Origin: Spirochaetota bacterium
Lineage (GTDB): Bacteria > Spirochaetota > Brevinematia > Brevinematales > Brevinemataceae
Assembly (NCBI GenBank): GCA_030154445.1
Contig: JAGUQW010000006.1
Location: 62,001-126,000, forward strand
Length of the DNA stretch: 64,000 bases
Direction of reading: 5' to 3'
Within the stretch, counting starts at the first letter, position 1, and each line of letters opens with the position of its first letter. Under the pieces are notes generated by a model. It searched no databases, had not been told where the DNA came from, and worked only from the letters and a program-made list of their open reading frames with translations. This document shows, piece after piece, positions 1-64,000 of the stretch. The translations under genes and the position numbers were made by a program.

Positions 1-1
1 T

Positions 2-1639
2 GGTCAGATATTTCATGATACAAAAGAGTTTTTATTAATTTCTGATAATATACACAAAGGTTTGATGGGTATAGTAATTACTGATAACAAAAAGCCATCA
101 TGGGATATTTCTTTTATCAGTGATAGTATGAAATTTGTTAGTGAAGGAGCTTTGATACAAAATAATATACAAGCCACACTAAACTGGGATGTTCTTCTAA
201 ACAAATTAACCTTAAGCGGTGATGTACGTAAAGTGAAAGGTGATATAGGACTGTATACGACTATTAGTGGAGCTTTAAATAATCCAATAGTTAATGGTGA
301 ATTAGTAGGTGAAGATATTAATATCACTTTAAAATCTTTACGCAATACATTAAAGATCACTAACAAACAAATAATGTATATTTCAAACAATCAGATTAAC
401 ATTCCAGATATTACTATTAATGCAACAGGTGGGGGTACTTTTGGTTTGGATGGGTTTATTTCTATTCAAAATCAAACAATAGGAACAACAGATATTCGTT
501 TTTATAGTAAAGAAGTTAATGCTAGAGATAAAATATCCTTTTTAAATTGGAATTTAGAAGTACCCTATCTTTTTATAAAAGGAAAAACATATATTAATAA
601 TATTAATTTAAGTGGTACTATTGATGATTTAGATTTAGTTGCAGATATTAGTACTGAAAATTTGAATTTGGGCTTAGAGTTACAAGATACTTTAAAAACA
701 ACAAGTTCAGTACCAGAAAAAAATCCATTACTAGGTTTAGTAAGCATATTAAACCTAGATATTAATATTGATTTAAAGAATAAATCCCGATTTCTAAATC
801 AATTGTTTGATCTAGAATTTGAACAACAAAATCCAATTACTGTTGAAGGTAATATTGGTGATGGTACCGTTGTGTTTACAGGTGATTTTAATATTGAAAA
901 AGGTAGGGTATCGTATTTAAGTACTGATTTAAATGTTAGTTCAGGAGTGATGCAGTTCTCTGGAGATCAAGGAGATCCTTTCCCTTATATTTCATTAAAT
1001 ACAGAAACCCATCGAAATTCAAAAAATGAATTGATAGATATTTTTGTTAGTTTTTCAGGAAAATTACCTGATTTTGAATTATCTCAAATTTCTTCAGCTC
1101 CTGCCAAATCAAGATCTGAATTATTAAATTTATTAGGCTTTGGTAGTATTGAAGATTCTAGAACATCATCATCATCATCTGCTCAAGACTTGATTGCTAG
1201 CGGAGTTGAAGTAGCTGAAAACGCTTTATTTACAACGCCTTTAGCACGGCGTATTCAACGCTTGATACCTATAGATACTTTTCAAATAAAAACAGATGTA
1301 TTAGGGAATCTTACTCGTTCTGTAAATAATGGCTCAGGAAACGCTGTAACAGGATTAAGTATTCTTCATGGTTCAGAGCTAGAGATGGGTCAATATTTAC
1401 CAAGAATTGCAGGTTTACAATTCAAATATAATTTGAAATTAGAATCTCCAGATAACTCTAGTTTAGATTCTGGTAGTTTAAATCAAATACATAAAGCAGG
1501 TCTTGAATGGTCTAGTATATTACCTTATAATTGGCAAGGTGGGGTTGGAGTTAGTGTATTAGGCGAAGTAAAACCAAGTGCTCAAAATTCTTTTGAACCA
1601 GGAATCATATTGGAAGGTTCTCTCAAAAAAAGATTTTGA
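2..1639 (+). CDS. tamB: TamB (DUF490) translocation/assembly protein, C-terminal part, 5' end outside window
   Basis: The frame is open from the window edge, so this is the last 545 codons of a longer protein. TamB is an inner-membrane-anchored, periplasm-spanning beta-helical protein that works in outer-membrane biogenesis and phospholipid transport. The sequence shows long runs of short beta strands, then the family's C-terminal signature: a SGKLPDFEL block followed by a SRSELLNLLGFG block, then a basic region and a terminal strand ending in LKKRF. bamA follows 140 bases downstream on the same strand, the tamB-bamA adjacency common in diderms. A serine run (TSSSSSAQ) near the DUF490 core is a local oddity. 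The internal TTG/ATG near base 62 is not needed as a start because the frame continues upstream. Confidence 0.88.
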   Translation, partial: GQIFHDTKEFLLISDNIHKGLMGIVITDNKKPSWDISFISDSMKFVSEGALIQNNIQATLNWDVLLNKLTLSGDVRKVKGDIGLYTTISGALNNPIVNGELVGEDINITLKSLRNTLKITNKQIMYISNNQINIPDITINATGGGTFGLDGFISIQNQTIGTTDIRFYSKEVNARDKISFLNWNLEVPYLFIKGKTYINNINLSGTIDDLDLVADISTENLNLGLELQDTLKTTSSVPEKNPLLGLVSILNLDINIDLKNKSRFLNQLFDLEFEQQNPITVEGNIGDGTVVFTGDFNIEKGRVSYLSTDLNVSSGVMQFSGDQGDPFPYISLNTETHRNSKNELIDIFVSFSGKLPDFELSQISSAPAKSRSELLNLLGFGSIEDSRTSSSSSAQDLIASGVEVAENALFTTPLARRIQRLIPIDTFQIKTDVLGNLTRSVNNGSGNAVTGLSILHGSELEMGQYLPRIAGLQFKYNLKLESPDNSSLDSGSLNQIHKAGLEWSSILPYNWQGGVGVSVLGEVKPSAQNSFEPGIILEGSLKKRF

Positions 1640-1662
1640 TACTTATCATATAAATGCTACGC

Positions 1663-1691
1663 TTGATTTATTTTAATAAAAATAGTATACT
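1663..1691 (+). promoter_or_regulatory. Sigma-70-type promoter for bamA
   Basis: TTGATT (1663-1668), a 17-base spacer and TATACT (1686-1691) sit between tamB and bamA. They predict a transcript starting near 1698, so bamA can be expressed independently of tamB. Found by eye and not tested. Confidence 0.5.
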
Positions 1692-1779
1692 AACTTATTA
1701 AACTATTGCTCATATTTATTGCTCTAATAATATGTATTATATTTTAGTTTCAATTATAAATATAATTTGGAGTTACCCA

Positions 1780-4218
1780 TTGAAATTTTTTATAAGATTT
1801 TTTTTAGTTATAAGTTGTTTCGTCACACCTTATATATACTCACAAGATATATCAAAAATTATAGCAGAAATTAAGTTCCAAGGACTTAAATCAACAAGTG
1901 AAAGCGATGTTCTAAATGCTATTCAATTACGACCTGGAGATATATTCACTGCAGAAAAATTAAACTTTGCACTAAAAGATTTATATGCTATGCAGCGATT
2001 TCAAACAGCAAGAGTTGAGGTAAATAACACAAAATTTGGTGCAGTAATAACTTTTATTGTATCTGAAGAATCATTAATAGATAAGATTATATTTGAAGGT
2101 GTATCTCGTTTTAAATCAGGAAAATTAAAAGATGAAATCGATCTTAAAGAAGGAATGGCTTTTAGGGAAGCTGCAGTTCGAGCTGCTGTCTATACTTTGA
2201 AGCGATACTTTGAAAAAGAAGGTAATTTAGAAGCAGAAGTTACCTATCGTTTAGCGCCTATCAAACAATTACCTGGACAATATGATTTAATTTTTGAAGT
2301 TGCAGAAGGTCCGAAAATTGTTGTTCAAGATATTATTTTCACAGGAAATGAATCTTTTAAAGCAAATAAACTTCAAGGAATTATGAAAACTAAAAAGAAA
2401 CTTTGGATTTTCCGTAGTGGTGTGCTTAAAGAAGATGAATTTGCTTTAGACAAAGATATTATCCAAGCTTTTTATCAAGAAAATGGTTTTATGGATATGA
2501 CTATTTCTAATTTTTCTTGGAATACTGAAGATATTGCTGTAACTAATAAACAAGGTGAAATCACTAAAAAAACACGTGGTATTGTCCTAAGAATTGATAT
2601 TAAAGAAGGTTTACCGTACGCTGTTGGTGATTTTTCTTTTGAAAATAACACTATTTTTTCAGATAAAGAATTATTTCAGTATATAACTCTTAAAAAAGGT
2701 GATACCTATAATAAAACTTTAGTAGAACAAACAAGAGCTTTAATTTATAAAAAATATGCAGATAGAGGCTATCTATTTGCAAATATATCTGCTATTCAAG
2801 AAAAAAGAACTGCTAATATTATTGATACAGTTTTTGTTATATATGAAGGATCTAGAGCACATATAGAAAATATAAATGTTCGTGGTAATACAAAAACACT
2901 ACCAAGTGTTATTAAAAGATATATCCAAATTAAAGAAGGTGAACTATATATTAATAACAAACTTGAGCAAAGTTATAATAGACTTATGCAAACACAATTC
3001 TTTTCAGATGTTCGAGTAGAACCATCTCCAGGAAGTGCAGATGGTTTAGTTAATGTAGACTTTGTTGTTACAGAACAACAAACAGGTATGATAGAATTTC
3101 TTGTTGGTTATGGAACTGTTAGTGGATTTAGTGGTGGTATTAAATTATCAGAAAAAAATATGTTTGGACGTGGATTACAGATTTCTATACGTGGAGAATA
3201 CGGTGAAAATAGACAATTAGGTGAGATAACATTTACAGAACCATCTATTTTTAATTCTCCTTTTTCCATAAGTTTTATAGTTGGTGTTTTTAACAATCAA
3301 TATGTAGATATGCCTACAGATGAAAATCGAGATGGAATTATTGATGGAACAGATTTTGATTATGTCTTAGATGCTGATGGTGTACTAAATAGTTACGAGT
3401 CTGATAATAAGTATACAAGATTGAGCTTTCGTATTGGTTTGGCAGTTGGTATTCAGTTTGCTGTTTATTGGAATGCTAATGTTGGTTATGAGATTAATAT
3501 CTTTAAAGACTATCAAGCGACTTTCTCCACACCTCTAAAGTATGATGGTATTTGGCAAATAGATGATAATTTAATTGATTCACTTGCAGATGGAGAAAAT
3601 AGTTGGACATTACAAACTAGTATTTATACAACATTACGATTTAATAATACTGATGGTGGTTTATGGCCTACCAAAGGTATTAATACAGCTGTATTTGCAT
3701 CCTTTTCTGGAGGTATCCTAGGTGGAGATATTCATTTTATTAACTTAACATATAGTTTTGACTATTATATCAAACCATTTTGGGAATTAACAGTAGCTTT
3801 TCATTATGATATGGGATTTTTATTTCCTCAAATAGGACAAAAATTTTCTTTTAGAGATGCTAATTTAATGAATTTTGATGGTGTTTATAAAATGCGTGGT
3901 TGGTTAAATTACTTAACTAAAGGTGAAGGATCTTCTTATTTCTCTATTGAAACTCGTATACCTATTTGGAGTTTTATAGGAGCTGTTGCATTCTGGGATT
4001 ATGGAGCTATTTTTGCTAACTGGGAAGACTTTTCTTGGAGAAGACCTAATTATATTATGAGTTTTGGACTTGGTTTGGCTATTAATTTACCAGTATTACC
4101 GATACGGCTTTATGCAGCTCGTCCTGTAGAATGGAGAGGTACTTCGTTCCAACTTGCAAATAATCCAAATTTTTGGGAAGGATGGGAATTTGTTTTCTCA
4201 ATTCAAGGTTTATTTTAA
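1780..4218 (+). CDS. bamA: BamA, outer-membrane protein assembly factor
   Basis: BamA is the essential Omp85-family barrel that folds beta-barrel proteins into the outer membrane. I place the start at the TTG at 1780: GGAG lies at 1769-1772, and the protein then opens with a clean signal peptide (KFFIRFFLVISCF...YIYSQ). An ATG 48 bases upstream is in frame but has no ribosome site and would bury the signal. The 812-residue product has about five POTRA repeats (roughly residues 25-430) followed by a 16-strand surface-antigen barrel. The barrel includes a VAFWDYGAIF-like late strand and ends in an aromatic residue (IQGLF). A loop near the start of the barrel carries a DENRDGIIDGTD sequence that matches an EF-hand calcium loop. 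A long perfect hairpin terminator follows immediately. Confidence 0.95.
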   Translation: MKFFIRFFLVISCFVTPYIYSQDISKIIAEIKFQGLKSTSESDVLNAIQLRPGDIFTAEKLNFALKDLYAMQRFQTARVEVNNTKFGAVITFIVSEESLIDKIIFEGVSRFKSGKLKDEIDLKEGMAFREAAVRAAVYTLKRYFEKEGNLEAEVTYRLAPIKQLPGQYDLIFEVAEGPKIVVQDIIFTGNESFKANKLQGIMKTKKKLWIFRSGVLKEDEFALDKDIIQAFYQENGFMDMTISNFSWNTEDIAVTNKQGEITKKTRGIVLRIDIKEGLPYAVGDFSFENNTIFSDKELFQYITLKKGDTYNKTLVEQTRALIYKKYADRGYLFANISAIQEKRTANIIDTVFVIYEGSRAHIENINVRGNTKTLPSVIKRYIQIKEGELYINNKLEQSYNRLMQTQFFSDVRVEPSPGSADGLVNVDFVVTEQQTGMIEFLVGYGTVSGFSGGIKLSEKNMFGRGLQISIRGEYGENRQLGEITFTEPSIFNSPFSISFIVGVFNNQYVDMPTDENRDGIIDGTDFDYVLDADGVLNSYESDNKYTRLSFRIGLAVGIQFAVYWNANVGYEINIFKDYQATFSTPLKYDGIWQIDDNLIDSLADGENSWTLQTSIYTTLRFNNTDGGLWPTKGINTAVFASFSGGILGGDIHFINLTYSFDYYIKPFWELTVAFHYDMGFLFPQIGQKFSFRDANLMNFDGVYKMRGWLNYLTKGEGSSYFSIETRIPIWSFIGAVAFWDYGAIFANWEDFSWRRPNYIMSFGLGLAINLPVLPIRLYAARPVEWRGTSFQLANNPNFWEGWEFVFSIQGLF

Positions 4219-4230
4219 TAAAAAAAATAG

Positions 4231-4280
4231 TTACAACATAAAAAAAACAGTCTATTAAGACTGTTTTTTTTATGTTGTAA
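4231..4280. terminator. Bidirectional terminator with perfect 23-bp arms
   Basis: Arms at 4231-4253 and 4258-4280 are exact reverse complements with a 4-base loop. The GC-rich tip (CAGTCT/AGACTG) is followed on either strand by a T tract. The pairing continues through the A/T tracts into ten more mirrored bases (ttacaacata/tatgttgtaa). It ends bamA on the plus strand and the lipoprotein gene on the minus strand. Confidence 0.85.
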
Positions 4281-4286
4281 AAATCA

Positions 4287-4619
4287 CTAATTTAGATATA
4301 AAGAAAAAGAATTTTGTCCATTTTCTTCGTTTATTGTTAGTTTGTTACCATTAATATGAAACTCTGCTTTTGTATAAACACCTATGTTATGTTCCATATA
4401 ATAAGCAGTATTTTGATCTATAACTTCATTTATTTTGAGAGGAATAGAACCACCGATAAATACGAATTCTTTTCCATCATTAGAAAACCTACCTCTTTCA
4501 TTAATAAAAGCTTCTGTATCATAAGCAATTTTACCTTTTACTTGATTTAAAAAATGTTCTTTTGGGACACTGGAACAAGAAGTTGAAAAAACACTCAATA
4601 AGATTAATAATTTTATCAT
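4287..4619 (-). CDS. Small lipoprotein, member of the local paralogous family
   Basis: A 110-residue predicted lipoprotein. I place the start at 4619, not at an upstream in-frame ATG, because AAGGAG lies 6 bases before it and the product then opens MIKLLILLSVFSTSC, a short signal peptide with a relaxed spirochaete-like lipobox. After the cysteine, the sequence FLNQVKGKI resembles the F-[LI]-x(3)-G-[TK]-Y core seen in the other small lipoproteins at 6-8 kb. The rest is polar and beta-rich, with SFSLYLN at the end. I recognise no known domain. It lies downstream of flaB but is separated from it by a strong terminator, so it probably has its own promoter. Confidence 0.7.
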   Translation of the reverse strand: MIKLLILLSVFSTSCSSVPKEHFLNQVKGKIAYDTEAFINERGRFSNDGKEFVFIGGSIPLKINEVIDQNTAYYMEHNIGVYTKAEFHINGNKLTINEENGQNSFSLYLN

Positions 4620-4670
4620 AATATACTCCTTATACAAATAAATTAAACATATCATGACAAATATTCAAAT

Positions 4671-4730
4671 TTATTTATAAATCAAAAAAACTCCTAATCG
4701 AAATTAGGAGTTTTTTTGATTTATAAATAA
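4671..4730. terminator. Terminator of flaB with perfect 28-bp arms
   Basis: Arms at 4671-4698 and 4703-4730 pair perfectly around a 4-base loop (CGAA). The core is CTCCTAAT/ATTAGGAG flanked by A7/T7, and pairing runs a further 12 bases into the flanks. The structure begins two bases past the flaB stop codon. Confidence 0.88.
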
Positions 4731-4732
4731 TA

Positions 4733-5605
4733 TTATCTTAAAAGTTGTAAAACCATTTGTGACTGTTGGTTAGCTTGTGCTAACATAGCATTTGCAGCTT
4801 GCATCATGACTTGGTTTCTAGCGTGTACGCTGGATTCTTTAGCCATATTAGTATCACGAATTCGTGATTCTGCACTTTGAAGATTTTCGTATCCAACTTG
4901 GATAGAACGAGTTGCAGATTCTAGTCTATTTTGGTAAGCACCTAAATCAGCTCTTTGTGAGTTAACAGTGCGTAATGCTTGATCGACAAGACCAATAGTA
5001 GCGTTAGCAGAGTTTTGTGTACTTAAAGAAATGAAAGAAGCAGTTGCTGGATTTCCAATAGGTGATTTTAATCCAAGAGCTTGAGAATTCATGTTTCCAA
5101 TATTAAGTTGAACTCTTTCATCCATGTTTGCACCCATATGAATCCACATAGACGCAGTTGCTGGTTTTTCAGCAGTTGCTTTTTCAAATGTTCCAGTAAG
5201 CATTCTCATTCCATTGAATTGAGCTTGTGATGAAATACGATCTAATTCTGCAATCATTTGAGAAACTTCAACTTGGATATATTCTCTATCTTCATCTGTA
5301 TAGATACCGTTAGAAGATTGGATAGATAGTTCACGAATACGTTGTAAAATTTGTGTTGATTCAGCAAGATATCCTTCAGTAGTTTGGATAAAAGAAATAC
5401 CATCTTGAGTATTCATATTAGCACGGTTCAAACCTTTGATTTGAGCACGCATTTTTTCAGAAACAGCTAATCCAGAAGCATCATCACCAGCTCTGTTAAT
5501 TCTCATACCAGAAGATAATTTTTCCATAGTTTTACTATTAGCAAGACCTTGAACTTCCATTTGACGATTTCCAAAAATCGCAGATATATTATTATTAATA
5601 ACCAT
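4733..5605 (-). CDS. flaB: Flagellin FlaB (copy 1)
   Basis: A core filament protein of the periplasmic flagella, 290 residues. The start at 5605 follows GGAGG (5611-5615) and gives the canonical MVINNNISAIFGNRQ opening; upstream in-frame codons are leader sequence. The N-terminal D0/D1 helices contain [26 protein letters not shown], shortened here to the recognisable [20 protein letters not shown] block. A short variable centre has the spirochaete-type [10 protein letters not shown] motif, and the C-terminal D1/D0 helices end [17 protein letters not shown]. There is no D2/D3 insertion, as is usual for FlaB. The gene has its own sigma-28-like promoter and a strong terminator, so it is probably monocistronic. 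It is closer to the copy at 29944 than to the one at 28837. Confidence 0.96.
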   Translation of the reverse strand: MVINNNISAIFGNRQMEVQGLANSKTMEKLSSGMRINRAGDDASGLAVSEKMRAQIKGLNRANMNTQDGISFIQTTEGYLAESTQILQRIRELSIQSSNGIYTDEDREYIQVEVSQMIAELDRISSQAQFNGMRMLTGTFEKATAEKPATASMWIHMGANMDERVQLNIGNMNSQALGLKSPIGNPATASFISLSTQNSANATIGLVDQALRTVNSQRADLGAYQNRLESATRSIQVGYENLQSAESRIRDTNMAKESSVHARNQVMMQAANAMLAQANQQSQMVLQLLR

Positions 5606-5654
5606 AACATCCTCCATGATGTGTTTTATTACATGCATCCTTGCATATAATGAA

Positions 5655-5681
5655 TTATCGGATCAATTCTAAAAAAAATTA
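5655..5681 (-). promoter_or_regulatory. Sigma-28 (FliA)-like promoter of flaB copy 1
   Basis: Read on the minus strand: TAAT (5681-5678), exactly 15 bases, then TCCGATAA (5662-5655). This is close to the flagellar sigma-28 consensus TAAA-N15-GCCGATAA. It lies about 50 bases upstream of the flaB start. Confidence 0.6.
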
Positions 5682-5705
5682 GCTTTGTGTAGTATTTTTA
5701 TTTTT

Positions 5706-6047
5706 TTATTTATATGTATATAAAGATCTCTCTTGTAATTGTGGATTTAAGGAGTTTTCTATCATTTTTGCGAGACCAAATCCACCGATTTTTGAAGTGT
5801 TTTTTGCATATTCTGTATAAAGCATATCATCAAAAATTTCTTTTCCTGGGGATTCTTTTTCAGTGGTACTTTTGTTATTAATTGTTTTTCTCATTTCTTT
5901 AAACATCATTTCTATAAATAATGATTCGAATTCTTGAGATACCTCTTTGATTTTTTTATCATCTAGGGCTTTATTTTTTAATTGTGCGAACTCATGTGTT
6001 TGATTTCTGTTCATTGATGATGTGGCTTGTTGATTTATAATTTGCAT
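5706..6047 (-). CDS. flgJ: FlgJ-type flagellar rod-binding protein (N-terminal domain only)
   Basis: A 113-residue protein matching the rod-binding domain of FlgJ, which caps or chaperones assembly of the flagellar rod in the periplasm. The diagnostic stretch is FESLFIEMMFKEMRKT, then IFDDMLYTEYAK and GGFGLAKMIENSL. The muramidase half found in enterobacterial FlgJ is absent, as in many bacteria. I set the start at 6047 because GAGGA lies directly upstream; the ATG 18 bases further out would overlap that ribosome site. It precedes flaB on the same strand, so the two form a small flagellar locus, although flaB has its own promoter. Confidence 0.8.
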   Translation of the reverse strand: MQIINQQATSSMNRNQTHEFAQLKNKALDDKKIKEVSQEFESLFIEMMFKEMRKTINNKSTTEKESPGKEIFDDMLYTEYAKNTSKIGGFGLAKMIENSLNPQLQERSLYTYK

Positions 6048-6178
6048 AATTTCCTCGCTTTCCATAAAGAAATTTATATGAATATATAAAATATACTGTA
6101 CTGTTTATATTTTCGGATTTTTTAGAAAATTAATGAGCTTTTTTAGACAATTAATGTGTAAAACACAAAAAAATAGTA

Positions 6179-6679
6179 TTATAGTCGAGTAGAGAATGGG
6201 AGAGTTGTAGTTAGTTGTTCAGCATCTTTAGTATTATTTGCATATTCAGAAGAAAATATTAGATTGGTATTATTATCAAATTTTATTTTTAGATATCTGT
6301 TTTTTTTGATGAGTGATCCTGAATTTTCTATATTTGGACTCATAATTTCAAATATTGCGGAACAAATATCGTTTTGTAGAACATATTGAAATTGTATTAT
6401 AACTCGAGATACCCCTGTATAAATATCCATTTGTCCATAATTATCAATGTTAAAGATATCCATTGTACTAAATAAAGGATTGGGGATGTTAACAAAATAA
6501 TTATCTGGAGTATTTAATAAATCAGCTCCTGATGGATTAAGTTGGTATTGACCAAAAACAAAAGATAAATAAACTTCATTTCTTATATTAACAGGATTCG
6601 TATCAACACTACACGCTGTAATAATAATATTTATAATGACAGATAGGCTGACAATAACAATTTTTTTATATTTTTTCAT
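6179..6679 (-). CDS. Putative lipoprotein of unknown function
   Basis: A 166-residue predicted lipoprotein. The opening MKKYKKIVIVSLSVIINIII leads to a TAC lipobox cysteine, followed by a polar mature part. The FVFGQYQLN segment may correspond to the F-x(4)-G-[TQ]-Y core of the neighbouring small lipoproteins, but the protein is longer and the match is weaker. There is no clear ribosome site in front of the ATG. It lies 20 bases downstream of another lipoprotein gene on the same strand, so the two are probably co-transcribed. No domain recognised. Confidence 0.65.
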   Translation of the reverse strand: MKKYKKIVIVSLSVIINIIITACSVDTNPVNIRNEVYLSFVFGQYQLNPSGADLLNTPDNYFVNIPNPLFSTMDIFNIDNYGQMDIYTGVSRVIIQFQYVLQNDICSAIFEIMSPNIENSGSLIKKNRYLKIKFDNNTNLIFSSEYANNTKDAEQLTTTLPFSTRL

Positions 6680-6699
6680 TTTTGTACTCTATTATTTAT

Positions 6700-7047
6700 T
6701 TATGATATTTTTTTTGCAAAAGGTATCATATTCTCAAAAGATATATTATGAGATGATTTATTAGGAGTATTATAATATAAAATAATATTATCTAATTTAA
6801 TTGGAACATAATATTTAGTTCCATTACTTTTTTTAGTATAAATAGCTTCTGTGTCCGAAATGCCTTGATAAAAAAACATTTGAGTTTCTGGTGTTCCAGC
6901 CATGCTTCCTGTGCTATCAATAGAGAATTGTATAGACGGATCAGATAATAGTTCATAAGTTCCTCTGGCTTTTTGTCTAAAAAGATAAGTAATATCTTGG
7001 CAAGAGCTAAATATAGATAATACTAATAATACTAATAATTTTTTCAT
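6700..7047 (-). CDS. Small lipoprotein, member of the local paralogous family
   Basis: A 115-residue lipoprotein opening MKKLLVLLVLSIFSSC, with a strong G-rich ribosome site (AAGGGGGGG) just upstream of the ATG. After the cysteine, YLFRQKARGTYELLSD carries the family core G-T-Y. The C-terminus ISFENMIPFAK closely resembles VRFEHLVPIAI of the gene ending at 8073. This is the first gene of a minus-strand pair and is divergent from the lipoprotein gene at 7174. Function unknown; surface or periplasmic location is inferred from the lipobox. Confidence 0.72.
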   Translation of the reverse strand: MKKLLVLLVLSIFSSCQDITYLFRQKARGTYELLSDPSIQFSIDSTGSMAGTPETQMFFYQGISDTEAIYTKKSNGTKYYVPIKLDNIILYYNTPNKSSHNISFENMIPFAKKIS

Positions 7048-7120
7048 TTCCCCCCCTTTGATATAATATAAAAATACTCTTATAATAATATAATGTCTAA
7101 TTTTATTTTATTTTTTCAAT

Positions 7121-7158
7121 AAAAATTTATATCTTATTTTTATAAGATATAAATTTTT
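7121..7158 (+). repeat. Perfect 16-bp A/T inverted repeat abutting a ribosome binding site
   Basis: Arms at 7121-7136 and 7143-7158 are exact reverse complements with a 6-base loop. The 3' arm ends one base before GAGGAG (7160-7165), the ribosome site of the lipoprotein gene at 7174. In RNA this would make a hairpin directly upstream of the Shine-Dalgarno. It could stabilise the 5' end, affect initiation or act as a weak terminator; nothing here distinguishes these. Confidence 0.5.
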
Positions 7159-7173
7159 TGAGGAGAAATATTT

Positions 7174-7548
7174 ATGAAGATGATAAAAATATATTATACT
7201 ATTAGTGTATTCTTTATATTATTAATTATTACCTCTTCTTGCTCTATCTCAGCCGGAAAAGACTTTATTAATAATATAATGGGAACTTATGAAAGTTATA
7301 GAACAGCAGGGGTGATAAATATAGTGGATAGTGAGGGAAATATCTCTGAAAACAGTACAATAGTTTATCGTTTGTACCATGTTTTTACGGTCAATAAAGC
7401 CATCTATTGTGTTATTGATTCTACATATGGGGTAGGATATGTTCCTGTTTTTTATCAAACAGATATGTTGTATATTGGTAATAGTAGTGAAAATTATGAA
7501 GGTGTTAATTTTTCTACAGTTTCTTTATTTGGAATGAAAATCAATTAA
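7174..7548 (+). CDS. Small lipoprotein, member of the local paralogous family
   Basis: A 124-residue lipoprotein opening MKMIKIYYTISVFFILLIIT and reaching the lipobox cysteine at SSC. The mature part begins SISAGKDFINNIMGTYESY, a good example of the shared F-[IL]-x(3)-G-T-Y core. The C-terminal GVNFSTVSLFGMKIN corresponds in position to the end motif of its paralogues. The ribosome site GAGGAG is preceded by a 16-bp hairpin. No known domain. It is the first of two plus-strand members, divergent from the 6700-7047 gene. Confidence 0.72.
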   Translation: MKMIKIYYTISVFFILLIITSSCSISAGKDFINNIMGTYESYRTAGVINIVDSEGNISENSTIVYRLYHVFTVNKAIYCVIDSTYGVGYVPVFYQTDMLYIGNSSENYEGVNFSTVSLFGMKIN

Positions 7549-7635
7549 TTTTTATTTAATATCATAAGATTACTAGTAATAAAATTGATAAATATTTTCT
7601 ATTGTTTTATACTATAATCTTTAAGGATGTTTTCT

Positions 7636-8073
7636 ATGAAAAATATAATTTGGAAATTATTTAATATATTAATAGTTTTTATTGGCTTTACTTACTGTTC
7701 ACCAAATTTAGATGAAAAAAGTTTTCTACGAGATATTTCAGGTACATATACATTAAGTAAAACAGGGGTATCTTTTATCACAAGAGAACTTACAGGATAT
7801 GTTACAGAATCTGTAACAGAAGGAACAGAGTTAGAAATGAGAGGTGATGGTTCACTAAGTATAATATTTTCTCCTACATCATCTCAAAAAATAGCTCAAT
7901 TTATCAAATTGAAGTTAGAAAAGCAAGGATTGTATGAATTAGAAAATAAAAAAACTTATGTAGCTATGGGAAAAAAAGAATTGTTACTAATAGCAACTAC
8001 TAATAGTGAAATCAGTGAAAATAATGTTCGTTTCGAACATCTTGTACCTATAGCTATTGAAAAACCTCAATGA
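7636..8073 (+). CDS. Small lipoprotein, member of the local paralogous family
   Basis: A 145-residue predicted lipoprotein. I take the ATG at 7636 because AAGGA lies at 7623-7627, which overlaps an alternative ATG at 7627. The signal peptide runs MKNIIWKLFNILIVFIGFTYC; tyrosine at -1 makes the lipobox unusual, so lipidation is less certain. The mature N-terminus DEKSFLRDISGTYTLSKTG is the clearest form of the family core F-L-x(3)-G-T-Y. The C-terminus VRFEHLVPIAI matches that of the 6700-7047 product. The gene's stop codon is adjacent to and partly inside the following terminator stem. Confidence 0.7.
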   Translation: MKNIIWKLFNILIVFIGFTYCSPNLDEKSFLRDISGTYTLSKTGVSFITRELTGYVTESVTEGTELEMRGDGSLSIIFSPTSSQKIAQFIKLKLEKQGLYELENKKTYVAMGKKELLLIATTNSEISENNVRFEHLVPIAIEKPQ

Positions 8074-8121
8074 CAATCAATAAAAAAACACCTTATTAGA
8101 AGGTGTTTTTTTATTGATTGT
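8073..8121. terminator. Bidirectional terminator with perfect 22-bp arms
   Basis: Arms at 8073-8094 and 8100-8121 pair exactly around a 5-base loop. The ACACCTT/AAGGTGT tip is followed by a T tract on either strand, and the pairing extends into mirrored flanks (acaatcaat/attgattgt). It serves the convergent lipoprotein gene and recO. Confidence 0.85.
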
Positions 8122-8127
8122 TATAAA

Positions 8128-8769
8128 TTATAATTCATGAAAACGTAGTAGTTCTATAGAATGAGGCATAATATATTTGGCTCTTTTAATAGCATGTGCA
8201 TAAAAATAAGATAATTCATGTCGACGAGAGTTAGAAATATTTTTACCTTGAAGAAATTCTATAGGGTGTGTAAGGGCATCAAAAATAAATCGTTTACTTT
8301 GTTTTTGTAATTTTTCTTGTTCTGGAATATCTAACCAAGATTCTCCATTCAAAAATTTAGCTAAAAAAAATAGTAAATATTTTTCATCTAAACTTGCATC
8401 AAATAGTGTGAAAGCAGTATATAAATCTGAATAATAAGGAAACAAATCGCCTTCCATAACTAACATATCTAAAATTTCTAAAGTAAAAAAAGCAAAGCCC
8501 ATAGGTTTGAGATCTTCTCTAATATTATCCATGGCAAAAATAATTTTAGAATCACTTAATAGATAGCGATCGTTTTTTTTATTATTGGTAATAAGACCTT
8601 CTATAAAAGATCCAGATAATAATAAGGCTCTTCTTTTTCCTGTTTCTAAAGCAGTACCATAAGATGTTAATGTGATTTTGCCAAATTCAGAATCAAGAAA
8701 ATTTAAAATTAAATGTCCATCACCAAATCCTTTTTTAGATAAAATAATCCCTTCACAAAGTCTTTGCAT
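8128..8769 (-). CDS. recO: DNA repair protein RecO
   Basis: RecO is a recombination mediator that loads RecA onto SSB-coated single-stranded DNA together with RecR. The 213-residue product starts with the RecO OB-fold pattern: GIILSKKGFGDGHLILNFL, then the KITLTSYGTALETGKR block, and a helical C-terminal half with SYFYAHAIKRAKYIMPHS. It is shorter than the usual ~240 residues, and I see no zinc-finger cysteines in the C-terminal part. The gene starts two bases after the stop of the cysteine/histidine protein upstream, so the two are translationally coupled. Confidence 0.82.
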   Translation of the reverse strand: MQRLCEGIILSKKGFGDGHLILNFLDSEFGKITLTSYGTALETGKRRALLLSGSFIEGLITNNKKNDRYLLSDSKIIFAMDNIREDLKPMGFAFFTLEILDMLVMEGDLFPYYSDLYTAFTLFDASLDEKYLLFFLAKFLNGESWLDIPEQEKLQKQSKRFIFDALTHPIEFLQGKNISNSRRHELSYFYAHAIKRAKYIMPHSIELLRFHEL

Positions 8770-8771
8770 TA

Positions 8772-9401
8772 TTACAATTCTTCATCCAATAATTTTTGTT
8801 GATCTTCACCATGAAGAAGCTCTTCAAGAGGAGCACCAGGATATATTTTTTCGATGAGTTGTATTTTTTTATCTTTGTCAGATTCCATAATACCAAAAGA
8901 TCCGCTACCTAAATAAGCAAGATATCTATTAGTTATGAGTTTTTCTTTGACTGAAGTTGTTACTTTTTTATATACACAATCAAAATGTGCTAAACTATCA
9001 TGATCATAATCATGTAAAGCATACATGATCTCTTTGATAGGTTTACTACAAATAGGACATGTCTGGGTTAGATCTATTTTGACGATGGTAGCAGGTTCTA
9101 TGATAGGATCTATAAAATCATCTGTGTCTATAGTATTTTTTTTAGTAGTAGTGGTAGTTAATACTTTTATTATTTTACTCTGTTTTACAAGAGATGTCAT
9201 TAATAATTCTTCAGGATCAACGGCGTCTAAAATAGTCATAAGATCAGATTTGGTAATGGGTATACTAATATCACGAGAGGTTTTTTCAATATCCCATTTA
9301 AGGTTACTTTGTTCTTTTTTATGAGATTTGTTTTTATGTTTTTTTTTCTGAAAATATGTTTTTTGAGATATTTGTTCTTTTTGTTGAGTTTTATTTTCCA
9401 T
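8772..9401 (-). CDS. Conserved-looking hypothetical protein with basic N-terminus and CxxC/HxxC zinc-site candidate
   Basis: A 209-residue protein I do not recognise. Residues 1-35 are very lysine-rich (FQKKKHKNKSHKKEQ). The middle is acidic with a threonine run (TTTTTTKK). Around residues 115-145 there is CPIC, a HDYDHD stretch and HFDC, which together could bind one zinc ion. The tail is acidic (LLHGEDQQKLLDEEL). It is the first gene of a two-gene operon with recO, two bases apart, which suggests a nucleic-acid-related role, but that is inference. The ATG has an upstream GAGGAA ribosome site. Confidence 0.7.
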   Translation of the reverse strand: MENKTQQKEQISQKTYFQKKKHKNKSHKKEQSNLKWDIEKTSRDISIPITKSDLMTILDAVDPEELLMTSLVKQSKIIKVLTTTTTKKNTIDTDDFIDPIIEPATIVKIDLTQTCPICSKPIKEIMYALHDYDHDSLAHFDCVYKKVTTSVKEKLITNRYLAYLGSGSFGIMESDKDKKIQLIEKIYPGAPLEELLHGEDQQKLLDEEL

Positions 9402-9426
9402 AAATTCCTCATAGTGTATTTTTTTA

Positions 9427-9456
9427 ATTATACTACATAATAGATGCTTTTGTAAA
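9427..9456 (-). promoter_or_regulatory. Sigma-70-type promoter for the recO operon
   Basis: On the minus strand, TTTACA (9456-9451), 18 bases, then TATAAT (9432-9427), about 30 bases upstream of the first gene. Confidence 0.45.
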
Positions 9457-9502
9457 TGAATTATGTTTTTTTTATTAATTTAATGAGATCTGTTTGAATA
9501 TA

Positions 9503-9530
9503 TTGACTTTTTTATGTAATATGATATAAT
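9503..9530 (+). promoter_or_regulatory. Sigma-70-type promoter for the Rnf-like operon
   Basis: TTGACT (9503-9508), 16-base spacer, TATAAT (9525-9530), 35 bases upstream of the rnfC start. No operator palindrome is obvious. Confidence 0.6.
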
Positions 9531-9565
9531 AATAATAGGTGTTCTACAGGAATATAGAGGTAATA

Positions 9566-10804
9566 ATGAAGTTAGTTTCTCAAGATCGGTGTAAAAATAA
9601 ATCTATTCAAAATGATATTATTCATGATTTTTATTTTATGGCTATTGATGGAGAGCTTCATGTTACTATAGGAGATATTGTATCTGAAGGTCAGGTATTG
9701 ATTTCTAATTCTAAAAAACATCTTTTAACACATAGTCCTGTATGTGGTATAATAAAAGATATACAGTATCATCATCAACAAAAGTATCTTGTTTTAAAAA
9801 CAGATAAAACATGCAAACCCAAAGTATATAATACGTCTTCTCCTGTAGGATTACCAGCAGATATTCTTATCAATAGAATATATAATGCTGGAATTAATGG
9901 ATTGGAAGTATGGGATAATAAGTATTCTATTAATGAAAAATTAATTGAAGCTTGTGCTAAAGGTCAAATAGATACTGTTGTTATTAACGCTATTGATGGA
10001 GAACCATTTTTAGTCGGAGAAAGTGTCCTCTTGTTAGAAAAAACTAGAGAAATAATGCAAGCTGCTCATCAACTAAGATTAATACTCAATGCTAAAAATG
10101 TAGTTTTTGCAATATCTAAAAACAAACAACTGAAAGAAACTATAGAACAATTTATTTTTGATAACACCAAAACAGTAGTAGAATTAAACAGTTTTTATCC
10201 TTTAAATCATAATAAAATACTGATTAAAGAACTTTTCAACAAAGAATTAAATGATAGTCAGTTATGTTCTGATGCTGGCGTAGTAGTATTTACTCCTACT
10301 ATATTTTATGCTATATATGAAGCCTTATTTTATGAAAAGCCCGTAACTGATAGAGTTATCACAGTAGATGGAGCGTATAGTTTAGCTTATGGTGTGTTTC
10401 GTATAAAAATAGGGACACCTATTTCAAAATTTATGCGTCCTTTTTCATTAGAAAATTCCTATGTGATGTTTTCTGGGGGTCCTCTTCAAGGACAGTCATT
10501 AGAAAAAGAAAAAGCGCTTGTGAAGAATATGAATGCCATCATGATTTTTGAGGGTGCTATTACTATCCCAGAAGAACAATATTGTGTGCATTGTACTGCT
10601 TGTGTAGAAGTTTGTCCTATTAGACTTGAGCCAATAAAATTAGTAGATTTTATTAATAATAAAGAATATGATAGGGCTTATGATAATTATTTACAAGAAT
10701 GTATTAATTGTAATTTATGTAGCTATGTTTGTCCATCATTTATTCCATTAGGAAAAATTATAAAAGAGGGACAAATAATAAATAAGGATAGTTTTAATGC
10801 TTAA
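9566..10804 (+). CDS. rnfC: RnfC-like subunit of an Rnf/RSX-type electron transport complex, FMN/NADH loop not conserved
   Basis: In Rnf complexes RnfC is the peripheral NADH/ferredoxin-linked subunit that feeds electrons to an ion-pumping membrane module. This 412-residue version has the C-terminal pair of 4Fe-4S motifs intact: CVHCTACVEVCP (340-351) and CINCNLCSYVCP (379-390). Upstream, where family members have AGxxGLGGAxFPT, it reads AGINGLEVWDNKYS (108-121), and the following ECEPY is DGEPF (144-148). The glycine-rich flavin/NADH-binding loop therefore appears lost. I set the start at the ATG at 9566, preceded by AGAGG; a GTG 27 bases upstream is less likely. It is the first gene of a four-gene operon and overlaps the next gene by 8 bases. 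Confidence 0.8.
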   Translation: MKLVSQDRCKNKSIQNDIIHDFYFMAIDGELHVTIGDIVSEGQVLISNSKKHLLTHSPVCGIIKDIQYHHQQKYLVLKTDKTCKPKVYNTSSPVGLPADILINRIYNAGINGLEVWDNKYSINEKLIEACAKGQIDTVVINAIDGEPFLVGESVLLLEKTREIMQAAHQLRLILNAKNVVFAISKNKQLKETIEQFIFDNTKTVVELNSFYPLNHNKILIKELFNKELNDSQLCSDAGVVVFTPTIFYAIYEALFYEKPVTDRVITVDGAYSLAYGVFRIKIGTPISKFMRPFSLENSYVMFSGGPLQGQSLEKEKALVKNMNAIMIFEGAITIPEEQYCVHCTACVEVCPIRLEPIKLVDFINNKEYDRAYDNYLQECINCNLCSYVCPSFIPLGKIIKEGQIINKDSFNA

Positions 10805-12410
10805 AGTTTTTGATAAAGTAGTATCCGAAGCTCCATTTTTACATGACACAGTAACAACAGAAAATCAACAAAAAAAACATCTCTTTATTTTAAATATTAT
10901 ATTATTTTGTTCGCTATTCTTTTTTGGCTATAGTGTTCTAAAACAATTATTAATTGCTTACATTGCTGGGTATTGTATAGTATGGTTTTATCAATTTTTT
11001 GATAAAAATCTATTTTTTAATACTTTATTATGGCAGATATCTATACTTAATTATGTTCTTATTATATCTCCTCAGACATCTATATACGCTAATATTATAG
11101 GTGTTGCAGCTATGATGATATTTGGTATAGGTGTATTATCAGTAAATGGTAGACCTATTGTTACCCCTGTTTTATTAGGTGTATTAGTAGGATCTATTCA
11201 ACAATATACTACTGAGCCAACTTTTACCCTTCCTTATCTTATTTTTATGGTACAAAAAGCTAATACAATACTTGGTAATTCTTCTTTTTTAACAGCACTA
11301 ATCGATGCAAATCATATTATTGCTCAAGTACCTGAAAAAACCTTTTTATATAGTAATAGTATCTCAGCTTATACAGAATTAATAACAAATTATATAGATA
11401 TTTTTGTTCAAAATCCTAAAGATTTATTTTATATAATGATAGCCCCTTACTCTTTTAATATAAGTGTTGGATCTATATTTGTTGTTTTGTTAGCATATAT
11501 TATGTTGTCATTTAGTAAAATTATAGATCCTATCATTCCAATATTATATAGTTTTGTTTTTTTATTGATTTATTATTTACAATTAATTGGAAATCCTGAT
11601 GCGATAAAAATTTTACTACAAGGATTTGTATTTAATATTTCATTATGGTTTTCTTCTGTTTTTATTATTGCTAATAATATTCCTATTAATAACAAAAAAG
11701 GACGATATATTGCTACAATTATCACAGCTGTGATAGCGTCAATGATGTTTTATAAATCTTATTATATTATTAATCATATTTTTGCAGTAATAATAATAAA
11801 TATTAGTGCAGCGTTGATAGAAATTATTTGTAAAAAACCTGTTTTTGGAATATCAAAAAAAGTTAGTGATGTACCAGAGAAATTGAGATTCACAATATCA
11901 ACAAAATATATTACAAGAATTATTATTGGTATAACAATGATCTGGAGTGTTTTTTTTACTTTGAGTTTATTTCCTAATAATATTTTTGAACAAAGAGAGA
12001 GTGAATATTTTCTAAATGTGGTAGGAGATTTTTTCCCTACATATCGTGTTCAAAAAAGTAACTTTACAAATATATTTAAAGTAGAAGATATTCAAGGTGA
12101 AACATCCTACATTATTAATAGTGATTCTAGTCTATATAGAACATATATCAATATATTACTGTTGGTAAAAGACGATATTATTAAAGATGTAAAGATAGTC
12201 AAACTAGTTACAGCTCATTCTTATTATATTGATAGTCAATTCAGAGAATTATTGATAGATCAAAATATTAATAATATGACAGAAATTTTAGATGAAAATA
12301 AAATTAAACAATATAGTAATAAAAACCCTTTTGTCAGTTATAGAGTTGTAGATGCTTTTAGAAAAGGCTCTAAAATTTATAGTGAGTTTATTAAGAATAA
12401 AAGAGAGTAA
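10797..12410 (+). CDS. Fused RnfD-RnfG-like membrane subunit without recognisable flavinylation sites
   Basis: A 537-residue protein. Residues ~25-365 form a polytopic membrane domain of the RnfD/NqrB type, including a VNGRPIVTPVLLG segment and an IIANNIPINNKKGRYI segment that aligns with the FFMATDPVTSP-x-KGR region of RnfD. A further transmembrane helix (~367-390) leads into an extracytoplasmic domain resembling the FMN-binding fold of RnfG. RnfD's flavinylation motif (D-x(2)-SGATP) corresponds to IDANHIIAQVPE (169-180). The RnfG motif SGATxTSxAVVDAV corresponds to KNPFVSYRVVDAF (509-521). Neither keeps the acceptor threonine. In other organisms D and G are separate genes, so the fusion is itself unusual. 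Alignment was by eye. Confidence 0.65.
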   Translation: MLKVFDKVVSEAPFLHDTVTTENQQKKHLFILNIILFCSLFFFGYSVLKQLLIAYIAGYCIVWFYQFFDKNLFFNTLLWQISILNYVLIISPQTSIYANIIGVAAMMIFGIGVLSVNGRPIVTPVLLGVLVGSIQQYTTEPTFTLPYLIFMVQKANTILGNSSFLTALIDANHIIAQVPEKTFLYSNSISAYTELITNYIDIFVQNPKDLFYIMIAPYSFNISVGSIFVVLLAYIMLSFSKIIDPIIPILYSFVFLLIYYLQLIGNPDAIKILLQGFVFNISLWFSSVFIIANNIPINNKKGRYIATIITAVIASMMFYKSYYIINHIFAVIIINISAALIEIICKKPVFGISKKVSDVPEKLRFTISTKYITRIIIGITMIWSVFFTLSLFPNNIFEQRESEYFLNVVGDFFPTYRVQKSNFTNIFKVEDIQGETSYIINSDSSLYRTYINILLLVKDDIIKDVKIVKLVTAHSYYIDSQFRELLIDQNINNMTEILDENKIKQYSNKNPFVSYRVVDAFRKGSKIYSEFIKNKRE

Positions 12411-12411
12411 T

Positions 12412-13032
12412 ATGAAACAACACATTTCTCATGGTCCATTAGTTAGATTTTGCTTGCATCCTTTAATTTTTACAATGAATAGTGCCTACCAAGGCGTTAT
12501 TGCTGGAATAGGAATTTTAATTTTATATCCTTTTTTATCAATGGTTATTGATTTATTAAAAAAAAGAATACAAACGATAGATGCTTTTTATATTACTTCT
12601 TTTTTGGGAGTATGTAGTGGTACATTGTATGTGCTATTGGTGGGTATGGTAGATTGGAGATTATACAAAGAATTAGCCTTTGTTTTTCCTGCATCAATGA
12701 CAGCTACTTCAATGTTAATAGGTTGGTTAGAAGATCATGAACATGAGAGAGAATCTACTCCTTTTATCGAAGCATTTATATCAGCGATCTTGGTGGTTCT
12801 TTTTTCTTGTATTAGAGATTTAATGTTACATGGATCATTGAATTTTAAATTTGGTTCTTTTGGTGAAATTTACAATTTTGGTGGCGATTCTGTTTTTGAA
12901 AATATTATAAATAATAAAAAATATTCTTGGTTTTCAGTAATTAATATAAGAGCAATGATCTTTTTTATTATAGCTATACTTATTGGAATAATGGGACTTG
13001 CTCCTTCAAACAAAGGAGAAAAAATACAATGA
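12412..13032 (+). CDS. rnfE: RnfE-like integral membrane subunit
   Basis: A 206-residue membrane protein of the Rnf/Nqr E/D type, one of the two homologous six-helix subunits that form the ion channel. It shows repeated hydrophobic helices and an IRDLMLHGSLNFKFGSFGE segment resembling the IRE-x-LGxGTLFG motif of RnfE. The start at 12412 lies directly after the previous stop; an in-frame ATG 60 bases upstream is inside the preceding gene. The amphipathic opening MKQHISHGPLVRF differs from typical RnfE. It overlaps the next gene by four bases (ATGA). Confidence 0.65.
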   Translation: MKQHISHGPLVRFCLHPLIFTMNSAYQGVIAGIGILILYPFLSMVIDLLKKRIQTIDAFYITSFLGVCSGTLYVLLVGMVDWRLYKELAFVFPASMTATSMLIGWLEDHEHERESTPFIEAFISAILVVLFSCIRDLMLHGSLNFKFGSFGEIYNFGGDSVFENIINNKKYSWFSVINIRAMIFFIIAILIGIMGLAPSNKGEKIQ

Positions 13033-13565
13033 GTTTCTTAAGTATTTTCTTTTCAGGAATTTTTTTTGAAAATATATTTGTTTGGCATGCTATTGGATTG
13101 GGTACAATTGTATTATTTACTTATACTTTAAGTGAATCTTTTTGGGTTGGTTTAAGGATAATTCTTTTTTTATTGATGCAAACTATTATTATGATTATTT
13201 TAAAACCTTGGTTCATATTTCCTGGAAAAGAACTGTTCTTATTAATTGTACTAATAGGATTCGAAGTGATATTTAGTGTTATAATCGGTTTTTTATTACC
13301 AAAGTCTCGTCTAGAAGAATCTGTTATAGGATTTATTCGTAGAGGAGATGCTATCTTACCTTTAATTTGTTCGGTGATTATAGGGAAAAATTTTGGAGCT
13401 ATGGATAGTATTGTTTATTCGTTAGGTCTGGGTATAGGATTTATGCTGGTACTATGTACTATTACAGCTATTAGTATTAATTTTAATTTTTATAGATTAA
13501 ATGCCAAGCATACCTATGCTTTGAAATTATTTATTTTAGGTCTTTTATCAATGATTAGTTATTAA
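13029..13565 (+). CDS. rnfA: RnfA-like integral membrane subunit
   Basis: A 178-residue membrane protein with six predicted helices, the last gene of the Rnf-like operon. The SIVYSLGLGIGFMLVLCTITAI stretch (quoted in part: SLGLGIGFMLVLC) matches the RnfA/NqrE region DALGxGLGFTLALVL. The C-terminal ALKLFILGLLSMISY matches its final helix. RnfA and RnfE have inverted topology and together make the sodium/proton path. Start and previous stop overlap, so translation is coupled. No rnfB is present in the window, so this cluster is incomplete compared with classical six-gene Rnf operons. Confidence 0.65.
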   Translation: MSFLSIFFSGIFFENIFVWHAIGLGTIVLFTYTLSESFWVGLRIILFLLMQTIIMIILKPWFIFPGKELFLLIVLIGFEVIFSVIIGFLLPKSRLEESVIGFIRRGDAILPLICSVIIGKNFGAMDSIVYSLGLGIGFMLVLCTITAISINFNFYRLNAKHTYALKLFILGLLSMISY

Positions 13566-13587
13566 AAAAACACTAGGAGGAATAATT

Positions 13588-14571
13588 ATGGATACAGATA
13601 TTCGTCGTATTACAGAATTAGCAGTACAAAAAAAAGAAATACTTACTCAAATTGAACTGGAATATGAAAAAATTATCGTAGGTCAAAAATTAGTTTATAA
13701 ATATTTGATGATGGGTTTATTGACTGGCGGGCATATTCTTATTGAGGGATTGCCAGGATTAGCAAAAACATTATCTATCAGTACTCTTGCAAAAATTTTA
13801 GATCTGGATTTTAATAGAATTCAATTTACTCCTGATATGCTTCCTGCTGATATTCGTGGAACATTGATTTATAATCAAGGTTCTGGAAATTTTGAAGTAA
13901 AACAAGGACCAGTATTTACAAATTTTGTTTTAGCAGATGAAATAAATCGTGCTCCAGCAAAAGTTCAAGCAGCTTTATTAGAAGCTATGCAAGAAAAAAC
14001 AATTACTATTGGTGATAATACTTATAGATTACCAGATCCATTTTTAGTAATGGCTACTCAAAATCCTATAGAACAAGAGGGAACTTATCCTCTTCCTGAA
14101 GCTCAAATGGATCGTTTTTTATTAAAAGTAATTGCTCATTATCCGACAAGAGCTGAGGAAAAAAGAATTATTTCTCGTATGGGAGGTATGATTATTCCAG
14201 AACCGAAAAAAATTGTTTCCAAAGAACAAGTGCTTGATCTACAAAATTTTGTAAAACAAATTTATGCTGATGAAAAAATCATGGAATATATTGTGAATCT
14301 TGTCTATGCTACTCGTGATCCAGAAGGTGTACAAATAAAATCAGAATATATTCGTGCTGGAGCTTCACCAAGAGCATCTTTGGCATTTCTTAAAGCGGCT
14401 AAAGCGGAAGCATTTTTTGATGGAAGAGCATATGTCATTCCAGAAGATATTAAAAGTGTTGCTCATGAAGTGTTGAGACATAGATTGTTGATTTCTTTTG
14501 AAGCTGAAGCTGAAGGATTAACTTCAGATAGTCTTATTGATCAAATTCTACAAAGAGTAGAGATTCCTTAA
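13588..14571 (+). CDS. MoxR-family AAA+ ATPase
   Basis: A 327-residue MoxR ATPase. These AAA+ proteins act as chaperones that help mature metal- or cofactor-containing enzymes or surface complexes, usually with a VWA-domain partner. Walker A is GLPGLAKT (54-61) and Walker B is VLADEINR (114-121). The sensor region MATQNPIEQEGTYPLPEAQ and the arginine-finger DRF are intact. AGGAGG lies before the ATG. It follows rnfA by 22 bases and so is probably in the Rnf-like operon, but the usual DUF58 and VWA genes do not follow; a terminator comes next. The only VWA protein in the window is at 21495-23591. Confidence 0.92.
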   Translation: MDTDIRRITELAVQKKEILTQIELEYEKIIVGQKLVYKYLMMGLLTGGHILIEGLPGLAKTLSISTLAKILDLDFNRIQFTPDMLPADIRGTLIYNQGSGNFEVKQGPVFTNFVLADEINRAPAKVQAALLEAMQEKTITIGDNTYRLPDPFLVMATQNPIEQEGTYPLPEAQMDRFLLKVIAHYPTRAEEKRIISRMGGMIIPEPKKIVSKEQVLDLQNFVKQIYADEKIMEYIVNLVYATRDPEGVQIKSEYIRAGASPRASLAFLKAAKAEAFFDGRAYVIPEDIKSVAHEVLRHRLLISFEAEAEGLTSDSLIDQILQRVEIP

Positions 14572-14600
14572 ACAACTATACAAATTATATATGATATACA

Positions 14601-14632
14601 AAAACCCCCAAAATTTTTTTTTTGGGGGTTTT
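14601..14632. terminator. Terminator after the MoxR gene
   Basis: AAAACCCCCAAAA (14601-14613) and TTTTGGGGGTTTT (14620-14632) pair around a T6 loop. It lies between convergent genes and can serve both strands. Confidence 0.75.
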
Positions 14633-14653
14633 GTTTGATATTTATTATTAAAT

Positions 14654-16312
14654 TTAATCAATAGATTTATAAACGCTTGGATAAATAGAATTATAATCTG
14701 ATCTGTATAAAACTACTCCATTTTGCATAAGTCTAGATGTTGGACAAGCAATAGGTAATGCTACATCACTTTCTCCAGTACCACGAGCTGTAAGATTTAA
14801 TCTCATATCAAAAATAACTTTATTATTTGCATCGATTTCTATATAAGGAAAAGGAGCTATTGTTCCAAAAGTTCCTATATAAGAATTAAATGGAGTTTTG
14901 TCTATATCAGAAACAATTTGTGAATATACTAAAGTACCATCTTGGTTTGTATGCCTATATTCCCAATCTAATGTTGCAGTTTTTGTTTCGTCATTGACAG
15001 AGAATACTAACAGACGAGAGCCTTCAGCTGGATAATTACCATCATCACCAGAGTTATCAAATACCATAAATTGATTGTTTGAAAGAAAAGAGATACTGTG
15101 AGTATGATCTGGACCATTTATTCCTTTTAGAATATATTTTGCTAATAATGGAATATTATAAACATAATCCATGGTATCAGGAAGATTGTAAAATAAACGA
15201 TTCGTAAAAGGTATAGTATAATCTTTTCTGATAAAAATCCATTTTAGTGTTTCAGTGTTATAATCAAAGGCAAAAATACCATGTTGACGGAAAGATAAAT
15301 AAATAGTATCAGTTTGTTCATCAAAATCTATAGCGTTAATATGAGCCCAATCAATAGCATTTTGTTTTTTAGGCATTCCAGGATATCTAATTCCTGAGGC
15401 GTATTCATCAAAAGGATTATCTTCTGAGTCAAAAATAAAATTTTCTAATCCTGTATTATCTTTAGGATCATTATTAACAGTTTTTCTAATCCAATCACCA
15501 ATTCGTATTTCTTTGACGATAGTACCTTTGGAGTCAACTTCTAATATCGCATCTTCAACACCATATTGAGATTTATCAAGAATAATTATATTTCCATTAT
15601 CTCTATAAAAGAAATCGTGATGATATCTTTTGTCCGCTTCTTTTACATTATAGACAGGCTCTTTTGGTCCTTTTACAATATTAACTAGCTTGCCTAGCAT
15701 ATTGTATGTAAGCACTTCTGGAGCGACAGTATTTAGTATAGAAAATTGAACTTCGTTATTACTAGTATTGAATTTCATGGCGTGTAGTTCATTAGTACTA
15801 GAAAGATACCATCTAATTTTGCCATAATTATCTGTAGCAAAAAGATCTTTTAAACTAGATACAGGATTAAAAAAATTTAGAAAATTTTTGCGTTCTTCGT
15901 TAATAGGTCTATTATTGACTAAAACTTCTATAGATGTAATATACTCTGATGCTCGATTAGTAATAACTATTTGAATAGTTTTGGATAAAGCGGGAGTTGA
16001 AATAATAATAGTATTAGTGTATTCAAAATACATCCCTAAAATTGGAAAAGTAGTATTAGTAGCATTTTTCCAAGTATAAGATAAATCAGAATCTTCACCA
16101 TCTTGTCCTTTTACAGTAATAGTTAAATCTGTATTAGGAGCTTGAATATGTAATTCTGCAGAAAGGGGAGTAATAAGGTAAGGATTTATTTTGAGAAAAT
16201 TATTAGATTTAATAATTGTAGAATTATCGGGAACTTGTTCCAGTGTTATTTGTGAATTATTACTACAAGAGATTGTAATAAAGAATACAGAGCTAAGTAA
16301 TATTTTTTTCAT
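14654..16312 (-). CDS. Arylsulfotransferase (ASST)-family lipoprotein
   Basis: A 552-residue predicted lipoprotein (MKKILLSSVFFITISC) resembling bacterial arylsulfate sulfotransferase, which moves sulfate from phenolic esters to phenolic acceptors in the periplasm via a catalytic histidine. An N-terminal beta domain (~30-125) is followed by a six-bladed propeller region. Visible motifs are RYHHDFFYRDNGNIIILD, DWAHINAIDFDEQTDTIYLS and GPDHTHSISFLSNNQFMVFD. Each has a histidine at a position expected for the ASST active site. I set the start at 16312, after GGAGTA. There is no DsbA/DsbL partner nearby. Substrate is unknown, and it could be a non-sulfotransferase propeller. Confidence 0.72.
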   Translation of the reverse strand: MKKILLSSVFFITISCSNNSQITLEQVPDNSTIIKSNNFLKINPYLITPLSAELHIQAPNTDLTITVKGQDGEDSDLSYTWKNATNTTFPILGMYFEYTNTIIISTPALSKTIQIVITNRASEYITSIEVLVNNRPINEERKNFLNFFNPVSSLKDLFATDNYGKIRWYLSSTNELHAMKFNTSNNEVQFSILNTVAPEVLTYNMLGKLVNIVKGPKEPVYNVKEADKRYHHDFFYRDNGNIIILDKSQYGVEDAILEVDSKGTIVKEIRIGDWIRKTVNNDPKDNTGLENFIFDSEDNPFDEYASGIRYPGMPKKQNAIDWAHINAIDFDEQTDTIYLSFRQHGIFAFDYNTETLKWIFIRKDYTIPFTNRLFYNLPDTMDYVYNIPLLAKYILKGINGPDHTHSISFLSNNQFMVFDNSGDDGNYPAEGSRLLVFSVNDETKTATLDWEYRHTNQDGTLVYSQIVSDIDKTPFNSYIGTFGTIAPFPYIEIDANNKVIFDMRLNLTARGTGESDVALPIACPTSRLMQNGVVLYRSDYNSIYPSVYKSID

Positions 16313-16421
16313 TTGTGTACTCCTAATATATTTATAATTGAATATATTTGTATACACTAATTATAGATTATAGTAGTGAGAAATTCAATAAAAATTCTGG
16401 ATATTATTGAAAATACAATAT

Positions 16422-16455
16422 AAAAAAGCACATACAAATTTGTATGTGCTTTTTT
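16422..16455. terminator. Palindromic terminator
   Basis: A perfect 34-base palindrome: AAAAAAGCACATACAAA (16422-16438) and its exact complement (16439-16455). It lies 20 bases past the ferritin-like gene stop and ends with T6 on either strand. Confidence 0.75.
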
Positions 16456-16475
16456 TATTACCATTTAAAAAATTA

Positions 16476-16925
16476 TTATTTTTCTAATAATTGTGTAAAA
16501 AGTTCTTCAATATCATTGAGTGCTTCTTGTTTATCAAGAATAATTACTTTTTGAAGAAGTTTTTGTGCTATGTATGCTTCATCAGAATGATCTTTTAATA
16601 CTTCCATGGTGAAAGGCAACAATGCTTTGTTATTTTCAGCTAAAATTTGATCTTGAATTGCTAAAACTCTAGTAGTAGCATCTTTTTCCAAATTCAAGAA
16701 TTTTTGTACGATAGCAGTGATCGTCATATCTCCAGGAACTTCACCGTGCTTATCTAATTCTTTAGCATATTTGAAAGCATGGTGGCAATCTTCTTGAGCT
16801 TGTGTTAAAAAATATTCTGCAGCTTTTTCATAACCTGCTTTTTGAGCTTTGATTGCTAAATCAATAAAACATTTTACAGCTTCCATTTCTTTCAAGACTT
16901 CATCTTTGATTAATTGTAGTGCCAT
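16476..16925 (-). CDS. Ferritin-like diiron protein (copy A)
   Basis: A 149-residue all-helical protein of the ferritin/rubrerythrin superfamily, probably in iron storage or peroxide protection. Helix A has an EMEAVKCFIDLAI pattern. Helix B carries EDCHHAFKYAKEL (45-57), which gives an ExxH or DxxH ligand pair. Helix C has E80, and helix D has HSDEAYIAQKL with E116. Ligand assignment is by pattern only, and the spacing is not exactly that of FtnA. GGAG lies before the ATG. It has a good promoter of its own and is downstream of a paralogue with the same helix B motif. Confidence 0.68.
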   Translation of the reverse strand: MALQLIKDEVLKEMEAVKCFIDLAIKAQKAGYEKAAEYFLTQAQEDCHHAFKYAKELDKHGEVPGDMTITAIVQKFLNLEKDATTRVLAIQDQILAENNKALLPFTMEVLKDHSDEAYIAQKLLQKVIILDKQEALNDIEELFTQLLEK

Positions 16926-16958
16926 TGTAATCTCCTAATAATAAACTTTATATAGTTT

Positions 16959-16987
16959 ATTATAGATGATTTTGGTATGTGATGCAA
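16959..16987 (-). promoter_or_regulatory. Promoter of ferritin-like copy A with overlapping palindrome
   Basis: On the minus strand, TTGCAT (16987-16982), 17 bases, TATAAT (16964-16959). The palindrome AATAAACT-N6-AGTTTATT (16940-16961) overlaps the -10 end and the transcription start, so it may be an operator or a 5' hairpin. Confidence 0.5.
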
Positions 16988-17002
16988 TAGATTAATTGTT
17001 AT

Positions 17003-17464
17003 TTAGGTATTATCGTTACTCTGTTCATCTTCAAATAGAGTTTCTATATCAGATATGGAATCAGCAGAAAATAAAATACTGATTTTTTGGAGTAGTTTTT
17101 TAGCTTTATAACAATCTTCAGAATGTTTGGACATCATATCTGAGATGAAAGGATAAATACTACGAAGATCTTTTTTTTGAGCTTCTTTGTACATATCACT
17201 AATTCTTTCTATAGCACCGTATTCGAGCTCATAGAAAGCTTTAGTAATTTCTACAATATTTTTATTATCATCCAATTCTTCATTGTATTTATCCAATTCT
17301 CTTGCATATAAAAATGCATGTTCACAATCTTCTTGTGCTTCCGTAATGAAAAATTTTGCAGCTTTTGTATAACCACATTTTTGAGCTGAAATAGCGAGTT
17401 CGACAAAGCATTTTGTAGATTCAATTTCTTTCTCAATTTCTTTTTTTATAGATTCTAATGGCAT
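17003..17464 (-). CDS. Ferritin-like diiron protein (copy B)
   Basis: A 153-residue paralogue of the adjacent gene. Both share the layout KCFxxLAIxAQKxGYxKAA, then QEDC(H/E)HAFxYA(K/R)ELDK, and a C-terminal KLLQKxxIL. In helix B this copy has EDCEHAF in place of EDCHHAF, so one histidine is replaced by glutamate; E80 of copy A also corresponds to an acidic residue here (ELEYGAIER). The two may differ in metal handling or form mixed oligomers, which is inference. AAGGAGGG precedes the ATG. It has a separate promoter. Confidence 0.68.
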   Translation of the reverse strand: MPLESIKKEIEKEIESTKCFVELAISAQKCGYTKAAKFFITEAQEDCEHAFLYARELDKYNEELDDNKNIVEITKAFYELEYGAIERISDMYKEAQKKDLRSIYPFISDMMSKHSEDCYKAKKLLQKISILFSADSISDIETLFEDEQSNDNT

Positions 17465-17496
17465 ATCTTAGCCCTCCTTTGTAACAATCTATTTTG

Positions 17497-17525
17497 AATA
17501 TAATCAATAATTCATAAAATTTCAA
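17497..17525 (-). promoter_or_regulatory. Promoter of ferritin-like copy B
   Basis: On the minus strand, TTGAAA (17525-17520), 17 bases, TATATT (17502-17497), about 30 bases before the start codon. Confidence 0.45.
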
Positions 17526-17551
17526 ATAAAAATAAAAATAAAAATAAAAAT
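17524..17551. repeat. Short tandem repeat (AAAAAT)n
   Basis: Four exact copies of AAAAAT (17528-17551) preceded by a partial one lie between the divergent ferritin and glgB genes, just upstream of the copy B -35 box. A hexamer repeat here could vary in copy number; A-tract curvature is another possible effect. Confidence 0.6.
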
Positions 17552-17610
17552 ATTTGTCATAGAATAAAAAAATGATTATATATAAATTAGATAACTATTG
17601 TGAGGTTCGT

Positions 17611-19755
17611 ATGTTGTTGAATGAATTATGGAAAGAAATTCGATCAAATCCTTTCTCAGTGCTAGGTATACAAAAAATAGAAAAGAGATATTATATTAGA
17701 ATACTACCTAATGATGCTGATTCTGTGAAAATTTGTAATAGAAATAATAATCAAGAAATAGTAGTACTTAAAAATAGAGATGGATTTTTTTATACAGAAT
17801 TAGAGGACAAAATAGATTATATATTAAAATATAAAAAAGATGATTATGAATGGATAGAAAAAGATCCTTATTCTTTCCCTCCTGTGATTAGCGATTATGA
17901 TTTATATTTGTTTTCTGAAGGAACTCATAGACGAGTTTGGGAAATACTAGGGGCTCATATAACAGACTGTCAAGGAATTACAGGAACAGTATTTGCTGTT
18001 TGGGCACCTAATGCTAAGAGTGTTCGTCTTATAGGAGAATTTAATAATTGGGATAAAAATAGATTTTATATGCGTACTCGTAATAGCACAGGTGTCTGGG
18101 AATTTTTTTTACCTGAGGTGGTACATTCTGTAAAATATAAATTTGCTGTTGAATCTATAAATGGATCTATTGTAGAAAAAAGTGATCCTTTTGCTTTTTG
18201 TACAGAATTGAGACCAAATACAGCTTCTATTACTTATCAATTACAAGATACATGGGGTGATCAAGAATGGGTACAATCACGGAGTAATCATATAAATCAA
18301 GCATTGAGTATTTATGAATGTCATTTGGATTCGTGGATAAGAGATGAAAAAAACAATTCTTTATCATATTGTGAAATTGTTATTCCTTTGGCGGAATATA
18401 TTTTGGAACATGGATTTACTCATGTAGAATTAATAGGTATTTTAGAATATCCTTTTGATGGATCTTGGGGTTATCAAGTAACAGGTTATTATGCTCCGAC
18501 AGCTCGTTATGGTTCTCCTAATGATTTTATGTGTTTTGTTGATTATCTACACAAATGTGGTATAGGTGTTATACTGGATTGGGTACCGGCACATTTTCCT
18601 AATGATGCCCATGGCTTGGGTAATTTTGATGGAACAGCATTATACGAACATGAAGATCCCAAATTAGGATGGCATAATGATTGGGGTACTTATATCTTTA
18701 ATTATGGTCGTAGTGAAGTGAGTCAGTTTTTGATAGGAAGTGCTTTGTATTGGTTAGATGTTTTTCATATAGATGGTTTGAGAGTAGATGCAGTAGCGTC
18801 TATGTTATACTTGGATTACTCTCGTAAAGACGGGGAGTGGATTCCTAACAAATATGGATGTCGTGAAAATTTAGAAGCTATAAAATTTTTACAATCTCTT
18901 CATACGGAGATCGAGCGTTATTATCCTAATGTAATGACTATTGCAGAGGAGTCAACCTCTTATCCAAAAGTTACAGCGCCTATTTCTGAAGGAGGATTGG
19001 GTTTTACATACAAATGGAATATGGGATGGATGAATGATACTTTGAATTATTTTTCTATAGATCCTCTGTTTCGATCATGGCATCATCAAGAAATAACTTT
19101 TTCCTTAATGTATGCTTTTAATGAGCACTTTGTACTTCCCTTTTCTCACGATGAAGTGGTGCATGGAAAAGGAACTTTATTAGATCGAATGCCTGGTAAT
19201 GATTGGGAAAAATTTGCAAATTTACGATTAATGTATAGTTATATGTGGGCATATCCTGGTAAAAAATTATTGTTTGCTGGTCAAGAATGGGCTCCATGGC
19301 AAGAATGGTGTGAATCTCAATCTATTGATTGGCATTTGAACAGTTATGCACTGCATACAGGAATGCGTTATTTGATAAAAGATCTCAATCATCTCTATAA
19401 TACAGAATCTGCTCTTTATCAAATAGATAGTGATTCAAGTACTTTTCAATGGATAGATTGTGATAATACTGAATCTGGATTATTGATATGGGTGAGAGAA
19501 GATTATATAGGAAATAAAATATTGATTGTATTGAATTTGAATACTATTATTAAAGAACACTATAGGGTGGGAACTCCTGTATCAGGATCTTATAGAGAAA
19601 TTTTTAATAGTGATAGCTCTCACTATGGTGGAGCAAATATATTGAATGATCAATATATATATACAGAAAAAATTTCATGGCAAGATCAAGAGAATTCTTT
19701 ACTAATAAATATTGGCCCTTTATCTGCTGTCATGTTCAAGATTTCCCCATATTAA
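17611..19755 (+). CDS. glgB: 1,4-alpha-glucan branching enzyme GlgB
   Basis: GlgB introduces alpha-1,6 branches into glycogen. The 714-residue product has an N-terminal CBM48 carbohydrate module (FAVWAPNAKSVRLIGEFNNW) and a GH13 barrel with the expected catalytic residues: the nucleophile Asp in HIDGLRVDAVASM, the acid/base Glu in TIAEEST, and the stabiliser Asp in FSHDEVVHGKGTLL. A C-terminal beta domain ends the protein. I chose the ATG at 17611 because GAGG lies at 17602-17605; the upstream in-frame ATG has no ribosome site. It stands alone here, with no other glycogen genes nearby, and is followed by a C9/G9 hairpin. Confidence 0.95.
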   Translation: MLLNELWKEIRSNPFSVLGIQKIEKRYYIRILPNDADSVKICNRNNNQEIVVLKNRDGFFYTELEDKIDYILKYKKDDYEWIEKDPYSFPPVISDYDLYLFSEGTHRRVWEILGAHITDCQGITGTVFAVWAPNAKSVRLIGEFNNWDKNRFYMRTRNSTGVWEFFLPEVVHSVKYKFAVESINGSIVEKSDPFAFCTELRPNTASITYQLQDTWGDQEWVQSRSNHINQALSIYECHLDSWIRDEKNNSLSYCEIVIPLAEYILEHGFTHVELIGILEYPFDGSWGYQVTGYYAPTARYGSPNDFMCFVDYLHKCGIGVILDWVPAHFPNDAHGLGNFDGTALYEHEDPKLGWHNDWGTYIFNYGRSEVSQFLIGSALYWLDVFHIDGLRVDAVASMLYLDYSRKDGEWIPNKYGCRENLEAIKFLQSLHTEIERYYPNVMTIAEESTSYPKVTAPISEGGLGFTYKWNMGWMNDTLNYFSIDPLFRSWHHQEITFSLMYAFNEHFVLPFSHDEVVHGKGTLLDRMPGNDWEKFANLRLMYSYMWAYPGKKLLFAGQEWAPWQEWCESQSIDWHLNSYALHTGMRYLIKDLNHLYNTESALYQIDSDSSTFQWIDCDNTESGLLIWVREDYIGNKILIVLNLNTIIKEHYRVGTPVSGSYREIFNSDSSHYGGANILNDQYIYTEKISWQDQENSLLINIGPLSAVMFKISPY

Positions 19756-19773
19756 TCTGTATATTTCAACAAG

Positions 19774-19803
19774 ACCCCCCCCCTATATAAATAGGGGGGG
19801 GGT
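19774..19803. terminator. C9/G9 hairpin terminator between convergent genes
   Basis: ACCCCCCCCCTA (19774-19785) pairs with TAGGGGGGGGGT (19792-19803) around a 6-base loop. Nine-base C and G homopolymers are conspicuous in this AT-rich DNA. No clean T tract follows. Confidence 0.65.
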
Positions 19804-19839
19804 TAAATTTTATTGGATCTTGTCAATGAGAATTATATC

Positions 19840-20664
19840 TTATAGGGCAGACAGATCGTATGAATAAGATATTCCACCAGATAATTTAAGATTATGTTTA
19901 ATATTAGTTATAATATTTGTTGGCTCATAACGGAATTGTAAATATCCACCAAAACCATTAGGATCACTATAATATAAGGTGTTATTCCATCTAATATTAA
20001 AATTCTCTGCTAATGCTTTTCCAGAATCAGCTTTTCCGTTAAGAGATGCACTACCTTTAGTTCTGAATCTTGCTTCAGTTTCGAAAGCCCATCTAGGATG
20101 AAATGCCACAGCATAAGCTGTTCTTATATCTATATAGTTAATAATATGGCGAGTATTACCCTTTTCTGCTGTTTGAAGAGTAGCGTATAAAGAATTTCCT
20201 GTGAAATAAAACTCATAAGTATTTTTTATTGAGAATGATTGATTATCAGTAAAATTCAATTTATATTTCAAAGCTGCATCCATACGACCTGTTGTATGAA
20301 CTCCTAGAGTAAAGTATTTATCAAAATTAAGATTAATTAATCCATAACCTACAATATCATAACTTGCTGTAGGTGATCCCACTGTATCACCATTGTGAGC
20401 TGTATTTAGAGATCCAGTCTCTGTACAAAGGGCTATAGTAGTATCTACTGATAACCATTTTGCATTAGCAAAATTTTGGGAATAATTCATTCCTGATTCA
20501 GACCATAGATTGAGTAACTTCCCAGCTTGTGGATTGATATTCCCTGATCCACCACATACATACACACTAAGCGCCTTATTAACATTGGGCTTTTGTTCTT
20601 GTGTGTAAGATGTTGTTTGCACAGCTATTGATAATACTAGTACAAGAAAAATATTCCTCAACAT
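19840..20664 (-). CDS. Putative outer-membrane or periplasmic beta-rich protein
   Basis: A 274-residue exported protein with a signal peptide (MLRNIFLVLVLSIAVQTTSY, cleavage near TSYTQ). The mature part has alternating hydrophobic/polar strands with many aromatic residues (YFTLGVHTTGRMDAALKYKL, RHIINYIDIRTAYAVAF, GGYLQFRYEPTN), consistent with a small outer-membrane barrel of about ten strands. I cannot assign a family. GGAG lies before the ATG, and the gene has its own promoter. It could be a spirochaete-specific porin-like protein. Confidence 0.65.
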   Translation of the reverse strand: MLRNIFLVLVLSIAVQTTSYTQEQKPNVNKALSVYVCGGSGNINPQAGKLLNLWSESGMNYSQNFANAKWLSVDTTIALCTETGSLNTAHNGDTVGSPTASYDIVGYGLINLNFDKYFTLGVHTTGRMDAALKYKLNFTDNQSFSIKNTYEFYFTGNSLYATLQTAEKGNTRHIINYIDIRTAYAVAFHPRWAFETEARFRTKGSASLNGKADSGKALAENFNIRWNNTLYYSDPNGFGGYLQFRYEPTNIITNIKHNLKLSGGISYSYDLSAL

Positions 20665-20711
20665 TTTTTGTATCTCCTATAATTTTTATACATATTAAAC
20701 CCTATTGTATT

Positions 20712-20740
20712 ATTTTATATCATATTGATTAAAATGTCAA
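20712..20740 (-). promoter_or_regulatory. Promoter of the putative outer-membrane protein gene
   Basis: On the minus strand, TTGACA (20740-20735), 17 bases, TAAAAT (20717-20712), about 50 bases upstream of the start. Confidence 0.5.
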
Positions 20741-20760
20741 CATATTACGCAAAAAAAAAT

Positions 20761-20797
20761 AAAAAATAGACAGAAAAATATTCGTTGTCTATTTTTT
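20761..20797 (-). terminator. Terminator for the 20862-21368 gene
   Basis: AAAAAATAGACA (20761-20772) pairs with TGTCTATTTTTT (20786-20797) with a 13-base loop. On the minus strand a long T run follows. Confidence 0.6.
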
Positions 20798-20861
20798 AGT
20801 AATAGTATAATATATAATAAGATATTTTAAAAGGTGATATCAAGTATTAATATGATTTTTT

Positions 20862-21368
20862 TTAATATACTAGCTGTAAAATATAACCATCTTTGAAATA
20901 TTCTGGGATGGTAAGTTTTAATAAAGGTTCTATTTGATTGTATCCAGGAGATATTAATAAATAATATTGATTTAGAAAATAAAAAGAATAATATAGTATT
21001 TTCTTTTGAGAAGGAATCACAAAAATACCAGAATTAGGATAGGGGCCTTCTTGAATAAATTTTATAGGATAGGATTCTGTTGGATATTTTGCAACTGCGC
21101 CTCGTGTTACAGATACTCTTCCATATTGATTGTCATTAAAAATAACATATAGATCCTTATTGCTTTTTATATCTGAAGTTATCCATACAGTCTCTTGTAA
21201 TTCTTCGAAGATAGATGTTGTTAAATTTAACAAAGGAATCTTCTTAGAAGCAAGGTTTAGTTTAGTTTTACTATTTTGTGGAGAGGCGAGATCTTGATTG
21301 TAAATAGTATTGTATGGTAGTAAAATCATAAAACTGAGTATTATAATAGAAAAATATTTAAATGTCAT
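20862..21368 (-). CDS. Secreted protein of unknown function
   Basis: A 168-residue protein with a signal peptide (MTFKYFSIIILSFMILL...IYNQ). The mature part is polar, then has several beta-type stretches (DLYVIFNDNQYGRVSV, GIFVIPSQKKILYYSF). I set the start at 21368: the ribosome site GAGGA overlaps an upstream in-frame ATG, which is therefore unlikely. No cysteine follows the signal, so it is not a lipoprotein. I recognise no domain. It is divergent from the TPR-NHL-VWA gene with about 125 bases of almost pure A/T between them. Confidence 0.65.
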   Translation of the reverse strand: MTFKYFSIIILSFMILLPYNTIYNQDLASPQNSKTKLNLASKKIPLLNLTTSIFEELQETVWITSDIKSNKDLYVIFNDNQYGRVSVTRGAVAKYPTESYPIKFIQEGPYPNSGIFVIPSQKKILYYSFYFLNQYYLLISPGYNQIEPLLKLTIPEYFKDGYILQLVY

Positions 21369-21494
21369 TATAGTCCTCATTATTTGAAATAATAATTTTA
21401 TATCGGTTAATTATTAAATGTGTTTAGTTACAAAATTGTATAATATAATATTATATAATATAATGTTATATTATATAAAGAAAAGGTGAAAATT

Positions 21495-23591
21495 TTGAAA
21501 AAAATAATTTACAATATCCTATTTTTTATTAGTGTTACTTTTTTTATTCCCACATATACACAAAATGTTGTTAATGTAAGTCTTTCCACACAAGAAATGA
21601 AAAATGGTATAGCACTTTTTAATGAAAGAAAATATGCAGTAGCTATTCAAGCGTTTGAATTAGCTTTATCTTATGAGCCACTAAATCATGCTGCAAAGTA
21701 TCGTTTAGGCTTATCATATTTGTACGCTGGTTATACTCAGAGTGCTATAAAAATTTGGGAAGAATTGGTTCGTTTAGGGGTTGCTGATCATCAAGTAATA
21801 GAACAGCTAAATAGTCTTTATTTCAAAATATCTTTGGATGAAGGTTATGACTATGAAAACCCTTATATTTTTAGAGAATACTACGATGGATTTACGCAAG
21901 GGGGACATGATATCTTTAGAACTTCTTTTGTTACTTATGATAGTGCTAGAGATCTTAAATATGTGTCTTCTATAGGTAAAAAACAAGTAGTTGTTTTGAA
22001 TAATGCTAATAATATTGTCAGTAAATATGGATCTCGTTTGTTTTTACCATCTGTTTTAGAGATTCCCATGGGCTTGGCAATTTATAGTAATTTGTTATAT
22101 GTTGCTGATTATAAAAAAAATAAAATTTTTGCCTTTAATAGAGATAATTTTGGTAGTGTAGTATTGAGTTTTGGAGAAAGTGGTTCTTTATCGAATCAAA
22201 TATCTGGACCTATGGGCTTGGCTATTTCGTATGATCAGTATCTTTATATTGTAGATAATGGTAATAGTCGAATACAAAAGTTTCTTCCAGATGGTTCGCA
22301 TGTTTATTCTTTTGGAGAAAAGTACTTATATAGACCAACAGATATTGAAATAACAAAAGATATTATATATGTAAGTGATATTGATAAAAATCAACAAGGA
22401 CGAGTTGTTTTGTTTGATAATAATGGTAATTTTATCACTAATATTGGGCAACAATTTTTAAAAGAACCAAGAGGCTTGTATTTAGAAGATGATAAGTTAT
22501 ATATTTCTGATGCTACAGGATATCTTTATATTTATAATACTATTTCTAAAACAACAAGCTCCTTTGTTACGGGTGATAAATTAGTAACCCCCTTTGATAT
22601 GATTAAAGATAAAGATAAAATTGTGTGGCGTACTGATTTCAATAGTGAAAAAATCGCTATTTATACACCTCTTCAGGGAATATATGGAAATGTTAATATA
22701 GAAGTGCCACAAGTTCTTACAGATAAATATCCTTATATTTATTCTGTTATAAGAGTACGAAATAAAGATGATTCTCCTATCACTGGACTTTCTAAAGAAG
22801 AATTAGGATTGACAGAATTTGATCAAGCTGTTCCTGATTTATTAGTTAATAATATGGATACTTATAGAAGTAATATGAAATTATCTATTATCATTGATAA
22901 TAGTTTAGCAGCACAAACTTATGTTCCTCAACTAGAGTATTATTTAAAAACTTTTTTAAGTAATACTTCTGGAGCTGATCAAATCGATGTATCTATGTTA
23001 GATGAAAAAACATATCGTTCAAAATTTCAAATAGCTAGTGTTTCAAAAATATGGACTTTTATTACTAATCATCAACCAAAATCAGAACTTCCTATTTCTT
23101 GGGATGTACCTATTTATGATGCTGTGACATCGTTATTAAATAGTTTTGAAAATAGAGCTATTATTATCTTTACCTCTGGAGAAGGATATCAAGATTCTTT
23201 TTCTGAATACGGATCTGATGTTATCAATACTTATGCAGATCAAAATAGTATTCCTATCTATATAATTAATTTTGGTACTAAAAACACAGAATTTTGGACA
23301 AAAATGGCTGAAGATTCTCATGGTAAATATTTTCAAGCAAATGAAAATGCAGATCAGATTTTGGATTTATATACATTTATTAAGAACTCTTCACCTTTAG
23401 AATACATAGTAGAGTATACTGGTTATGATTATTCTGATATCCCTGATTTATGGATAGATACTGTTTTAAAATTAGAGCGTTTTGGAGTAAGTGGGATAGT
23501 GTCTAGTGGGTATTATGTGCCTAAACCTGCAAAAAAATCTATTAACTTACGGGAGATGTTTTTCCCAACAATTAGTACTGTCAATGAATAA
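21495..23591 (+). CDS. Exported TPR-NHL-VWA domain protein
   Basis: A 698-residue exported protein. I prefer the TTG start at 21495: AAGGTGA sits 5 bases upstream and the product begins with a standard KK-hydrophobic signal peptide. Starting at the GTG at 21486 would consume that ribosome site. Residues ~30-95 form two to three TPRs (ALFNERKYAVAIQAFELAL). Residues ~145-395 are NHL/beta-propeller repeats (PMGLAIYSNLLYVADYKKNK, LYIVDNGNSRIQKFLPDGS). Residues ~430-620 form a von Willebrand A-like domain with LSIIIDNSLA at the position of DxSxS, so the metal site is incomplete. This architecture is familiar from spirochaetes, where it is thought to act as an envelope scaffold. It overlaps coaE by 8 bases. 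Confidence 0.85.
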   Translation: MKKIIYNILFFISVTFFIPTYTQNVVNVSLSTQEMKNGIALFNERKYAVAIQAFELALSYEPLNHAAKYRLGLSYLYAGYTQSAIKIWEELVRLGVADHQVIEQLNSLYFKISLDEGYDYENPYIFREYYDGFTQGGHDIFRTSFVTYDSARDLKYVSSIGKKQVVVLNNANNIVSKYGSRLFLPSVLEIPMGLAIYSNLLYVADYKKNKIFAFNRDNFGSVVLSFGESGSLSNQISGPMGLAISYDQYLYIVDNGNSRIQKFLPDGSHVYSFGEKYLYRPTDIEITKDIIYVSDIDKNQQGRVVLFDNNGNFITNIGQQFLKEPRGLYLEDDKLYISDATGYLYIYNTISKTTSSFVTGDKLVTPFDMIKDKDKIVWRTDFNSEKIAIYTPLQGIYGNVNIEVPQVLTDKYPYIYSVIRVRNKDDSPITGLSKEELGLTEFDQAVPDLLVNNMDTYRSNMKLSIIIDNSLAAQTYVPQLEYYLKTFLSNTSGADQIDVSMLDEKTYRSKFQIASVSKIWTFITNHQPKSELPISWDVPIYDAVTSLLNSFENRAIIIFTSGEGYQDSFSEYGSDVINTYADQNSIPIYIINFGTKNTEFWTKMAEDSHGKYFQANENADQILDLYTFIKNSSPLEYIVEYTGYDYSDIPDLWIDTVLKLERFGVSGIVSSGYYVPKPAKKSINLREMFFPTISTVNE

Positions 23592-24156
23592 AGCTTGTAT
23601 TATAGGATTGTACGGGCAAGTGGGTACAGGCAAAAGCACGGTGTCTCAATTTTTTGTATCCAAAAAATGGACTTATATTAATCAAGATCTTTTAGGTCAT
23701 CAAGTAATTGATGAATATAGGGATGAAATAGTACAATTATTTGGCGATCAAATAATAGAATACAATCAGATTGATAGAAATAAACTTGGTGCTCTAGTCT
23801 TTAATGATCCTCAAAAAATGTCTGACTTAGTAAAATTTTCTTATCCTATTATTATTCACAAAACAAAAAAGTTGTTAGCTCAACATGATAATCATACTAT
23901 TATAGAAGGTGCTTTTTTTTATAAAGTGAGACATAGTATTCCGTATACGCATCTTATTTATATAGAAACAACTCATGATATTCTCTACCAACGTCTTATC
24001 AACAGAGGGCATACTATCTCTTGGATAGACAAAGTTCTCTCTTCTCAACAAGATATCCAAGAGCATAAAATATTAGCCGATTTTGTCCTCAATAATGATG
24101 GAGAAAAAGAGGCTCTTCATAGCCAAATTCAAAATATTCTTTCTCAGTTATTTTAA
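23584..24156 (+). CDS. coaE: Dephospho-CoA kinase CoaE
   Basis: CoaE phosphorylates the 3' hydroxyl of dephospho-CoA, the last step of CoA synthesis. The 190-residue product starts MNKACIIGLYGQVGTGKST, with a P-loop at residues 8-19 (usual form GGIGSGKST). It has the later pattern INQDLLGHQVI corresponding to the family's DADxxxHxL, and a lid region around LIYIETTHDILYQRLINR. The start at 23584 overlaps the previous stop (ATGAATAA), indicating translational coupling; longer in-frame starts lie inside the previous gene. The first glycines of the P-loop vary from the norm but the core is intact. Confidence 0.85.
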   Translation: MNKACIIGLYGQVGTGKSTVSQFFVSKKWTYINQDLLGHQVIDEYRDEIVQLFGDQIIEYNQIDRNKLGALVFNDPQKMSDLVKFSYPIIIHKTKKLLAQHDNHTIIEGAFFYKVRHSIPYTHLIYIETTHDILYQRLINRGHTISWIDKVLSSQQDIQEHKILADFVLNNDGEKEALHSQIQNILSQLF

Positions 24157-24219
24157 TACTCTTCTTTAGTTTATAACTAGATATTGTCGATATAAGTTTA
24201 TCTATTTATAGGAAGATAA

Positions 24220-25329
24220 ATGTTAAAATTTTTTTATATGCTATTATTTGTATTATTGATATTATCAAATGTATCTTATACAGCACCTCAATCAAAAAGA
24301 ATACATACAAGAGTTCTTTTAAGTTCAGATTTAATCTATAAAATTAGCTTGAAAGATCCTTATAGTATTATTGTTAATAATAAAAAAGTATTGTACAAAG
24401 GTAATTTGGATATTCGATTTCATAAACAAGGTATAGTACTTAATAATAAATTGTTAACAACACCATGCATAAAAGTTTTAGGGACGACATCTTTTTCTGT
24501 AAATAATCGTGCTTATAGAGGATCTTTTGTTATACATAGAGAAAAGAATAATCTTAATTTTGTGAATATTGTAGAATTAGAGCAGTATTTGTTGAGTGTT
24601 GTTCCGTCAGAAATATATAAGTCTTGGAATCATGAAACATTAAAAGCTCAAGCTGTTGCTGCAAGAACTTATGCCTTATATGAAATGAAAAATAGTAGAC
24701 AGAATAAAAATAGAAATTTTGATCTTTTTGCGGATACGAGATCTCAAGTTTATAATGGTATAAAAGAAGAATATAAAAATACTTCCAAAGCAGTCTGGGC
24801 AACAGAAGGACAAGTATTGACTTACAAGGGTGCTTTGATAAAATCTTACTTTTCATCTTCTATTGGTGGTATGAGTGCTGCTGGACATGAAATCGGCGAT
24901 AATAAACCTTATTTGAATCCTGTGAAATCATATTATTCAAAACAAAATCCTAATAATATTTGGGCTATAAAAATTCCTTTGAAAAAAATACAACAACAAT
25001 ATAAAACTACTCAGATTAAATCTATGGATGTTTCTTCTCGAAGCCCTTCAGGGCGTATTAATAAAATTAATATCAAAGATTCTAGAGGAAAAATAACTTC
25101 TATCAGTGGATATCAATTTAGAGAAAAAATGGGTGCTACGAATATGAAAAGTACAAGAGCCAAAATAACCGTCTCTAAATCAGGAAATCTTATTATTAAG
25201 GGAACAGGATATGGACATGGCGTGGGTATGGGACAGTGGGAAGCTCAAGAACTAGCACAAAGAGGTGCTGGCTATTCTCAAATATTGAAATATTTTTATC
25301 AAGGAACACGCTTACAAAAATTATATTAA
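24220..25329 (+). CDS. SpoIID/LytB-domain peptidoglycan-active protein
   Basis: A 369-residue exported protein of the SpoIID family. SpoIID proteins are lytic transglycosylases or amidase enhancers that act on peptidoglycan strands lacking stem peptides. After a signal peptide (MLKFFYMLLFVLLILSNVSY) the core has LEQYLLSVVPSEIYKSWN with the candidate catalytic Glu131, then KAQAVAARTYALYEM, DTRSQVYNG, SSIGGMSAAGHEI, and the family's C-terminal GYGHGVGMGQWEAQELA. All hallmark blocks are present, so it is probably active. AGGAAG lies before the ATG. Its stop codon is inside the following terminator stem. Confidence 0.92.
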   Translation: MLKFFYMLLFVLLILSNVSYTAPQSKRIHTRVLLSSDLIYKISLKDPYSIIVNNKKVLYKGNLDIRFHKQGIVLNNKLLTTPCIKVLGTTSFSVNNRAYRGSFVIHREKNNLNFVNIVELEQYLLSVVPSEIYKSWNHETLKAQAVAARTYALYEMKNSRQNKNRNFDLFADTRSQVYNGIKEEYKNTSKAVWATEGQVLTYKGALIKSYFSSSIGGMSAAGHEIGDNKPYLNPVKSYYSKQNPNNIWAIKIPLKKIQQQYKTTQIKSMDVSSRSPSGRINKINIKDSRGKITSISGYQFREKMGATNMKSTRAKITVSKSGNLIIKGTGYGHGVGMGQWEAQELAQRGAGYSQILKYFYQGTRLQKLY

Positions 25330-25370
25330 CATAAAAAAAGAGAGCTTATAGCTCTCTTTTTTTATGTTAA
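25326..25370. terminator. Bidirectional terminator that contains both flanking stop codons
   Basis: Arms at 25326-25346 and 25350-25370 pair exactly over 21 bases around a 3-base loop. The core is AGAGAGCT/AGCTCTCT with A7/T7 and mirrored flanks. The TAA of the SpoIID gene (25327-25329) and the TAA of lspA (25362-25364 on the minus strand) both lie within the stem. Confidence 0.85.
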
Positions 25371-25907
25371 TGATTTATTTATAGTTTTATCTTCTTTAAT
25401 TTCAAAGAAAATAATCAGAATAGATAATAAAATACAACCTGATACAATAAAAATATCGGCAACATTAAAAGTATACCAACGATATGTTGCTATTCCAAAA
25501 TCTAAAAAATCGACAACAAATCCTCTAATCATTCTATCGATAATATTACCTAGAGCTCCACCTAAAATCATTGCTAGAGCTATTCGTCCAGTAGGAACTG
25601 CTACTTCTTTGAGTAATTTAGAGATATTGTGGTAGAAATACCCTAAAATTATTAATGCTATTGATGATGTGATAGAGAGGATGGCTACAGTGTATGATTT
25701 TGGTAAATCGCTTAATAATCCAAAAGTAATTCCAAAATTTTGTACATATGTTAATTTGAAATAAATATCAATAACAGAGATTGAATCACTGAGAGGGTAC
25801 GGTTGATAATTAAATGTTTGTAAAATAGCCCATTTAGTATACATATCTAAGGTGAATGCACCTAATACAATAGTTATCAATAATAAATTATTTTTTATTT
25901 TTGTCAT
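25362..25907 (-). CDS. lspA: Lipoprotein signal peptidase LspA
   Basis: Signal peptidase II cleaves lipoprotein precursors after diacylglyceryl modification of the lipobox cysteine. The 181-residue protein has four transmembrane helices and the two catalytic aspartates in their motifs: GNIIDR (D124) and FNVADIF (D151). It is required for the many predicted lipoproteins in this window. It starts one base after the ileS stop, the common ileS-lspA arrangement. Confidence 0.95.
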   Translation of the reverse strand: MTKIKNNLLLITIVLGAFTLDMYTKWAILQTFNYQPYPLSDSISVIDIYFKLTYVQNFGITFGLLSDLPKSYTVAILSITSSIALIILGYFYHNISKLLKEVAVPTGRIALAMILGGALGNIIDRMIRGFVVDFLDFGIATYRWYTFNVADIFIVSGCILLSILIIFFEIKEDKTINKSLT

Positions 25908-25908
25908 C

Positions 25909-28662
25909 TTAAACCCCTTGTTTGAATTTTTTAATAATGGAAGAACAACTTATACACAGTTCATCTTGTATGTTTTTTTTGATTTTCCAACAGCGTTCAC
26001 ATTTTTTAGTTGTTTTGTTAATAGCTGTTTGAGCAGTAATAATAAGTTCAGTATTGTTATTTTTTATAAGTTCTATAGACGATATAATAAGAATTTCAGT
26101 AAGATCATTAATATAGGGTAAAAGATTATTGTAAGTAGCTGTATTACAATTTATAATAATTTTACCTTCTAAAGATGATCCGATTATACTTGAATCTCGT
26201 AACAATTGTAATTGTTTCATAGATTCTTCTCTTATCGTATAGAGTATTTTAAAATCCTGTGCCAATGAATCATTAATCCATTCTGAAGGAGTAGTAGTAT
26301 TCATTAATAAATGAACAGATTCTTCTTTGTTATGTGAAGAGGTGTGATGATAAACCTCTTCACTTGTAAATACCAATACGGGAGAGAGCATTAATGTCAA
26401 TTCTTCTAAAATATGACTCAATACTGTTTGTGCTGATTTTCTGGAAGGATCATTAGCACTAGAAATATATAATCTATCTTTTAGAATATCAAAATATTCT
26501 CCACTCAAATCAATAATAGTGAAATTAAATATTTCTCTATAGGCTCTATGGAATTGATAGTTATCCATATATTTTTTAAAATTTATTTTTAAAGTTGCCA
26601 ATTTATGCAACATGTGTTGATCTAATTTTGTAAGTTGATTATAAGTTAAGCGATCATTATTATTAAAGTCAAATAATGATCCCAAAAGATAACGAAAAGT
26701 ATTTCTTAATTTTCTATAAAGATCTACAGTTTTTTGAATAATATTATCACCAATTCTAAGATCTTTAGTATAATCTTCAGTTACTGTCCATAATCTAAGA
26801 ATATCTGCCCCAAATTTGTCAGTAACTTCTGATGGTGATACAGAATTACCTGCAGATTTATGCATTTGATGTCCATTTTCATCCAAAACCCATCCATGAG
26901 TAAGCACTGCTTTAAAAGGTGGAAAGCCATTTATACCCATACTATTCCATAAAGAAGATTGAAACCAGCCTCTATACTGATCGTTACCTTCAAAGTAAAG
27001 ATCAGCAGGACATGATGCGTATTTGTTGAGTACAGCATAATGAGAAGAGCCTGAATCAAACCAAACATCTAAAATATCCTCTTCTTTTGTGAACTCATTG
27101 TGACCACAATGTGGGCAGAGGAATCCTTGTGGTAAAAGTGTTGTTGCATCATTTTCAATCCAAAAATTCAATCCTTCTGTACGGACACGAGTAGCAATAT
27201 CCATTGCTAATTGTTCTGAAATAATAGCCTCTTCACAATTTTTACAATAAAAAGCTGGTATCGGTACGCCCCATTTGCGTTGGCGTGATACACACCAGTC
27301 AGGTCTGTTGGTAAGCATATTTTTGATTCTTTCTTCTCCCCAACTTGGCATCCATTTTACAGAAGAAGAAACAACTGCTATTGTTTTTGCAGCTAGTTTG
27401 GGGTCAGATACTTTGAAGAACCATTGAGGTTTTGTTCTAAAAATAATAGGTGTTTTAGTTCTCCAATCGTGAGGGTAAGAGTGAACAATATCTTGGGTGA
27501 AATATAACAATCCTAATGTTTTTAAATATTCAATAATTTTTGGATTTGCATCAAAAACTTTGACGCCTTGCCATTCTGGTACTTCAGCTGTAAAACGACC
27601 CTCATCATCAACGGGAGATAAAATATCTAAGTTATATTTTAATCCTGTGTTATAATCATCTGTACCATGTCCTGGAGCAGTATGAACAATACCTGTACCA
27701 GTATCCATTGTTACATAATCAGCAAATACTACCTTAGATTCTCTTTCAATCCAAGGATGAGCTACTTTTAATTTTTCTAAGTCATTACGAGTTATTAATT
27801 GACTTGAAACTTCTGTTGCTGCAGTTAGTGCGAGAATTTGTTCTTTTAGAGCAGAACCAAGAATCATGGTAATACCAGAATTAATAGTTACAGCTTCGTA
27901 AGTTTCATCAGGATGAAAAGCAATAGCAACATTAGACGGTAGTGTCCAAGGGGTTGTAGTCCAAATAATAACATAAGATTTTTGAGGTAAATTGATATCT
28001 TGAAAATTTGTAATTGGAAATAGTGTATATGCTGTAGGAGATGTATGGTTATGGTATTCGACTTCAGCATCTGCAAGAGCAGTACGACTTTCTGGAGACC
28101 AATAGATAGGTCTTTGTCCACGATAAATATAACCATTTCCTACTAATTTGCCGAAAGCTTCAATAATAGATGCTTCATAATCGTTAGACATGGTAAGATA
28201 AGGATTATCCCAATCTGCAGTTATTCCAAGACGCTTGAAACTATCGCGTTGTTTGTTTACAAATTGTTGAGCATATTCACGAGATTTTTGACGAATTTCA
28301 ACAGGAGTTAAGGAATCTGCGGTTTTACCTAAGGACTTTAATGTATTTAATTCTATAGGAAGTCCATGACAATCCCAACCAGGAATAAAAGGAACTTTGT
28401 ATCCTTCCATGTATTTATAACGACAAATAACATCTTTTAAAATTTTGTTTAATGCTGTTCCAATATGGATATCCCCATTAGCATAAGGCGGCCCATCATG
28501 AAAAATAAAAGAAGGAGCTTGTTCTTGTTTGCTTAATCTTTTTTGGTAAATATTTTTTTCTTCCCACTCTTTTAATAGGATAGGTTCTTTGTTAATCAAC
28601 CCAGCTCTCATATCAAAATTAGTTTTTGGGAGATTGACAGGATAGGATTTCTTTTTACTCAT
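25909..28662 (-). CDS. ileS: Isoleucyl-tRNA synthetase
   Basis: Class Ia aminoacyl-tRNA synthetase charging tRNA-Ile, 917 residues. I set the start at 28662 (MSKKKSYPVNLPKTNFDMR), preceded by a weak GTGAGAC ribosome site; upstream in-frame codons overlap the promoter. It has the HIGH-type block PPYANGDIHIGTALNK, with T in place of the last H. An editing domain with TTTPWTLPSN and GTGIVHTAPGHGTDDY follows, then the KMSKS-type block HQMHKSAGNSVSP. The C-terminal zinc site is CERCWKIKK...CISC. The overall form is the bacterial type with a C-terminal zinc finger. Confidence 0.96.
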   Translation of the reverse strand: MSKKKSYPVNLPKTNFDMRAGLINKEPILLKEWEEKNIYQKRLSKQEQAPSFIFHDGPPYANGDIHIGTALNKILKDVICRYKYMEGYKVPFIPGWDCHGLPIELNTLKSLGKTADSLTPVEIRQKSREYAQQFVNKQRDSFKRLGITADWDNPYLTMSNDYEASIIEAFGKLVGNGYIYRGQRPIYWSPESRTALADAEVEYHNHTSPTAYTLFPITNFQDINLPQKSYVIIWTTTPWTLPSNVAIAFHPDETYEAVTINSGITMILGSALKEQILALTAATEVSSQLITRNDLEKLKVAHPWIERESKVVFADYVTMDTGTGIVHTAPGHGTDDYNTGLKYNLDILSPVDDEGRFTAEVPEWQGVKVFDANPKIIEYLKTLGLLYFTQDIVHSYPHDWRTKTPIIFRTKPQWFFKVSDPKLAAKTIAVVSSSVKWMPSWGEERIKNMLTNRPDWCVSRQRKWGVPIPAFYCKNCEEAIISEQLAMDIATRVRTEGLNFWIENDATTLLPQGFLCPHCGHNEFTKEEDILDVWFDSGSSHYAVLNKYASCPADLYFEGNDQYRGWFQSSLWNSMGINGFPPFKAVLTHGWVLDENGHQMHKSAGNSVSPSEVTDKFGADILRLWTVTEDYTKDLRIGDNIIQKTVDLYRKLRNTFRYLLGSLFDFNNNDRLTYNQLTKLDQHMLHKLATLKINFKKYMDNYQFHRAYREIFNFTIIDLSGEYFDILKDRLYISSANDPSRKSAQTVLSHILEELTLMLSPVLVFTSEEVYHHTSSHNKEESVHLLMNTTTPSEWINDSLAQDFKILYTIREESMKQLQLLRDSSIIGSSLEGKIIINCNTATYNNLLPYINDLTEILIISSIELIKNNNTELIITAQTAINKTTKKCERCWKIKKNIQDELCISCSSIIKKFKQGV

Positions 28663-28690
28663 AATTGTCTCACTTTTAATATTTAATATA

Positions 28691-28719
28691 ATTATAACAG
28701 AATACATATGATATTGCAA
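28691..28719 (-). promoter_or_regulatory. Promoter of the ileS-lspA operon
   Basis: On the minus strand, TTGCAA (28719-28714), 17 bases, TATAAT (28696-28691), about 28 bases upstream of the ileS start. No T-box antiterminator precedes it. Confidence 0.55.
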
Positions 28720-28767
28720 TACTTAAAATATGATTTATAGTATCTCTCATAAAAGAAAATAAAAAAT

Positions 28768-28798
28768 AAAAACCCCCTAGTTATCCTAGGAGGTTTTT
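28768..28798. terminator. Terminator between flaB copy 2 and ileS
   Basis: AAAAACCCCCTAG (28768-28780) pairs with CTAGGAGGTTTTT (28786-28798) with one mismatch, followed by a T run on the plus strand and an A-rich/T-rich mirror on the other. It lies downstream of flaB copy 2 (minus strand). Confidence 0.65.
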
Positions 28799-28836
28799 TT
28801 TATTAAAAAAGAGACTCTAACTCTTATTGAGTAGAG

Positions 28837-29772
28837 CTATGACAATAGGGATAGAATCATTTGGGGTTTTAGATTAGCTTGAGCGATCATGGAGACAGAT
28901 GCTTGTTGAAGAATTTGATTCTTAACAAGGTCACTAACTCCACGAGCCATATTAGTGTCACGAATACGAGATTCGGCAGCACTAGTATTCTCATAAGCAA
29001 TATATAAGCCTTGATATACACTTTGAAATCTATTTTGATAAGCCCCAAGTTCTGTTCGTTGACTTGTTACTTCACGTAGTGCATTGTCAATTTTTCCTAT
29101 GGACAAATTAGCCATATCAGCAGTAGTTGTACCAATGGTAGAATTTCCATTACCATCACGCAATCCTAATCCTTCAGCACTAAGTTGTTTGATATAAATT
29201 TGAACATTATCATCTTGATTAGGTCCAATATGTAATAACAAACCACTACTAGCATTAGAAGTAGTAGAATTATTTGCTACTGAAGCTGTATTTACTGCTT
29301 CTTGACCTTCTCCTGTCGTTTCAGCAATAGGAGAAGGTGTGCTAGGTTGAGAAAATCTACCATCGAGCATAGCCATAGTATTGAATTGAGCAGTATTAGA
29401 AATACGATCAATTTCATCTACAAGCAATCCTATTTCTAGATTAAGATAGCCACGATCTTCATCCGTGTAAATCCCATTAGCCCCTTGAACACTTAATTCT
29501 CTTACCCGCTGTAGAGAGTTAGTTACTTCTTGTAAATAACCTTCTGTAGTTTGAATAAAAGAAGTTGCATCTTGGGTATTTCTCATGGCTTGATTTAATC
29601 CACGAATTTGAGTACGCATTTTTTCAGAAACAGCAAGCCCAGAGGCATCATCTGCTCCACTATTAATACGCATCCCTGAAGATAGTTGCTCCATATTTTT
29701 GGACACTTTATTATCCATTATATTAGCTTGTCTATTTGCAAAAATAGAGCTAATATTATTATTAATAATCAT
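28837..29772 (-). CDS. flaB: Flagellin FlaB (copy 2, with enlarged central region)
   Basis: A 311-residue flagellin with canonical ends: [15 protein letters not shown], then [20 protein letters not shown], and a C-terminal MIAQANLKPQMILSLLS. It differs from the other two copies in a ~25-residue Ser/Thr/Asn-rich insert in the variable centre (PSTPSPIAETTGEGQEAV onwards), before the spirochaetal LLLHIGPNQDDNVQ motif. This copy is the most divergent of the three, so it may occupy a particular part of the filament. GGAGG precedes the start. I see no sigma-28 box in the 170 bases upstream, so expression may come by readthrough from copy 3 or from an unrecognised promoter. Confidence 0.95.
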   Translation of the reverse strand: MIINNNISSIFANRQANIMDNKVSKNMEQLSSGMRINSGADDASGLAVSEKMRTQIRGLNQAMRNTQDATSFIQTTEGYLQEVTNSLQRVRELSVQGANGIYTDEDRGYLNLEIGLLVDEIDRISNTAQFNTMAMLDGRFSQPSTPSPIAETTGEGQEAVNTASVANNSTTSNASSGLLLHIGPNQDDNVQIYIKQLSAEGLGLRDGNGNSTIGTTTADMANLSIGKIDNALREVTSQRTELGAYQNRFQSVYQGLYIAYENTSAAESRIRDTNMARGVSDLVKNQILQQASVSMIAQANLKPQMILSLLS

Positions 29773-29892
29773 ATATTATTCCTCCTTGAATATATACCTA
29801 TACAAGAGTAGAGCCTCTTTCTAAATTTTGTAGATTAAGACATGGTATATAATTCTCGTAGGAAAAATAATATATTATTGTTGATAATGTAA

Positions 29893-29936
29893 AATCAGGA
29901 ATATTCCCTAAATAAAATTAGAGAATATTCCTGATT
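29893..29936 (-). terminator. Long hairpin between flaB copies 3 and 2
   Basis: Arms at 29893-29910 and 29919-29936 pair at 17 of 18 positions (AATCAGGAATATTCCC...). On the minus strand it follows the flaB copy 3 stop by 8 bases. Only a short T run follows, so termination may be partial. Confidence 0.5.
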
Positions 29937-29943
29937 AAATAGT

Positions 29944-30804
29944 TTATCTTAATAGTTGTAAAACCATCTGTGGTCTTTGATTAGCTTGAGCTAACATTGA
30001 TATAGCAGCCTGTGTTAGGACTTGGTTTTTCGCTAATAAGCTAGATTCTTGAGCCATGTTAGTATCACGAATACGAGATTCTGCAGCTTGGAGATTTTCT
30101 GATCCAACCATAATACTACGAGTAGCTGATTCTAGTCTGTTTTGATACGCACCTAAATCAGCACGTTGTTTGTTAACTTTTGAAAGAGCTTGATCGATAG
30201 TACCAATAGCTATATTTGCACTGTCTTGTGTTGAAATTGAAATAGGATTGTTATTTCCTACATTTCTTATTCCTAATGCAGTTGCATTCATAGTATTAAT
30301 TTGAACTTGTACTCTTTCGTCCATATTAGCACCAAGATGTAAATACATTTCAGCAGCAGGTGTACTTTCTGCTGTTGGTTCAGAGAACATACCTGAAAGC
30401 ATTTTTAAACCATTAAATTGAGCTTGTGAACCGATACGATCGATTTCGTCAACCATTTGTGCTACTTCTGTTTGAATATATCCACGATCTTCATCAGAAT
30501 AGATTCCGTTAGCTGCTTGAACAGAAAGTTCTCTAACACGTTGAAGTGCATTGCCTACTTCTTGTAAATAACCTTCTGTAGTTTGAATAAAAGATACGCC
30601 ATCTTGGGTATTTCTAAGAGCTTGATTTAAACCTTTAATTTGAGATCTCATTTTTTCAGAAACAGCTAGTCCTGATGCATCATCACCAGCACGATTGATA
30701 CGCATACCTGAAGATAATCTCTCCATGTTTTTATCAGTCATCGCTGAATCTATAGCTAATTGGCGATTCCCAAAAATAGAGCTAATATTGTTATTGATAA
30801 TCAT
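29944..30804 (-). CDS. flaB: Flagellin FlaB (copy 3)
   Basis: A 286-residue core flagellin with the usual D0/D1 blocks ([40 protein letters not shown]-terminal [17 protein letters not shown]) and the central [12 protein letters not shown] motif. It is closer to copy 1 than to copy 2. GGAGG lies just upstream of the ATG. The gene has an unusually long leader (about 190 bases from the predicted promoter), and the copy 2 gene lies 171 bases downstream. FlaB filaments of spirochaetes are commonly built from several such isoforms. Confidence 0.96.
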
Positions 30805-30993
30805 GATATCCTCCTTGATTCATGTAAGGTTTTTATATCTTATTAATTATATAATAAAAATTTATACTGTCTTTAATTATTATATAAATTCAATATATAT
30901 TCCTCCTATTTTTTTTATATTTTATTTATAAAGTTTTTCATATTTTAACCGAGAATATACAATACCTTTATTTTATAAATATATTGTATTTTT
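30805..30993 (-). other. Long A/T-rich leader of flaB copy 3 with a strong orphan ribosome site
   Basis: About 190 bases without a gene. On the minus strand AGGAGGA (30907-30901) is followed, after about 8 bases, by a 6-codon frame TTG...TAA (30893-30873), a possible leader peptide. The remainder is A/T-rich with no other structure I can support. Confidence 0.35.
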
Positions 30994-31022
30994 GTATCGG
31001 ATCTATAATCTTTAAAACTTTA
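30994..31022 (-). promoter_or_regulatory. Sigma-28-like promoter of flaB copy 3
   Basis: On the minus strand, TAAA (31022-31019), 17 bases, TCCGATAC (31001-30994). The CCGATA core matches the promoter of flaB copy 1, but the spacer is two bases longer than ideal. Confidence 0.4.
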
Positions 31023-31033
31023 GTTTAAAATAT

Positions 31034-31066
31034 AAAAAGCACTCTTTAAATAAAAGAGTGCTTTTT
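31034..31066 (-). terminator. Terminator of the murI-recG operon
   Basis: AAAAAGCACTCTTT (31034-31047) pairs with AAAGAGTGCTTTTT (31053-31066) with a 5-base loop, about 17 bases past the recG stop. The A-rich arm gives a T run on the minus strand. Confidence 0.75.
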
Positions 31067-31082
31067 TGGTATGGAGTTTCTA

Positions 31083-33140
31083 TTATCCAGAGAATACTCT
31101 GAAAGATCTATCAAGTTCTAAAAATTCTAATAATGATAGATGAATTGGTAATTTAAGTTGAGGATCTTTGGCAAAAATTAATTGAGAATCATTGACAGAG
31201 GCTTGTAATATTTTTTGATCTTTGGTAAAATCTGCTAACTTAAAAATAGGAACTCCTGTTTGTTTAACTCCTAAAATTTCACCAGGTCCTCTAATTTTGA
31301 GATCTTCTTCAGCAATAATAAAGCCATTTGTAGTAGAACAAAAAATATCCAATCGAGAGTCAGCATCATAGCCATAATTTACAGCAAAACAAAAAGATTT
31401 TTCTGAGCCTCTACCAACACGACCCCGTAATTGATGTAATTGAGCTAAACCAAATCGTTCTGCATTTTCTATAATCATTATAGTTGCATTAGGTATATCA
31501 ATACCTACTTCAATGACGGTAGTAGCAATAAGAATTTGAGAATTATTTAGTGAAAATTCTTGCATGATTTGATCTTTTTCAACTTGAGACATACGCCCAT
31601 GTATAAGACTAATATTGTATTGAGGAAAAAGTTTAATAAATTCTTTATACACTTGTTCTGCTGATTTTACATTGCTTATAGTTTCATTATCTTCAATAAA
31701 AGGACATACAACAAAAGCTTGTCTTCCTTGTTGGACTTCACTGTGTAATTTGTCAAGCATAGCTCTATATTGCTTTTGTTTCACCTGAGTTGTTTGTATT
31801 TCTTGTCTTCCTACTGGTAGTTCATCAATGATAGATATATCCAAATCTCCGTACAAAGATAAAGTGATAGTACGCGGAATAGGAGTAGCAGTCATTACTA
31901 AAATATCAGGATTATCACCTTTTTTGATGAGCATTCCTCGTTGTTCTACTCCGAATTTGTGTTGCTCATCAATCACCACTAAAGTAAGATTATGATAAAT
32001 AACTTCTTTTTGAAAGATAGCATGTGTTCCTATAAGAATAGGAAGTGTACCAATCTTCAGCCCTTCCAAAATAGGTTGTCTGTCTTTGCTTGAGATACTT
32101 CCTGTTAACAAAGCACAAGGGATTTGTAAAGTTTCTAATAGAGGTTTTATTTTTTTATAATGTTGGAAAGCTAAAACTTCTGTAGGAGCAAGAAAAGCTG
32201 CTTGATGACCATTAGTCGCTGCAAGAATCATAGTAGCGAGAGCAACTGTAGTTTTACCAGAGCCAACATCTCCTTGAACTAATCGATGCATGGCATGTTC
32301 TTGATTGAGGTCTTTAAATATTTCTTGGATAACACGCTTTTGAGCGGAAGTCATTTGAAATGGTAAATGTTGTTTAAATTGATGTAAGATAGCTTGATTA
32401 GGATAACGATGCTTTTTTATTATTTTAATTTCTTGTAGTCTTTTGAGTTCCAAGGCAATTCTTGTACAGAGAAATTCTTCATAAGCACCTCTTACCCTTG
32501 CTTTTTCTAATTGTGAAAAAGTGTCAGGGTAATGTAATTGTTGTATGCATGATGTTTTATCTAATAAATTCCTGCTTTCTCTAAAATATTTAGGGATAGG
32601 ATCTTTGATGTTTTTGAGAGAGAGATCAAAAGCTTTTTTAATTATTTTGTAAAACTCTTTTTGTTTAAGACCTTCTGTTAATCGATAAACTGGCATTATT
32701 TTCCCTAATAGAGAAGTAGCAGATCCAAATTTTTCTATTATTTCAAATTCAAAATTAGAAGATTGAATTTTATTAAAACGAAATTCAAATTTGCCATAAA
32801 TATAAAATTCTTGACCTATAGGCATTGATTTGTCTATGCCACGCATATTGAAAGTAACGAGTTCAGCACTAGCAGAATGATCAGTAATAAGAATTTTGAT
32901 TTGTCTTTTTTTGTTCCAAAAAAATGATTCTTGTGCGATAACAGTAGCTTTGATAACAGCTGTTTCTTGAGAAAAAACAAGATCTGTTAAACAACTAATC
33001 TCAGTTCTATCTTCATAACGAAAAGGAAAATAAGTAATAAGATCTTCTAAGTTTTCTATGCCCATTTTGTGAAGTAAAAAAGTTTGGCGTTCTGTATAAT
33101 GTTGAGTAATAGGGATGGTTTTGAGTTCAGGAATTTTCAT
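31083..33140 (-). CDS. recG: ATP-dependent DNA helicase RecG
   Basis: RecG remodels stalled replication forks and Holliday junctions. The 685-residue protein has an N-terminal wedge/OB domain (FPFRYEDRTEISCL), a helicase domain with Walker A GDVGSGKTTVALA and motif II DEQHKFGVEQR, MTATPIPRTITLSLYGDLD, and the C-terminal motifs GRMSQVEKDQIMQEF, ATTVIEVGIDIPNATIM and HQLRGRVGRGS. All helicase motifs are intact. It is the last gene of a five-gene minus-strand operon and starts 12 bases after mazG. Confidence 0.96.
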   Translation of the reverse strand: MKIPELKTIPITQHYTERQTFLLHKMGIENLEDLITYFPFRYEDRTEISCLTDLVFSQETAVIKATVIAQESFFWNKKRQIKILITDHSASAELVTFNMRGIDKSMPIGQEFYIYGKFEFRFNKIQSSNFEFEIIEKFGSATSLLGKIMPVYRLTEGLKQKEFYKIIKKAFDLSLKNIKDPIPKYFRESRNLLDKTSCIQQLHYPDTFSQLEKARVRGAYEEFLCTRIALELKRLQEIKIIKKHRYPNQAILHQFKQHLPFQMTSAQKRVIQEIFKDLNQEHAMHRLVQGDVGSGKTTVALATMILAATNGHQAAFLAPTEVLAFQHYKKIKPLLETLQIPCALLTGSISSKDRQPILEGLKIGTLPILIGTHAIFQKEVIYHNLTLVVIDEQHKFGVEQRGMLIKKGDNPDILVMTATPIPRTITLSLYGDLDISIIDELPVGRQEIQTTQVKQKQYRAMLDKLHSEVQQGRQAFVVCPFIEDNETISNVKSAEQVYKEFIKLFPQYNISLIHGRMSQVEKDQIMQEFSLNNSQILIATTVIEVGIDIPNATIMIIENAERFGLAQLHQLRGRVGRGSEKSFCFAVNYGYDADSRLDIFCSTTNGFIIAEEDLKIRGPGEILGVKQTGVPIFKLADFTKDQKILQASVNDSQLIFAKDPQLKLPIHLSLLEFLELDRSFRVFSG

Positions 33141-33151
33141 AAGTACCTAGG

Positions 33152-33769
33152 TTATAATCCTTTTTGTCTAGCTTGTGCTTCAATTTCTGTATTGATTTCT
33201 TTCATTAATTGAGAGAGACTATGCCCATCAGATGCATATTGTATAAGAGTATCTTTGAGAGTAGATTTGGGAAGAGAGGTATTATCTTTGTAGTCTTGTA
33301 TATTCTGATCATTGTTAGACAATTTTCTCATTAATTTGTCAAAACGCATCATTTCAGGGAGAGATTTTGGAATTCCATCAAAGGTACTAGTACGCTCTGA
33401 TTTTTCTTTTTTCTTTAGACGCTCCCAATTAGTAACAACTTCTTCTTGACTAGTTACTGTTGTATTTCCAAAAACATGAGGATGTCTAAAAATAAGTTTC
33501 TCTTTTGCTTGTGTATATACATCTGGTAAATTACAAATATTATCTTGTTGGGCAATATGACTAAGTAGTAATAGCATAAAAGTAACATCACCAAGTTCTT
33601 CAGCGATATCTTTGGAATCATTTTTTTGAATTGCTTCAGATAATTCAAAGCATTCTTCCAAAAAGAGTGCGTCTAATGATTGTATAGTTTGGTTTTTATC
33701 CCAAGGACAACCATTTTCGGAGCGTAATATATCAATAATTTTGTATAATTCTTCTAAAGAATTAATCAT
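33152..33769 (-). CDS. mazG: MazG nucleoside triphosphate pyrophosphohydrolase
   Basis: MazG hydrolyses NTPs to NMPs and pyrophosphate and limits aberrant nucleotides or (p)ppGpp stress signalling. The 205-residue protein has the N-terminal motif NGCPWDKNQT, the metal-binding EECFELSEAI followed by IAEELGDVTFMLLLL, the HPHVFG block, and the NWERLKKKEK segment typical of the linker. It is shorter than the ~260-residue two-domain E. coli protein, and the C-terminal MazG repeat is mostly missing, which is common. Confidence 0.9.
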   Translation of the reverse strand: MINSLEELYKIIDILRSENGCPWDKNQTIQSLDALFLEECFELSEAIQKNDSKDIAEELGDVTFMLLLLSHIAQQDNICNLPDVYTQAKEKLIFRHPHVFGNTTVTSQEEVVTNWERLKKKEKSERTSTFDGIPKSLPEMMRFDKLMRKLSNNDQNIQDYKDNTSLPKSTLKDTLIQYASDGHSLSQLMKEINTEIEAQARQKGL

Positions 33770-33779
33770 AAATTTATCC

Positions 33780-34307
33780 TTATTGAGATGTTTTTAATCT
33801 GATTTTTGATGTTTTTTTGAAGTTAGTAAATATAGAAGAAGTTTCTCTTTCTTTTATTGGAAAGGCAATACTTTTTAGAATTCCTGATAAATAGGGAGCA
33901 GCATTATGATTGTTGAGAAGATCACTAACAATAAGAATTTCTTTGATGATCACAGAAGGTGTAGGTTCTGTTTGAAGATTTAACACTCCTATGAGTAGTA
34001 GTGCTTTATCAAGAGTCAAAAATTTGTCCCAAGTTCTATTAGTACTAGTCTTAGAGATAATATTAATCAATAAATTTTCTTGTTCGTAGATTTTTATAAT
34101 AGTAGTTTGAGCAAATTGTACGATTTGATATTGTACATTTGAAGGTAGCGTAGGATATTCTGGTAAGTATGTTTCTAATTTTGCTACATAATCTTCTATA
34201 TATATAGGAGGGACTGTACCATTACTGATAATATCCATCTTGTCATTAAGATATAACACAGCTAATAAACGACCATATCTTCGGGCACTAATTTTTTTTT
34301 CTATCAT
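33780..34307 (-). CDS. nusB: NusB-like transcription antitermination protein (divergent)
   Basis: A 175-residue all-helical protein resembling NusB, which binds BoxA RNA with NusE (S10) in rRNA antitermination. The N-terminus ARRYGRLLAVLYLN matches the arginine-rich RRxARxxAxQxLY start. The C-terminal core DKALLLIGVLNLQTEPTPSVIIKE corresponds to D-x-A-ILR-x-A-x-YE-L-x-TPxxVxINE, and YLSGILKSIAF matches FVNGVLD. A ~30-residue Ser/Lys tail follows. Similarity is weaker than for the neighbours, but the order of motifs fits. Confidence 0.7.
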   Translation of the reverse strand: MIEKKISARRYGRLLAVLYLNDKMDIISNGTVPPIYIEDYVAKLETYLPEYPTLPSNVQYQIVQFAQTTIIKIYEQENLLINIISKTSTNRTWDKFLTLDKALLLIGVLNLQTEPTPSVIIKEILIVSDLLNNHNAAPYLSGILKSIAFPIKERETSSIFTNFKKTSKIRLKTSQ

Positions 34308-34342
34308 AAATAATTCCTGTATACTTTTTACTTTTTACTTAA

Positions 34343-35398
34343 TTATTTGAATTTATTAAAAACATTTTGATAGGTATTGTCAGAAGGTGTAAGAGTGATT
34401 TGTCCTTCAGTAATTCTTTTTTTAATAGATTTTTCTATTGCTTTTTCAGCTCGTTCAAATTTGATCATTTCTTCTACTTTAGGTAAGGCTGCATCAAATT
34501 CAAGTTGTGATGGCTGAATCACATCAAGAATTTTTATTGTTAAATATGTTGAAACTCCTGTACTTCTAAAAGGAATAGGTTGAGGAATGAATATACCTTT
34601 ATTTTTGGTAATAGGAATAGGAGCGCCACCTAAATTGAGAGAAGGTTGAAGAGCAATACCTAATATTTCGTCAGGAATTTTCTTTTGAAGAATAAGAATA
34701 TCTGGGGTAAACAATCCTGTTTGTCCAGAAAATGAAGTAAATCGTAATGAAGAATATTTCTTTTTAAGATTATTAAAATTATTAGAATCATCGAGATCTT
34801 TAGCAAGTTCTTGCATTTTTGTTTCTACAGTAGAAAGTTCTGATAAAGACCATTTATCTGAAATTTCAACGGCAAAAATAATAAGATTAAATTTTGGAAA
34901 TTGAGAATCTTTGAAGAGTGCTTTGTTATTGTTATAAAATGTTTTAGATTCTGATAAGGTAATAGGTTTGTTAATTTCGGCTTTGATATGTACATCACCG
35001 AACATTAATTGTCTTTTTATTTTATCTGATCTGATGAGCATTCTATATAAATCACTATAATCATCATATAATTTTTTGCGTTGAGCACTAGTAGGGTCTG
35101 AAGGATTATTAGTCATCGCATTAATTTGTTTTCTTAATTCTACTTCATCCATATAATATTCTGAATTATTTTCAGCAATTACTAACAAAGATGATAGAGT
35201 GATTAGTTTTTCTAAGGCCTGATTAGCTGTAGGACGCTGTTGAGAAATAATTGCATCGAATTCACGCATACGAGTAATATCAACACTGGTAATAGCTATA
35301 CTACCAACACTAACAACAATTTGATTCATGACTGCTGCTGGTGTATTGATAGATATAGTACCTAGTAGAATAATAAATATAATATTTTTTTTATTCAT
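34343..35398 (-). CDS. SurA-like periplasmic chaperone/peptidyl-prolyl isomerase homologue
   Basis: A 351-residue exported protein with a signal peptide (MNKKNIIFIILLGTISINTPA). It begins the mature part with MNQIVVSVGSIAITSVDITR, which matches the SurA N-terminal start (a VxxIVAxVNxxxIT-type strand and helix). The middle contains helices and a FPKFNLIIFAVEISDKW strand; the C-terminal helix KVEEMIKFERAEKAIEKSIK resembles the SurA C-terminal helix. I see no clear parvulin catalytic motif, so it is probably a chaperone for outer-membrane proteins. It sits between murI and nusB in an operon. Confidence 0.6.
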   Translation of the reverse strand: MNKKNIIFIILLGTISINTPAAVMNQIVVSVGSIAITSVDITRMREFDAIISQQRPTANQALEKLITLSSLLVIAENNSEYYMDEVELRKQINAMTNNPSDPTSAQRKKLYDDYSDLYRMLIRSDKIKRQLMFGDVHIKAEINKPITLSESKTFYNNNKALFKDSQFPKFNLIIFAVEISDKWSLSELSTVETKMQELAKDLDDSNNFNNLKKKYSSLRFTSFSGQTGLFTPDILILQKKIPDEILGIALQPSLNLGGAPIPITKNKGIFIPQPIPFRSTGVSTYLTIKILDVIQPSQLEFDAALPKVEEMIKFERAEKAIEKSIKKRITEGQITLTPSDNTYQNVFNKFK

Positions 35399-35430
35399 GA
35401 TATCTCCTGAATATTGTTATGCAATAATTT

Positions 35431-36183
35431 TTAGATAGAAATATTTTGCCAAACAATATTTTGTTGCATTATTTCTTCTGATATACTTTGTAAGTTATCA
35501 CTATATTTGGTCGTTAAAAACACAAGAGGTTTGATAGGCCCTGTTGTATTTTTTGAAATAATAGGTAATACTTGCTTTGTGATTCCATTATAGGGATTTA
35601 TTATTGTTAAGTTCTCATAGTGAAGTTGAAATTTTTCTAATAATAAATTATAATGAGTACAACCTAAAATTAAATATTTGATATTATTAGGAAATTGAGT
35701 TATATATTGATTAGCTATTTCTATAATATTTTCTGTATTATTTTCTATCGCAGGAACTAATTGTGGTGCTGCAATTTGCGTAATATTAATATCAAAATTT
35801 ACACGGTAAAAAGCATTTATATAGGCTTGATATTCTACTGTAAATGAAGTTGCAAGGATCCCAACATTTTTAATATTACCGAAGTCTTGTATATAGCTTT
35901 GTACAATAGAGTCGATAATACTATATAAAGGAATTTTTGATAACTTAATTTCAGGAATTAAACTACTCATTGTATTACAGGCAACAACAATACCTTTGGC
36001 TTTTGTAAAATAATTAATATTACGATTAAAAATTTCTTTTAATTGATCTTTGTTTTTTTCTCCATAAGGGATATTTTGAGAATCAGCAAGATATACGAAT
36101 TCTTCGTGAGGGAATTGCTGGTGAAGATGTTTGAGAATACTCAAACCACCAAGTCCCGAATCAAAAACACCAATAAATGACAT
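35431..36183 (-). CDS. murI: Glutamate racemase MurI
   Basis: MurI makes D-glutamate for peptidoglycan. The 250-residue protein begins with GVFDSGLGGLSIL (D8), contains the active-site cysteine motifs VVACNTMSS (C69) and LILGCTHYNLL (C175, H177), and has ADSQNIPYGEK. These cover both catalytic acid/base cysteines. It is the first gene of the operon murI, surA-like, nusB, mazG, recG. Confidence 0.96.
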   Translation of the reverse strand: MSFIGVFDSGLGGLSILKHLHQQFPHEEFVYLADSQNIPYGEKNKDQLKEIFNRNINYFTKAKGIVVACNTMSSLIPEIKLSKIPLYSIIDSIVQSYIQDFGNIKNVGILATSFTVEYQAYINAFYRVNFDINITQIAAPQLVPAIENNTENIIEIANQYITQFPNNIKYLILGCTHYNLLLEKFQLHYENLTIINPYNGITKQVLPIISKNTTGPIKPLVFLTTKYSDNLQSISEEIMQQNIVWQNISI

Positions 36184-36217
36184 ATTGAGATCCTTATAAA
36201 GTTGATATAATTATCTT

Positions 36218-36246
36218 ATTATACATTGTTGAGACTCTTTATACAA
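36218..36246 (-). promoter_or_regulatory. Promoter of the murI operon
   Basis: On the minus strand, TTGTAT (36246-36241), 17 bases, TATAAT (36223-36218), about 35 bases upstream of murI. Confidence 0.5.
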
Positions 36247-36329
36247 GTATCTATGATAAAAATAATAATAAATTAATATAATAAAAATAAATAATATTTG
36301 TTAAGTATAATATTGAGGGCACATAAATT

Positions 36330-37793
36330 ATGGGATTATTTCAAGAATTACCAGAAAATAGTTATATAAGAAAACTTCTAATAGGTGTAGATGATGCCTT
36401 TGCTGAGCGATTTTTACAAATGAAAAAAAATTATGAAACAGCTACTGATAAAGAAGATAAACGCATATACAGAGATAAACTGGGAAATATGTTTTGGGAA
36501 TTATATCCTATGATTGCCAAGATGATAAATCCAGAACTAAGTACTGCTAAAAGATTGTTTTTACGCTATGGATTAGTTGATCTTAGAAGTTTATCACCAG
36601 AAGATCAGAAATTTATTTTGAATCAATCCTTAAACCCAGTGAATTACGAGGAAGAGACAGTTTTTTATGCTGATGAATGGCTTCAAGGAATAGTCGATGG
36701 CAAAATAAAACCGTCAGCTACTGATGAAACAGAAGGTCCTAAAATATCACAAATCCAACCTCACCAAGTAAATGCCAAACAAGAAAAGTATGTTTCTTTA
36801 TTAAATGTAGAGCGTAGTCGATTTGAAGGATTTAAACAACAAAGAAATGATTTATTACAAAAAATCGATAATGGATTAAAGGTATTAACAGAATTACATG
36901 CAGATCCAGAAACACAAATAGAAGGCCTCTATACATTTGAACAAAATAAAGCACTAGATGATATTCCAGCTTTTCATAAAGAAATTAAAAAGATTAATAA
37001 AGAAATGGTATTGAGTGCACGAGCGATGGTTAAAGCTCAAGAATCTCTTGGCGAATTACAAACGGTAGAAGGTGGTGGTGAACTATCATCACCAAGCAAT
37101 CATAAAGATATAGATAGTTTAATATCTGAGGTTAGTAATTTCCGACAAATGGTTAAAATGTCGGTAGGGCGTAAGGGGAATCCATTTCCTTTACTAACTT
37201 CTGGATTCTTGCCAAAAGGAAGTAGGGATTTTCTCTTTAGAGATATAGTAAAGAAAAAGTTAAATCAGTGGTTAGCCTTAGATCCAGAAGCTTTTCATCG
37301 TATCTATAAGGGTGAAACAATGAATATTATGCCTTATATGATCTTAGTACCTGGTTATGGAAATATAGGAGCTTGTTGGGAAGCTTTGGATAGTGATAAT
37401 AAAAAATTTGGAAGAGGTAGAATGGTTCTTCCTATTTTTACAAGATCTGCAGATCTATCTTTACTTACTGGTATTGGTGATATTCGATGGCAAGCTGCGA
37501 AAGAAATTGCTTCTTACTATTGGATGGAAGAAGGATTAACAGGTCGTTATTATGAATATTATCTTGAAGCCAAGCTCAAAGGTGATCTAAAAACATTATT
37601 TATTACCGATTATCTTTTGTGGATGACAAAAGAAACGCAAGGTGTTCAGAAATTAGAACAAAATTCACGCTATGTATTTTGGCGATATGTGCCTCTTCCT
37701 ACAGAGAACAAAGTACAACTCAGTAAGAAAGGTTATTATTACAATCAACTTTGGGAAAAAGAACAAGTCTGGCGTCAGAATAAAGATAAATAA
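36330..37793 (+). CDS. Large cytoplasmic protein of unknown function
   Basis: A 487-residue protein with no signal peptide or membrane segment, which I cannot assign to a family. The N-terminal third is helical (ENSYIRKLLIGVDDAFAERF). The middle (~150-250) is lysine/glutamate/glutamine-rich with coiled-coil character (ERSRFEGFKQQRNDLLQKID). The C-terminal ~200 residues are more conserved in appearance: GNPFPLLTSGFLPKGSRDFL, MILVPGYGNIGACWEALD, GRGRMVLPIFTRSADLSLL and IASYYWMEEGLTGRYYEYY. GAGG lies before the ATG. It stands alone between murI (divergent) and a terminator. Confidence 0.8.
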   Translation: MGLFQELPENSYIRKLLIGVDDAFAERFLQMKKNYETATDKEDKRIYRDKLGNMFWELYPMIAKMINPELSTAKRLFLRYGLVDLRSLSPEDQKFILNQSLNPVNYEEETVFYADEWLQGIVDGKIKPSATDETEGPKISQIQPHQVNAKQEKYVSLLNVERSRFEGFKQQRNDLLQKIDNGLKVLTELHADPETQIEGLYTFEQNKALDDIPAFHKEIKKINKEMVLSARAMVKAQESLGELQTVEGGGELSSPSNHKDIDSLISEVSNFRQMVKMSVGRKGNPFPLLTSGFLPKGSRDFLFRDIVKKKLNQWLALDPEAFHRIYKGETMNIMPYMILVPGYGNIGACWEALDSDNKKFGRGRMVLPIFTRSADLSLLTGIGDIRWQAAKEIASYYWMEEGLTGRYYEYYLEAKLKGDLKTLFITDYLLWMTKETQGVQKLEQNSRYVFWRYVPLPTENKVQLSKKGYYYNQLWEKEQVWRQNKDK

Positions 37794-37809
37794 ATACAAC
37801 GAAATAACT

Positions 37810-37840
37810 AAAAATCCTCCTATTTAATAGGAGGATTTTT
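37810..37840. terminator. Terminator between the 487-residue unknown and the EIIA gene
   Basis: AAAAATCCTCCTA (37810-37822) pairs with TAGGAGGATTTTT (37828-37840) around a 5-base loop. It can act on both strands for convergent genes. Confidence 0.78.
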
Positions 37841-37863
37841 TGATTTGTTTAGAACTTTGTAAC

Positions 37864-38343
37864 TTATAAAGTAACCTGCATAATAAGCTCACCGGCTTTT
37901 ACTATTCCAGAATTTTTGATAATTTGTAATGTTGCTGTTTCTGGTTTTTCTACGATAATAACAGGGGTAATAAGCGTTGAAACTTTGGATAACAGAGTTT
38001 CTTTGTTAAAGGAAATTAGAGGAGTTTGATTTTTTACAAATCCTTGTAAAGGGGCTAAAGCTTTAAAACCCTCTCCATTCAATTGAACAGTATCCATACC
38101 TATATGTACGATAGCTTCTATAGTACCATCATTACAACCGATAGCATGTAATGTATGGAAAATATTCACTTCACAATCAAAAGGTGAATAAAGAGTATCT
38201 TGGGTAGGATTAATACAAATACCTTCTCCCATCATTCCTTGTGCAAATGCTGCATCAGGAGATGCAGATAATGGTAAAATTTCTCCATCTAAAGGAGAAT
38301 ATATATTGATGACTTTAGGAGTCTTTTTTAAAAAATTAAACAT
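37864..38343 (-). CDS. crr: PTS glucose/GlcNAc-type EIIA component (Crr-like)
   Basis: A soluble phosphocarrier of the glucose-family phosphotransferase system, passing phosphate from HPr to EIIB. The 159-residue protein has the family pattern YSPLDGEILPLS, AFAQGMMGEGICI, HTLHAIG (H66) and the active site IVHIGMDTVQLNGEGF (H80). A stand-alone EIIA of this type fits the EIICB without an A domain at 44997-46535. GAGG lies before the ATG. It is divergent from the nag operon, and its promoter carries a perfect palindrome on the -10 box. Confidence 0.93.
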   Translation of the reverse strand: MFNFLKKTPKVINIYSPLDGEILPLSASPDAAFAQGMMGEGICINPTQDTLYSPFDCEVNIFHTLHAIGCNDGTIEAIVHIGMDTVQLNGEGFKALAPLQGFVKNQTPLISFNKETLLSKVSTLITPVIIVEKPETATLQIIKNSGIVKAGELIMQVTL

Positions 38344-38361
38344 GGTAACCTCAAAATATTT

Positions 38362-38406
38362 TTATTTAATTGTATAGATTATACAATTAAATAAATAGAT
38401 AGTCAA
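38362..38406 (-). promoter_or_regulatory. Promoter of the EIIA gene with a 15-bp operator-like palindrome on the -10 box
   Basis: On the minus strand, TTGACT (38406-38401), 17 bases, TATAAT (38383-38378). The perfect inverted repeat TTATTTAATTGTATA-GAT-TATACAATTAAATAA (38362-38376 and 38380-38394) covers the -10. Its centre, TTGTATAGATTATACAA, resembles HutC-type GntR operators such as those of NagR/YvoA and TreR. The regulator is not in this window. Confidence 0.55.
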
Positions 38407-38410
38407 CTAT

Positions 38411-38456
38411 AATATATAATATATATATTATATATATTATATATATTATATATTTT
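38411..38456. repeat. A/T-only tandem repeat, about 9-base unit (TATATATTA)n
   Basis: A run with no G or C made of repeating TATATATTA units lies between the divergent EIIA and nag promoters. It should melt easily and could vary in length. Confidence 0.6.
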
Positions 38457-38468
38457 CTTATTTTAAAT

Positions 38469-38496
38469 TTGCATAAAAATTAAAACATGTTATGAT
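38469..38496 (+). promoter_or_regulatory. Promoter of the nag/pts operon
   Basis: TTGCAT (38469-38474), 16 bases, TATGAT (38491-38496), about 32 bases upstream of the start of the first NagB-like gene. Confidence 0.45.
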
Positions 38497-38527
38497 AGTT
38501 TATAGTGATCGATATAGAGGTATTACA

Positions 38528-39280
38528 ATGCAATTAAAAGTGCTCCTGAATAGGCATGAATTAGTAGTCTCTGCAACAAAAATACTTGTTGAAAAAATCA
38601 ATAATAATCAAAAAGAATATTTTGTATTGGGTTTGTCTACAGGATCTACAGTATTAAGTATTTGTGAAGAGTTAGTACAATATGTACAAGTAGATCAGGT
38701 TTCTTTAAAAAAACTTATTGTTTTTTATGCTGGGGAATTTGTTGGATATTCAAAAAAGATGCAACAAAAATATTTTGAATTATTACAAAATAATTTTTTT
38801 TCTAAGATTGATATCCTTCCTCAAAATATTTATACTTTAAATGGAATTGCTGAAGATCTTTCTATAGAATGTAAAAAATATGAGCAAAAAATTGTAGAAT
38901 TAGGTGGAATAGATTTTTTCTTAGGTTCTTTAGGATCAATGGGTGAATTAGCTTTTAATGGACCTGGATCTTCCTTGCATTCTCGGACAAGACTAAAAAC
39001 ATTGACATCAGAAACAATCAAAGCTGATGCTCGTTTTTTTGGAGAAGATACTTCTAAAGTTCCTTCACAAGCTTTAACAATGGGAATAAGCACTATTTAT
39101 GACTCTAAAGAAATATTGATAGTAGTCTATGGAATACAAAAAGCTTTTGCGATTAGATCTTGTTTGGAAAAACCAATTTCTAATATGAGTCCTGCCTCTA
39201 TTTTACAAATGCATCCTAAAACTACCTTTATGGTAGATAAAGTTGCTGGTAGATTATTAACAACATTGATTAATGAATGA
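38528..39280 (+). CDS. NagB-like protein lacking all catalytic residues
   Basis: A 250-residue homologue of glucosamine-6-phosphate deaminase. The fold is clear (VLGLSTGSTVLS, IDFFLGSLGSMGELAFNGPGSSLHSRTR), but compared with E. coli NagB the four catalytic positions have changed. D72 is G69 (FYAGEFVG for FNMDEYVG), D141 is M138, H143 is E140 and E148 is G145. The phosphate-binding SxGST and SSLxSRTR parts remain, so it may still bind a sugar phosphate. A sensor, an allosteric partner of the next gene's NagB domain, or decay are all possible. GAGG precedes the ATG at 38528, and the next gene follows after 30 bases. Confidence 0.8.
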   Translation: MQLKVLLNRHELVVSATKILVEKINNNQKEYFVLGLSTGSTVLSICEELVQYVQVDQVSLKKLIVFYAGEFVGYSKKMQQKYFELLQNNFFSKIDILPQNIYTLNGIAEDLSIECKKYEQKIVELGGIDFFLGSLGSMGELAFNGPGSSLHSRTRLKTLTSETIKADARFFGEDTSKVPSQALTMGISTIYDSKEILIVVYGIQKAFAIRSCLEKPISNMSPASILQMHPKTTFMVDKVAGRLLTTLINE

Positions 39281-39310
39281 ATTGCCTGAATTTGAACATA
39301 GGAGAAGGGG

Positions 39311-41272
39311 ATGAGATTAATTATCACAGAAGAACATGTTGGTGATTGGGCTGCCTATTTTATAGCAAAAAGAATACTTGATTTTAACCCTACAGAGCAA
39401 AATCCTTTTATTTTGGGAATACCTGGGGGTGGGACTGTCTTACCTATGTATGAAAGACTTGTTCAGTTTCATAGAGATGGGGTATTATCTTTTAAAAATA
39501 TAGTTTTTTTTAATACAGGAGAGTATTTAGGGATATCTCCCTCTAATGTTAATAGTTTTTACTCAACTATTAATACAAGATTTTTTAATTTTGTTGATGC
39601 AGAACTCAAAAATATTCATTTACTAAATTCTTTGGCAGAAGATATAAAAGAAGAAGGGCAACGCTACGAAGAATTAATCAAATCTTACGGGGGTGTTCAC
39701 TTGTGGATTTGTGGCTTGGGAGATGATGGACATTTGGCATTTAATGAACCGGGCTCTTCTTTAACATCACGCACAAGAGATAAAGAATTAACTTTTGAAA
39801 CGCGTGTTGCGAATGCAAAATTTTTTAACGGCAAGGTAGAATTAGTTCCCAAAATCGCATTAACTATTGGAGTGGGAACACTTCTCGATGCACAAGAAAT
39901 TGTCGTATTAGCTCAAGGCTCTGCCAAAGCAAGGGCTTTACAAGTAAGTATTGAAGAAGGAATCAATCATCTATATCCTGCTTCAGCATTGCAAATGCAT
40001 ACAAAAGCAACATTTGTTGCAAGTGAAGAAGCTGTAGTAGATATTAGAGTCAGAACTTATCGGTATCATAAAGAAGTAGAAGCTAAAAATATTCATCCCA
40101 AAATTTTGATTAAAGGATTGTATAAATCTTATTATGCGTTAGTTAATGCTAGAGTATTTGACGGTGATAAGTTTCTTGATAATGCAACAGTGATTATTGA
40201 AAATGATAGAATAAAAAGTATAGAAATGGATTCTTCTTTAGATATTGTTATGACAAAAATAGATCTCAAAGGAAAAATAATTGTTCCTGGATACATAGAT
40301 CTTCAAGTTAATGGTTGTGGTGGAGCTGATATTAATCATGATATTTCTTTAGATACTTTACAAGTATTACACGAAACAAATATCAAACATGGAGTAACAT
40401 CTATAGCACCAACATTAATTACAACAAGTGATGAGCGTATTTTAGAAGCTATAGATCTTATTAATCATCTCGAAAATCCAGAATTATTGGGAATTATTGC
40501 TTGGCATTTTGAAGGACCATATCTTTCTAAAATCAAAAAAGGTATTCACGAAGAAAAATATATTAGAAAGCCATCTATAGCAATTTTAGATGCGATTATA
40601 AATACTAATATTTCACGCAAAATAGTCACCTTAGCCCCAGAAGAAGTAGATAGTGTGCATATCAAAAAATTAGCAGATGCTGGTGTAATTGTTTCTATGG
40701 GTCATACTAATGGGACTTTTGCTCAAATATCAGAAAAAATACCTAGTGGTCTTACTATGGCGACACATTTGTACAATGCCATGAAACCTTTTGACTCTCG
40801 AGAACCGGGAGCTGTAGGAACAGTGTTGGAAAGCGATAATATTTATGCAGGAATTATTGTAGATGGAATTCATTGTAATTATGCTTCTGTGGATATAGCT
40901 TACAAATCATTAGGAGATCATCTATTTTTGGTGAGCGATTCATCTGCTCCTGCAGGTACTGATATAAAAGAATTTGAATTTGGTGGACGGAAAATTTATC
41001 ATAGAGATGGTAGATGTATTGCTGAAGATGGTACTTTAGCTGGAGTTGCTATTTTGATGGATAAATGTGTTCAGAATTTAGTGAAGTATGTCAAAGTACC
41101 ACTAGAAGATGCTTTTAGAATGGCTTCTCTTTATCCAGCGCGTTCTATTAACAAAGATGATGAATATGGATATCTCAAACCTGGTTATAAGGCTGATATT
41201 ACCATATTAGATACAGATTTGAAAGTACATGGTGTAGTATCGAATGGACGCTATATACCAGTTGAAAATTAA
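39311..41272 (+). CDS. NagB-NagA fusion: GlcN6P deaminase-like and GlcNAc6P deacetylase domains
   Basis: A 653-residue fusion. Residues 1-260 align closely along their length with NagB and keep D139, H141 and E146 in GDDGHLAFNEPGSS. The position of the base D72 is G70 (FNTGEYLG). Residues ~272-653 are a NagA amidohydrolase with PGYIDLQVNGCGGADI, HFEGPYLSKIKKGIH, MGHTNGTF, THLYNAMKPF, DGIHC and VSDSSAPAGTD. All metal and catalytic positions expected for NagA are present. NagA deacetylates GlcNAc-6-P to GlcN-6-P, and NagB would convert that to fructose-6-P and ammonia, so the fusion joins consecutive steps. AGGAGAAGG precedes the ATG. Confidence 0.9.
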   Translation: MRLIITEEHVGDWAAYFIAKRILDFNPTEQNPFILGIPGGGTVLPMYERLVQFHRDGVLSFKNIVFFNTGEYLGISPSNVNSFYSTINTRFFNFVDAELKNIHLLNSLAEDIKEEGQRYEELIKSYGGVHLWICGLGDDGHLAFNEPGSSLTSRTRDKELTFETRVANAKFFNGKVELVPKIALTIGVGTLLDAQEIVVLAQGSAKARALQVSIEEGINHLYPASALQMHTKATFVASEEAVVDIRVRTYRYHKEVEAKNIHPKILIKGLYKSYYALVNARVFDGDKFLDNATVIIENDRIKSIEMDSSLDIVMTKIDLKGKIIVPGYIDLQVNGCGGADINHDISLDTLQVLHETNIKHGVTSIAPTLITTSDERILEAIDLINHLENPELLGIIAWHFEGPYLSKIKKGIHEEKYIRKPSIAILDAIINTNISRKIVTLAPEEVDSVHIKKLADAGVIVSMGHTNGTFAQISEKIPSGLTMATHLYNAMKPFDSREPGAVGTVLESDNIYAGIIVDGIHCNYASVDIAYKSLGDHLFLVSDSSAPAGTDIKEFEFGGRKIYHRDGRCIAEDGTLAGVAILMDKCVQNLVKYVKVPLEDAFRMASLYPARSINKDDEYGYLKPGYKADITILDTDLKVHGVVSNGRYIPVEN

Positions 41273-41308
41273 GACAATAAATAATATATTACGACAATAG
41301 GAGTCAAT

Positions 41309-43048
41309 ATGACTACAACTAAAATAAAAGGTATATCCGCTTGCCCAGGAGTTGTTTCAGGAAAAGTATTTATCTTTGCACAACCAGAAATCAAAATTAA
41401 TAATAAAAATATTGTAGAATCACAAATAGAACAAGAAAATCAATTGTTTGATACAGGGCGTACTCAAGCAAAAGAACAATTAGAAAATATCAAGAGAATC
41501 ACTTTAAAAAATATCGGTGTAGCCGAGGCTGAGATTTTTGATGGACATATAGAAATTTTACTTGATGAAAGTATGGAAGAAGAAGTTAAAACATTAATCA
41601 AAGATGAGCTATTTTCTGCTGATAAAGCAACACAAATCGTAGCAGACCAATATATAGAAATGTTTAGTTCTATGGAAGATACTTATATGCGAGAAAGAGC
41701 TGCTGATATGAAAGATATATTTAGACGCCTTGTATCTAATATTTTGGGTATTCATATTCCTCAATTATCAGAAATAGATGAGCCTTCTATTGTGATTGCA
41801 TTTGATTTAACACCTTCTGATACGGCTCAAATGGACAAAGAAAAAGTACTAGGATTTGTAACTGCCGAAGGTGGTGCTACTTCGCATGTTGCTATTATGT
41901 CTCGCACTTTAGTAATTCCTGCCATTGTAGGAGCTAGAGAAATTTTGGATAATGTTCAAAATGGTCAAGATATTATTTTAGATGGTTCTGAAGGTGATAT
42001 TATTATTAATCCAAATGTCGAAGATAAAAAATTTTATGATAACAAACTAAACGAATACAAAAAAGAAGTTCAAAGACTTGCAGGGCTCAAAAATTTACCT
42101 GCTATTACCAAAGATGGAGTAACTATTGATCTCTGTGCTAATGTTGGTACTGATATTGATGCTTTACCGGCATTAGAGCAGGGTGCAAAAGGTGTTGGAT
42201 TGTATCGTAGTGAATTTCTTTATATGGATAGATCCAATTGGCCTTCAGAAGAAGAACAAACAAATGCCTATGCTAATGTAGTTCGTGCCTTTGATAAAGA
42301 TCTTGTTATTATTAGAACACTAGATATTGGTGGTGATAAGAGTTTAGATTATTTTACATTTCCTCATGAATTGAATCCTTTCTTAGGTTGGAGAGCTCTA
42401 AGAGTATGTTTGGATAAAGTTGATATTTTCAAAACTCAATTGAGATCTATTTTACAAGCTTCTGCTCATGGTAAAGTTGGTATTATGTATCCTATGGTTA
42501 TTTCTTTAGAAGAAGTTCAGCGTGCTAATGAATTATTAGAAGAATGTAAAAAAGAACTTTTAGCGGAAGGAATAGATTTTGATCCTAAAATTCAACGAGG
42601 GGTCATGATAGAAACTCCATCAGCAGCAATGATAGCGAATGAATTAGCAGATCTTGTTGATTTCTTTAGTTATGGTACTAATGATCTAACACAGTATACT
42701 CTTGCAGTAGATAGAGGTAACCCACATATTGTTAAGCTATATGATTCATTCCATCCTTCAGTACTGCGTCTTATGGCTCAAGCAACGGCTGCAGCAAATG
42801 CTAAAAATGTTTGGGTTGGTGTTTGTGGAGAATTGGGAGGACATCCTCTTGCTACTTTATTTTTGATAGGTATAGGGGTAAAAGAATTAAGTATGAGTGC
42901 GATTAGTATTCCTAAAATCAAAGAAATTATTCGTGCAACAACAATGACAGAAGCTAAAGAAATTGCTCAAAAAGTTCTTTCTTTAGGTACAGGTGCAGAA
43001 ATACAAAAATTCTTAGAAGAATCACTTGAAAAAGTATTAAATAAATAA
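41309..43048 (+). CDS. ptsI: PTS enzyme I
   Basis: Phosphoenolpyruvate-protein phosphotransferase, the first step of the sugar PTS. It autophosphorylates from PEP and donates to HPr. The 579-residue protein has the phosphohistidine motif GGATSHVAIMS (H193), and the C-terminal PEP-binding barrel with GLYRSEFLY, GVMIETPSAA, FFSYGTNDLTQYTLAVDR and VCGELGGHP (the conserved cysteine acid). GGAG precedes the ATG. It is between the nag genes and ptsH in one operon, so general PTS proteins are tied to amino-sugar use here. Confidence 0.96.
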   Translation: MTTTKIKGISACPGVVSGKVFIFAQPEIKINNKNIVESQIEQENQLFDTGRTQAKEQLENIKRITLKNIGVAEAEIFDGHIEILLDESMEEEVKTLIKDELFSADKATQIVADQYIEMFSSMEDTYMRERAADMKDIFRRLVSNILGIHIPQLSEIDEPSIVIAFDLTPSDTAQMDKEKVLGFVTAEGGATSHVAIMSRTLVIPAIVGAREILDNVQNGQDIILDGSEGDIIINPNVEDKKFYDNKLNEYKKEVQRLAGLKNLPAITKDGVTIDLCANVGTDIDALPALEQGAKGVGLYRSEFLYMDRSNWPSEEEQTNAYANVVRAFDKDLVIIRTLDIGGDKSLDYFTFPHELNPFLGWRALRVCLDKVDIFKTQLRSILQASAHGKVGIMYPMVISLEEVQRANELLEECKKELLAEGIDFDPKIQRGVMIETPSAAMIANELADLVDFFSYGTNDLTQYTLAVDRGNPHIVKLYDSFHPSVLRLMAQATAAANAKNVWVGVCGELGGHPLATLFLIGIGVKELSMSAISIPKIKEIIRATTMTEAKEIAQKVLSLGTGAEIQKFLEESLEKVLNK

Positions 43049-43080
43049 TATAATATATTAGTTATATTAAGGAGTTGAAA

Positions 43081-43344
43081 ATGAGTTGTATAGAAGTCAC
43101 CATATCAAATGAAACAGGTTTGCATACAAGACCTGGTAATGAACTAGTTAAACTTGTAAAAAGTTTTGAAGGTTCTACAATAGAATTAGAAAAAGGTGAT
43201 AGAAAAGTTATTGGTAATTCTTTACTCAAAATCATGTCTTTAGCTGTGAAAAAGGGAGATATGTTAAAAATACATATTTCTGGTGGAGATGAAGCAAAAA
43301 TTGGAGAACAGTTAGTTTCTTTCTTTGCAAATCTTAAAGATTAA
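43081..43344 (+). CDS. ptsH: PTS phosphocarrier protein HPr
   Basis: An 87-residue HPr that carries phosphate from EI to EIIA on H15, seen in TGLHTRPGNELV. The usual GLHARPA has glycine for the last alanine here. The Ser-46 region is NSLLKIMSLAV (S47), so regulatory serine phosphorylation is possible, but no HPr kinase lies in the window. I set the start at the ATG at 43081, six bases after AAGGAG; the TTG two codons upstream touches the ribosome site. Last gene of the nag/pts operon. Confidence 0.93.
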   Translation: MSCIEVTISNETGLHTRPGNELVKLVKSFEGSTIELEKGDRKVIGNSLLKIMSLAVKKGDMLKIHISGGDEAKIGEQLVSFFANLKD

Positions 43345-43362
43345 TTTTTAATATTTAAAATG

Positions 43363-43395
43363 AAAACACTCTTGGTAATAAACTAAGAGTGTTTT
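43363..43395. terminator. Terminator of the nag/pts operon
   Basis: AAAACACTCTT (43363-43373) pairs with AAGAGTGTTTT (43385-43395) around an 11-base loop, followed by more T residues on the plus strand. Confidence 0.72.
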
Positions 43396-43481
43396 TTTGT
43401 TTGAATACACAGTATATGAAATAACAAAAGAAAAATATACAGGATCTATAATGTATAATCTTTATCAAGTTAGATAATGAT

Positions 43482-44846
43482 TTAAGATAATGGTGCTGTA
43501 GCCCATTTGTCCCAATATTTTTTTAACATATGATTTCTAATAATATAAGTCAATACAATTCTCAAAATTTCTTCAATAATAGTAGCTGCCCAAATTCCTG
43601 TAATACCAAAATTTGTATGGTATAGTATCCAATAAGACAATATAACGCGTATAGGAATAGCAACAAGGCTAACATAAAGAGAATAACGAGCGTAGCCCAT
43701 ACCATTTAAGGTGCTCATATTAATCCCTACAGTCATTGTAATTAAAGCTATACTCAAAATCCATAAAAAATTATCCAAGGTAGTTTGTACAATTATCTGA
43801 TCGTTAGAAAACAATCTAACAATAGGAATTCTAAGTATATAAAAAAATAACATAATAGACAATCCTGTAATCCATTTAGTTTTGGTTACAGATCTTATTA
43901 TTGCAATCATTCTATCTTTTCGTTTGGCTCCAAATGATCTGCCTATTAAGGACATATTTGCAATATCAAATCCATATAAAAGTTTGTAACACATATCACT
44001 AAGTAAGAATCCTACATTGAAGATTGCCCCCCCTAAAGGAAAAACAGCATTCATCATGGATATGATACTAGCAGTAGATAAACTCCAAATCATTATTTCT
44101 ATAGTAAGAGGAAATCCTAATTTGAAACGCTCTTTAAGATCATATTGAAGAGGCAATATAGTAGTAGTTTTGATATTGAGATAATTATGTTTCCAAAAAT
44201 ACATACTCAAGATTGTTGTAGCTACAAGCTCTGCCAATACAGTAGCAATAGCAGCACCTTGAATCCCAAATTCTGGAATAGGCCCTAAGCCCCAAATCAA
44301 AATAGGATCAAGAATAATATTTGTGAAACATTGAGCAAGAGTAGCATACATAATTATTTTAGTATTTCCTAAGGATTCCAAAATAGATGCAGGAGCACCT
44401 AATCCAACAAATCTAAAAAAATATAAAAATGATACTGTTTTAATATAGATAATAGCGTTATCAGCAGGATCTCCTGTCAAATTCATCAATTTTGCTATTA
44501 CTGGACTCATTATTTGCCAAAAAACAAAAAAACAAAAAGATAATATAATTGCTATTAAAAAAGTCATTTGAGCAACTTTAGTAGCAGATTTTTTATTTTT
44601 TGATCCAATACGCTGAGCAATCATAACCGTAGTTGCGGAAGCTATCCCAATCCAAAATGATTCAAACATCCAAAAAGGTATAATAACAGATGAAATGGCC
44701 AGTAAACTATCACTATTATATTGACCAATATACATTGTATCAATAATTTGTTGTATATATTGAGAAAGTGAGCGAAGACTAGCTGGAATACCAATTCCTA
44801 AAATTAAAGGAGTTATTTTTCGGGTTAATTTGTTATATGTTGACAT
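43482..44846 (-). CDS. MATE-family efflux transporter
   Basis: A 454-residue, 12-helix membrane protein of the MATE type, which exports drugs or metabolites in exchange for sodium or protons. The first helix pair has ILGIGIPASLRSLSQYIQQIID and TMYIGQYNSDSLLAISSV. The later ASATTVMIAQRIGSKN and the mirrored C-terminal half NMSLIGRSFGAKRKDR are characteristic (the AQxxGxxN/K signature occurs in both halves). The substrate cannot be told. It sits between the nag/pts operon and EIICB but has its own promoter and a separate terminator. Confidence 0.92.
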   Translation of the reverse strand: MSTYNKLTRKITPLILGIGIPASLRSLSQYIQQIIDTMYIGQYNSDSLLAISSVIIPFWMFESFWIGIASATTVMIAQRIGSKNKKSATKVAQMTFLIAIILSFCFFVFWQIMSPVIAKLMNLTGDPADNAIIYIKTVSFLYFFRFVGLGAPASILESLGNTKIIMYATLAQCFTNIILDPILIWGLGPIPEFGIQGAAIATVLAELVATTILSMYFWKHNYLNIKTTTILPLQYDLKERFKLGFPLTIEIMIWSLSTASIISMMNAVFPLGGAIFNVGFLLSDMCYKLLYGFDIANMSLIGRSFGAKRKDRMIAIIRSVTKTKWITGLSIMLFFYILRIPIVRLFSNDQIIVQTTLDNFLWILSIALITMTVGINMSTLNGMGYARYSLYVSLVAIPIRVILSYWILYHTNFGITGIWAATIIEEILRIVLTYIIRNHMLKKYWDKWATAPLS

Positions 44847-44877
44847 CTGAAAATCCTAATAAAAGTTATATAATAAT

Positions 44878-44907
44878 AGTATAGTTATATTGTATCTATA
44901 TTGTCAA
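44878..44907 (-). promoter_or_regulatory. Promoter of the MATE transporter gene
   Basis: On the minus strand, TTGACA (44907-44902), 18 bases, TATACT (44883-44878). Confidence 0.5.
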
Positions 44908-44945
44908 ATATAAATACCTATTATCTTCTAAATAATAAAAAAACA

Positions 44946-44982
44946 TTAAAAAATCCCCTAGTTTATACTAGAGGATTTTTTA
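44946..44982 (-). terminator. Terminator of the EIICB gene
   Basis: TTAAAAAATCCCCTAGT (44946-44962) pairs with ACTAGAGGATTTTTTAA (44966-44982), with one mismatch and a 3-base loop, just past the EIICB stop (minus strand). Confidence 0.7.
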
Positions 44983-44996
44983 ACACATAGAATATA

Positions 44997-46535
44997 TTAT
45001 TTTTTCATAAATTTAATCATTTCATTTTTATAAATATCGGATTGAGTCCCAAAAATAGCTTGTGTTCCATTTCCAGAAATAATAATAGCTTTAGCACCTA
45101 ATTCTTTTAATTTATCTTGATTGATGAGACTAACATCCATCACAGAAATTCTTAATCTAGTGATACAAGCATCTGTAGTAGTAATATTGCTAGCACCACC
45201 ATATGCTTCAACAAGTATTTCTGCAATTTCATCGATAGCTACATTTTTTACAGATATTGAGTTTAATTCACGACCAGGGGTTGGGATATTAAAAATTTTA
45301 ATAGCAAAATAAAATACGACAAAATATAGTATTGCCCAAACAATACCCAAGAGAATGAGCATGTATTGGTTATGTCCTAATCCGTAAAGTAGAGTAAAAT
45401 CAATTAGCCCATGAGAGAAAGTTGTACCATGGCGAATATCCATAGGAGTAACAATAAGATATGCTAAAAAGACTAAACCTGCGTGTGCTAAATAGAGTAA
45501 CGGAGCAACGAACATAAATGAAAATTCAATAGGTTCTGTAATACCTGTTATAAATGATGTGAGGGCTGCAGAGATCATTAATCCCATTACGGCTTTACGA
45601 TTTTTTGGTTTTGCACTCAAACCTATAGCAATAGCTGCTGCGGGTAGTCCCCACATTTTGAATAAATATGATGGTGCTAAATTTCCAGCAGTAGGATCTC
45701 CTGAAAGATAACGTGGAATTTCACCTTTTATTAATTCAGCCGGAAGAGCTGTACTAGCAAGAACATCGGAAGCATTTTGAGCTAAATAAGAAATTTCATT
45801 TTGGACACTAAGTAAATTAGCTTTATCAAAATTGCCTATTTCAAAGAAAAAAGGAACATTCCATACATGGTGAACACCAAGAGGAATAAGTAATCTTTCT
45901 AAAAAACCATACATTGGGAAAGCTATATTTGGATTTTCATAAGCTGCCCAGTTTGAAAAATTTTGGATAGCACTGCCAATAGGAGCCCAAATAAATACCA
46001 TTACTACCCCTAAAAGAAGACAAGACAAAGCATTTATAATAAGAACAAATCTTTTTCCTCCAAAAAATCCTAGAATTTCTGGTAATTGAGTATTATAAGT
46101 TCTATTAAAAACAAAAGCAGATAACCCTCCTACTAACAATCCACCAACAGCACCCATATCAAGAGATTGGATATTTAAGATAGATTTTGTTGGAATACTG
46201 TTGATTGTTGCAATAGCCCCTACAGTACCAAGAAAAACTACATAACCAACTAATGTTGCAAGAGCTGCTGCTCCATCATTGTTTGTAAAAGCGATTGCTG
46301 TTGCAATAGCAAATAATAAAGGAAGAATACTAAAAATAGTATCACCAGCAGTTCCCATAACACTAAAAATATTACTTAATATAGGTGATATCGCTATATT
46401 TTGTACTGCAAGAGCTGCTGGTACGCCCACACCTATCCCCAATAATAGACCAGCAACAGGTAGTACCGCAACAGGTAACATTAAAGCTTGCCCAAGTTTT
46501 TGCATGATTTCAAATCCTGAACCATTTTTTGACAT
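44997..46535 (-). CDS. PTS EIICB, glucose/N-acetylglucosamine type
   Basis: A membrane sugar permease plus EIIB domain of the glucose superfamily, 512 residues. The EIIC domain (1-~400) has MLPVAVLPVAGLLLGIGVG, HHVWNVPFFFEIG, GITEPIEFSFMFVAP and the conserved GHNQY region. The EIIB domain (~435-512) carries the phosphocysteine in DACITRLRISV (C457), followed by LGAKAIIISGNGTQAIFG. There is no EIIA domain, so the EIIA at 37864 would complete it. The nag genes next door suggest GlcNAc, but glucose specificity (PtsG) cannot be excluded. GAGGAG precedes the ATG. Confidence 0.92.
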   Translation of the reverse strand: MSKNGSGFEIMQKLGQALMLPVAVLPVAGLLLGIGVGVPAALAVQNIAISPILSNIFSVMGTAGDTIFSILPLLFAIATAIAFTNNDGAAALATLVGYVVFLGTVGAIATINSIPTKSILNIQSLDMGAVGGLLVGGLSAFVFNRTYNTQLPEILGFFGGKRFVLIINALSCLLLGVVMVFIWAPIGSAIQNFSNWAAYENPNIAFPMYGFLERLLIPLGVHHVWNVPFFFEIGNFDKANLLSVQNEISYLAQNASDVLASTALPAELIKGEIPRYLSGDPTAGNLAPSYLFKMWGLPAAAIAIGLSAKPKNRKAVMGLMISAALTSFITGITEPIEFSFMFVAPLLYLAHAGLVFLAYLIVTPMDIRHGTTFSHGLIDFTLLYGLGHNQYMLILLGIVWAILYFVVFYFAIKIFNIPTPGRELNSISVKNVAIDEIAEILVEAYGGASNITTTDACITRLRISVMDVSLINQDKLKELGAKAIIISGNGTQAIFGTQSDIYKNEMIKFMKK

Positions 46536-46580
46536 AATATTCTCCTCAATTAATCAATTATTAATATATATTTTTATTGT

Positions 46581-46616
46581 TATACTTTATAGTATATTAT
46601 ATTATTGAATAGTCAA
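46581..46616 (-). promoter_or_regulatory. Promoter of the EIICB gene with overlapping palindrome
   Basis: On the minus strand, TTGACT (46616-46611), 16 bases, TACTAT (46594-46589). The perfect palindrome TATACT-TTAT-AGTATA (46581-46596) lies on the -10 box and start point. It does not share the sequence of the EIIA operator. Confidence 0.45.
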
Positions 46617-46891
46617 GCAGAAAATCGTTATGGAAAATAATAAAAATAGATCTTTTTTCTAAATCTATGATCGTATATTATAAATTTAATTTGATTTGAT
46701 TTCAAACTTCTATTGATATTAAATAATTAGCTTAACATATAAAATCTACAGATATTATTATTTTGATCACTAGCTATCATAAATTTTTATAAAAATTTGA
46801 TATGTATTTGAATGTTATATATCTTTTATCATAAATTTTGCTAAATTAAAAAAGTTTTCAAAAATTTAAAAAATAAATGAAGAGGTTTAAG
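46617..46891. other. A/T-rich gap with no gene
   Basis: About 275 bases between the EIICB promoter and the decayed lipoprotein gene. It has only short A/T-rich hairpins and no ribosome-site-plus-frame, tRNA or terminator that I can support. It probably includes the old promoter of the pseudogene. Confidence 0.4.
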
Positions 46892-47265
46892 ATGAACAAA
46901 AAAAAAGATATCAATACATTAATAATTTTGTTGATTGCGATAGTTCCCCAATGTTCTTTGACTTCAAATGATAGAGCAGAGAGTAACTGGCTATTATCTG
47001 TTAATAATACTACATGGAAATCTGATCATAATGGTTAAAGTTTGCTCCTTTGGGAAAAAATATTCTTAAAGAAAATGGAGTACAATATTATTTTTGTTAT
47101 GCTGAAAATTCCAGAATAGGGATATATTTTACAGATATTAAATTTCCTCTAACTAAATGGTATGCATTTCATTTGACTAATGATTGAATTCAATATGGAC
47201 CTTTTTTATTGACAAATAATATCATGAAACAAACTAGTGAAAGTAATATTTTTATAAAACAATAG
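46892..47265 (+). pseudogene. Decayed lipoprotein gene (frameshift plus in-frame TGA)
   Basis: GAGG lies 7 bases before an ATG that encodes MNKKKDINTLIILLIAIVPQ followed by a lipobox-like cysteine, SLTSNDRAESNWLL and NTTWKSDHNG, then a TAA at 47036. Shifting by one base at that point opens a frame that reads LKFAPLGKNILKENGVQYYF, then SRIGIYFTDIKFPLTKWYAF. It meets an in-frame TGA (47185-47187) and continues to a TAG at 47263. One indel and one nonsense change (perhaps TGG to TGA) therefore separate it from an intact ~123-residue lipoprotein, about the size of the small family at 4-8 kb. I see no sign that TGA is a sense codon elsewhere. Confidence 0.6.
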
Positions 47266-47305
47266 TAATAAATAATAATTTTTTAAAATATCCGTAGATT
47301 GCAAT

Positions 47306-47334
47306 TTGATATTTTAGTAAAAATAAATTATAAT
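47306..47334 (+). promoter_or_regulatory. Sigma-70-type promoter of the acyl-CoA synthetase gene
   Basis: TTGATA (47306-47311), 17 bases, TATAAT (47329-47334). AAGGAG follows just before the start codon at 47369. This is one of the best matches in the window. Confidence 0.65.
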
Positions 47335-47368
47335 ACTGTCTATATAAATATTATAAAAGGAGAACTAT

Positions 47369-49111
47369 ATGTATTTAAATTTACAAAATCTAGCCGATTC
47401 TTTTGAATATAGAGAAAATTCTATTTATAGTAAAATGTATGACGGTGAAAGATATGTTGCTGTTACATACGGAACATTTTATAAAAATATTCGTGCTATT
47501 GCGAATTATTTACAAGAGATTTCTAAACTGAATAAAGGTGATAAATGTGCTATTATGTCAGAAAATCGTCCAGAATGGATGATGATGTATTTTGGAATTG
47601 TTTATAATGGTATTATTGCTGTTCCTTGTGATGTTATGCTTTCTCTTGAAGAGGTTAAAAATATTATTAGAAATTCTGGTATAGAAGTCATGGGTGTTTC
47701 TCTAAATATTTATGAAAAATTAATAAAAGATTTAGAAATTGTTTCGTTGATTAAAGAATGGATTGTTTTTGACTATTGTACGACACTTGAAGATACTACA
47801 AATACTATCTCATTCAAAGAAATATTAAAACAAGCTACTAATATATCCACATCTTTTATAAAAAATGAACTCAAACGATCAGATTTGGCATCCTTAATTT
47901 ATACATCTGGTACAACAGGTGATCCAAAAGCGATTATGCTTAGTAATGGTAATTTTATGCATCAAGCAAACAACTTATGGCAATCAGCTCGTTTGATAGA
48001 ACAAGATGTAATATTAAGTGTTCTCCCTTTGCATCATACTTTTCAATTTGCTGTAGAATTGACACTCTTTGCTATTGGGGGTACTATAGCTTATGCAGAT
48101 TCTATCAAGCCAACAAGATTAATAGATGTCATTAAAACAACAGAAGTCACTGTTATGATTGGTATTCCTACCCTATATGCCAAAATACTAGATGGAATTC
48201 ATAGAAATCTTACACAATTAAAATTTCCTATCAAGCAAATTGTTCAATTATTATTAAAAATTTCAGAATTATCTTATTTTATTACAGGGAATCATAAAAC
48301 TGGTAAAAAAATACTTGCTTTTTTACGCAAAAAAGCAGGCTTAGATACTGTAAAATATATGATTTCTGGAGCAGCTCCTTTGTCCCACTCTGTCGCAAAA
48401 GGATATGCTGTATTAGGATTTAATCTTGCTAATGGTTATGGATTAACAGAGGCATCACCAGTAATTTCTGTAGGTGATCCTTTAGGTCCTATTGATAATA
48501 AATCTGTTGGTAATGCAATTATGAATGTATCTTGGAAAATTGCAGATCCTGATTCTAGTGGAGTAGGTGAAATCTGTATAAAGGGTGAGAATGTGATGCA
48601 AGGGTATTTCAATGATATGGAATCAACAGCAATGGTACTTACTAATGATGGTTGGTTAAAAACAGGAGATATGGGATATATTGGGACTAAAAAAGGAAGA
48701 GAATATCTGTATATTACAGGTCGTTATAAAAATATTATTGTAACTGGTGGAGGTAAGAATGTCTATCCTGAAGAAATTGAAGAATTTATTAATACCCATG
48801 CCTATATTTTAGAATCCATTGTTATTGGAGTAGCAGTTGCTGATAATGATATGAGTGAAGTTCCTTGTGCCTTAATTGTATTAGATATGTTGAAATTAAC
48901 AGAAGAAGATATAGATCCGAATAGCTCACAAATAAAAGAAATCATCAATACTCATTTGAGAACAGTAAATACAAAATTACAAACATATCAAAAAATTCGT
49001 GGCTATGAAATTAGACAAGAAGAGTTAGAAAAAAATACCACAAGAAAAATTAAGCGTTTTGAATACAAAGGGCATAAATTTAGACATCTCTTGTCAAAAC
49101 ATTTTCATTAG
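47369..49111 (+). CDS. AMP-forming long-chain acyl-CoA synthetase-like protein
   Basis: A 580-residue ANL-superfamily enzyme that adenylates a carboxylic acid, probably a long-chain fatty acid, and transfers it to CoA. The core motifs are intact: SLIYTSGTTGDPKAIMLSN (AMP/phosphate loop), NGYGLTEASPVIS, GWLKTGDMGYI and GRYKNIIVTGGGKNVYPEEIE, which includes the lid hinge. The final catalytic lysine region is TRKIKRFEYK. The sequence resembles the FadD15-like bacterial group in its long spacer between motifs. Host-dependent spirochaetes often rely on such enzymes to use scavenged fatty acids; that link is inference. Monocistronic. Confidence 0.93.
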   Translation: MYLNLQNLADSFEYRENSIYSKMYDGERYVAVTYGTFYKNIRAIANYLQEISKLNKGDKCAIMSENRPEWMMMYFGIVYNGIIAVPCDVMLSLEEVKNIIRNSGIEVMGVSLNIYEKLIKDLEIVSLIKEWIVFDYCTTLEDTTNTISFKEILKQATNISTSFIKNELKRSDLASLIYTSGTTGDPKAIMLSNGNFMHQANNLWQSARLIEQDVILSVLPLHHTFQFAVELTLFAIGGTIAYADSIKPTRLIDVIKTTEVTVMIGIPTLYAKILDGIHRNLTQLKFPIKQIVQLLLKISELSYFITGNHKTGKKILAFLRKKAGLDTVKYMISGAAPLSHSVAKGYAVLGFNLANGYGLTEASPVISVGDPLGPIDNKSVGNAIMNVSWKIADPDSSGVGEICIKGENVMQGYFNDMESTAMVLTNDGWLKTGDMGYIGTKKGREYLYITGRYKNIIVTGGGKNVYPEEIEEFINTHAYILESIVIGVAVADNDMSEVPCALIVLDMLKLTEEDIDPNSSQIKEIINTHLRTVNTKLQTYQKIRGYEIRQEELEKNTTRKIKRFEYKGHKFRHLLSKHFH

Positions 49112-49150
49112 AAAATTTTCATTAATTATTACAAATCTAAATCTAAATCT

Positions 49151-49182
49151 AAAAAACTCTAGTTTTCAAACTAGAGTTTTTT
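49151..49182. terminator. Terminator between the acyl-CoA synthetase gene and manA
   Basis: AAAAAACTCTAGTTT (49151-49165) and AAACTAGAGTTTTTT (49168-49182) pair exactly. Three copies of AAATCT lie just upstream (49133-49150). Confidence 0.75.
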
Positions 49183-49201
49183 GTTGTTAAAATATTATTT
49201 T

Positions 49202-50164
49202 TTATTTAGGAAAAGCTTCAAGAAGTTCCCCATTTCCTTCTAAAGTTATTTCGAGATTTGCAGGTAATAAAAAGCTATCTCCTTGAGTAAGAGTCATTTT
49301 TTCATTTTGACAAGTCATTACAAAATAACCTTTTAGAATAGAGTAAAGTTTCATTATAGGAATACTTGATCTTATGATGGAGCTATTTATAGTCAATCGA
49401 TTTAGGGTGAAATATTCCCAATCTAGTAATTCTACTATTTCACTATGGTTATTTGCAAAAGATCTCACATCTGCTCTTGCTTGAAAATCAATAACATCTG
49501 CTGATTTTTTAAGATGAAGAGGTCTTTTTGTTCCATTTTCCAAACGATCAAAGTCATAAATGCGATAAGTAATATCAGAATTTTGTTGTAATTCACAAAT
49601 AAGAATAGATCCCTTTAAACTAGCATGTACCATGCCTGGTTTGATTACTACCAAATCACCTGCTTTTACAGAAATCTCTTCAAACATGTCATCAAACATA
49701 TTTTTATTTGCGTTTTCTAAGTACTGTTCAGCAGTAATACCTTCTTTCATTCCCATAATTAGGGTAGCATCATCACTTGCTGAGATTATATACCAACATT
49801 CGGCTTTACCAAAAGATTTTTCTATAGGAATAGAATAGAAATCATCGGGATGGACTTGAATAGATAATTTGTCATTAATATCCAAAAATTTTAGTAAGAG
49901 AGGAAATATATTGAGATATTTATCAGCGATATCTTTTCCTAATATTTCTGTAGAATAAGTATTCAATAATTCAGGAATAGTTTTGCCTTTGAATTCACCA
50001 TTGAGTACAATACCTAGACCATTATTGTGAGCAGAAGCTTCCCAACTTTCACCATAATTTTGATCTTTTTTAGGTAAATTTTTACTAAGGATTGTATTTA
50101 AAGCTCTTCCTCCCCAAACTTTTTCTTTAAAAATAGGGGAAAATTGCATAGGATAAAATTTCAT
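49202..50164 (-). CDS. manA: Mannose-6-phosphate isomerase, class I (ManA)
   Basis: A zinc enzyme that interconverts mannose-6-P and fructose-6-P, 320 residues. The cupin core has KVWGGRALNTIL, GESWEASAH, the metal-binding LSIQVHPDD and ECWYIISA motifs, and KPGMVHASLKG. It is the short form seen in Gram-positive bacteria and spirochaetes, without the long C-terminal insert of eukaryotic PMI. GGAG precedes the ATG. It is divergent from the TauE-like gene and shares an operator-like inverted repeat with it. Confidence 0.93.
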   Translation of the reverse strand: MKFYPMQFSPIFKEKVWGGRALNTILSKNLPKKDQNYGESWEASAHNNGLGIVLNGEFKGKTIPELLNTYSTEILGKDIADKYLNIFPLLLKFLDINDKLSIQVHPDDFYSIPIEKSFGKAECWYIISASDDATLIMGMKEGITAEQYLENANKNMFDDMFEEISVKAGDLVVIKPGMVHASLKGSILICELQQNSDITYRIYDFDRLENGTKRPLHLKKSADVIDFQARADVRSFANNHSEIVELLDWEYFTLNRLTINSSIIRSSIPIMKLYSILKGYFVMTCQNEKMTLTQGDSFLLPANLEITLEGNGELLEAFPK

Positions 50165-50201
50165 ATATTCTCCTTTTGATATATTCTTATATTTATATAT
50201 T

Positions 50202-50282
50202 ATTATAAATCTATTTTAGTTATTTGTCTAGTTAGTATTTTATTTTTGCTAACTATTATAATCTTTGTTATACTAACTAGAC
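50202..50282. promoter_or_regulatory. Divergent manA/TauE promoters sharing an inverted repeat
   Basis: For manA (minus): TAGACA (50230-50225), 17 bases, TATAAT (50207-50202). For the TauE-like gene (plus): TTGCTA (50246-50251), 17 bases, TATACT (50269-50274). The 13-base arms GTCTAGTTAGTAT (50226-50238) and ATACTAACTAGAC (50270-50282) are exact complements. One overlaps the manA -35 and the other the -10 of the opposite promoter. A third CTAACTA lies between them. This fits a repressor acting on both genes. Confidence 0.55.
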
Positions 50283-50320
50283 GAAAATTATAATTAATAT
50301 GCATTACCAAGGAGAATATT

Positions 50321-50698
50321 TTGAGTGAAATTTTTATTATTTTAGTCTTAGGTTTAGTTAGTGGTTTGGCCAGTGGTTTATTTGGAATAGGAGGAGCTGT
50401 TATTATAGTTCCACTATTAGTATCTGTATTCAATTATCCACAAAAAATGGCACAGGGAACAACTTTGTTAATGTTTATAATAGCTCCGTCTATTTTAGCA
50501 GGAATACAATATTATAAAGCTGGAAATGCTAATGTTAAGACAGCTGTATTTCTTTGGATAGGGGTGTTTATAGGTGCAGCTGTGGGAGCTTGGCTTGTAA
50601 ATTCTGTATTCAAAGATTCACCTATATTTACAATGGTATTAAAAAAATCTTTTTCAGTTATTATGATTATTATGGCTGTTAAAATGTGGTTTTCATAA
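50321..50698 (+). CDS. Half-size TauE/SafE-family membrane protein
   Basis: A 125-residue membrane protein with four predicted helices. It starts at a TTG with AAGGAG upstream. The motif GLVSGLASGLFGIGGAVIIVP is the TauE/SafE signature (cited here in part: GLFGIGGAVIIVP), followed by PQKMAQGTTLLMFI. Full-length members (~250 residues) contain this unit twice, so this protein probably dimerises. The family exports sulfite, sulfoacetate or other organic anions; the substrate here is unknown. A terminator follows directly, so the short length is not a frame error. Confidence 0.82.
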   Translation: MSEIFIILVLGLVSGLASGLFGIGGAVIIVPLLVSVFNYPQKMAQGTTLLMFIIAPSILAGIQYYKAGNANVKTAVFLWIGVFIGAAVGAWLVNSVFKDSPIFTMVLKKSFSVIMIIMAVKMWFS

Positions 50699-50710
50699 CT
50701 TGAAATAAAT

Positions 50711-50743
50711 AAAAAAGATCTCGTATCATACGAGATCTTTTTT
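50711..50743. terminator. Bidirectional terminator
   Basis: AAAAAAGATCTCGTA (50711-50725) and TACGAGATCTTTTTT (50729-50743) pair exactly around a 3-base loop, between convergent genes. Confidence 0.8.
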
Positions 50744-50758
50744 TTTATTATAAATATT

Positions 50759-51604
50759 TTATTTATTATTTGTTGCGTTAGATTTAAATAATTTGTAAGG
50801 TATAATATAAGGGGTAGTAGATTTGTACTCCTCCCAATTAAAATATTTTTTCATCTGATTTTCTAAGATAGGTCCTGTAAGATAATTAATAATACAGGTA
50901 ATGGTTAATGGTGATAAAATAGAAATTAAACTCACAAAAATCATAAGATTAGAGGATATAGAATTATTACTAAAAACAGCCACACGTGTTGCTATCCAAA
51001 TACCCCACCAAAATAATATTTCGCCAAAATAATTAGGATGTCTTGAATACTTCCACAATCCTTGTTTTACTAATTCTCCAGGTTTTTTCAAATATTTTAG
51101 CTGAAAATCACTGACCCATTCCCAATACAATCCTGCAATAGATATTATTATACCAAATGTTAAGATATAAGTATTTATAGGTAATTTAATAATTTGAGAT
51201 TCTATAGGCATATAAAAATAAAATGGAAGACATATTAACCAAATAAAAAATGCTTGACTAAGAAAAACATTAATATAACTTTGGAGTATTTTATAACGAG
51301 AACCTTTGAATTGTTCGTAGCGGGTGTCTTCTTTTTTTACCCCGCGCATACCAAGATGGATAGACAATCGAAGTCCCCATATGCTTACCAATCCTACAAC
51401 CCATAGATGCTGGGTTGGATAAAAATCCCAAAACATTCCCCATCCTGTCAAAACAACGATAACAAATCCTAATCCCCAAGCGATGTCTAATATTTTCCAA
51501 ATGTTTATTGCATAAGCAATAACAAAAATAATAGTGAAAAGTATCCATAAGATTAAAAGACTAAAACCTGCATAAGTAAGTACTGATAAAACAAATATAT
51601 CCAT
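50759..51604 (-). CDS. DUF1295/steroid-5-alpha-reductase-like membrane protein
   Basis: A 281-residue polytopic membrane protein of the DUF1295 family, distantly related to steroid 5-alpha reductases and isoprenylcysteine methyltransferases. Hallmarks are ILDIAWGLGFV, LWGLRLSIHLGMRG (WGLRLS), QGLWKYSRHPNYFGEILFWW and NYLTGPILENQMKKYF. The RHPNYFGE block is the presumed cofactor-binding site. I use the ATG at 51604 because GGAG lies just upstream. The reaction is unknown. It is divergent from lactate permease, with the two -35 boxes forming an inverted repeat. Confidence 0.85.
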   Translation of the reverse strand: MDIFVLSVLTYAGFSLLILWILFTIIFVIAYAINIWKILDIAWGLGFVIVVLTGWGMFWDFYPTQHLWVVGLVSIWGLRLSIHLGMRGVKKEDTRYEQFKGSRYKILQSYINVFLSQAFFIWLICLPFYFYMPIESQIIKLPINTYILTFGIIISIAGLYWEWVSDFQLKYLKKPGELVKQGLWKYSRHPNYFGEILFWWGIWIATRVAVFSNNSISSNLMIFVSLISILSPLTITCIINYLTGPILENQMKKYFNWEEYKSTTPYIIPYKLFKSNATNNK

Positions 51605-51637
51605 AATATACACTCCGTATCGTATATATACTTATAT

Positions 51638-51709
51638 AATATAGTTATTATAACTAATTTTGTCAAATATATGTAATATATTTGACATAATCATAATATA
51701 TAGTAAAAT
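51638..51709. promoter_or_regulatory. Divergent promoters whose -35 boxes form a perfect inverted repeat
   Basis: For the DUF1295 gene (minus): TTGACA (51666-51661), 17 bases, TATATT (51643-51638). For lactate permease (plus): TTGACA (51682-51687), 16 bases, TAAAAT (51704-51709). TGTCAAATATA (51661-51671) and TATATTTGACA (51677-51687) are exact complements with a 5-base gap, so the two -35 regions are mirror images 10 bases apart. Confidence 0.6.
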
Positions 51710-51756
51710 GTAATATCATACTCATGATTAATTATGAGTTACAATAGGAGAATATC

Positions 51757-53241
51757 ATGTTATCATTATACGCTTTAGGTCCGATTTTGTTCTTAATTAC
51801 TTTATTAACAGGTCTTAAGAAACCTGCTTATATTGTTGCCCCTTTAACTTTACTTATAACGGCTTTATTAGCTTATTTTGTATGGGAACAAAATATCAAT
51901 TTAATAGCGTTGTCAGTATTAGAAGGTGTTATTTATGGTCTATGGCCTATAGGGATTATTATTTTAGGCTCTATTACCTTGTCTAATCTGATGGTAGCAA
52001 GTGGCTCTGTCAAAAAAATTCAATCTCTTATAGGTACTATTTCTAATGATAGTCGTATTACCGTGGTACTAATTGCATGGGGTTTAGAAAGTTTTCTAGA
52101 ATCAATTGCAGGTTTTGGCTCAGGGTTAGCGCTACCTATTAGTATTTTAATAGTTATGGGGGTTTCTCCCTTAAAATCAGGAGTAGTTGCCTTGTTAGCA
52201 AATAGTGTTCCTACTGCTTACGGTGGGGTAGGAATAGGAATAGTTGCTTTAGCAAATTCCTCAGGAGTTCCACTAGATGAAATTATGCGTTTTCTTTCTT
52301 GGCAATTATTACTACCATCCTTAATTGTACCTTTTGTGATTACTTGGGTTGTTGCAGGTTCTTGGCAAAAAGTTAGAGAAGTTTTTTGGGTGCCTTTATT
52401 TGCAGGTTTGGGACAAGGAGTAGGAATGATGCTGCCTTTAGATCCGTCTCTTGTCGCTATAATATCAGGGACACTAAATATTAGTGGTGGTATTCTTGCT
52501 ACTAATATTTTTTATCCTCATTTAAGAACTAAGAATAAAATTGATATAAAAGAAGCGTTCATTACTTTAATTCCATTTTTAATAGCAATATTTTTAATAT
52601 TAATAACAAGTCCTTTATTTCCTATTATTAATCAATGGATAAGTATTTTTAAAACAGAATTTGTAATATATCCTGGTTCAAAACATTTGATTATTCGTTG
52701 GGTTGCAGATGCTGGTGTATTGTTATTAATATCTGGAATAATAGGGACTTTAATACAGGGATTATCTTTTAATCAAATAGGAAAAACATTTATCAAAACA
52801 TTAGGACAATTACAAAAAACGATAATAGTATTAGTTTCAATTTTAGCTATGTCAAAAATTATGACTCATAGTGGAATGATAGATTCTCTTTCTTTAGGAT
52901 TTTCTCAATATTTAGGATCTTTATATCCTTTGTTTGCACCTTTGTTAGGTACTATAGGTGTTTTAGTTACTGGTAGTGTTGCATCTTCAGGTATATTAAT
53001 GGGATCATTACAAGCAGAGATGGGGCGAGCATTGAATACATCTTCAGCATGGTTAGTTGCGATGAATGCAAGTGGTTCTACTGCTGGCAAAATGTTAGCA
53101 CCTCATAGTGTTGCGATAGTGATGGCAGCACTAGGCTCGTCAGATGAAGAGAGTAATATAACTGGAATAATATTCAAATTTTTGTTAGGATATGTTGGTA
53201 TTTTGATGGTGATTTCTCTAGTAGGATATTTAATAATCTAA
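51757..53241 (+). CDS. lldP: L-lactate permease family transporter
   Basis: A 494-residue membrane protein of the LctP/LldP family, which imports lactate (or glycolate) with protons. The signature region is AWGLESFLESIAGFGSGLALPISIL, given here in part (ESIAGFGSGLALP), then NSVPTAYGGVGIGI and the C-terminal GSVASSGILMGSLQ and NASGSTAGKMLAPHSVAIV. It is about 50 residues shorter than E. coli LldP. GGAG precedes the ATG. No lactate dehydrogenase or lutABC genes are beside it; two unknown membrane genes follow and may be co-transcribed. Confidence 0.92.
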   Translation: MLSLYALGPILFLITLLTGLKKPAYIVAPLTLLITALLAYFVWEQNINLIALSVLEGVIYGLWPIGIIILGSITLSNLMVASGSVKKIQSLIGTISNDSRITVVLIAWGLESFLESIAGFGSGLALPISILIVMGVSPLKSGVVALLANSVPTAYGGVGIGIVALANSSGVPLDEIMRFLSWQLLLPSLIVPFVITWVVAGSWQKVREVFWVPLFAGLGQGVGMMLPLDPSLVAIISGTLNISGGILATNIFYPHLRTKNKIDIKEAFITLIPFLIAIFLILITSPLFPIINQWISIFKTEFVIYPGSKHLIIRWVADAGVLLLISGIIGTLIQGLSFNQIGKTFIKTLGQLQKTIIVLVSILAMSKIMTHSGMIDSLSLGFSQYLGSLYPLFAPLLGTIGVLVTGSVASSGILMGSLQAEMGRALNTSSAWLVAMNASGSTAGKMLAPHSVAIVMAALGSSDEESNITGIIFKFLLGYVGILMVISLVGYLII

Positions 53242-53267
53242 ATAGATTTATTTTGAAGGAGCTAAGA

Positions 53268-54059
53268 ATGTCTAAAGATTTTAATAGTATTAGTTATGAG
53301 GATTATTCTGCTACTATGTTAACCAATCAAGTAGATACAATAGCAAAAATAGATGACTTAGTTATAGAAAATCAAGAGATTATTTATTCAACAAGTATCC
53401 ATAGTGAAAATCATATAATGCATGATATTTTTCAAATTGTAAAAAAGAAAATAACTTTTGAAGAGTTCGTGTTATTTATATTAATAATTATTATCTTTAT
53501 AATTATTATTATGAGTTCTTCACTACTTTTTTTTATTAAAAAAAGACAATTTAATATCTATCATTTTAAACCTGATTACAAGATTTCTATTGTTGATTAT
53601 AGGGATATTATTGATACTGACGAAAAATTAGAAGTAATATTAATGGATTCTTCTATTGTTAAAGAATATACTCCTAAAAAAGGTGATTTTATTATTCAAA
53701 AAGATGATAAAATTTGGGTAGAATCTTATGAAAAAATTTCAAAAATATACAATATTCATCCTTTAAATCATAATAAAACATATACTTATACTAATAATAA
53801 ATATAAATTTATTCCTACTGTAATAACAGAAAGTAAAATAAAATTTTTAGCAGAAAAAATAAAAACTAAAGATGTCCGGAATGCTCTTATAAAAAATAAT
53901 ATAGAGACTATTTGTAAGGAAAAGGTGAAAATCGGATCCTTTGTTTGGATAAATTTTGCAGGTCAATTTCAAATTATGTTGAATAATAATAATATATCTA
54001 GAGAACATCTCACCGATGTCTCTAAAAATAATATTATAGATGTTAATAATTTAATATAA
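53268..54059 (+). CDS. Single-pass membrane protein of unknown function
   Basis: A 263-residue protein I do not recognise. Residues ~1-60 are polar and acidic. One strongly hydrophobic helix (~65-90, FVLFILIIIIFIIIIMSSSL) is followed by a large soluble domain rich in Lys, Ile and Asn, with strand-like stretches (YKISIVDYRDIIDTDEK, KIGSFVWINFAGQFQIML). There is no signal peptide or lipobox. I set the start at 53268 after AAGGAG; a TTG upstream overlaps that site. It lies 26 bases after lactate permease and 37 before another small membrane protein gene. The very high A/T content is similar to its surroundings. Confidence 0.65.
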   Translation: MSKDFNSISYEDYSATMLTNQVDTIAKIDDLVIENQEIIYSTSIHSENHIMHDIFQIVKKKITFEEFVLFILIIIIFIIIIMSSSLLFFIKKRQFNIYHFKPDYKISIVDYRDIIDTDEKLEVILMDSSIVKEYTPKKGDFIIQKDDKIWVESYEKISKIYNIHPLNHNKTYTYTNNKYKFIPTVITESKIKFLAEKIKTKDVRNALIKNNIETICKEKVKIGSFVWINFAGQFQIMLNNNNISREHLTDVSKNNIIDVNNLI

Positions 54060-54096
54060 ATTTAATAATTATATCATTAATAAATATGAGGATAAT

Positions 54097-54321
54097 ATGA
54101 AAATCAATATCGATGATATATTGCATCAAATGACAGATTTTTATGTAAATGAAATTCATAAAAAAAAAGAATTGCAAAAATTTAAAATTATTAATTTTGT
54201 AGAAAATAATATGTATATAATAGCTTTAATGCTGGCTTTAGGAATAGCAATTTTTACAGTATCTGTAGTTTTAGTGATTTTAATAATTCTTCTGAATATA
54301 CCTTTAGAAATATTATGGTAA
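54097..54321 (+). CDS. Small membrane protein of unknown function
   Basis: A 74-residue protein. An amphipathic polar N-terminal half (MKINIDDILHQMTDFYVNEI, then KKKELQKFK) is followed by one long hydrophobic stretch (MYIIALMLALGIAIFTVSVV...LLNIPLEIL) that could form one long or two short helices. GAGG lies before the ATG. It ends at a terminator and is the last gene of a possible operon with lactate permease and the 263-residue membrane protein. The similar N-terminal-polar/hydrophobic layout of the two unknowns suggests they work together, which is only inference. Confidence 0.6.
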   Translation: MKINIDDILHQMTDFYVNEIHKKKELQKFKIINFVENNMYIIALMLALGIAIFTVSVVLVILIILLNIPLEILW

Positions 54322-54322
54322 A

Positions 54323-54348
54323 AAAAACTCCTCATATGAGGAGTTTTT
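54323..54348. terminator. Terminator between the unknown membrane pair and trhO
   Basis: AAAAACTCCTCAT (54323-54335) and ATGAGGAGTTTTT (54336-54348) form a perfect 26-base palindrome. Confidence 0.75.
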
Positions 54349-54350
54349 GT

Positions 54351-55268
54351 TTAATTAGGGCCAAAACTACAAGCACCCAAATTCATCTGGTATTGACGAG
54401 ATGAAAAGCGTTTGATTTGTTGTTCGGAGAGAGTTTCATGACAATGGTGACAATGCAATCCATATGAGTATGAAGGCAATTGACGCTCTTCATCAGTTAA
54501 GGGCATACGGCAAGTATAACATAGCTGATAATTTCCAGGAATTAATCCATATCCGACACTAACTCGATAGTCGAATACAAAACATTCTCCATCCCACAAA
54601 CCTTCTTCTTGAGGAATCTCTTCTAGATATTTCAAAATACCACCTTTTAGATGAAAGACTTCTTTACCTAAATTGGTAACAGTTGCATAGGATGTAGATT
54701 TTTCGCAACGAATACCACCAGTACAAAACATAGCTATAGTTTTGTCTTTCCATTCTTCTCTATGTTTTTCACAGAATTCAGGAAAATCTTTGAAGGCAAT
54801 TAGTTGAGGATTGATAGCATTACGAAAGGTACCTATATGAAATTCGTAATCATTACGAGTATCGACAATAATGACATTATCTTGTTGTATTAATTCATGC
54901 CATTCTCTTGGGGATAAATAATTAGCTCTGTGTTCGTTTGGTTGCATATTATCAATACGCATAGTAACAATTTCTTTTTTTATTTTTACTTTCATTCTAT
55001 AAAAAACTGCTTTATCTTTTGGGGAAAAAGATTCTTTGTATTCTAGATCATTAAATCCCCACGCTTGTAAGAAAGCCTTAATTGTATCAATACCCTGTCT
55101 ATTTCCGGCAATAGTACCATTTATCCCTTCTTCACCAATAATTAGCGTTCCGAAAATATTATTATATTTACACAAATTTAAAAGTTCTTGTTTACGAGTT
55201 TCTAAATTATCTAATGTTTTGAATTGGTACAGTGCTGCTATAATCCAATGTTGATTATTATTATTCAT
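54351..55268 (-). CDS. trhO: tRNA uridine(34) hydroxylase TrhO (rhodanese-like)
   Basis: TrhO (YceA) makes 5-hydroxyuridine at the tRNA wobble position using oxygen. The 305-residue protein has the N-terminal acylphosphatase-like domain with NIFGTLIIGEEGINGTIAG, a rhodanese domain with VDTRNDYEFHIGTF and the active-site loop MFCTGGIRCEKSTSY, and a C-terminal cysteine/histidine part (CYTCRMPL ... HCHHC) that may bind zinc. The cysteine-rich tail is a common variant. GGAG precedes the ATG. Monocistronic, divergent from no obvious partner. Confidence 0.93.
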   Translation of the reverse strand: MNNNNQHWIIAALYQFKTLDNLETRKQELLNLCKYNNIFGTLIIGEEGINGTIAGNRQGIDTIKAFLQAWGFNDLEYKESFSPKDKAVFYRMKVKIKKEIVTMRIDNMQPNEHRANYLSPREWHELIQQDNVIIVDTRNDYEFHIGTFRNAINPQLIAFKDFPEFCEKHREEWKDKTIAMFCTGGIRCEKSTSYATVTNLGKEVFHLKGGILKYLEEIPQEEGLWDGECFVFDYRVSVGYGLIPGNYQLCYTCRMPLTDEERQLPSYSYGLHCHHCHETLSEQQIKRFSSRQYQMNLGACSFGPN

Positions 55269-55347
55269 AAATATCTCCTAGTATTTTATTGTTGAGTATT
55301 TATTATGAATCTGTTTTTTTATTATTGCAATATTTTTTTAATTTATT

Positions 55348-56802
55348 TTATTTTTCTTCTTCAAGAGATAGGGTAACCTCAGGATCTATAATTTCTGTAG
55401 ATCTAGCGAATTCTTGTATAACTTCTAAAATTTCTTCAGAATATAAATATGAAGAAGAAACAATTATATTTTGCTTATTTGTACGCGTTTTATTTTGATA
55501 ATACAGATCTTGATACCACTGATATTCTTGGAGATGTTTTTGAATACTAGGATAACGGGGTATGAATTCTAAATAATTAGAAAAAGTAGATATAAGAATA
55601 ATGGCATATAGTAAAGGTGATTTAAAATTTATTAATAGTTGACTTAGTATTAATAATCCATTTAATAAGGTTAATATTTTCATAGGATCTAAGTAAGCGT
55701 ATATAGCAGATCTCATTACACCTATTAATAGTGTACACATTGTTATACTAAAATGACTAAAAATTGTAATAATAATAAATTTAGATATGTTGTGATAAAG
55801 ATCTTTTTTGTATAGTTTTGAGAGAAAAGAAATAAAAGTATAATAAGAATAGTATATAAAAAAAATAAAATGATAAGGAATTAGTAGTGAAATACTACTT
55901 TTTAAATTTTCAGAAAAAGAAGGGAAATGACCAAGTCCTGCATTATATTTTATATTAATACCATAAAATCGTTCTGATAAAATAGCAATAACACAAAATA
56001 TACCACCACAATACAACACTTTAACATAAGAGGGAGGTGATAGTAAAAAATATTTAATTTTTTCTAATATATTTTTCTGAGGATGTGCAATAAAAAGATA
56101 CAATCCTATTATAGCTTGAATATAAAAATATAGTATAGTAATACCATTTGATGAAAAGGCTGTTAATAAAATTATAGTATACCAGATACTTTGAGATAAT
56201 AGAGTCGAAATATATTTTTCATCCCATATATTGTTAAAAAAGGCCTTCCAATAAGGATACAATGCGATGAGCATAAGAGTCATTGGCCATATATAATGAG
56301 ACACTATACTTATATTTTTATCAAGAGATATTGTTGTAATCATAAAGGGTGAAATACCAGAAATGAATAAAATATATAAAAAATGATAAGAATATGTAGA
56401 TATCTTTAAAGCTATTTTTGTATAAAGTGCGATAATCCAAGCTAAAAAAGTAAAATACAGTGCAACATATAACCCTTGACTTATGTATATAGCTGTTACA
56501 GGATCTTTAGTGGAAAAATGATACAATCGACCAATAGTTTGATAAGAGATATAAGGTATGATATCAGCAGTCCATCGAGCTGTATGCCATTCTCTCATTA
56601 AATAATTTATATGATTTTGATTTTTGATAGTATGATTCCATAAGGTATTAGGAAATCGGAGTTGAGTAACATTACCTATCATTTCTTTCATAGGATCTAT
56701 CCAAAATGTAGTATAGTAACCTTGAATAAACCAATATATAAAAATAAAAAATGTTAATACTATTAGTACATACTGGTAGCGTTTTATTGTTAATGAAGGC
56801 AT
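55348..56802 (-). CDS. Polytopic membrane protein, probable lipid-linked sugar glycosyltransferase partner
   Basis: A 484-residue protein with about ten transmembrane helices and a large extracytoplasmic first loop (residues ~30-75, DPMKEMIGNVTQLRFPN). I recognise no exact family; the layout (an N-terminal helix, a long loop with an acidic residue, many helices, a short charged tail) resembles GT-C or Gtr/DUF6056-type proteins. It follows a polyprenyl-phosphate-sugar synthase gene by only 3 bases, so it would plausibly transfer sugar from the undecaprenyl carrier to an envelope acceptor. Function is inferred from context. Confidence 0.65.
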   Translation of the reverse strand: MPSLTIKRYQYVLIVLTFFIFIYWFIQGYYTTFWIDPMKEMIGNVTQLRFPNTLWNHTIKNQNHINYLMREWHTARWTADIIPYISYQTIGRLYHFSTKDPVTAIYISQGLYVALYFTFLAWIIALYTKIALKISTYSYHFLYILFISGISPFMITTISLDKNISIVSHYIWPMTLMLIALYPYWKAFFNNIWDEKYISTLLSQSIWYTIILLTAFSSNGITILYFYIQAIIGLYLFIAHPQKNILEKIKYFLLSPPSYVKVLYCGGIFCVIAILSERFYGINIKYNAGLGHFPSFSENLKSSISLLIPYHFIFFIYYSYYTFISFLSKLYKKDLYHNISKFIIITIFSHFSITMCTLLIGVMRSAIYAYLDPMKILTLLNGLLILSQLLINFKSPLLYAIILISTFSNYLEFIPRYPSIQKHLQEYQWYQDLYYQNKTRTNKQNIIVSSSYLYSEEILEVIQEFARSTEIIDPEVTLSLEEEK

Positions 56803-56805
56803 TTT

Positions 56806-57750
56806 TCACTCCTTGTCATAATTTAATTTTTCGGAAATAGTGAAAACAGGTCTATCTAAGGATTGTATATAAATACGAATAATATATTCTCCTAGTATAC
56901 CTATAGAATAGAATAGGAGAGAGGCTAGTGTTAATAATAATAAAGTAATACCACTAAATCCTATGAAATAATTTTGACCAAAAAATAGAGAAATAATCGA
57001 GCTAAATAGTAAAAAACCTGTTAATGCACTTATCAAAAAAGTAATCAAAAAGATAAAACGGACTGGAGCAAAACTAAAAGAAAACAATCCATCTAAAGCA
57101 AGATTTAAACTTTTGATAAAAGTAAACTTCGATTTCCCATGTTCTCGAATAGGTAATTCTAAAGGAATAGAACACTGTTTGAATCCCATCCAAGCAAATT
57201 GCCCTCGAATAAATTTGTGTTTTTCAGGCATATTCAAATAGACATCTATCATTTTTCTATTAATAATACGAAAATCGCTAGTATTAGATGGGATAGAGAC
57301 TGTTGATAAAAAATTAAAAAAACTATAGAATATTTTTGAGGTATATTTTTTTATAAAAGATATGTTTTTTTTAGAATATTGTTCTACATAGACAGAATCA
57401 TAACCCTCATGGATACATTTTTCAAGCATTTTTGGAAATAACTCAGGTGGATGTTGTAAGTCTCCATCTATAATAAAAGCGTATTCACCTTTACAAAAAG
57501 TAAGACCAGCTGTAGTAGATACTTGCTGACCAAAATTACGCGCAAAATTGATAGGTTTGAAGAGAGGATCTTTTTGGGCAATAGCTTTCATGAGATCCCA
57601 AGAAGAATCTACACTACCATCATTAATAAAAATAATTTCGTAATTATATTCTGTGAAACTAACCATAATAGTAGTAATTCGTTGATAGCAAAGTATAATG
57701 TTTTCTTCTTCATTATACATTGGGGTTATAATAGAAATAAGTTTTTTCAT
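56806..57750 (-). CDS. Family 2 glycosyltransferase, polyprenyl-phosphate hexose synthase (GtrB/DPM1-like)
   Basis: A 314-residue enzyme that loads a sugar from a nucleotide donor onto undecaprenyl phosphate at the cytoplasmic face. The catalytic domain has SIITPMYNEEENI, FINDGSVDSSWDL, FARNFGQQVSTTAGL and the DxD-like DGDLQHPPELFPKM. REHGKSKFTFIKSLNLALDG precedes two C-terminal transmembrane helices (~230-300), the typical GtrB layout. GGAGG precedes the ATG, and a strong promoter lies upstream. It forms an operon with the multi-helix protein downstream. Confidence 0.92.
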   Translation of the reverse strand: MKKLISIITPMYNEEENIILCYQRITTIMVSFTEYNYEIIFINDGSVDSSWDLMKAIAQKDPLFKPINFARNFGQQVSTTAGLTFCKGEYAFIIDGDLQHPPELFPKMLEKCIHEGYDSVYVEQYSKKNISFIKKYTSKIFYSFFNFLSTVSIPSNTSDFRIINRKMIDVYLNMPEKHKFIRGQFAWMGFKQCSIPLELPIREHGKSKFTFIKSLNLALDGLFSFSFAPVRFIFLITFLISALTGFLLFSSIISLFFGQNYFIGFSGITLLLLTLASLLFYSIGILGEYIIRIYIQSLDRPVFTISEKLNYDKE

Positions 57751-57774
57751 TATTCCTCCTTATAAAGTAATATA

Positions 57775-57803
57775 ATTGTATATGGATTTAATAAATTTGT
57801 CAA
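57775..57803 (-). promoter_or_regulatory. Promoter of the glycosyltransferase operon
   Basis: On the minus strand, TTGACA (57803-57798), 17 bases, TACAAT (57780-57775), 25 bases upstream of the start codon. Confidence 0.55.
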
Positions 57804-57860
57804 TCGCGTTTGTAGATTTATTCAGATAACAATTAATTAAAAGAGATACAGAAGTTATTA

Positions 57861-57888
57861 TTGACAAATGATATTTATAAGATATAAT
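57861..57888 (+). promoter_or_regulatory. Promoter of the YhcH/symporter operon
   Basis: TTGACA (57861-57866), 16 bases, TATAAT (57883-57888), 24 bases before the YhcH start, with AGGAGGGG as ribosome site. Confidence 0.6.
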
Positions 57889-57911
57889 ATATAAAATATA
57901 GGAGGGGAATT

Positions 57912-58367
57912 ATGGTTCAAACATATATAGATGTATTAAATGCTAAAGATTATACAGGAACTGTACAAAAAGCTGTAGAATATCTACTAAAAAATAAAGA
58001 TCAAATAGAAGCTCAAAAAGTAGGTAAATACGAAGTAGATTCTTCTTTTTTTTATATGGTACAAGAGTATCATTCAAAAAATGATGCTATTTGGGAATCT
58101 CATAAAAAATATATAGATATTCAATGGATTCTTGATGGTGAAGAAATTATTGAGATATCTGGTAAAAAGTATATGAAACAATTAGGTGATTACGATGAAT
58201 CAAAAGATTTATTTATTTTTGAAGGAGAATCTTTGGCTACTTTGTTAATGAAAAAAAATGATTTAACCATATTTTACCCAACAGATATTCACAAACCTGG
58301 TCTAAGAACCTCTAAAGGAAATACTTCTGTTAGAAAATGTTTATTCAAAATACTTACCGAAAAATAA
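57912..58367 (+). CDS. YhcH/YjgK/YiaL-family (NanQ-like) sugar anomerase
   Basis: A 151-residue beta-sandwich protein of the DUF386 family. E. coli NanQ/YhcH of this family speeds anomer interconversion of sialic acid. Hallmarks are FYMVQEYHSK, WESHKKYIDIQWILDGEE (the metal-binding HxxxxDIQ block) and FYPTDIHKPGLRT (second metal site). The next gene, 29 bases on, is a sodium symporter, and the two together look like a sialic-acid or related sugar uptake pair. The expected nanA/nanE/nanK genes are not in this window. Confidence 0.88.
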   Translation: MVQTYIDVLNAKDYTGTVQKAVEYLLKNKDQIEAQKVGKYEVDSSFFYMVQEYHSKNDAIWESHKKYIDIQWILDGEEIIEISGKKYMKQLGDYDESKDLFIFEGESLATLLMKKNDLTIFYPTDIHKPGLRTSKGNTSVRKCLFKILTEK

Positions 58368-58396
58368 TTGTTAATAAATAATCAGAGGATATTAAT

Positions 58397-59932
58397 ATGG
58401 AATGGCATATTTTAAATGTGGTAATTCTTGTCGGGTATTTAGTATTTTTAGTTTGTCTAGGATATTTCTTTTCAACACGCCGATCAAATAGTAATGATTA
58501 TTTTGTTGGTGGTCAGCGTATTCCAGCATGGGTTGCGGCATGTAGTGTTTATGCAACAGCTCTATCTTCTATCTCTTATGTAGCTATTACTTCTAATGTC
58601 TATCGTAATGGCTGGATGTCTGGCGTAGGAGTATTAGGCGTTCTTCCATTAGTATTTTTAGTAGCACATTATTTTGTTCCTTTTATTCGTCGTATTAATT
58701 GTGTTACTGCTTATGAATATTTAGAAGCTCGTTTTGATAGACCTATGCGTTTTCTTGCTAGTGCGATCTTTATTTTATTTCATATTATGAGAATAGGGGT
58801 AGTTATTTTTATTCCTACTTTAGCATTTATTGAAGTTTTGCCTCAAGTAGATCCTCTAATATTAATTGCAGTTATGGGATTATTATGTGTGATTTACACT
58901 ACTATTGGCGGATTTGAGGCTGTGGTTTGGTCAGATACTATTCAAACTTTTGTCTTAATAGGAGCTGCACTCTTAGTAATGGGATATGGATTTATCTCAG
59001 TACCCGAAGGAGTGAGTGCTATGGGAACGCTAATTACAGATAAAAAAATATTTCCAGCGGAGAATTTCTCTTTTGATCCTAATATTACGACTGTATGGGC
59101 CTTGTTTTTAGGTGGATTTTTTGGTTCTATTTATCAGTATATTGGTTCTCAGGATGTAGTTCAAAGATATAGTTCTACCAAAAATATTACAGAAGCAAAA
59201 AAAATACTTTATTTACAAGTACCATTATTATTTGTTAGTACTATTATGTTTGTGGGTATGGGATCTTCTATCTATTTATTTTACAAATTTAGCGGAGTTC
59301 CAGCACCTGTATTAGCTAATAATAATGCCTTGCTTCCTTATTTTGTGATTCATCAATTACCAATAGGCGTGTCAGGTTTAGTTATTGCAGGTATTTTTGC
59401 AGCGGCTCAATCCACAGTATCATCTAGTCTTAACTCGACATCTACTTGTATATTAGTAGATTTTATTGCTCCTTTCAACAAAGATCTTAGCGATAATAAT
59501 AAAATTATTTATGCTCAATATATTAGTTGGATTATTGGAATAGGAGGAACATTACTAGCCATGATATTTGTCAAACGAGGTCAAAGTGATATATATCTTT
59601 TTTTTAATAGTATCTTAGGGTTATTAGGAGGACCTATTACTGGCGTATTTTTATTAGGAATTTTCTCAACAAAAGTTGGTTCAAAAGCTGTTTGGATAGG
59701 ATTTACTTGTTCTACCGTGGTTGTTCTATATTTAGGAAATCCAGGAGGCTTACTCAATATCATTCCAGGTTATATGAAACCAGAAATTTTCGGCTTTTTA
59801 TTTGCTCCTATTGTTATTGCTGCTTGTATGATCCCAGGGTATATCGCTGCATTATTTATAGCTGCTCCTAGTGTAGCAAAGATTAATGGACTAACTTACA
59901 AATCGTTAATGAATCAGTCTGATATAAAATAA
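58397..59932 (+). CDS. Sodium:solute symporter (SSS family), probable sialic acid/sugar transporter
   Basis: A 511-residue LeuT-fold sodium symporter with about 13 helices. The family signature region is seen in DYFVGGQRIPAWVAACSVYA (first helix and its loop), TALSSISYV, YTTIGGFEAVVWSDTIQTF and AAAQSTVSSSLNSTSTCIL, which includes the serines of the Na2/Na3 sodium sites. Bacterial sialic acid transporters of the SiaT type belong here, and co-transcription with a NanQ-like anomerase supports that substrate, although other sugars remain possible. GAGGA lies before the ATG. Confidence 0.88.
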   Translation: MEWHILNVVILVGYLVFLVCLGYFFSTRRSNSNDYFVGGQRIPAWVAACSVYATALSSISYVAITSNVYRNGWMSGVGVLGVLPLVFLVAHYFVPFIRRINCVTAYEYLEARFDRPMRFLASAIFILFHIMRIGVVIFIPTLAFIEVLPQVDPLILIAVMGLLCVIYTTIGGFEAVVWSDTIQTFVLIGAALLVMGYGFISVPEGVSAMGTLITDKKIFPAENFSFDPNITTVWALFLGGFFGSIYQYIGSQDVVQRYSSTKNITEAKKILYLQVPLLFVSTIMFVGMGSSIYLFYKFSGVPAPVLANNNALLPYFVIHQLPIGVSGLVIAGIFAAAQSTVSSSLNSTSTCILVDFIAPFNKDLSDNNKIIYAQYISWIIGIGGTLLAMIFVKRGQSDIYLFFNSILGLLGGPITGVFLLGIFSTKVGSKAVWIGFTCSTVVVLYLGNPGGLLNIIPGYMKPEIFGFLFAPIVIAACMIPGYIAALFIAAPSVAKINGLTYKSLMNQSDIK

Positions 59933-60066
59933 TCAAAAAAAAGATCATATGCGTAATGTTATTTTTTTAGTATACTTTGTGAATCATATCTTGTTATTTA
60001 TTATCTTAATAAATTATCGCTTTTTATGATTTCATAGTACAATAAAATTCTTGAATGGAGAAATAA

Positions 60067-60387
60067 ATGATAGCAAAATTATTAGAAATTTTTATTGTAC
60101 TTGCTTTGGCATTTTTGTATATTACTTATTATTTTCAACTATACAAAGGTACAAAAGTATCGAGATTGTTTTTGATTTGTGAGATCGGGTATAGAGCTAT
60201 TAGTTCTATTTTTGTTGTTATGGATGATAGATTAACTTCTTATTGGGATTTAATACATTATATTCCTTTATTGTGTAGTATTATTCTGTATTTTACTAAA
60301 GGGTTAGTAGCTAAAATAATATTTGGAATCTTAAGTAGTCTCATTTGTATTATAGTAGTTAATCATATATATATGATCTTTTTTTAA
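60067..60387 (+). CDS. Small membrane protein of unknown function
   Basis: A 106-residue hydrophobic protein with three to four predicted helices (LLEIFIVLALAFLYITYYF, IGYRAISSIFVVM, LIHYIPLLCSIILYF, IIFGILSSLICIIVV). GGAG lies before the ATG. I recognise no family. It stands between the symporter and the ArsR gene, with its own A/T-rich upstream region and no clear terminator before ArsR. Confidence 0.6.
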   Translation: MIAKLLEIFIVLALAFLYITYYFQLYKGTKVSRLFLICEIGYRAISSIFVVMDDRLTSYWDLIHYIPLLCSIILYFTKGLVAKIIFGILSSLICIIVVNHIYMIFF

Positions 60388-60414
60388 CTTAATAAAATTA
60401 AGAACAAGTACTTA

Positions 60415-60443
60415 TTGACATTTTATTAATTATCATCTATTAT
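60415..60443 (+). promoter_or_regulatory. Promoter of the ArsR/permease operon
   Basis: TTGACA (60415-60420), 17 bases, TATTAT (60438-60443). The imperfect palindrome around TGATCA (60453-60458) just downstream could be the ArsR operator. Confidence 0.55.
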
Positions 60444-60486
60444 ATGAATATATGATCATGTGTTTATATGTTTGGGGGGTAGAAAA

Positions 60487-60777
60487 ATGATAGAAATTAT
60501 AAAATGTCTAAGTGATTATAATCGTCTAAAGATATTAAAAATATTATTTCATAAAAAAGAACTTTGTGCTTGTGAATTGATTGAAAACTTACAAATAACA
60601 CAATCTAATTTATCAAAACATATGTCTAAAATTATAGGAGCATCTTTAGTGCATACTCGTAAAGAAGGCAAATGGAGTTTCTATTCTTTAAATCAGAACA
60701 CACTCACTAAATATACCTTTATAGCTATTCTTCTTTCAGAAATTGATTTGGTAGCAGAAGATGTGTGTGTTGGTTAG
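60487..60777 (+). CDS. ArsR-family metalloregulator
   Basis: A 96-residue winged-helix repressor. The start at 60487 follows a G-rich ribosome site; an in-frame ATG 27 bases upstream is less likely. The recognition helix region is LQITQSNLSKHMSKI. The arsenic-type metal box is present as ELCACEL (C27, C29, compare ELCVCDL in ArsR), and a third cysteine (C94) sits at the C-terminus. This suggests sensing of As(III) or another thiophilic metal. It would control the downstream permease gene. The gene is 64 bases upstream of its presumed target. Confidence 0.88.
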   Translation: MIEIIKCLSDYNRLKILKILFHKKELCACELIENLQITQSNLSKHMSKIIGASLVHTRKEGKWSFYSLNQNTLTKYTFIAILLSEIDLVAEDVCVG

Positions 60778-60841
60778 ATAGAACTATCTTTTGTGTTGAT
60801 GAGTTTGAAAATGATTATACAATAATATTTAGGAGATCAGA

Positions 60842-61732
60842 ATGAATACGGTACAAATTTTTCAAAAATTCATGACTATTGTAGTAGAAATTAGTGTACT
60901 TTTTTTGATTATTAATTTTTTAGTATCTTTGATACAGCAATATTTACCAGAGGAAAAAATTCAAAAAATTCTTGGAACTCGTCAAGGAAAAGGATATTTC
61001 TTTGCAGCTTTATTAGGAAGTATTACTCCTTTTTGTACTTGTTCAACGATCCCAATGCTTAAAGGACTTCTCAAAGCTAAAGCTGGATTTGGTGCGACAA
61101 TGGTTTTTTTGTTTGTATCACCTCTTTTAAATCCTATCATTATCACATTATTTGTTACGATCTTAGGATTAAATATCACTATTTTTTATATTTGTATTGC
61201 CTTATTTTTTGGTATTGGATCAGGAATTTTGTTGGAACAATTAGGATTCAATCGATATATTATTAGTCAAAATACCCCGAAACCTTGTTGTTGCAGTAGT
61301 ACTAAAGAATCTAAACTAACTTCTACTCGTTTGAGTAGTGCGTGGCAAAGTTCTCTAAATGATTTTAAAAATATTATCCCTCATTTACTTATTAGTGCTG
61401 GGGCAGGAGCTATAATTTATGGTTATGTTCCAGATAATATCTTAGCTGAATATATAGGTGATAAGAATCCTTTTGCTATTCCTGTAGCAACAGTGATAGG
61501 AATACCTTTATATGTCAGAGCTTCAGTTTTATTACCTTTAGTGCCTATTTTAACGAGTAAAGGGGTATCCATGGGAGCAATGTTAGCTTTAATAATCGGA
61601 GGATCTGGAGCAAGTTTGCCTGAAGTAATTTTGTTAAAATCTTTATTCAAAACACCATTAATTATTGCTTTTTTATTTGTAATATTAAGCATGGCTTTAG
61701 CTGCTGGATATTTGATTCCTATTATTTTATGA
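60842..61732 (+). CDS. DUF318/ArsP-type permease
   Basis: A 296-residue, ~8-helix permease of the family that includes ArsP, an exporter of organoarsenicals. The hallmark FCTCSTIPMLKGLL lies in the first half. The inverted second half has GIPLYVRASVLLPLVPIL and GSGASLPEVILL. A cytoplasmic loop carries a CCCSS cysteine cluster (~150), which may bind metal or arsenic thiolate. Together with the ArsR regulator upstream it suggests toxic metal(loid) export. GGAG lies before the ATG. Other substrates such as metals or cysteine-related compounds remain possible. Confidence 0.85.
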   Translation: MNTVQIFQKFMTIVVEISVLFLIINFLVSLIQQYLPEEKIQKILGTRQGKGYFFAALLGSITPFCTCSTIPMLKGLLKAKAGFGATMVFLFVSPLLNPIIITLFVTILGLNITIFYICIALFFGIGSGILLEQLGFNRYIISQNTPKPCCCSSTKESKLTSTRLSSAWQSSLNDFKNIIPHLLISAGAGAIIYGYVPDNILAEYIGDKNPFAIPVATVIGIPLYVRASVLLPLVPILTSKGVSMGAMLALIIGGSGASLPEVILLKSLFKTPLIIAFLFVILSMALAAGYLIPIIL

Positions 61733-61758
61733 TTATCTATTCTTTAATGATTTAACAA

Positions 61759-61793
61759 AAAAAAAGCTAGAAATAAAATTTCTAGCTTTTTTT
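61759..61793. terminator. Bidirectional terminator
   Basis: AAAAAAAGCTAGAAAT (61759-61774) and ATTTCTAGCTTTTTTT (61778-61793) pair exactly around a 3-base loop, between convergent genes. Confidence 0.8.
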
Positions 61794-61805
61794 AATTTAG
61801 TTTAA

Positions 61806-62609
61806 TTATTGGTCTATTTCGTTAAGATTCCAATTATAAGTATAAGAGATAGTTTTGTAATTATTTAATTTGGCTTTTGTTTGATCATTAGCATATTTTG
61901 TAATATAAGTCAAAATAGCTTTTGTGTTGGAGCCAAAGTCAATGCTATACCAATCAAATAAAGAAGTTAATACTAATTTATCTTTTTCTAAACTAACAGC
62001 TCTAAAATTATTTATAAAATCTACTGTGGCTTGTTCAGCAACAGCTTCATAAGTATCTCGGGTGATGGCTTTTTGTAACAAATTAGGACAAGCTATACTA
62101 GCACAATTCACTAAAAAGTGAACACGGCTATCTTTCCAAATAGGTCTTAAAATGGTATGCTCTATATCGTTCAAACTTACAGCTTTACCTTCTATGGTTA
62201 AGAGTTTTTTATCCCAAGGCCCAGTTTTGAAAACGCCTCCGTAAGCTTCTTTAATAGAAGTTAGCGGGTAATTATCTAAAATGACTTGAATAGTTAAAGC
62301 ATTGTAGAGATTAATCCAGTATGCTTGTTGTTCTGCTTTAGAGTAGGTAAAAATAGGTGTTTTTTCTAATGTATTAATATAAGTATTTAAAGATGCTTTA
62401 TCTTGAGATGTTACACCGCGATAATTCACAAGGGTAATATCATTGATATTACTTACATAGCTTGTTAGAAATTTATCAAATTCAGTATGCTTGATACGAG
62501 CCGAGTTGGTATCATTAGATTTATCCCAAAATTTGTTATATACTGATTTTGGTGCTGAAAATAAAGTAGAATAGGAAAATAGTGTTACTAAAATTATTAA
62601 ATATCTCAT
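61806..62609 (-). CDS. DUF547-domain exported protein
   Basis: A 267-residue exported protein with a signal peptide (MRYLIILVTLFSYSTLFS). The DUF547 block is clear: AYWINLYNALTIQVILDNYP, then GVFKTGPWDKK, SLNDIEHTILRP, and the VHFLVNCASIACPNLL motif with conserved cysteines. The domain has a papain-like appearance, with Cys and His candidates, but no function has been proven as far as I know. It follows a VTT membrane-protein gene by 14 bases on the same strand, a pairing I have seen in other bacteria. Confidence 0.88.
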   Translation of the reverse strand: MRYLIILVTLFSYSTLFSAPKSVYNKFWDKSNDTNSARIKHTEFDKFLTSYVSNINDITLVNYRGVTSQDKASLNTYINTLEKTPIFTYSKAEQQAYWINLYNALTIQVILDNYPLTSIKEAYGGVFKTGPWDKKLLTIEGKAVSLNDIEHTILRPIWKDSRVHFLVNCASIACPNLLQKAITRDTYEAVAEQATVDFINNFRAVSLEKDKLVLTSLFDWYSIDFGSNTKAILTYITKYANDQTKAKLNNYKTISYTYNWNLNEIDQ

Positions 62610-62623
62610 ATAAATATCCTTTG

Positions 62624-63304
62624 TTATAATTTTTCTTGAGAATTACTATCTTTTGCTTTTAACCATTGTGGGATAAAGCTCAATCCAACAAAACAAACAG
62701 CTCCAATACCGAGATAGATAAGATTTTTAGTAGAAAATTCTCCTGATAATACAGCCCCTGCAGACATAGTATAAGCTGCTGTTCCTGGAATAATAAAGAG
62801 TGTTGATAATATCCAATAAGTTAGAAACTTGATATCAGTTAATCCATAGATATAATTAGACAAACTAAAAGGAAATACTGGCATCAATCTAGTTATTACA
62901 AGAATACGCCAACCTTGTTCTTTGACACCTTTGTCTATTTTGATAAAAGCGTCTGATTTACCAAATTTTTCAAGCATAAGATCTCTTAAGGTATAACGAC
63001 TTATTAAAAAAGAAATAGCTAGTCCAGCAGAAGCAGAAATAACAGTATAAAAAGTCCCTAATAATGGCCCGAATACGACACCACCCAAAATAGTAAGTGG
63101 AGACCCTGGAAGGAAAAATATACACACAATAATGTATGCAAAGAAATAAATAATAAAGGCTATCCAACCTAAGGATAAAAATTGTTCTTTGAGTTTTGGA
63201 ATATTTTCTAAACTTAATTGAGATGCAACTCCTGTTTTTGTAAGAACAAATATTCCAAGACCAAAGAGTATTAAAAAAATAATTATATTTTGATATTTTT
63301 TCAT
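62624..63304 (-). CDS. VTT-domain (TVP38/TMEM64, DedA-like) membrane protein
   Basis: A 226-residue polytopic membrane protein of the VTT/SNARE-associated family. These proteins are linked to lipid carrier or phospholipid flipping. The family pattern is FFLPGSPLTILGGVVFGPLLG, given here in part (FFLPGSPLTILGGVVFG), then ASAGLAISFLISRYTLR and RLMPVFPFSLSNYIYGLT, with the proline/glycine-rich re-entrant loops conserved. It is the middle gene of a minus-strand run after the EIIC gene and before DUF547. Confidence 0.9.
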   Translation of the reverse strand: MKKYQNIIIFLILFGLGIFVLTKTGVASQLSLENIPKLKEQFLSLGWIAFIIYFFAYIIVCIFFLPGSPLTILGGVVFGPLLGTFYTVISASAGLAISFLISRYTLRDLMLEKFGKSDAFIKIDKGVKEQGWRILVITRLMPVFPFSLSNYIYGLTDIKFLTYWILSTLFIIPGTAAYTMSAGAVLSGEFSTKNLIYLGIGAVCFVGLSFIPQWLKAKDSNSQEKL

Positions 63305-63320
63305 CGATTGTTCCTTATTT

Positions 63321-64000
63321 TTATTTGAATAGTGAGAATATAGGATAAGCTAGTAGTAGCCATAAGGAGAAATCATTTCCTCCATAGACTTGAATAAATG
63401 TTCCTGTAGTAGATGCAATAAGTGTTAATGAAATAGCACAGAAGACCATCAGTACTATACCGCCTAATGCTGAGCTTAAAATGACTGCAATTATACCACC
63501 TCGTTGGTTAGCAAAAATAGCCCCAGGAGCTACATCAAAATAACAAGCAATAATCAATGGGATAATAGCATAAGGGAGCATACTGCTCATTCCTAAGACA
63601 ACAATAGTGATAAGACTAAAGACAACAGCAGTTAAAAATCCTATGACTAAAGAATTCATTCCATAAGAAAAAATCATAGGAACATCTAGGGCAGGTTTTG
63701 ATTCTGGTGCTAAGATATCACTAATTCCTTTGAAAGAAGGAATTATTTCTGCTAACATCATTCGTGAACCAAGTAATAATACCGCAGTACCAGCACTAAA
63801 ATTTACCCCTTGAAGAAGGCTATAGATAAAAATATCTTTAGTGTTGAAAATTTCTGAGACGACAGTACCTTGTGTTACTAAGTCAATAATACAAATAATT
63901 AAATAGGTAACAAACATAACCAAACCAGCTGCCAAATTAGTATCTGTAAAAAACATCAAATATTTTGGTAAAGTAATATTTTCAGCAGATTTTTTGGAAT
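63321..64000 (-). CDS. ulaA: Ascorbate-type PTS EIIC (UlaA/SgaT-like), C-terminal part, 5' end outside window
   Basis: The frame is open to the window edge, giving the last ~226 codons. It matches the UlaA/SgaT family of PTS permeases, which import L-ascorbate or related acids. The LPKYLMFFTDTNLAAGLVMF stretch fits a family transmembrane segment, and SRMMLAEIIPSFKGISDIL and FANQRGGIIAV resemble conserved family positions. Six or so helices are visible. A matching EIIB/EIIA pair would be expected upstream of the window on the minus strand. It would use the EI and HPr encoded at 41-43 kb. The substrate is a guess from the family. Confidence 0.8.
   Translation of the reverse strand, partial: SKKSAENITLPKYLMFFTDTNLAAGLVMFVTYLIICIIDLVTQGTVVSEIFNTKDIFIYSLLQGVNFSAGTAVLLLGSRMMLAEIIPSFKGISDILAPESKPALDVPMIFSYGMNSLVIGFLTAVVFSLITIVVLGMSSMLPYAIIPLIIACYFDVAPGAIFANQRGGIIAVILSSALGGIVLMVFCAISLTLIASTTGTFIQVYGGNDFSLWLLLAYPIFSLFK

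Follow-up and report, generated by a model that had tools for sequence, protein, structure and literature searches.

An Rnf-type operon of a Brevinema-type spirochaete with intact RnfC iron–sulfur motifs and lost flavin and membrane-cluster sites

We analysed an Rnf-type operon within a window of 64,000 nt of DNA from a Brevinema-type spirochaete (source genome G000); all coordinates refer to this whole window. The source genome was additionally surveyed outside the window by family searches, and the operon was compared across four Brevinemataceae genomes (G000, G001, G002 and G003). The genes lie in the order rnfC, fused rnfD-G, rnfE, rnfA and moxR, all on the + strand, with the following features:

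9503..9530, + strand, promoter-like site TTGACT-16-TATAAT (11/12 match plus TG), 36 nt upstream of rnfC
9566..10804, + strand, rnfC-like gene, 412 aa (TIGR01945, PF01512, solved RnfC 8ahx), in 4 Brevinemataceae genomes
9899..9928, + strand, position of the RnfC FMN loop, GLEVWDNKYS in place of GLGGAxFPT
9995..10009, + strand, ECEPY position in RnfC, reads DGEPF
10583..10618, + strand, first 4Fe-4S motif of RnfC, CVHCTACVEVCP, its cysteines unchanged across the 4 genomes
10700..10735, + strand, second 4Fe-4S motif of RnfC, CINCNLCSYVCP, its cysteines unchanged across the 4 genomes
10797-12410, + strand, fused rnfD-G gene, 8-nt overlap with rnfC
10797..11921, + strand, RnfD-like domain of rnfD-G, boundary approximate (PF03116, RnfD profile, solved RnfD)
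10824..10844, + strand, RnfD N-terminal end SEAPFLH (canonical SPHIH), retained by site alignment
11163..11165, + strand, T123 of RnfD, equivalent of the riboflavin-binding Asn (NPA) by site alignment (PMC11889175)
11673..11675, + strand, N293 of RnfD, equivalent of the riboflavin-binding Asp by site alignment (PMC11889175)
11841..11849, + strand, C-terminal VFG of the RnfD domain, FG retained in 4/4 window-type RnfD
11922..12407, + strand, RnfG-like C-terminal domain of rnfD-G, boundary approximate (RnfG profile match 81%)
12324..12341, + strand, position of RnfG SGATxTS, reads NPFVSY
12412..13032, + strand, rnfE-like gene (profile match RnfE 78%), without two [2Fe-2S] cysteines
13029..13565, + strand, rnfA-like gene (PF02508 5.1e-7), 4-nt overlap with rnfE, without two [2Fe-2S] cysteines
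13588..14571, + strand, moxR AAA+ ATPase (PF07726 2.6e-64), starting 22 nt past rnfA
14601..14632, + strand, terminator-like hairpin after moxR, the sole one found within 9350-14700

The gene calls, frames and overlaps of an earlier sequence-only reading proved correct upon re-checking of the coordinates, and its assignment to RnfC, RnfD-G, RnfE and RnfA is supported by family and profile matches. In profile searches, RnfC matched TIGR01945 at 1.2e-63, which lies below the curated cut-off of that family, and PF01512 at 4.2e-14, while solved RnfC 8ahx was matched at 9e-61. The RnfD domain matched PF03116 at 6.9e-11, solved RnfD at 2e-14 and the canonical RnfD profile at 99%, with 81% for the G domain against canonical RnfG. 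For RnfE, the family search gave no match and no solved structure was matched by sequence, and its profile matched RnfE at 78% and RnfA at 0.5%; RnfA itself matched PF02508 at 5.1e-7. Homologous RnfC, RnfD, RnfE and RnfA are hence encoded together in the window, as in the Rnf complex. AlphaFold models built on two-row alignments were too poor for use (pLDDT 31 for RnfC and 39 for RnfD-G). In each of the four Brevinemataceae genomes, moxR follows immediately 3' of rnfA. Of the claimed promoter, the near-consensus site is present, but since such sites are equally common in shuffles (41 observed, 39 in shuffles), it constitutes weak evidence.

In RnfC, we could confirm that both 4Fe-4S motifs are intact, and their eight cysteines (8/8) are invariant across the four Brevinemataceae genomes. 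The replacement of GLGGAxFPT and ECEPY by GLEVWDNKYS and DGEPF was confirmed as well; these FMN/NAD-site motifs are absent from the window RnfC and partly retained in G002 only. Across the four genomes the loop reads GLEVWDNKYS, GLEEYDSEYA, GLGGEGLPAY and GISEENSLTY, GLGG being retained in one species, G002, and residues 121-150, the flavin-loop stretch, show the lowest conservation within RnfC when G000 is compared with G003 (53%, with 75% overall). All canonical spirochaete RnfC proteins retrieved at full length display normal GLGGAxFPT/ECEPY-type motifs. Weaker RnfC matches in G002 and G003 (L006, L007) represent microcompartment genes of the PduS-like type and were excluded.

The flavinylation motif of RnfG is lost, as first read, with F512 inside NPFVSY as the equivalent of the flavinyl Thr. 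Neither SGAT nor SGTT is present in the window RnfD, and the claimed motif loss thus stands for this domain, but AQVPE as the exact partner of SGATP is not robust, because different alignments place the covalent-site region differently. With hhalign, a Thr in SAYTEL was found near the lost covalent site in G000 and G003, with SAYTEL unconserved in G002; in G001 the G domain is lost and a possible DSTP is left in RnfD. Taking the cofactor-ligand residues from PMC11889175 for site comparison, the riboflavin Asn/Asp of window-type RnfD are replaced in G000, G003 and G001 and kept in G002, and all four ligand cysteines of the membrane [2Fe-2S] cluster in RnfA and RnfE are gone in all four genomes. 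These cysteine and riboflavin-residue losses are additions to the list of the sequence-only reading. The coordinated loss which it proposed has not produced a single conserved new pattern: the loops vary by species.

The operon is kept with intact frames in all four Brevinemataceae genomes, at RnfC identities as low as 38%. For the closest pair, G000 and G003, dN/dS amounts to 0.19 for C, 0.26 for DG, 0.21 for E and 0.13 for A, with 0.05 for MoxR and 0.10 for RecO as neighbours. The window rnf genes evolve faster than their neighbours and than a second Rnf locus of the genome (locus 2), and the relaxation is therefore real. However, because the operon is kept in four genomes with intact frames and dN/dS of 0.13-0.26, it is not plain decay, which agrees with the earlier view of a maintained flavin-site-less derivative rather than a pseudogene. 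Random decay at the altered sites among homologues had been named as counter-evidence to that view, and the varied change which we observed there partly matches this description.

The absence of rnfB holds for the window operon, but not for the genome, which encodes a 95-residue RnfB-like protein of the one-cluster form outside the window (G000:C2). The survey for rnfB, apbE and a second Rnf led to a flavin-competent core with apbE and without rnfC, namely locus 2, in which ApbE-RnfD-G-E-A are joined by the 95-residue RnfB. Its SGTT, SGAT and RnfA/RnfE Cys sites are all intact, and both riboflavin residues, Asn and Asp, are present in its RnfD. No RnfC is encoded at locus 2, and the window RnfC is the only PF01512 protein found in the source genome by family search. 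The locus-2 RnfD lacks the PH-type N-terminus and the C-terminal FG, while the window RnfD has both ends; the locus-2 RnfD of G001 and G002 is further lengthened by a C-terminal extension, which is a flavin domain in G001. In A. woodii, the N- and C-terminal loops of RnfD bind RnfC (PMC11889175). As judged from these residues, the sites of one Rnf are divided between two loci, because the locus-2 core is flavin-competent without RnfC and the window RnfD keeps the RnfC-binding ends.

We propose, with a probability of roughly 0.55, that the window operon is a maintained Rnf paralogue without transmembrane electron transfer, in which an Fe-S RnfC sits on a cofactor-free membrane bundle. This reading is supported by the sites missing from RnfC, RnfD, RnfG, RnfE and RnfA when these are set against the ligands of PMC11889175, by purifying selection, the conserved gene order with moxR and invariant Fe-S cysteines beside a drifting flavin loop, and by a locus 2 with complementary sites but no RnfC, only the window RnfD keeping PFLH and VFG. 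Against it stand the rates above neighbours and locus 2, i.e. real relaxation, and the uneven state of the operon, with G001 lacking the G domain and retaining a possible DSTP and G002 retaining GLGG and the riboflavin Asn/Asp; cofactors could also bind via residues invisible to sequence motifs. Because the flavin, riboflavin and [2Fe-2S] sites and an operon RnfB are missing, the window complex, as read from its sequence, cannot follow the known route of ferredoxin:NAD reduction and redox-driven pumping, and its function probably differs from that of the known ferredoxin–NAD pump. The earlier suggestion of a ferredoxin-linked ion pump is thus not supported, since the complex has also lost RnfB, its riboflavin site and the ligands of the membrane [2Fe-2S] cluster, and in A. 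woodii mutation of AE1, FMN-G or RBF residues abolishes activity (PMC11889175). Its other suggestion, a redox relay with another partner, is possible via RnfC on the cytosolic side only.

In the proposed mechanism, the ends which the window RnfD has kept would hold RnfC, whose clusters may trade electrons with a soluble cytosolic carrier. RnfD/E/A would make up a membrane bundle free of cofactors, which would serve as the anchor of RnfC or, alternatively, might gate ions or solutes in step with the state of RnfC, and MoxR could aid assembly or remodelling of the complex. Transmembrane redox work would be done by locus 2 (ApbE-RnfD-G-E-A-short RnfB), which probably hands electrons to periplasmic flavoproteins, so that one ancestral job would be shared out between the two loci.

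The complementary cofactor sites of the two loci, the riboflavin Asn/Asp of the locus-2 RnfD and the window RnfC as the sole one in the genome would also fit an arrangement in which this RnfC supplies the subunit that the locus-2 core lacks, electrons passing from the locus-2 RnfD riboflavin via the RnfC clusters to a soluble non-NAD partner, with window RnfD/E/A as relics or assembly helpers. We consider this rather unlikely, since the docking ends are found on the window RnfD and not on the locus-2 RnfD, which is further extended at its C-terminus in G001/G002, and since the window D/E/A frames remain under selection. Slow decay, in which a displaced ancestral Rnf sheds its sites stepwise toward deletion, would account for flavin sites that vary by species, the missing G domain of G001 and the elevated rates, but it is improbable in view of the selection and the intact frames in 4 genomes down to 38% RnfC identity (dN/dS 0.13-0.26), the eight invariant Fe-S cysteines and the kept overlaps and moxR linkage. 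Still less probable is a working redox pump with flavins at shifted or non-covalent positions missed by motif reading: the RnfD of Nqr/Rnf-like systems, which lacks the covalent site as well, is believed to bind its flavin non-covalently (PMC10979944), and GLGG and the riboflavin residues of G002 as well as the SAYTEL Thr of G000/G003 point in this direction, but the [2Fe-2S] cysteines are lost in 4/4 genomes, the operon lacks RnfB, the riboflavin Asn/Asp are replaced in G000, G003 and G001, and SAYTEL is not conserved in G002.

Operons with a flavin-less RnfC exist as well in genomes of Treponema-, T. pallidum-, Leptospira- and Borrelia-like type. In the T. pallidum-like G068, the sites lost in the window operon are likewise missing from RnfC, RnfD, RnfG, RnfE and RnfA, the Borrelia-like RnfC has lost its Fe-S motifs as well, and the Brevinematales genome G008 retains RnfC-D-A only. 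Descent of the window operon from a flavin-less spirochaete Rnf lineage reaching from Treponema to Borrelia, whose function it would share, is a possible but doubtful explanation, which is compatible with a maintained paralogue without transmembrane electron transfer, as both can hold. The Brevinemataceae branch adjoins the flavin-less clade in RnfC trees (91/84), and RnfC shows the same pattern of loss. However, the RnfD tree groups the window clade with canonical RnfD, the AU test does not reject a tree in which the branch joins the canonical RnfC of Brevinematales (p-AU 0.058), the branches are long, and the ~480-aa membrane protein beside the Treponema and Borrelia loci was absent from Brevinematia search results, a search without positive control in this class. 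A literature search for a publication that names the Borrelia gene came up empty.

The role generally ascribed to Rnf is ion pumping driven by redox reactions, and such a pump has been used to model the energy metabolism of T. pallidum. A selected Rnf without flavin, [2Fe-2S] and RnfB would imply that part of the complex is useful apart from electron transfer, and window-type operons would offer natural variants with which to tell pump and redox function apart. We tentatively suggest that spirochaetes turned Rnf into a non-electron-transferring machine more than once, in Brevinemataceae, in G008 and in the widespread lineage including T. pallidum-, Leptospira- and Borrelia-like genomes, in which case the membrane bundle would also serve a second purpose outside redox chemistry, be it the gating of ions or solutes or assembly, that outlasts its cofactors. 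The noncanonical RNF of T. pallidum, proposed as a flavin-dependent redox pump (PMC7512555), is also a spirochaete Rnf-like operon, but its gene neighbours differ from those of the window.

Compared with Rnf (RnfABCDGE; A. woodii 9eri, C. tetanomorphum 7zc6, R. capsulatus or related 8ahx), the window operon has the same C-D-G-E-A homologues and order, both RnfC 4Fe-4S motifs and the RnfC-binding RnfD ends, but differs in the missing operon rnfB, FMN-C/NAD, FMN-D, FMN-G and riboflavin sites and [2Fe-2S] cysteines, in the D-G fusion and in the attached moxR. With Na+-NQR (NqrA-F) it shares the core order without rnfB, NqrA being an RnfC homologue that lost the FMN/NAD site; Na+-NQR retained its full set of membrane cofactors but not the NqrA Fe-S, while the window operon is the reverse, with neither nqrF nor the cofactor-bearing NqrB-E sites. 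An RnfB-less rnf duplicate has been proposed as a step toward Na+-NQR (PMC4014512), and the window operon resembles such a duplicate with the opposite cofactor set lost. Nqr/Rnf-like flavinylated systems (PMC8238504, PMC10979944) are also partial Rnf derivatives with an unconserved RnfD covalent flavin site, but feature flavinylated RnfG/NqrC, an ApbE link and an NAD-binding domain fused to RnfD, none of which occurs in the window operon, where the domain fused to RnfD is RnfG-like without the Thr and not NAD-binding.

The operon belongs to a 1.5 Mb, 95% complete genome of a Brevinema-type spirochaete (G000); among named relatives, an uncultured Brevinema sp. comes closest, with 75% RnfC identity. 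Family searches together with profile comparison confirmed the gene order proposed in the sequence-only reading, RnfC, RnfD-G, RnfE and RnfA:

9566-10804, + strand: rnfC, clear score in family searches
10797-12410, + strand: fused rnfD-G, the RnfD part scoring weaker in family searches than RnfC and RnfA, the G domain recognised only by profile comparison (81% with RnfG)
12412-13032, + strand: rnfE, recognised by profile comparison only (78% with canonical RnfE, 0.5% with RnfA)
13029-13565, + strand: rnfA, clear score in family searches
13588-14571, + strand: moxR, followed by a terminator-like hairpin

On the - strand at 8128-9401, divergent from rnfC, lie a RecO-like gene and one for a conserved protein of 209 aa carrying a TCPICSKPIKEIMYALHDYDHDSLAHFDCV motif, an arrangement found in 4/4 Brevinemataceae genomes; an arylsulfotransferase-family lipoprotein (PF05935; 14654-16357, - strand), convergent with moxR, keeps its position in relatives. 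PduS-like proteins occur in microcompartment loci of two relatives (L012 7437-8774, L013 5346-6656) and are absent from the window genome.

Cofactor ligands were taken from the A. woodii structure, in which RnfC carries FMN and two 4Fe-4S clusters, RnfD riboflavin (N123, D249) and covalent FMN, RnfG covalent FMN, and two cysteines each from RnfA and RnfE ligate a [2Fe-2S] cluster (PMC11889175). Against this list, the two RnfC Fe-S motifs are the only cofactor sites surviving in the window proteins. RnfC reads GLEVWDNKYS at the flavin loop and DGEPF in place of ECEPY, and every canonical spirochaete RnfC retrieved at full length has normal motifs, bearing out the proposed loss of flavin motifs with retention of the Fe-S motifs. 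Of the flavinylation losses claimed, that in RnfG stands, with Phe at the expected threonine, and that in RnfD stands as far as window RnfD lacks any SGAT-type motif. The RnfD riboflavin residues are replaced by Thr and Asn, and 0/4 [2Fe-2S] cysteines are kept in the window-type RnfA and RnfE of all four Brevinemataceae genomes.

The operon with downstream moxR is present in 4/4 of these genomes (RnfC identity 75, 48 and 38-39%). Between G000 and its relative G003, where synonymous change is unsaturated, dN/dS is 0.19 for C, 0.26 for DG, 0.21 for E and 0.13 for A, with 0.05 for MoxR and 0.10 for RecO as neighbours. The RnfC Fe-S cysteines are invariant, whereas RnfC of this pair is least conserved at residues 121-150, within and behind the former flavin loop. 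From these sequence comparisons the genes are under selection, though not for flavin binding, which agrees with the earlier argument against simple decay. The flavin loops vary by species, and the relative G002 retains GLGG and the riboflavin Asn/Asp, showing that the losses were stepwise. Among 247 genomes of the phylum, window-type RnfE was found only in the four Brevinemataceae; three order-mates give weak matches at their canonical RnfE.

In known Rnf complexes electrons pass from RnfB via [2Fe-2S], FMN-G, FMN-D, riboflavin, the RnfC clusters and FMN-C to NAD (PMC11889175, PMC12174285). As only the RnfC clusters of this route could be held by the window complex, canonical pumping is excluded unless unseen cofactors exist, and the suggested ferredoxin-linked ion pump loses its footing. 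This leaves a membrane bundle bearing an Fe-S RnfC. Most likely, RnfC would be anchored by RnfD, the bundle would act as anchor or gate, and MoxR would be the assembly ATPase; the RnfC clusters may exchange electrons with a soluble carrier.

The proposed genome search for rnfB, apbE and a second complete Rnf was answered in part. A second locus (G000 C2:283981-288811; L055, G000:C2:279000-294000, 4874-9866) encodes ApbE, RnfD (SGTTYLET), RnfG (SGATFSSS), cysteine-retaining RnfE and RnfA, and an RnfB of 95 residues containing a single Fe-S domain. RnfC is missing from this locus, and window RnfC is the one PF01512 protein in G000. The set recurs in the relative G001 and, scattered over several contigs, in G002. 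Between G000 and G002, identity at this locus is 83% (D) and 89% (A), against 35% and 59% for the window proteins. In A. woodii, RnfC is bound by N- and C-terminal loops of RnfD (PMC11889175); window RnfD has a PH-type N-terminus and a C-terminal FG, both absent from the second RnfD. We read this as a division of labour in which one locus provides a redox arm in the membrane, lacking RnfC, and the other an RnfC arm seated on a cofactor-free membrane part. FMN_bind proteins of ~560-600 residues in G001, G002 and G003 could be periplasmic acceptors. In these two relatives the second-locus RnfD spans 563-571 residues (L056 7433-9148 in G001; L058 666-2357 and L059 1745-3460 in G002) and is extended at its C-terminus; the extension in G001 is a flavinylation domain with SGATYT, beside a separate RnfG.

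A profile of the four Brevinemataceae RnfC proteins matched in 192/247 Spirochaetota genomes, mostly canonical. A separate clade has the two Fe-S motifs without flavin loops, comprising Treponema-like genomes, G068 (T. pallidum-like), G245, G202, G137, G088 (Leptospira-like) and others; most aligned members lack the [2Fe-2S] cysteines. RnfC trees place Brevinemataceae beside this clade (support 91/84; long branches), grouping with canonical Brevinematales RnfC is unrejected (p-AU 0.058), and the RnfD tree sets the window clade among canonical sequences, apart from the flavin-less clade. Given this disagreement, independent losses seem at least as likely as one origin. In the Brevinematales genome G008 (L062 144-2956), only RnfC-RnfD-RnfA are found, with RnfC intact, RnfD lacking the flavinylation segment and RnfA the cysteines; since this RnfC clusters with ordinary Brevinematales RnfC, its loss is a separate parallel event.

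Partial Rnf/Nqr systems have been described (PMC8238504, PMC10979944), and an RnfB-less rnf duplicate en route to NQR was proposed on theoretical grounds (PMC4014512); a literature search reaching a minority of subscription journals found no published description of the site-loss state of the window operon. The noncanonical T. pallidum RNF has been proposed as a flavin pump (PMC7512555). In G068 (L124 4287-8446), RnfC-D-G-E-A lack flavin and [2Fe-2S] sites and the genome gives no RnfB domain match, which, as judged from sequence, is at odds with that proposal. The G068 RnfD covers base 174177, the position of an SNV in TPASS_20151 RnfD (PMC6103504). G244 (L128 2818-7646), with RnfC lacking flavin loops and RnfB and the RnfA/RnfE cysteines retained, looks like an intermediate. 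Borrelia-like genomes carry an RnfC-RnfD fusion of ~770 residues without Fe-S motifs (L123 4823-7129, L134, L135), behind which a gene of ~189 residues occupies the RnfA position; domain searches of these genomes gave neither RnfB nor FMN_bind. From Treponema to Borrelia, flavin-less loci adjoin a ~480-residue membrane protein without Pfam family (L126, L127, L129, L130, L123, L125) and a short protein that we read as PAP2/DUF212-like.

Follow-up and report, generated by a model that had tools for sequence, protein, structure and literature searches.

Tandem NagB-like proteins with glycine at the Asp72 position, one of them fused to NagA, in the Brevinemataceae: a candidate sensing or scaffolding module

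What is the role of two tandem NagB-like domains that both have glycine where Escherichia coli glucosamine 6-phosphate (GlcN6P) deaminase has the base Asp72, and one of which is joined to the N-acetylglucosamine 6-phosphate (GlcNAc6P) deacetylase, NagA? This question is raised by a locus within the 64,000-nucleotide stretch of DNA analyzed here (the window), in which a stand-alone NagB-like protein (p1) is followed, after a spacing of 30 bases, by a gene encoding a NagB'-NagA fusion (Table 1). The coordinates and residues listed for both in a preliminary description of this DNA are correct, including the glycine at the Asp72 position. The locus was compared across four Brevinemataceae genomes, termed G000 (the genome of the window), G001, G002, and G003, two of which are less than 90% complete. 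Residue numbering follows the E. coli NagB sequence, taken from a PDB alignment.

The gene order is common to all four genomes, with p1, nagB'A, ptsI, and ptsH in series and crr divergent from them. The start of p1 is assigned to the ATG at 38528, which is preceded by an AGAGG ribosome-binding site (the mechanical open reading frame begins at 38492); in G002, p1 has 256 aa and a GTG start. The hairpin 3' of ptsH is the probable end of the operon. In G003, a lactose/cellobiose-type PTS IIA gene follows ptsH (L035, 5132-5500, minus strand), and none was seen at that place in G000-G002. A 487-aa protein encoded beside crr (window 36330-37793, plus strand) resembles proteins encoded close to the locus in G001, G002, and G003, and had zero matches in a Pfam search at 1e-3. 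A long run of TATAT/ATATT repeats lies between crr and p1 (window ~38410-38455). An Rfam search of the window returned zero matches, and no relatives were found in the viral contigs searched. A scan of genome contigs for a two-short-peptide pattern recovered 2 loci, both from Brevinema MAGs, using patterns that are too short to prove absence elsewhere.

Table 1. Features of the p1/nagB'A locus and its neighbors, in window coordinates; residue numbers of the NagB-like domains refer to E. coli NagB except where domain limits are given.
Feature	Coordinates	Strand	Basis
p1, stand-alone NagB-like protein, 250 aa; G72, M141, E143, G148	38528..39280	+	TIGR00502 match, alignment, structure model
Gly codon GGG of p1 at the Asp72 position	38732..38734	+	alignment
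p1 segment N147-L162	38957..39004	+	alignment
NagB'-NagA fusion, 653 aa	39311..41272	+	ORF and profile matches
NagB' domain of the fusion, residues 1-257; G72, T41G, Y85F, R172K; D141, H143, E148 kept	39311..40081	+	profile and alignment
Gly codon GGA of the fusion at the Asp72 position	39518..39520	+	alignment
Fusion segment N147-L162; S151, S152, R158, K160 kept, T161 replaced by E	39743..39790	+	alignment
Tyr codon at the Tyr254 position (face NC, allosteric site), fusion only	40064..40066	+	alignment
NagA (GlcNAc6P deacetylase) domain, fusion residues 274-648	40130..41254	+	TIGR00221
ptsI, enzyme I of the PTS, next operon gene	41309..43048	+	profile matches
ptsH (HPr)	43075..43344	+	PF00381
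Terminator-like hairpin after ptsH, 15 pairs followed by a T run	43362..43396	+	consensus match only
crr-like glucose-family EIIA, divergent from p1	37864..38343	-	profile matches
PTS IIBC, glucose/GlcNAc type; best model glucose IIBC, every model under its cut-off	44997..46535	-	profile search

The comparison of position 72 in homologs, which the preliminary description had proposed, sets glycine in 8/8 domains (p1 and fusion in the four Brevinemataceae genomes) against aspartate in 94/94 other rows. The latter derive from 95 distinct NagB-like frames at other loci of the phylum, 94 of which are full-length (L027 was set aside), and all 94 also have E73, T41, G42, and H143, the third NagB of the Brevinemataceae included. 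Among the 13 multi-copy genomes, some rows of which repeat genes of the 94, D72 occurs in 29/31 rows. The remaining two, one with Asn and one with His, are distant spirochaete paralogs (L177 and L186, from G356 and G385) whose other motifs are NagB-like. Relatives of the NagB' domain are present in 218/392 genomes of the phylum, with sequences compared for part of these. The adjacent M71 is also altered in 8/8 domains, and is threonine in 4/4 fusions. The glycine at position 72 is not a product of chance or sequencing error. A structural alignment placing another acidic residue there had been named as one observation that would overturn the loss of the base; no such residue occurs in the ungapped alignment, and the neighboring E73 is kept as in canonical rows, in a part of the p1 model where pLDDT is below 50.

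Other active-site positions differ between the two copies. In p1, residues T41, G42, T44, Y85, R172, and K208 are kept in 4/4 genomes; residues 141/143/148 read M/E/G, M/E/E, T/A/E, and N/N/E across the four, such that H143 is gone throughout (N141 is also found in 11/94 comparison rows). The changes D72G, D141M, H143E, and E148G that were first reported for p1 therefore hold in the window, but E148G is confined to it, as the other three of the four orthologs have glutamate. The fusion keeps D141, H143, E148, and K208 in 4/4 genomes, carries T41G, Y85F, and R172K in 4/4, and has E (three genomes) or D (one genome) at position 73. Accordingly, the statement that the phosphate-binding segments remain applies to p1, with T41, G42, T44, R172, and K208, but not to the fusion, with T41G and R172K. 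A set of 76 near-invariant positions was defined from 72 E. coli-type rows. Of these, 11 (39, 41, 71, 72, 85, 89, 118, 134, 136, 172, and 255) are altered in the fusion domain of every one of the four genomes, and 17, including 71, 72, 137, 141, 143, and 254, in every p1.

The structure model of p1 (mean pLDDT 79.6, pTM 0.82, pLDDT below 50 at residues 72-75) aligns with 3hn6 at Z 31.4 and rmsd 2.5 over 248 aligned residues. It matches NagB structures at Z 27-31, 6-phosphogluconolactonases at Z 20-25, and the SorC-family effector domains of CggR, DeoR, and LsrR at Z about 13; the fusion model (mean pLDDT 36.6) was set aside. Both copies resemble the hexameric, GlcNAc6P-activated NagB of the E. 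coli type in fold, in profile matches over the cut-off, and in their face A residues, and the fusion also in its N terminus and Tyr254. They differ from it by glycine for Asp72 in both, by the loss of ring-opening residues in p1 (H143 in every genome), and, in the fusion, by altered T41, Y85, and R172 and the junction to NagA. The SorC-family effector domains are described in excerpts of PMC11229326 as a NagB fold turned phosphosugar sensor, and a similar passage from enzyme to sensor may have occurred here. Unlike the SorC-family regulators, p1 and the fusion are by sequence much closer to true NagB, are tied to an enzyme rather than a promoter, and have no DNA-binding domain by Pfam (Glucosamine_iso only in p1; Glucosamine_iso and amidohydrolase/NagA in the fusion).

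We analyzed the descent of the two copies using 46 representatives at <72% identity from the 94 rows, and 43 after dropping three very long rows (L026, L032, and L013). With site 72 masked, p1 and the fusion domain each form a clade (both 100/99), and both clades lie among the E. coli-type NagBs. In the 43-row tree with site 72 masked, a single branch, supported at 89/86, separates p1 plus the fusion domain from the remaining rows, whereas their union had support of 43/0 in the initial tree that included the three long rows. Because of the grouping at 89/86, a single inherited loss of Asp72, preceding the duplication, is favored by the phylogeny, although not proven. This bears out the earlier suggestion of a D-to-G change that was inherited (or selected): the two copies have it in common, most likely by inheritance. 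Nei-Gojobori counts for the pair G000-G001 put dN/dS at about 0.20 in p1, at 0.11 in the NagB' domain, and at 0.12 in NagA (dS of wider pairs is near or at saturation), and the p1 and fusion genes are without stops. Purifying selection acts on both copies.

A third NagB, with D72, N141, H143, E148, and R172, is encoded on another contig of G000 (C12, L002 1438-2205), and has orthologs in G002 and G003; it was not found in G001, the assembly of which is 79% complete. This protein groups with B. subtilis-type NagBs, our designation for a group of eight rows in the tree (support 100/97). The preliminary description had called for a check for a canonical nagB elsewhere, and had supposed that, with the deaminase lost, the product of NagA would be left without its usual exit to glycolysis. 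The check finds a gene with D72, N141, H143, and E148 in G000, G002, and G003; the supposition is not supported, since a NagB with an intact catalytic set in 3/4 genomes leaves that exit in place.

The NagA domain looks intact: its TIGR00221 score is 358.5 bits (cut-off 225.65), and in alignment with 1ymy and 3egj the motifs EGP, GH(T/S)N, THLYNAM, and (V)SD/TD are kept, which presumably hold the residues that bind metal or act as the base. It is thus like known NagA in being a full-length domain over the cut-off with its motifs kept, and unlike it in sitting behind a NagB-derived domain. In the one other locus examined in this regard (G304), nagA and nagB are separate neighbors: a 623-aa frame considered as a second NagB-NagA fusion was rejected, as nagA (L143, 2298-3482) and nagB (3491-4288) are separate genes in different frames. 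Four other long NagB frames (332-379 aa) were inspected by eye, and no second domain was recognizable in them. The fused NagA is the only NagA of G003, and a second NagA-like gene of G000 belongs to a GalNAc-type cluster (AgaS, PTS, deacetylase). Beside this cluster (G000:C7, L047 2730-4013, minus strand) lies a frame that contains three GTDARNTASTGGAGAMS units in tandem, as well as another short repeat (MVADS).

We take S151 and R158 to be residues of the GlcNAc6P allosteric site. Together with K160, these face A residues are present in 8/8 domains, and no near-invariant position within the stretch 145-162 (0/13) is altered throughout in either copy, versus 25/63 outside it (Fisher p 0.004, a guide only, since this stretch was picked once the literature on the site had been read; p 0.03 for p1 alone and 0.19 for the fusion alone). 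Tyr254 is kept in 4/4 fusions and gone from 4/4 p1 proteins; likewise, the fusion retains the C-terminal helix region, and p1 is without it. At position 161, the fusion has glutamate in 4/4 genomes, as do 3/71 E. coli-type rows. In E. coli NagB, according to excerpts of PMC4008608, the GlcNAc6P site is composed of face A and face NC, with Tyr254 and the N-terminal amine, and Glu148 swings between His143 and Lys160. We take the loop 145-162, which holds S151, R158, and K160, as the likely face A of this site; given the movement of Glu148 in E. coli, the allosteric switch may be the reason why the fusion has kept H143 and E148. As its C-terminal segment and Tyr254 (face NC) are gone, p1 may be unable to form the usual trimer contacts.

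No match over the cut-off for GlmS was obtained in the 4/4 Brevinemataceae genomes, all draft assemblies; GlmS is over the cut-off in all 14 of the further genomes examined from the order and class, in 49/60 relatives overall, and in 14/14 controls. The 11/60 relatives without such a match are the four Brevinemataceae and G018, G026, G030, G035, G046, G051, and G057; in G051, a 247-aa stretch matches the C-terminal part of the GlmS model only. The loss of GlmS is thus not peculiar to the Brevinemataceae. Weak matches in the Brevinemataceae fall in, e.g., AgaS frames and 470-aa frames that match the amidotransferase half only. Among the other GlmS-negative spirochaetes, several, e.g., G035, G046, G026, and G057, have NagB. 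MurA is present in 4/4 Brevinemataceae genomes (over two contigs in G001). From these gene contents, the Brevinemataceae seem unable to make amino sugars, and, with GlmS undetected and MurA present, their peptidoglycan is probably built from scavenged GlcNAc. Borrelia is a known GlcNAc scavenger, and the peptidoglycan of B. burgdorferi is said to use scavenged GlcNAc (PMC2845121, in excerpt). Two further candidate signs of an odd amino-sugar route were dropped: GlmM was under the cut-off in 7/7 spirochaetes, and since three of these are from outside the Brevinemataceae the low scores are uninformative on the family; GlmU scores fell below the cut-off in 4/4 Brevinemataceae, in a comparison limited to those four. 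A PF01704 search was uninformative, with zero matches anywhere, controls included.

The earlier idea of a hexosamine-phosphate sensor or a hetero-oligomer is reasonable, and we give an even chance to the reading that p1 and NagB' form, on NagA, a module of NagB origin for GlcNAc6P sensing or scaffolding, and are not a deaminase. By this reading, both would descend from one duplicated, hexameric-type GlcN6P deaminase already without the Asp72 base, and, judging by their residues, would have lost GlcN6P deamination. The retained loop (S151, R158, and K160, to which the fusion adds Tyr254 and the N terminus) would bind GlcNAc6P, the substrate of NagA, and the H143-E148-K160 switch of the fusion would relay this signal to the assembly. 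The NagB fold would thereby be kept as a regulatory or scaffolding module, presumably regulating NagA within a hetero-oligomer, and the deaminase reaction would be left to the separate NagB with its intact catalytic set. Without a detected GlmS, NagA could then feed imported GlcNAc to GlcN6P for the cell wall, with no deaminase draining it in the same complex. Several observations weigh against the sensing or scaffolding module. The fusion keeps three ring-opening residues, beyond the needs of a pure sensor, and in 4/4 genomes has T161 replaced by E within the allosteric site itself; E73 is in principle a possible base; and p1 is without the C-terminal segment and Tyr254. In addition, support for the joint clade is moderate (89/86, or 43/0 with the long rows), and the family is represented by four genomes only, two of them <90% complete.

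It is possible, and we put this forward tentatively, that p1 and NagB' make up a hetero-oligomeric pseudo-deaminase that gauges GlcNAc6P/GlcN6P and gates the fused NagA accordingly, with imported GlcNAc going to the cell wall first in Brevinema and the surplus being burned through the separate NagB. In such an assembly, p1 would supply the kept phosphate pocket, its catalytic residues being lost, and NagB' would supply both allosteric faces and the ring-opening residues. A pure scaffold, in which the NagB-like pair only holds NagA in an oligomer or near HPr/EI and has no relevant ligand, seems unlikely to us. The kept fold and the active-site changes in both copies are consistent with it, as is the C-terminal helix region retained by the fusion, which is common to hexameric NagBs (PMC9812318, in excerpt); however, a mere scaffold would need neither the allosteric loop, which is the best-kept stretch, nor the phosphate-site residues T41, G42, T44, R172, and K208 that p1 keeps in 4/4 genomes.

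We regard as improbable that the fusion domain is still a hexosamine 6-phosphate enzyme, either a ring-opening mutarotase or a deaminase working through another base, e.g., E73. D141, H143, E148, and K208 are kept in 4/4 fusions, position 73 is E in three and D in one, and purifying selection is strong, all of which would suit such an enzyme. T41G, Y85F, R172K, and M71T in 4/4, however, take away invariant residues, and H143 and E148 also take part in the allosteric switch, according to the excerpts of PMC4008608. Furthermore, E73 lies beside D72 in 94/94 canonical rows, and is therefore not a replacement base that arose here. Finally, that the domains are functionless relics, kept only through co-translation or co-transcription with NagA, is disfavored by the selection result (dN/dS 0.11-0.20, no stops) and hardly credible given that p1 has a gene of its own and still occurs, with an open frame, in 4/4 genomes, even though catalytic residues are lost and G148 is found in the window p1 only.

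The fold and the pathway are already known, and the probable novelty is the conserved tandem of Gly72 NagBs, one of them fused to NagA; a literature search over the titles and abstract openings of open-licence papers returned no NagB-NagA fusion and no Gly72 NagB. The locus also shows how automatic annotation can be misled, and here inverted: the Gly72 copies (TIGR00502 scores of 250.5 bits for p1 and 297.6 bits for the fusion) pass the NCBI nagB equivalog cut-off of 236.9, and the intact NagB of G000, at 229.2 bits, falls slightly short of it. If the sensing or scaffolding module is real, nature would offer in it a clear example of a metabolic enzyme disarmed by loss of its base, with the allosteric site kept, and joined to the preceding enzyme of the pathway; a gauge of GlcNAc6P and GlcN6P, if that is the case, would mean that NagB has turned into a regulator of the preceding step in its own pathway. 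Either would bear on how spirochaetes without a detectable GlmS split scarce GlcNAc between the cell wall and energy.
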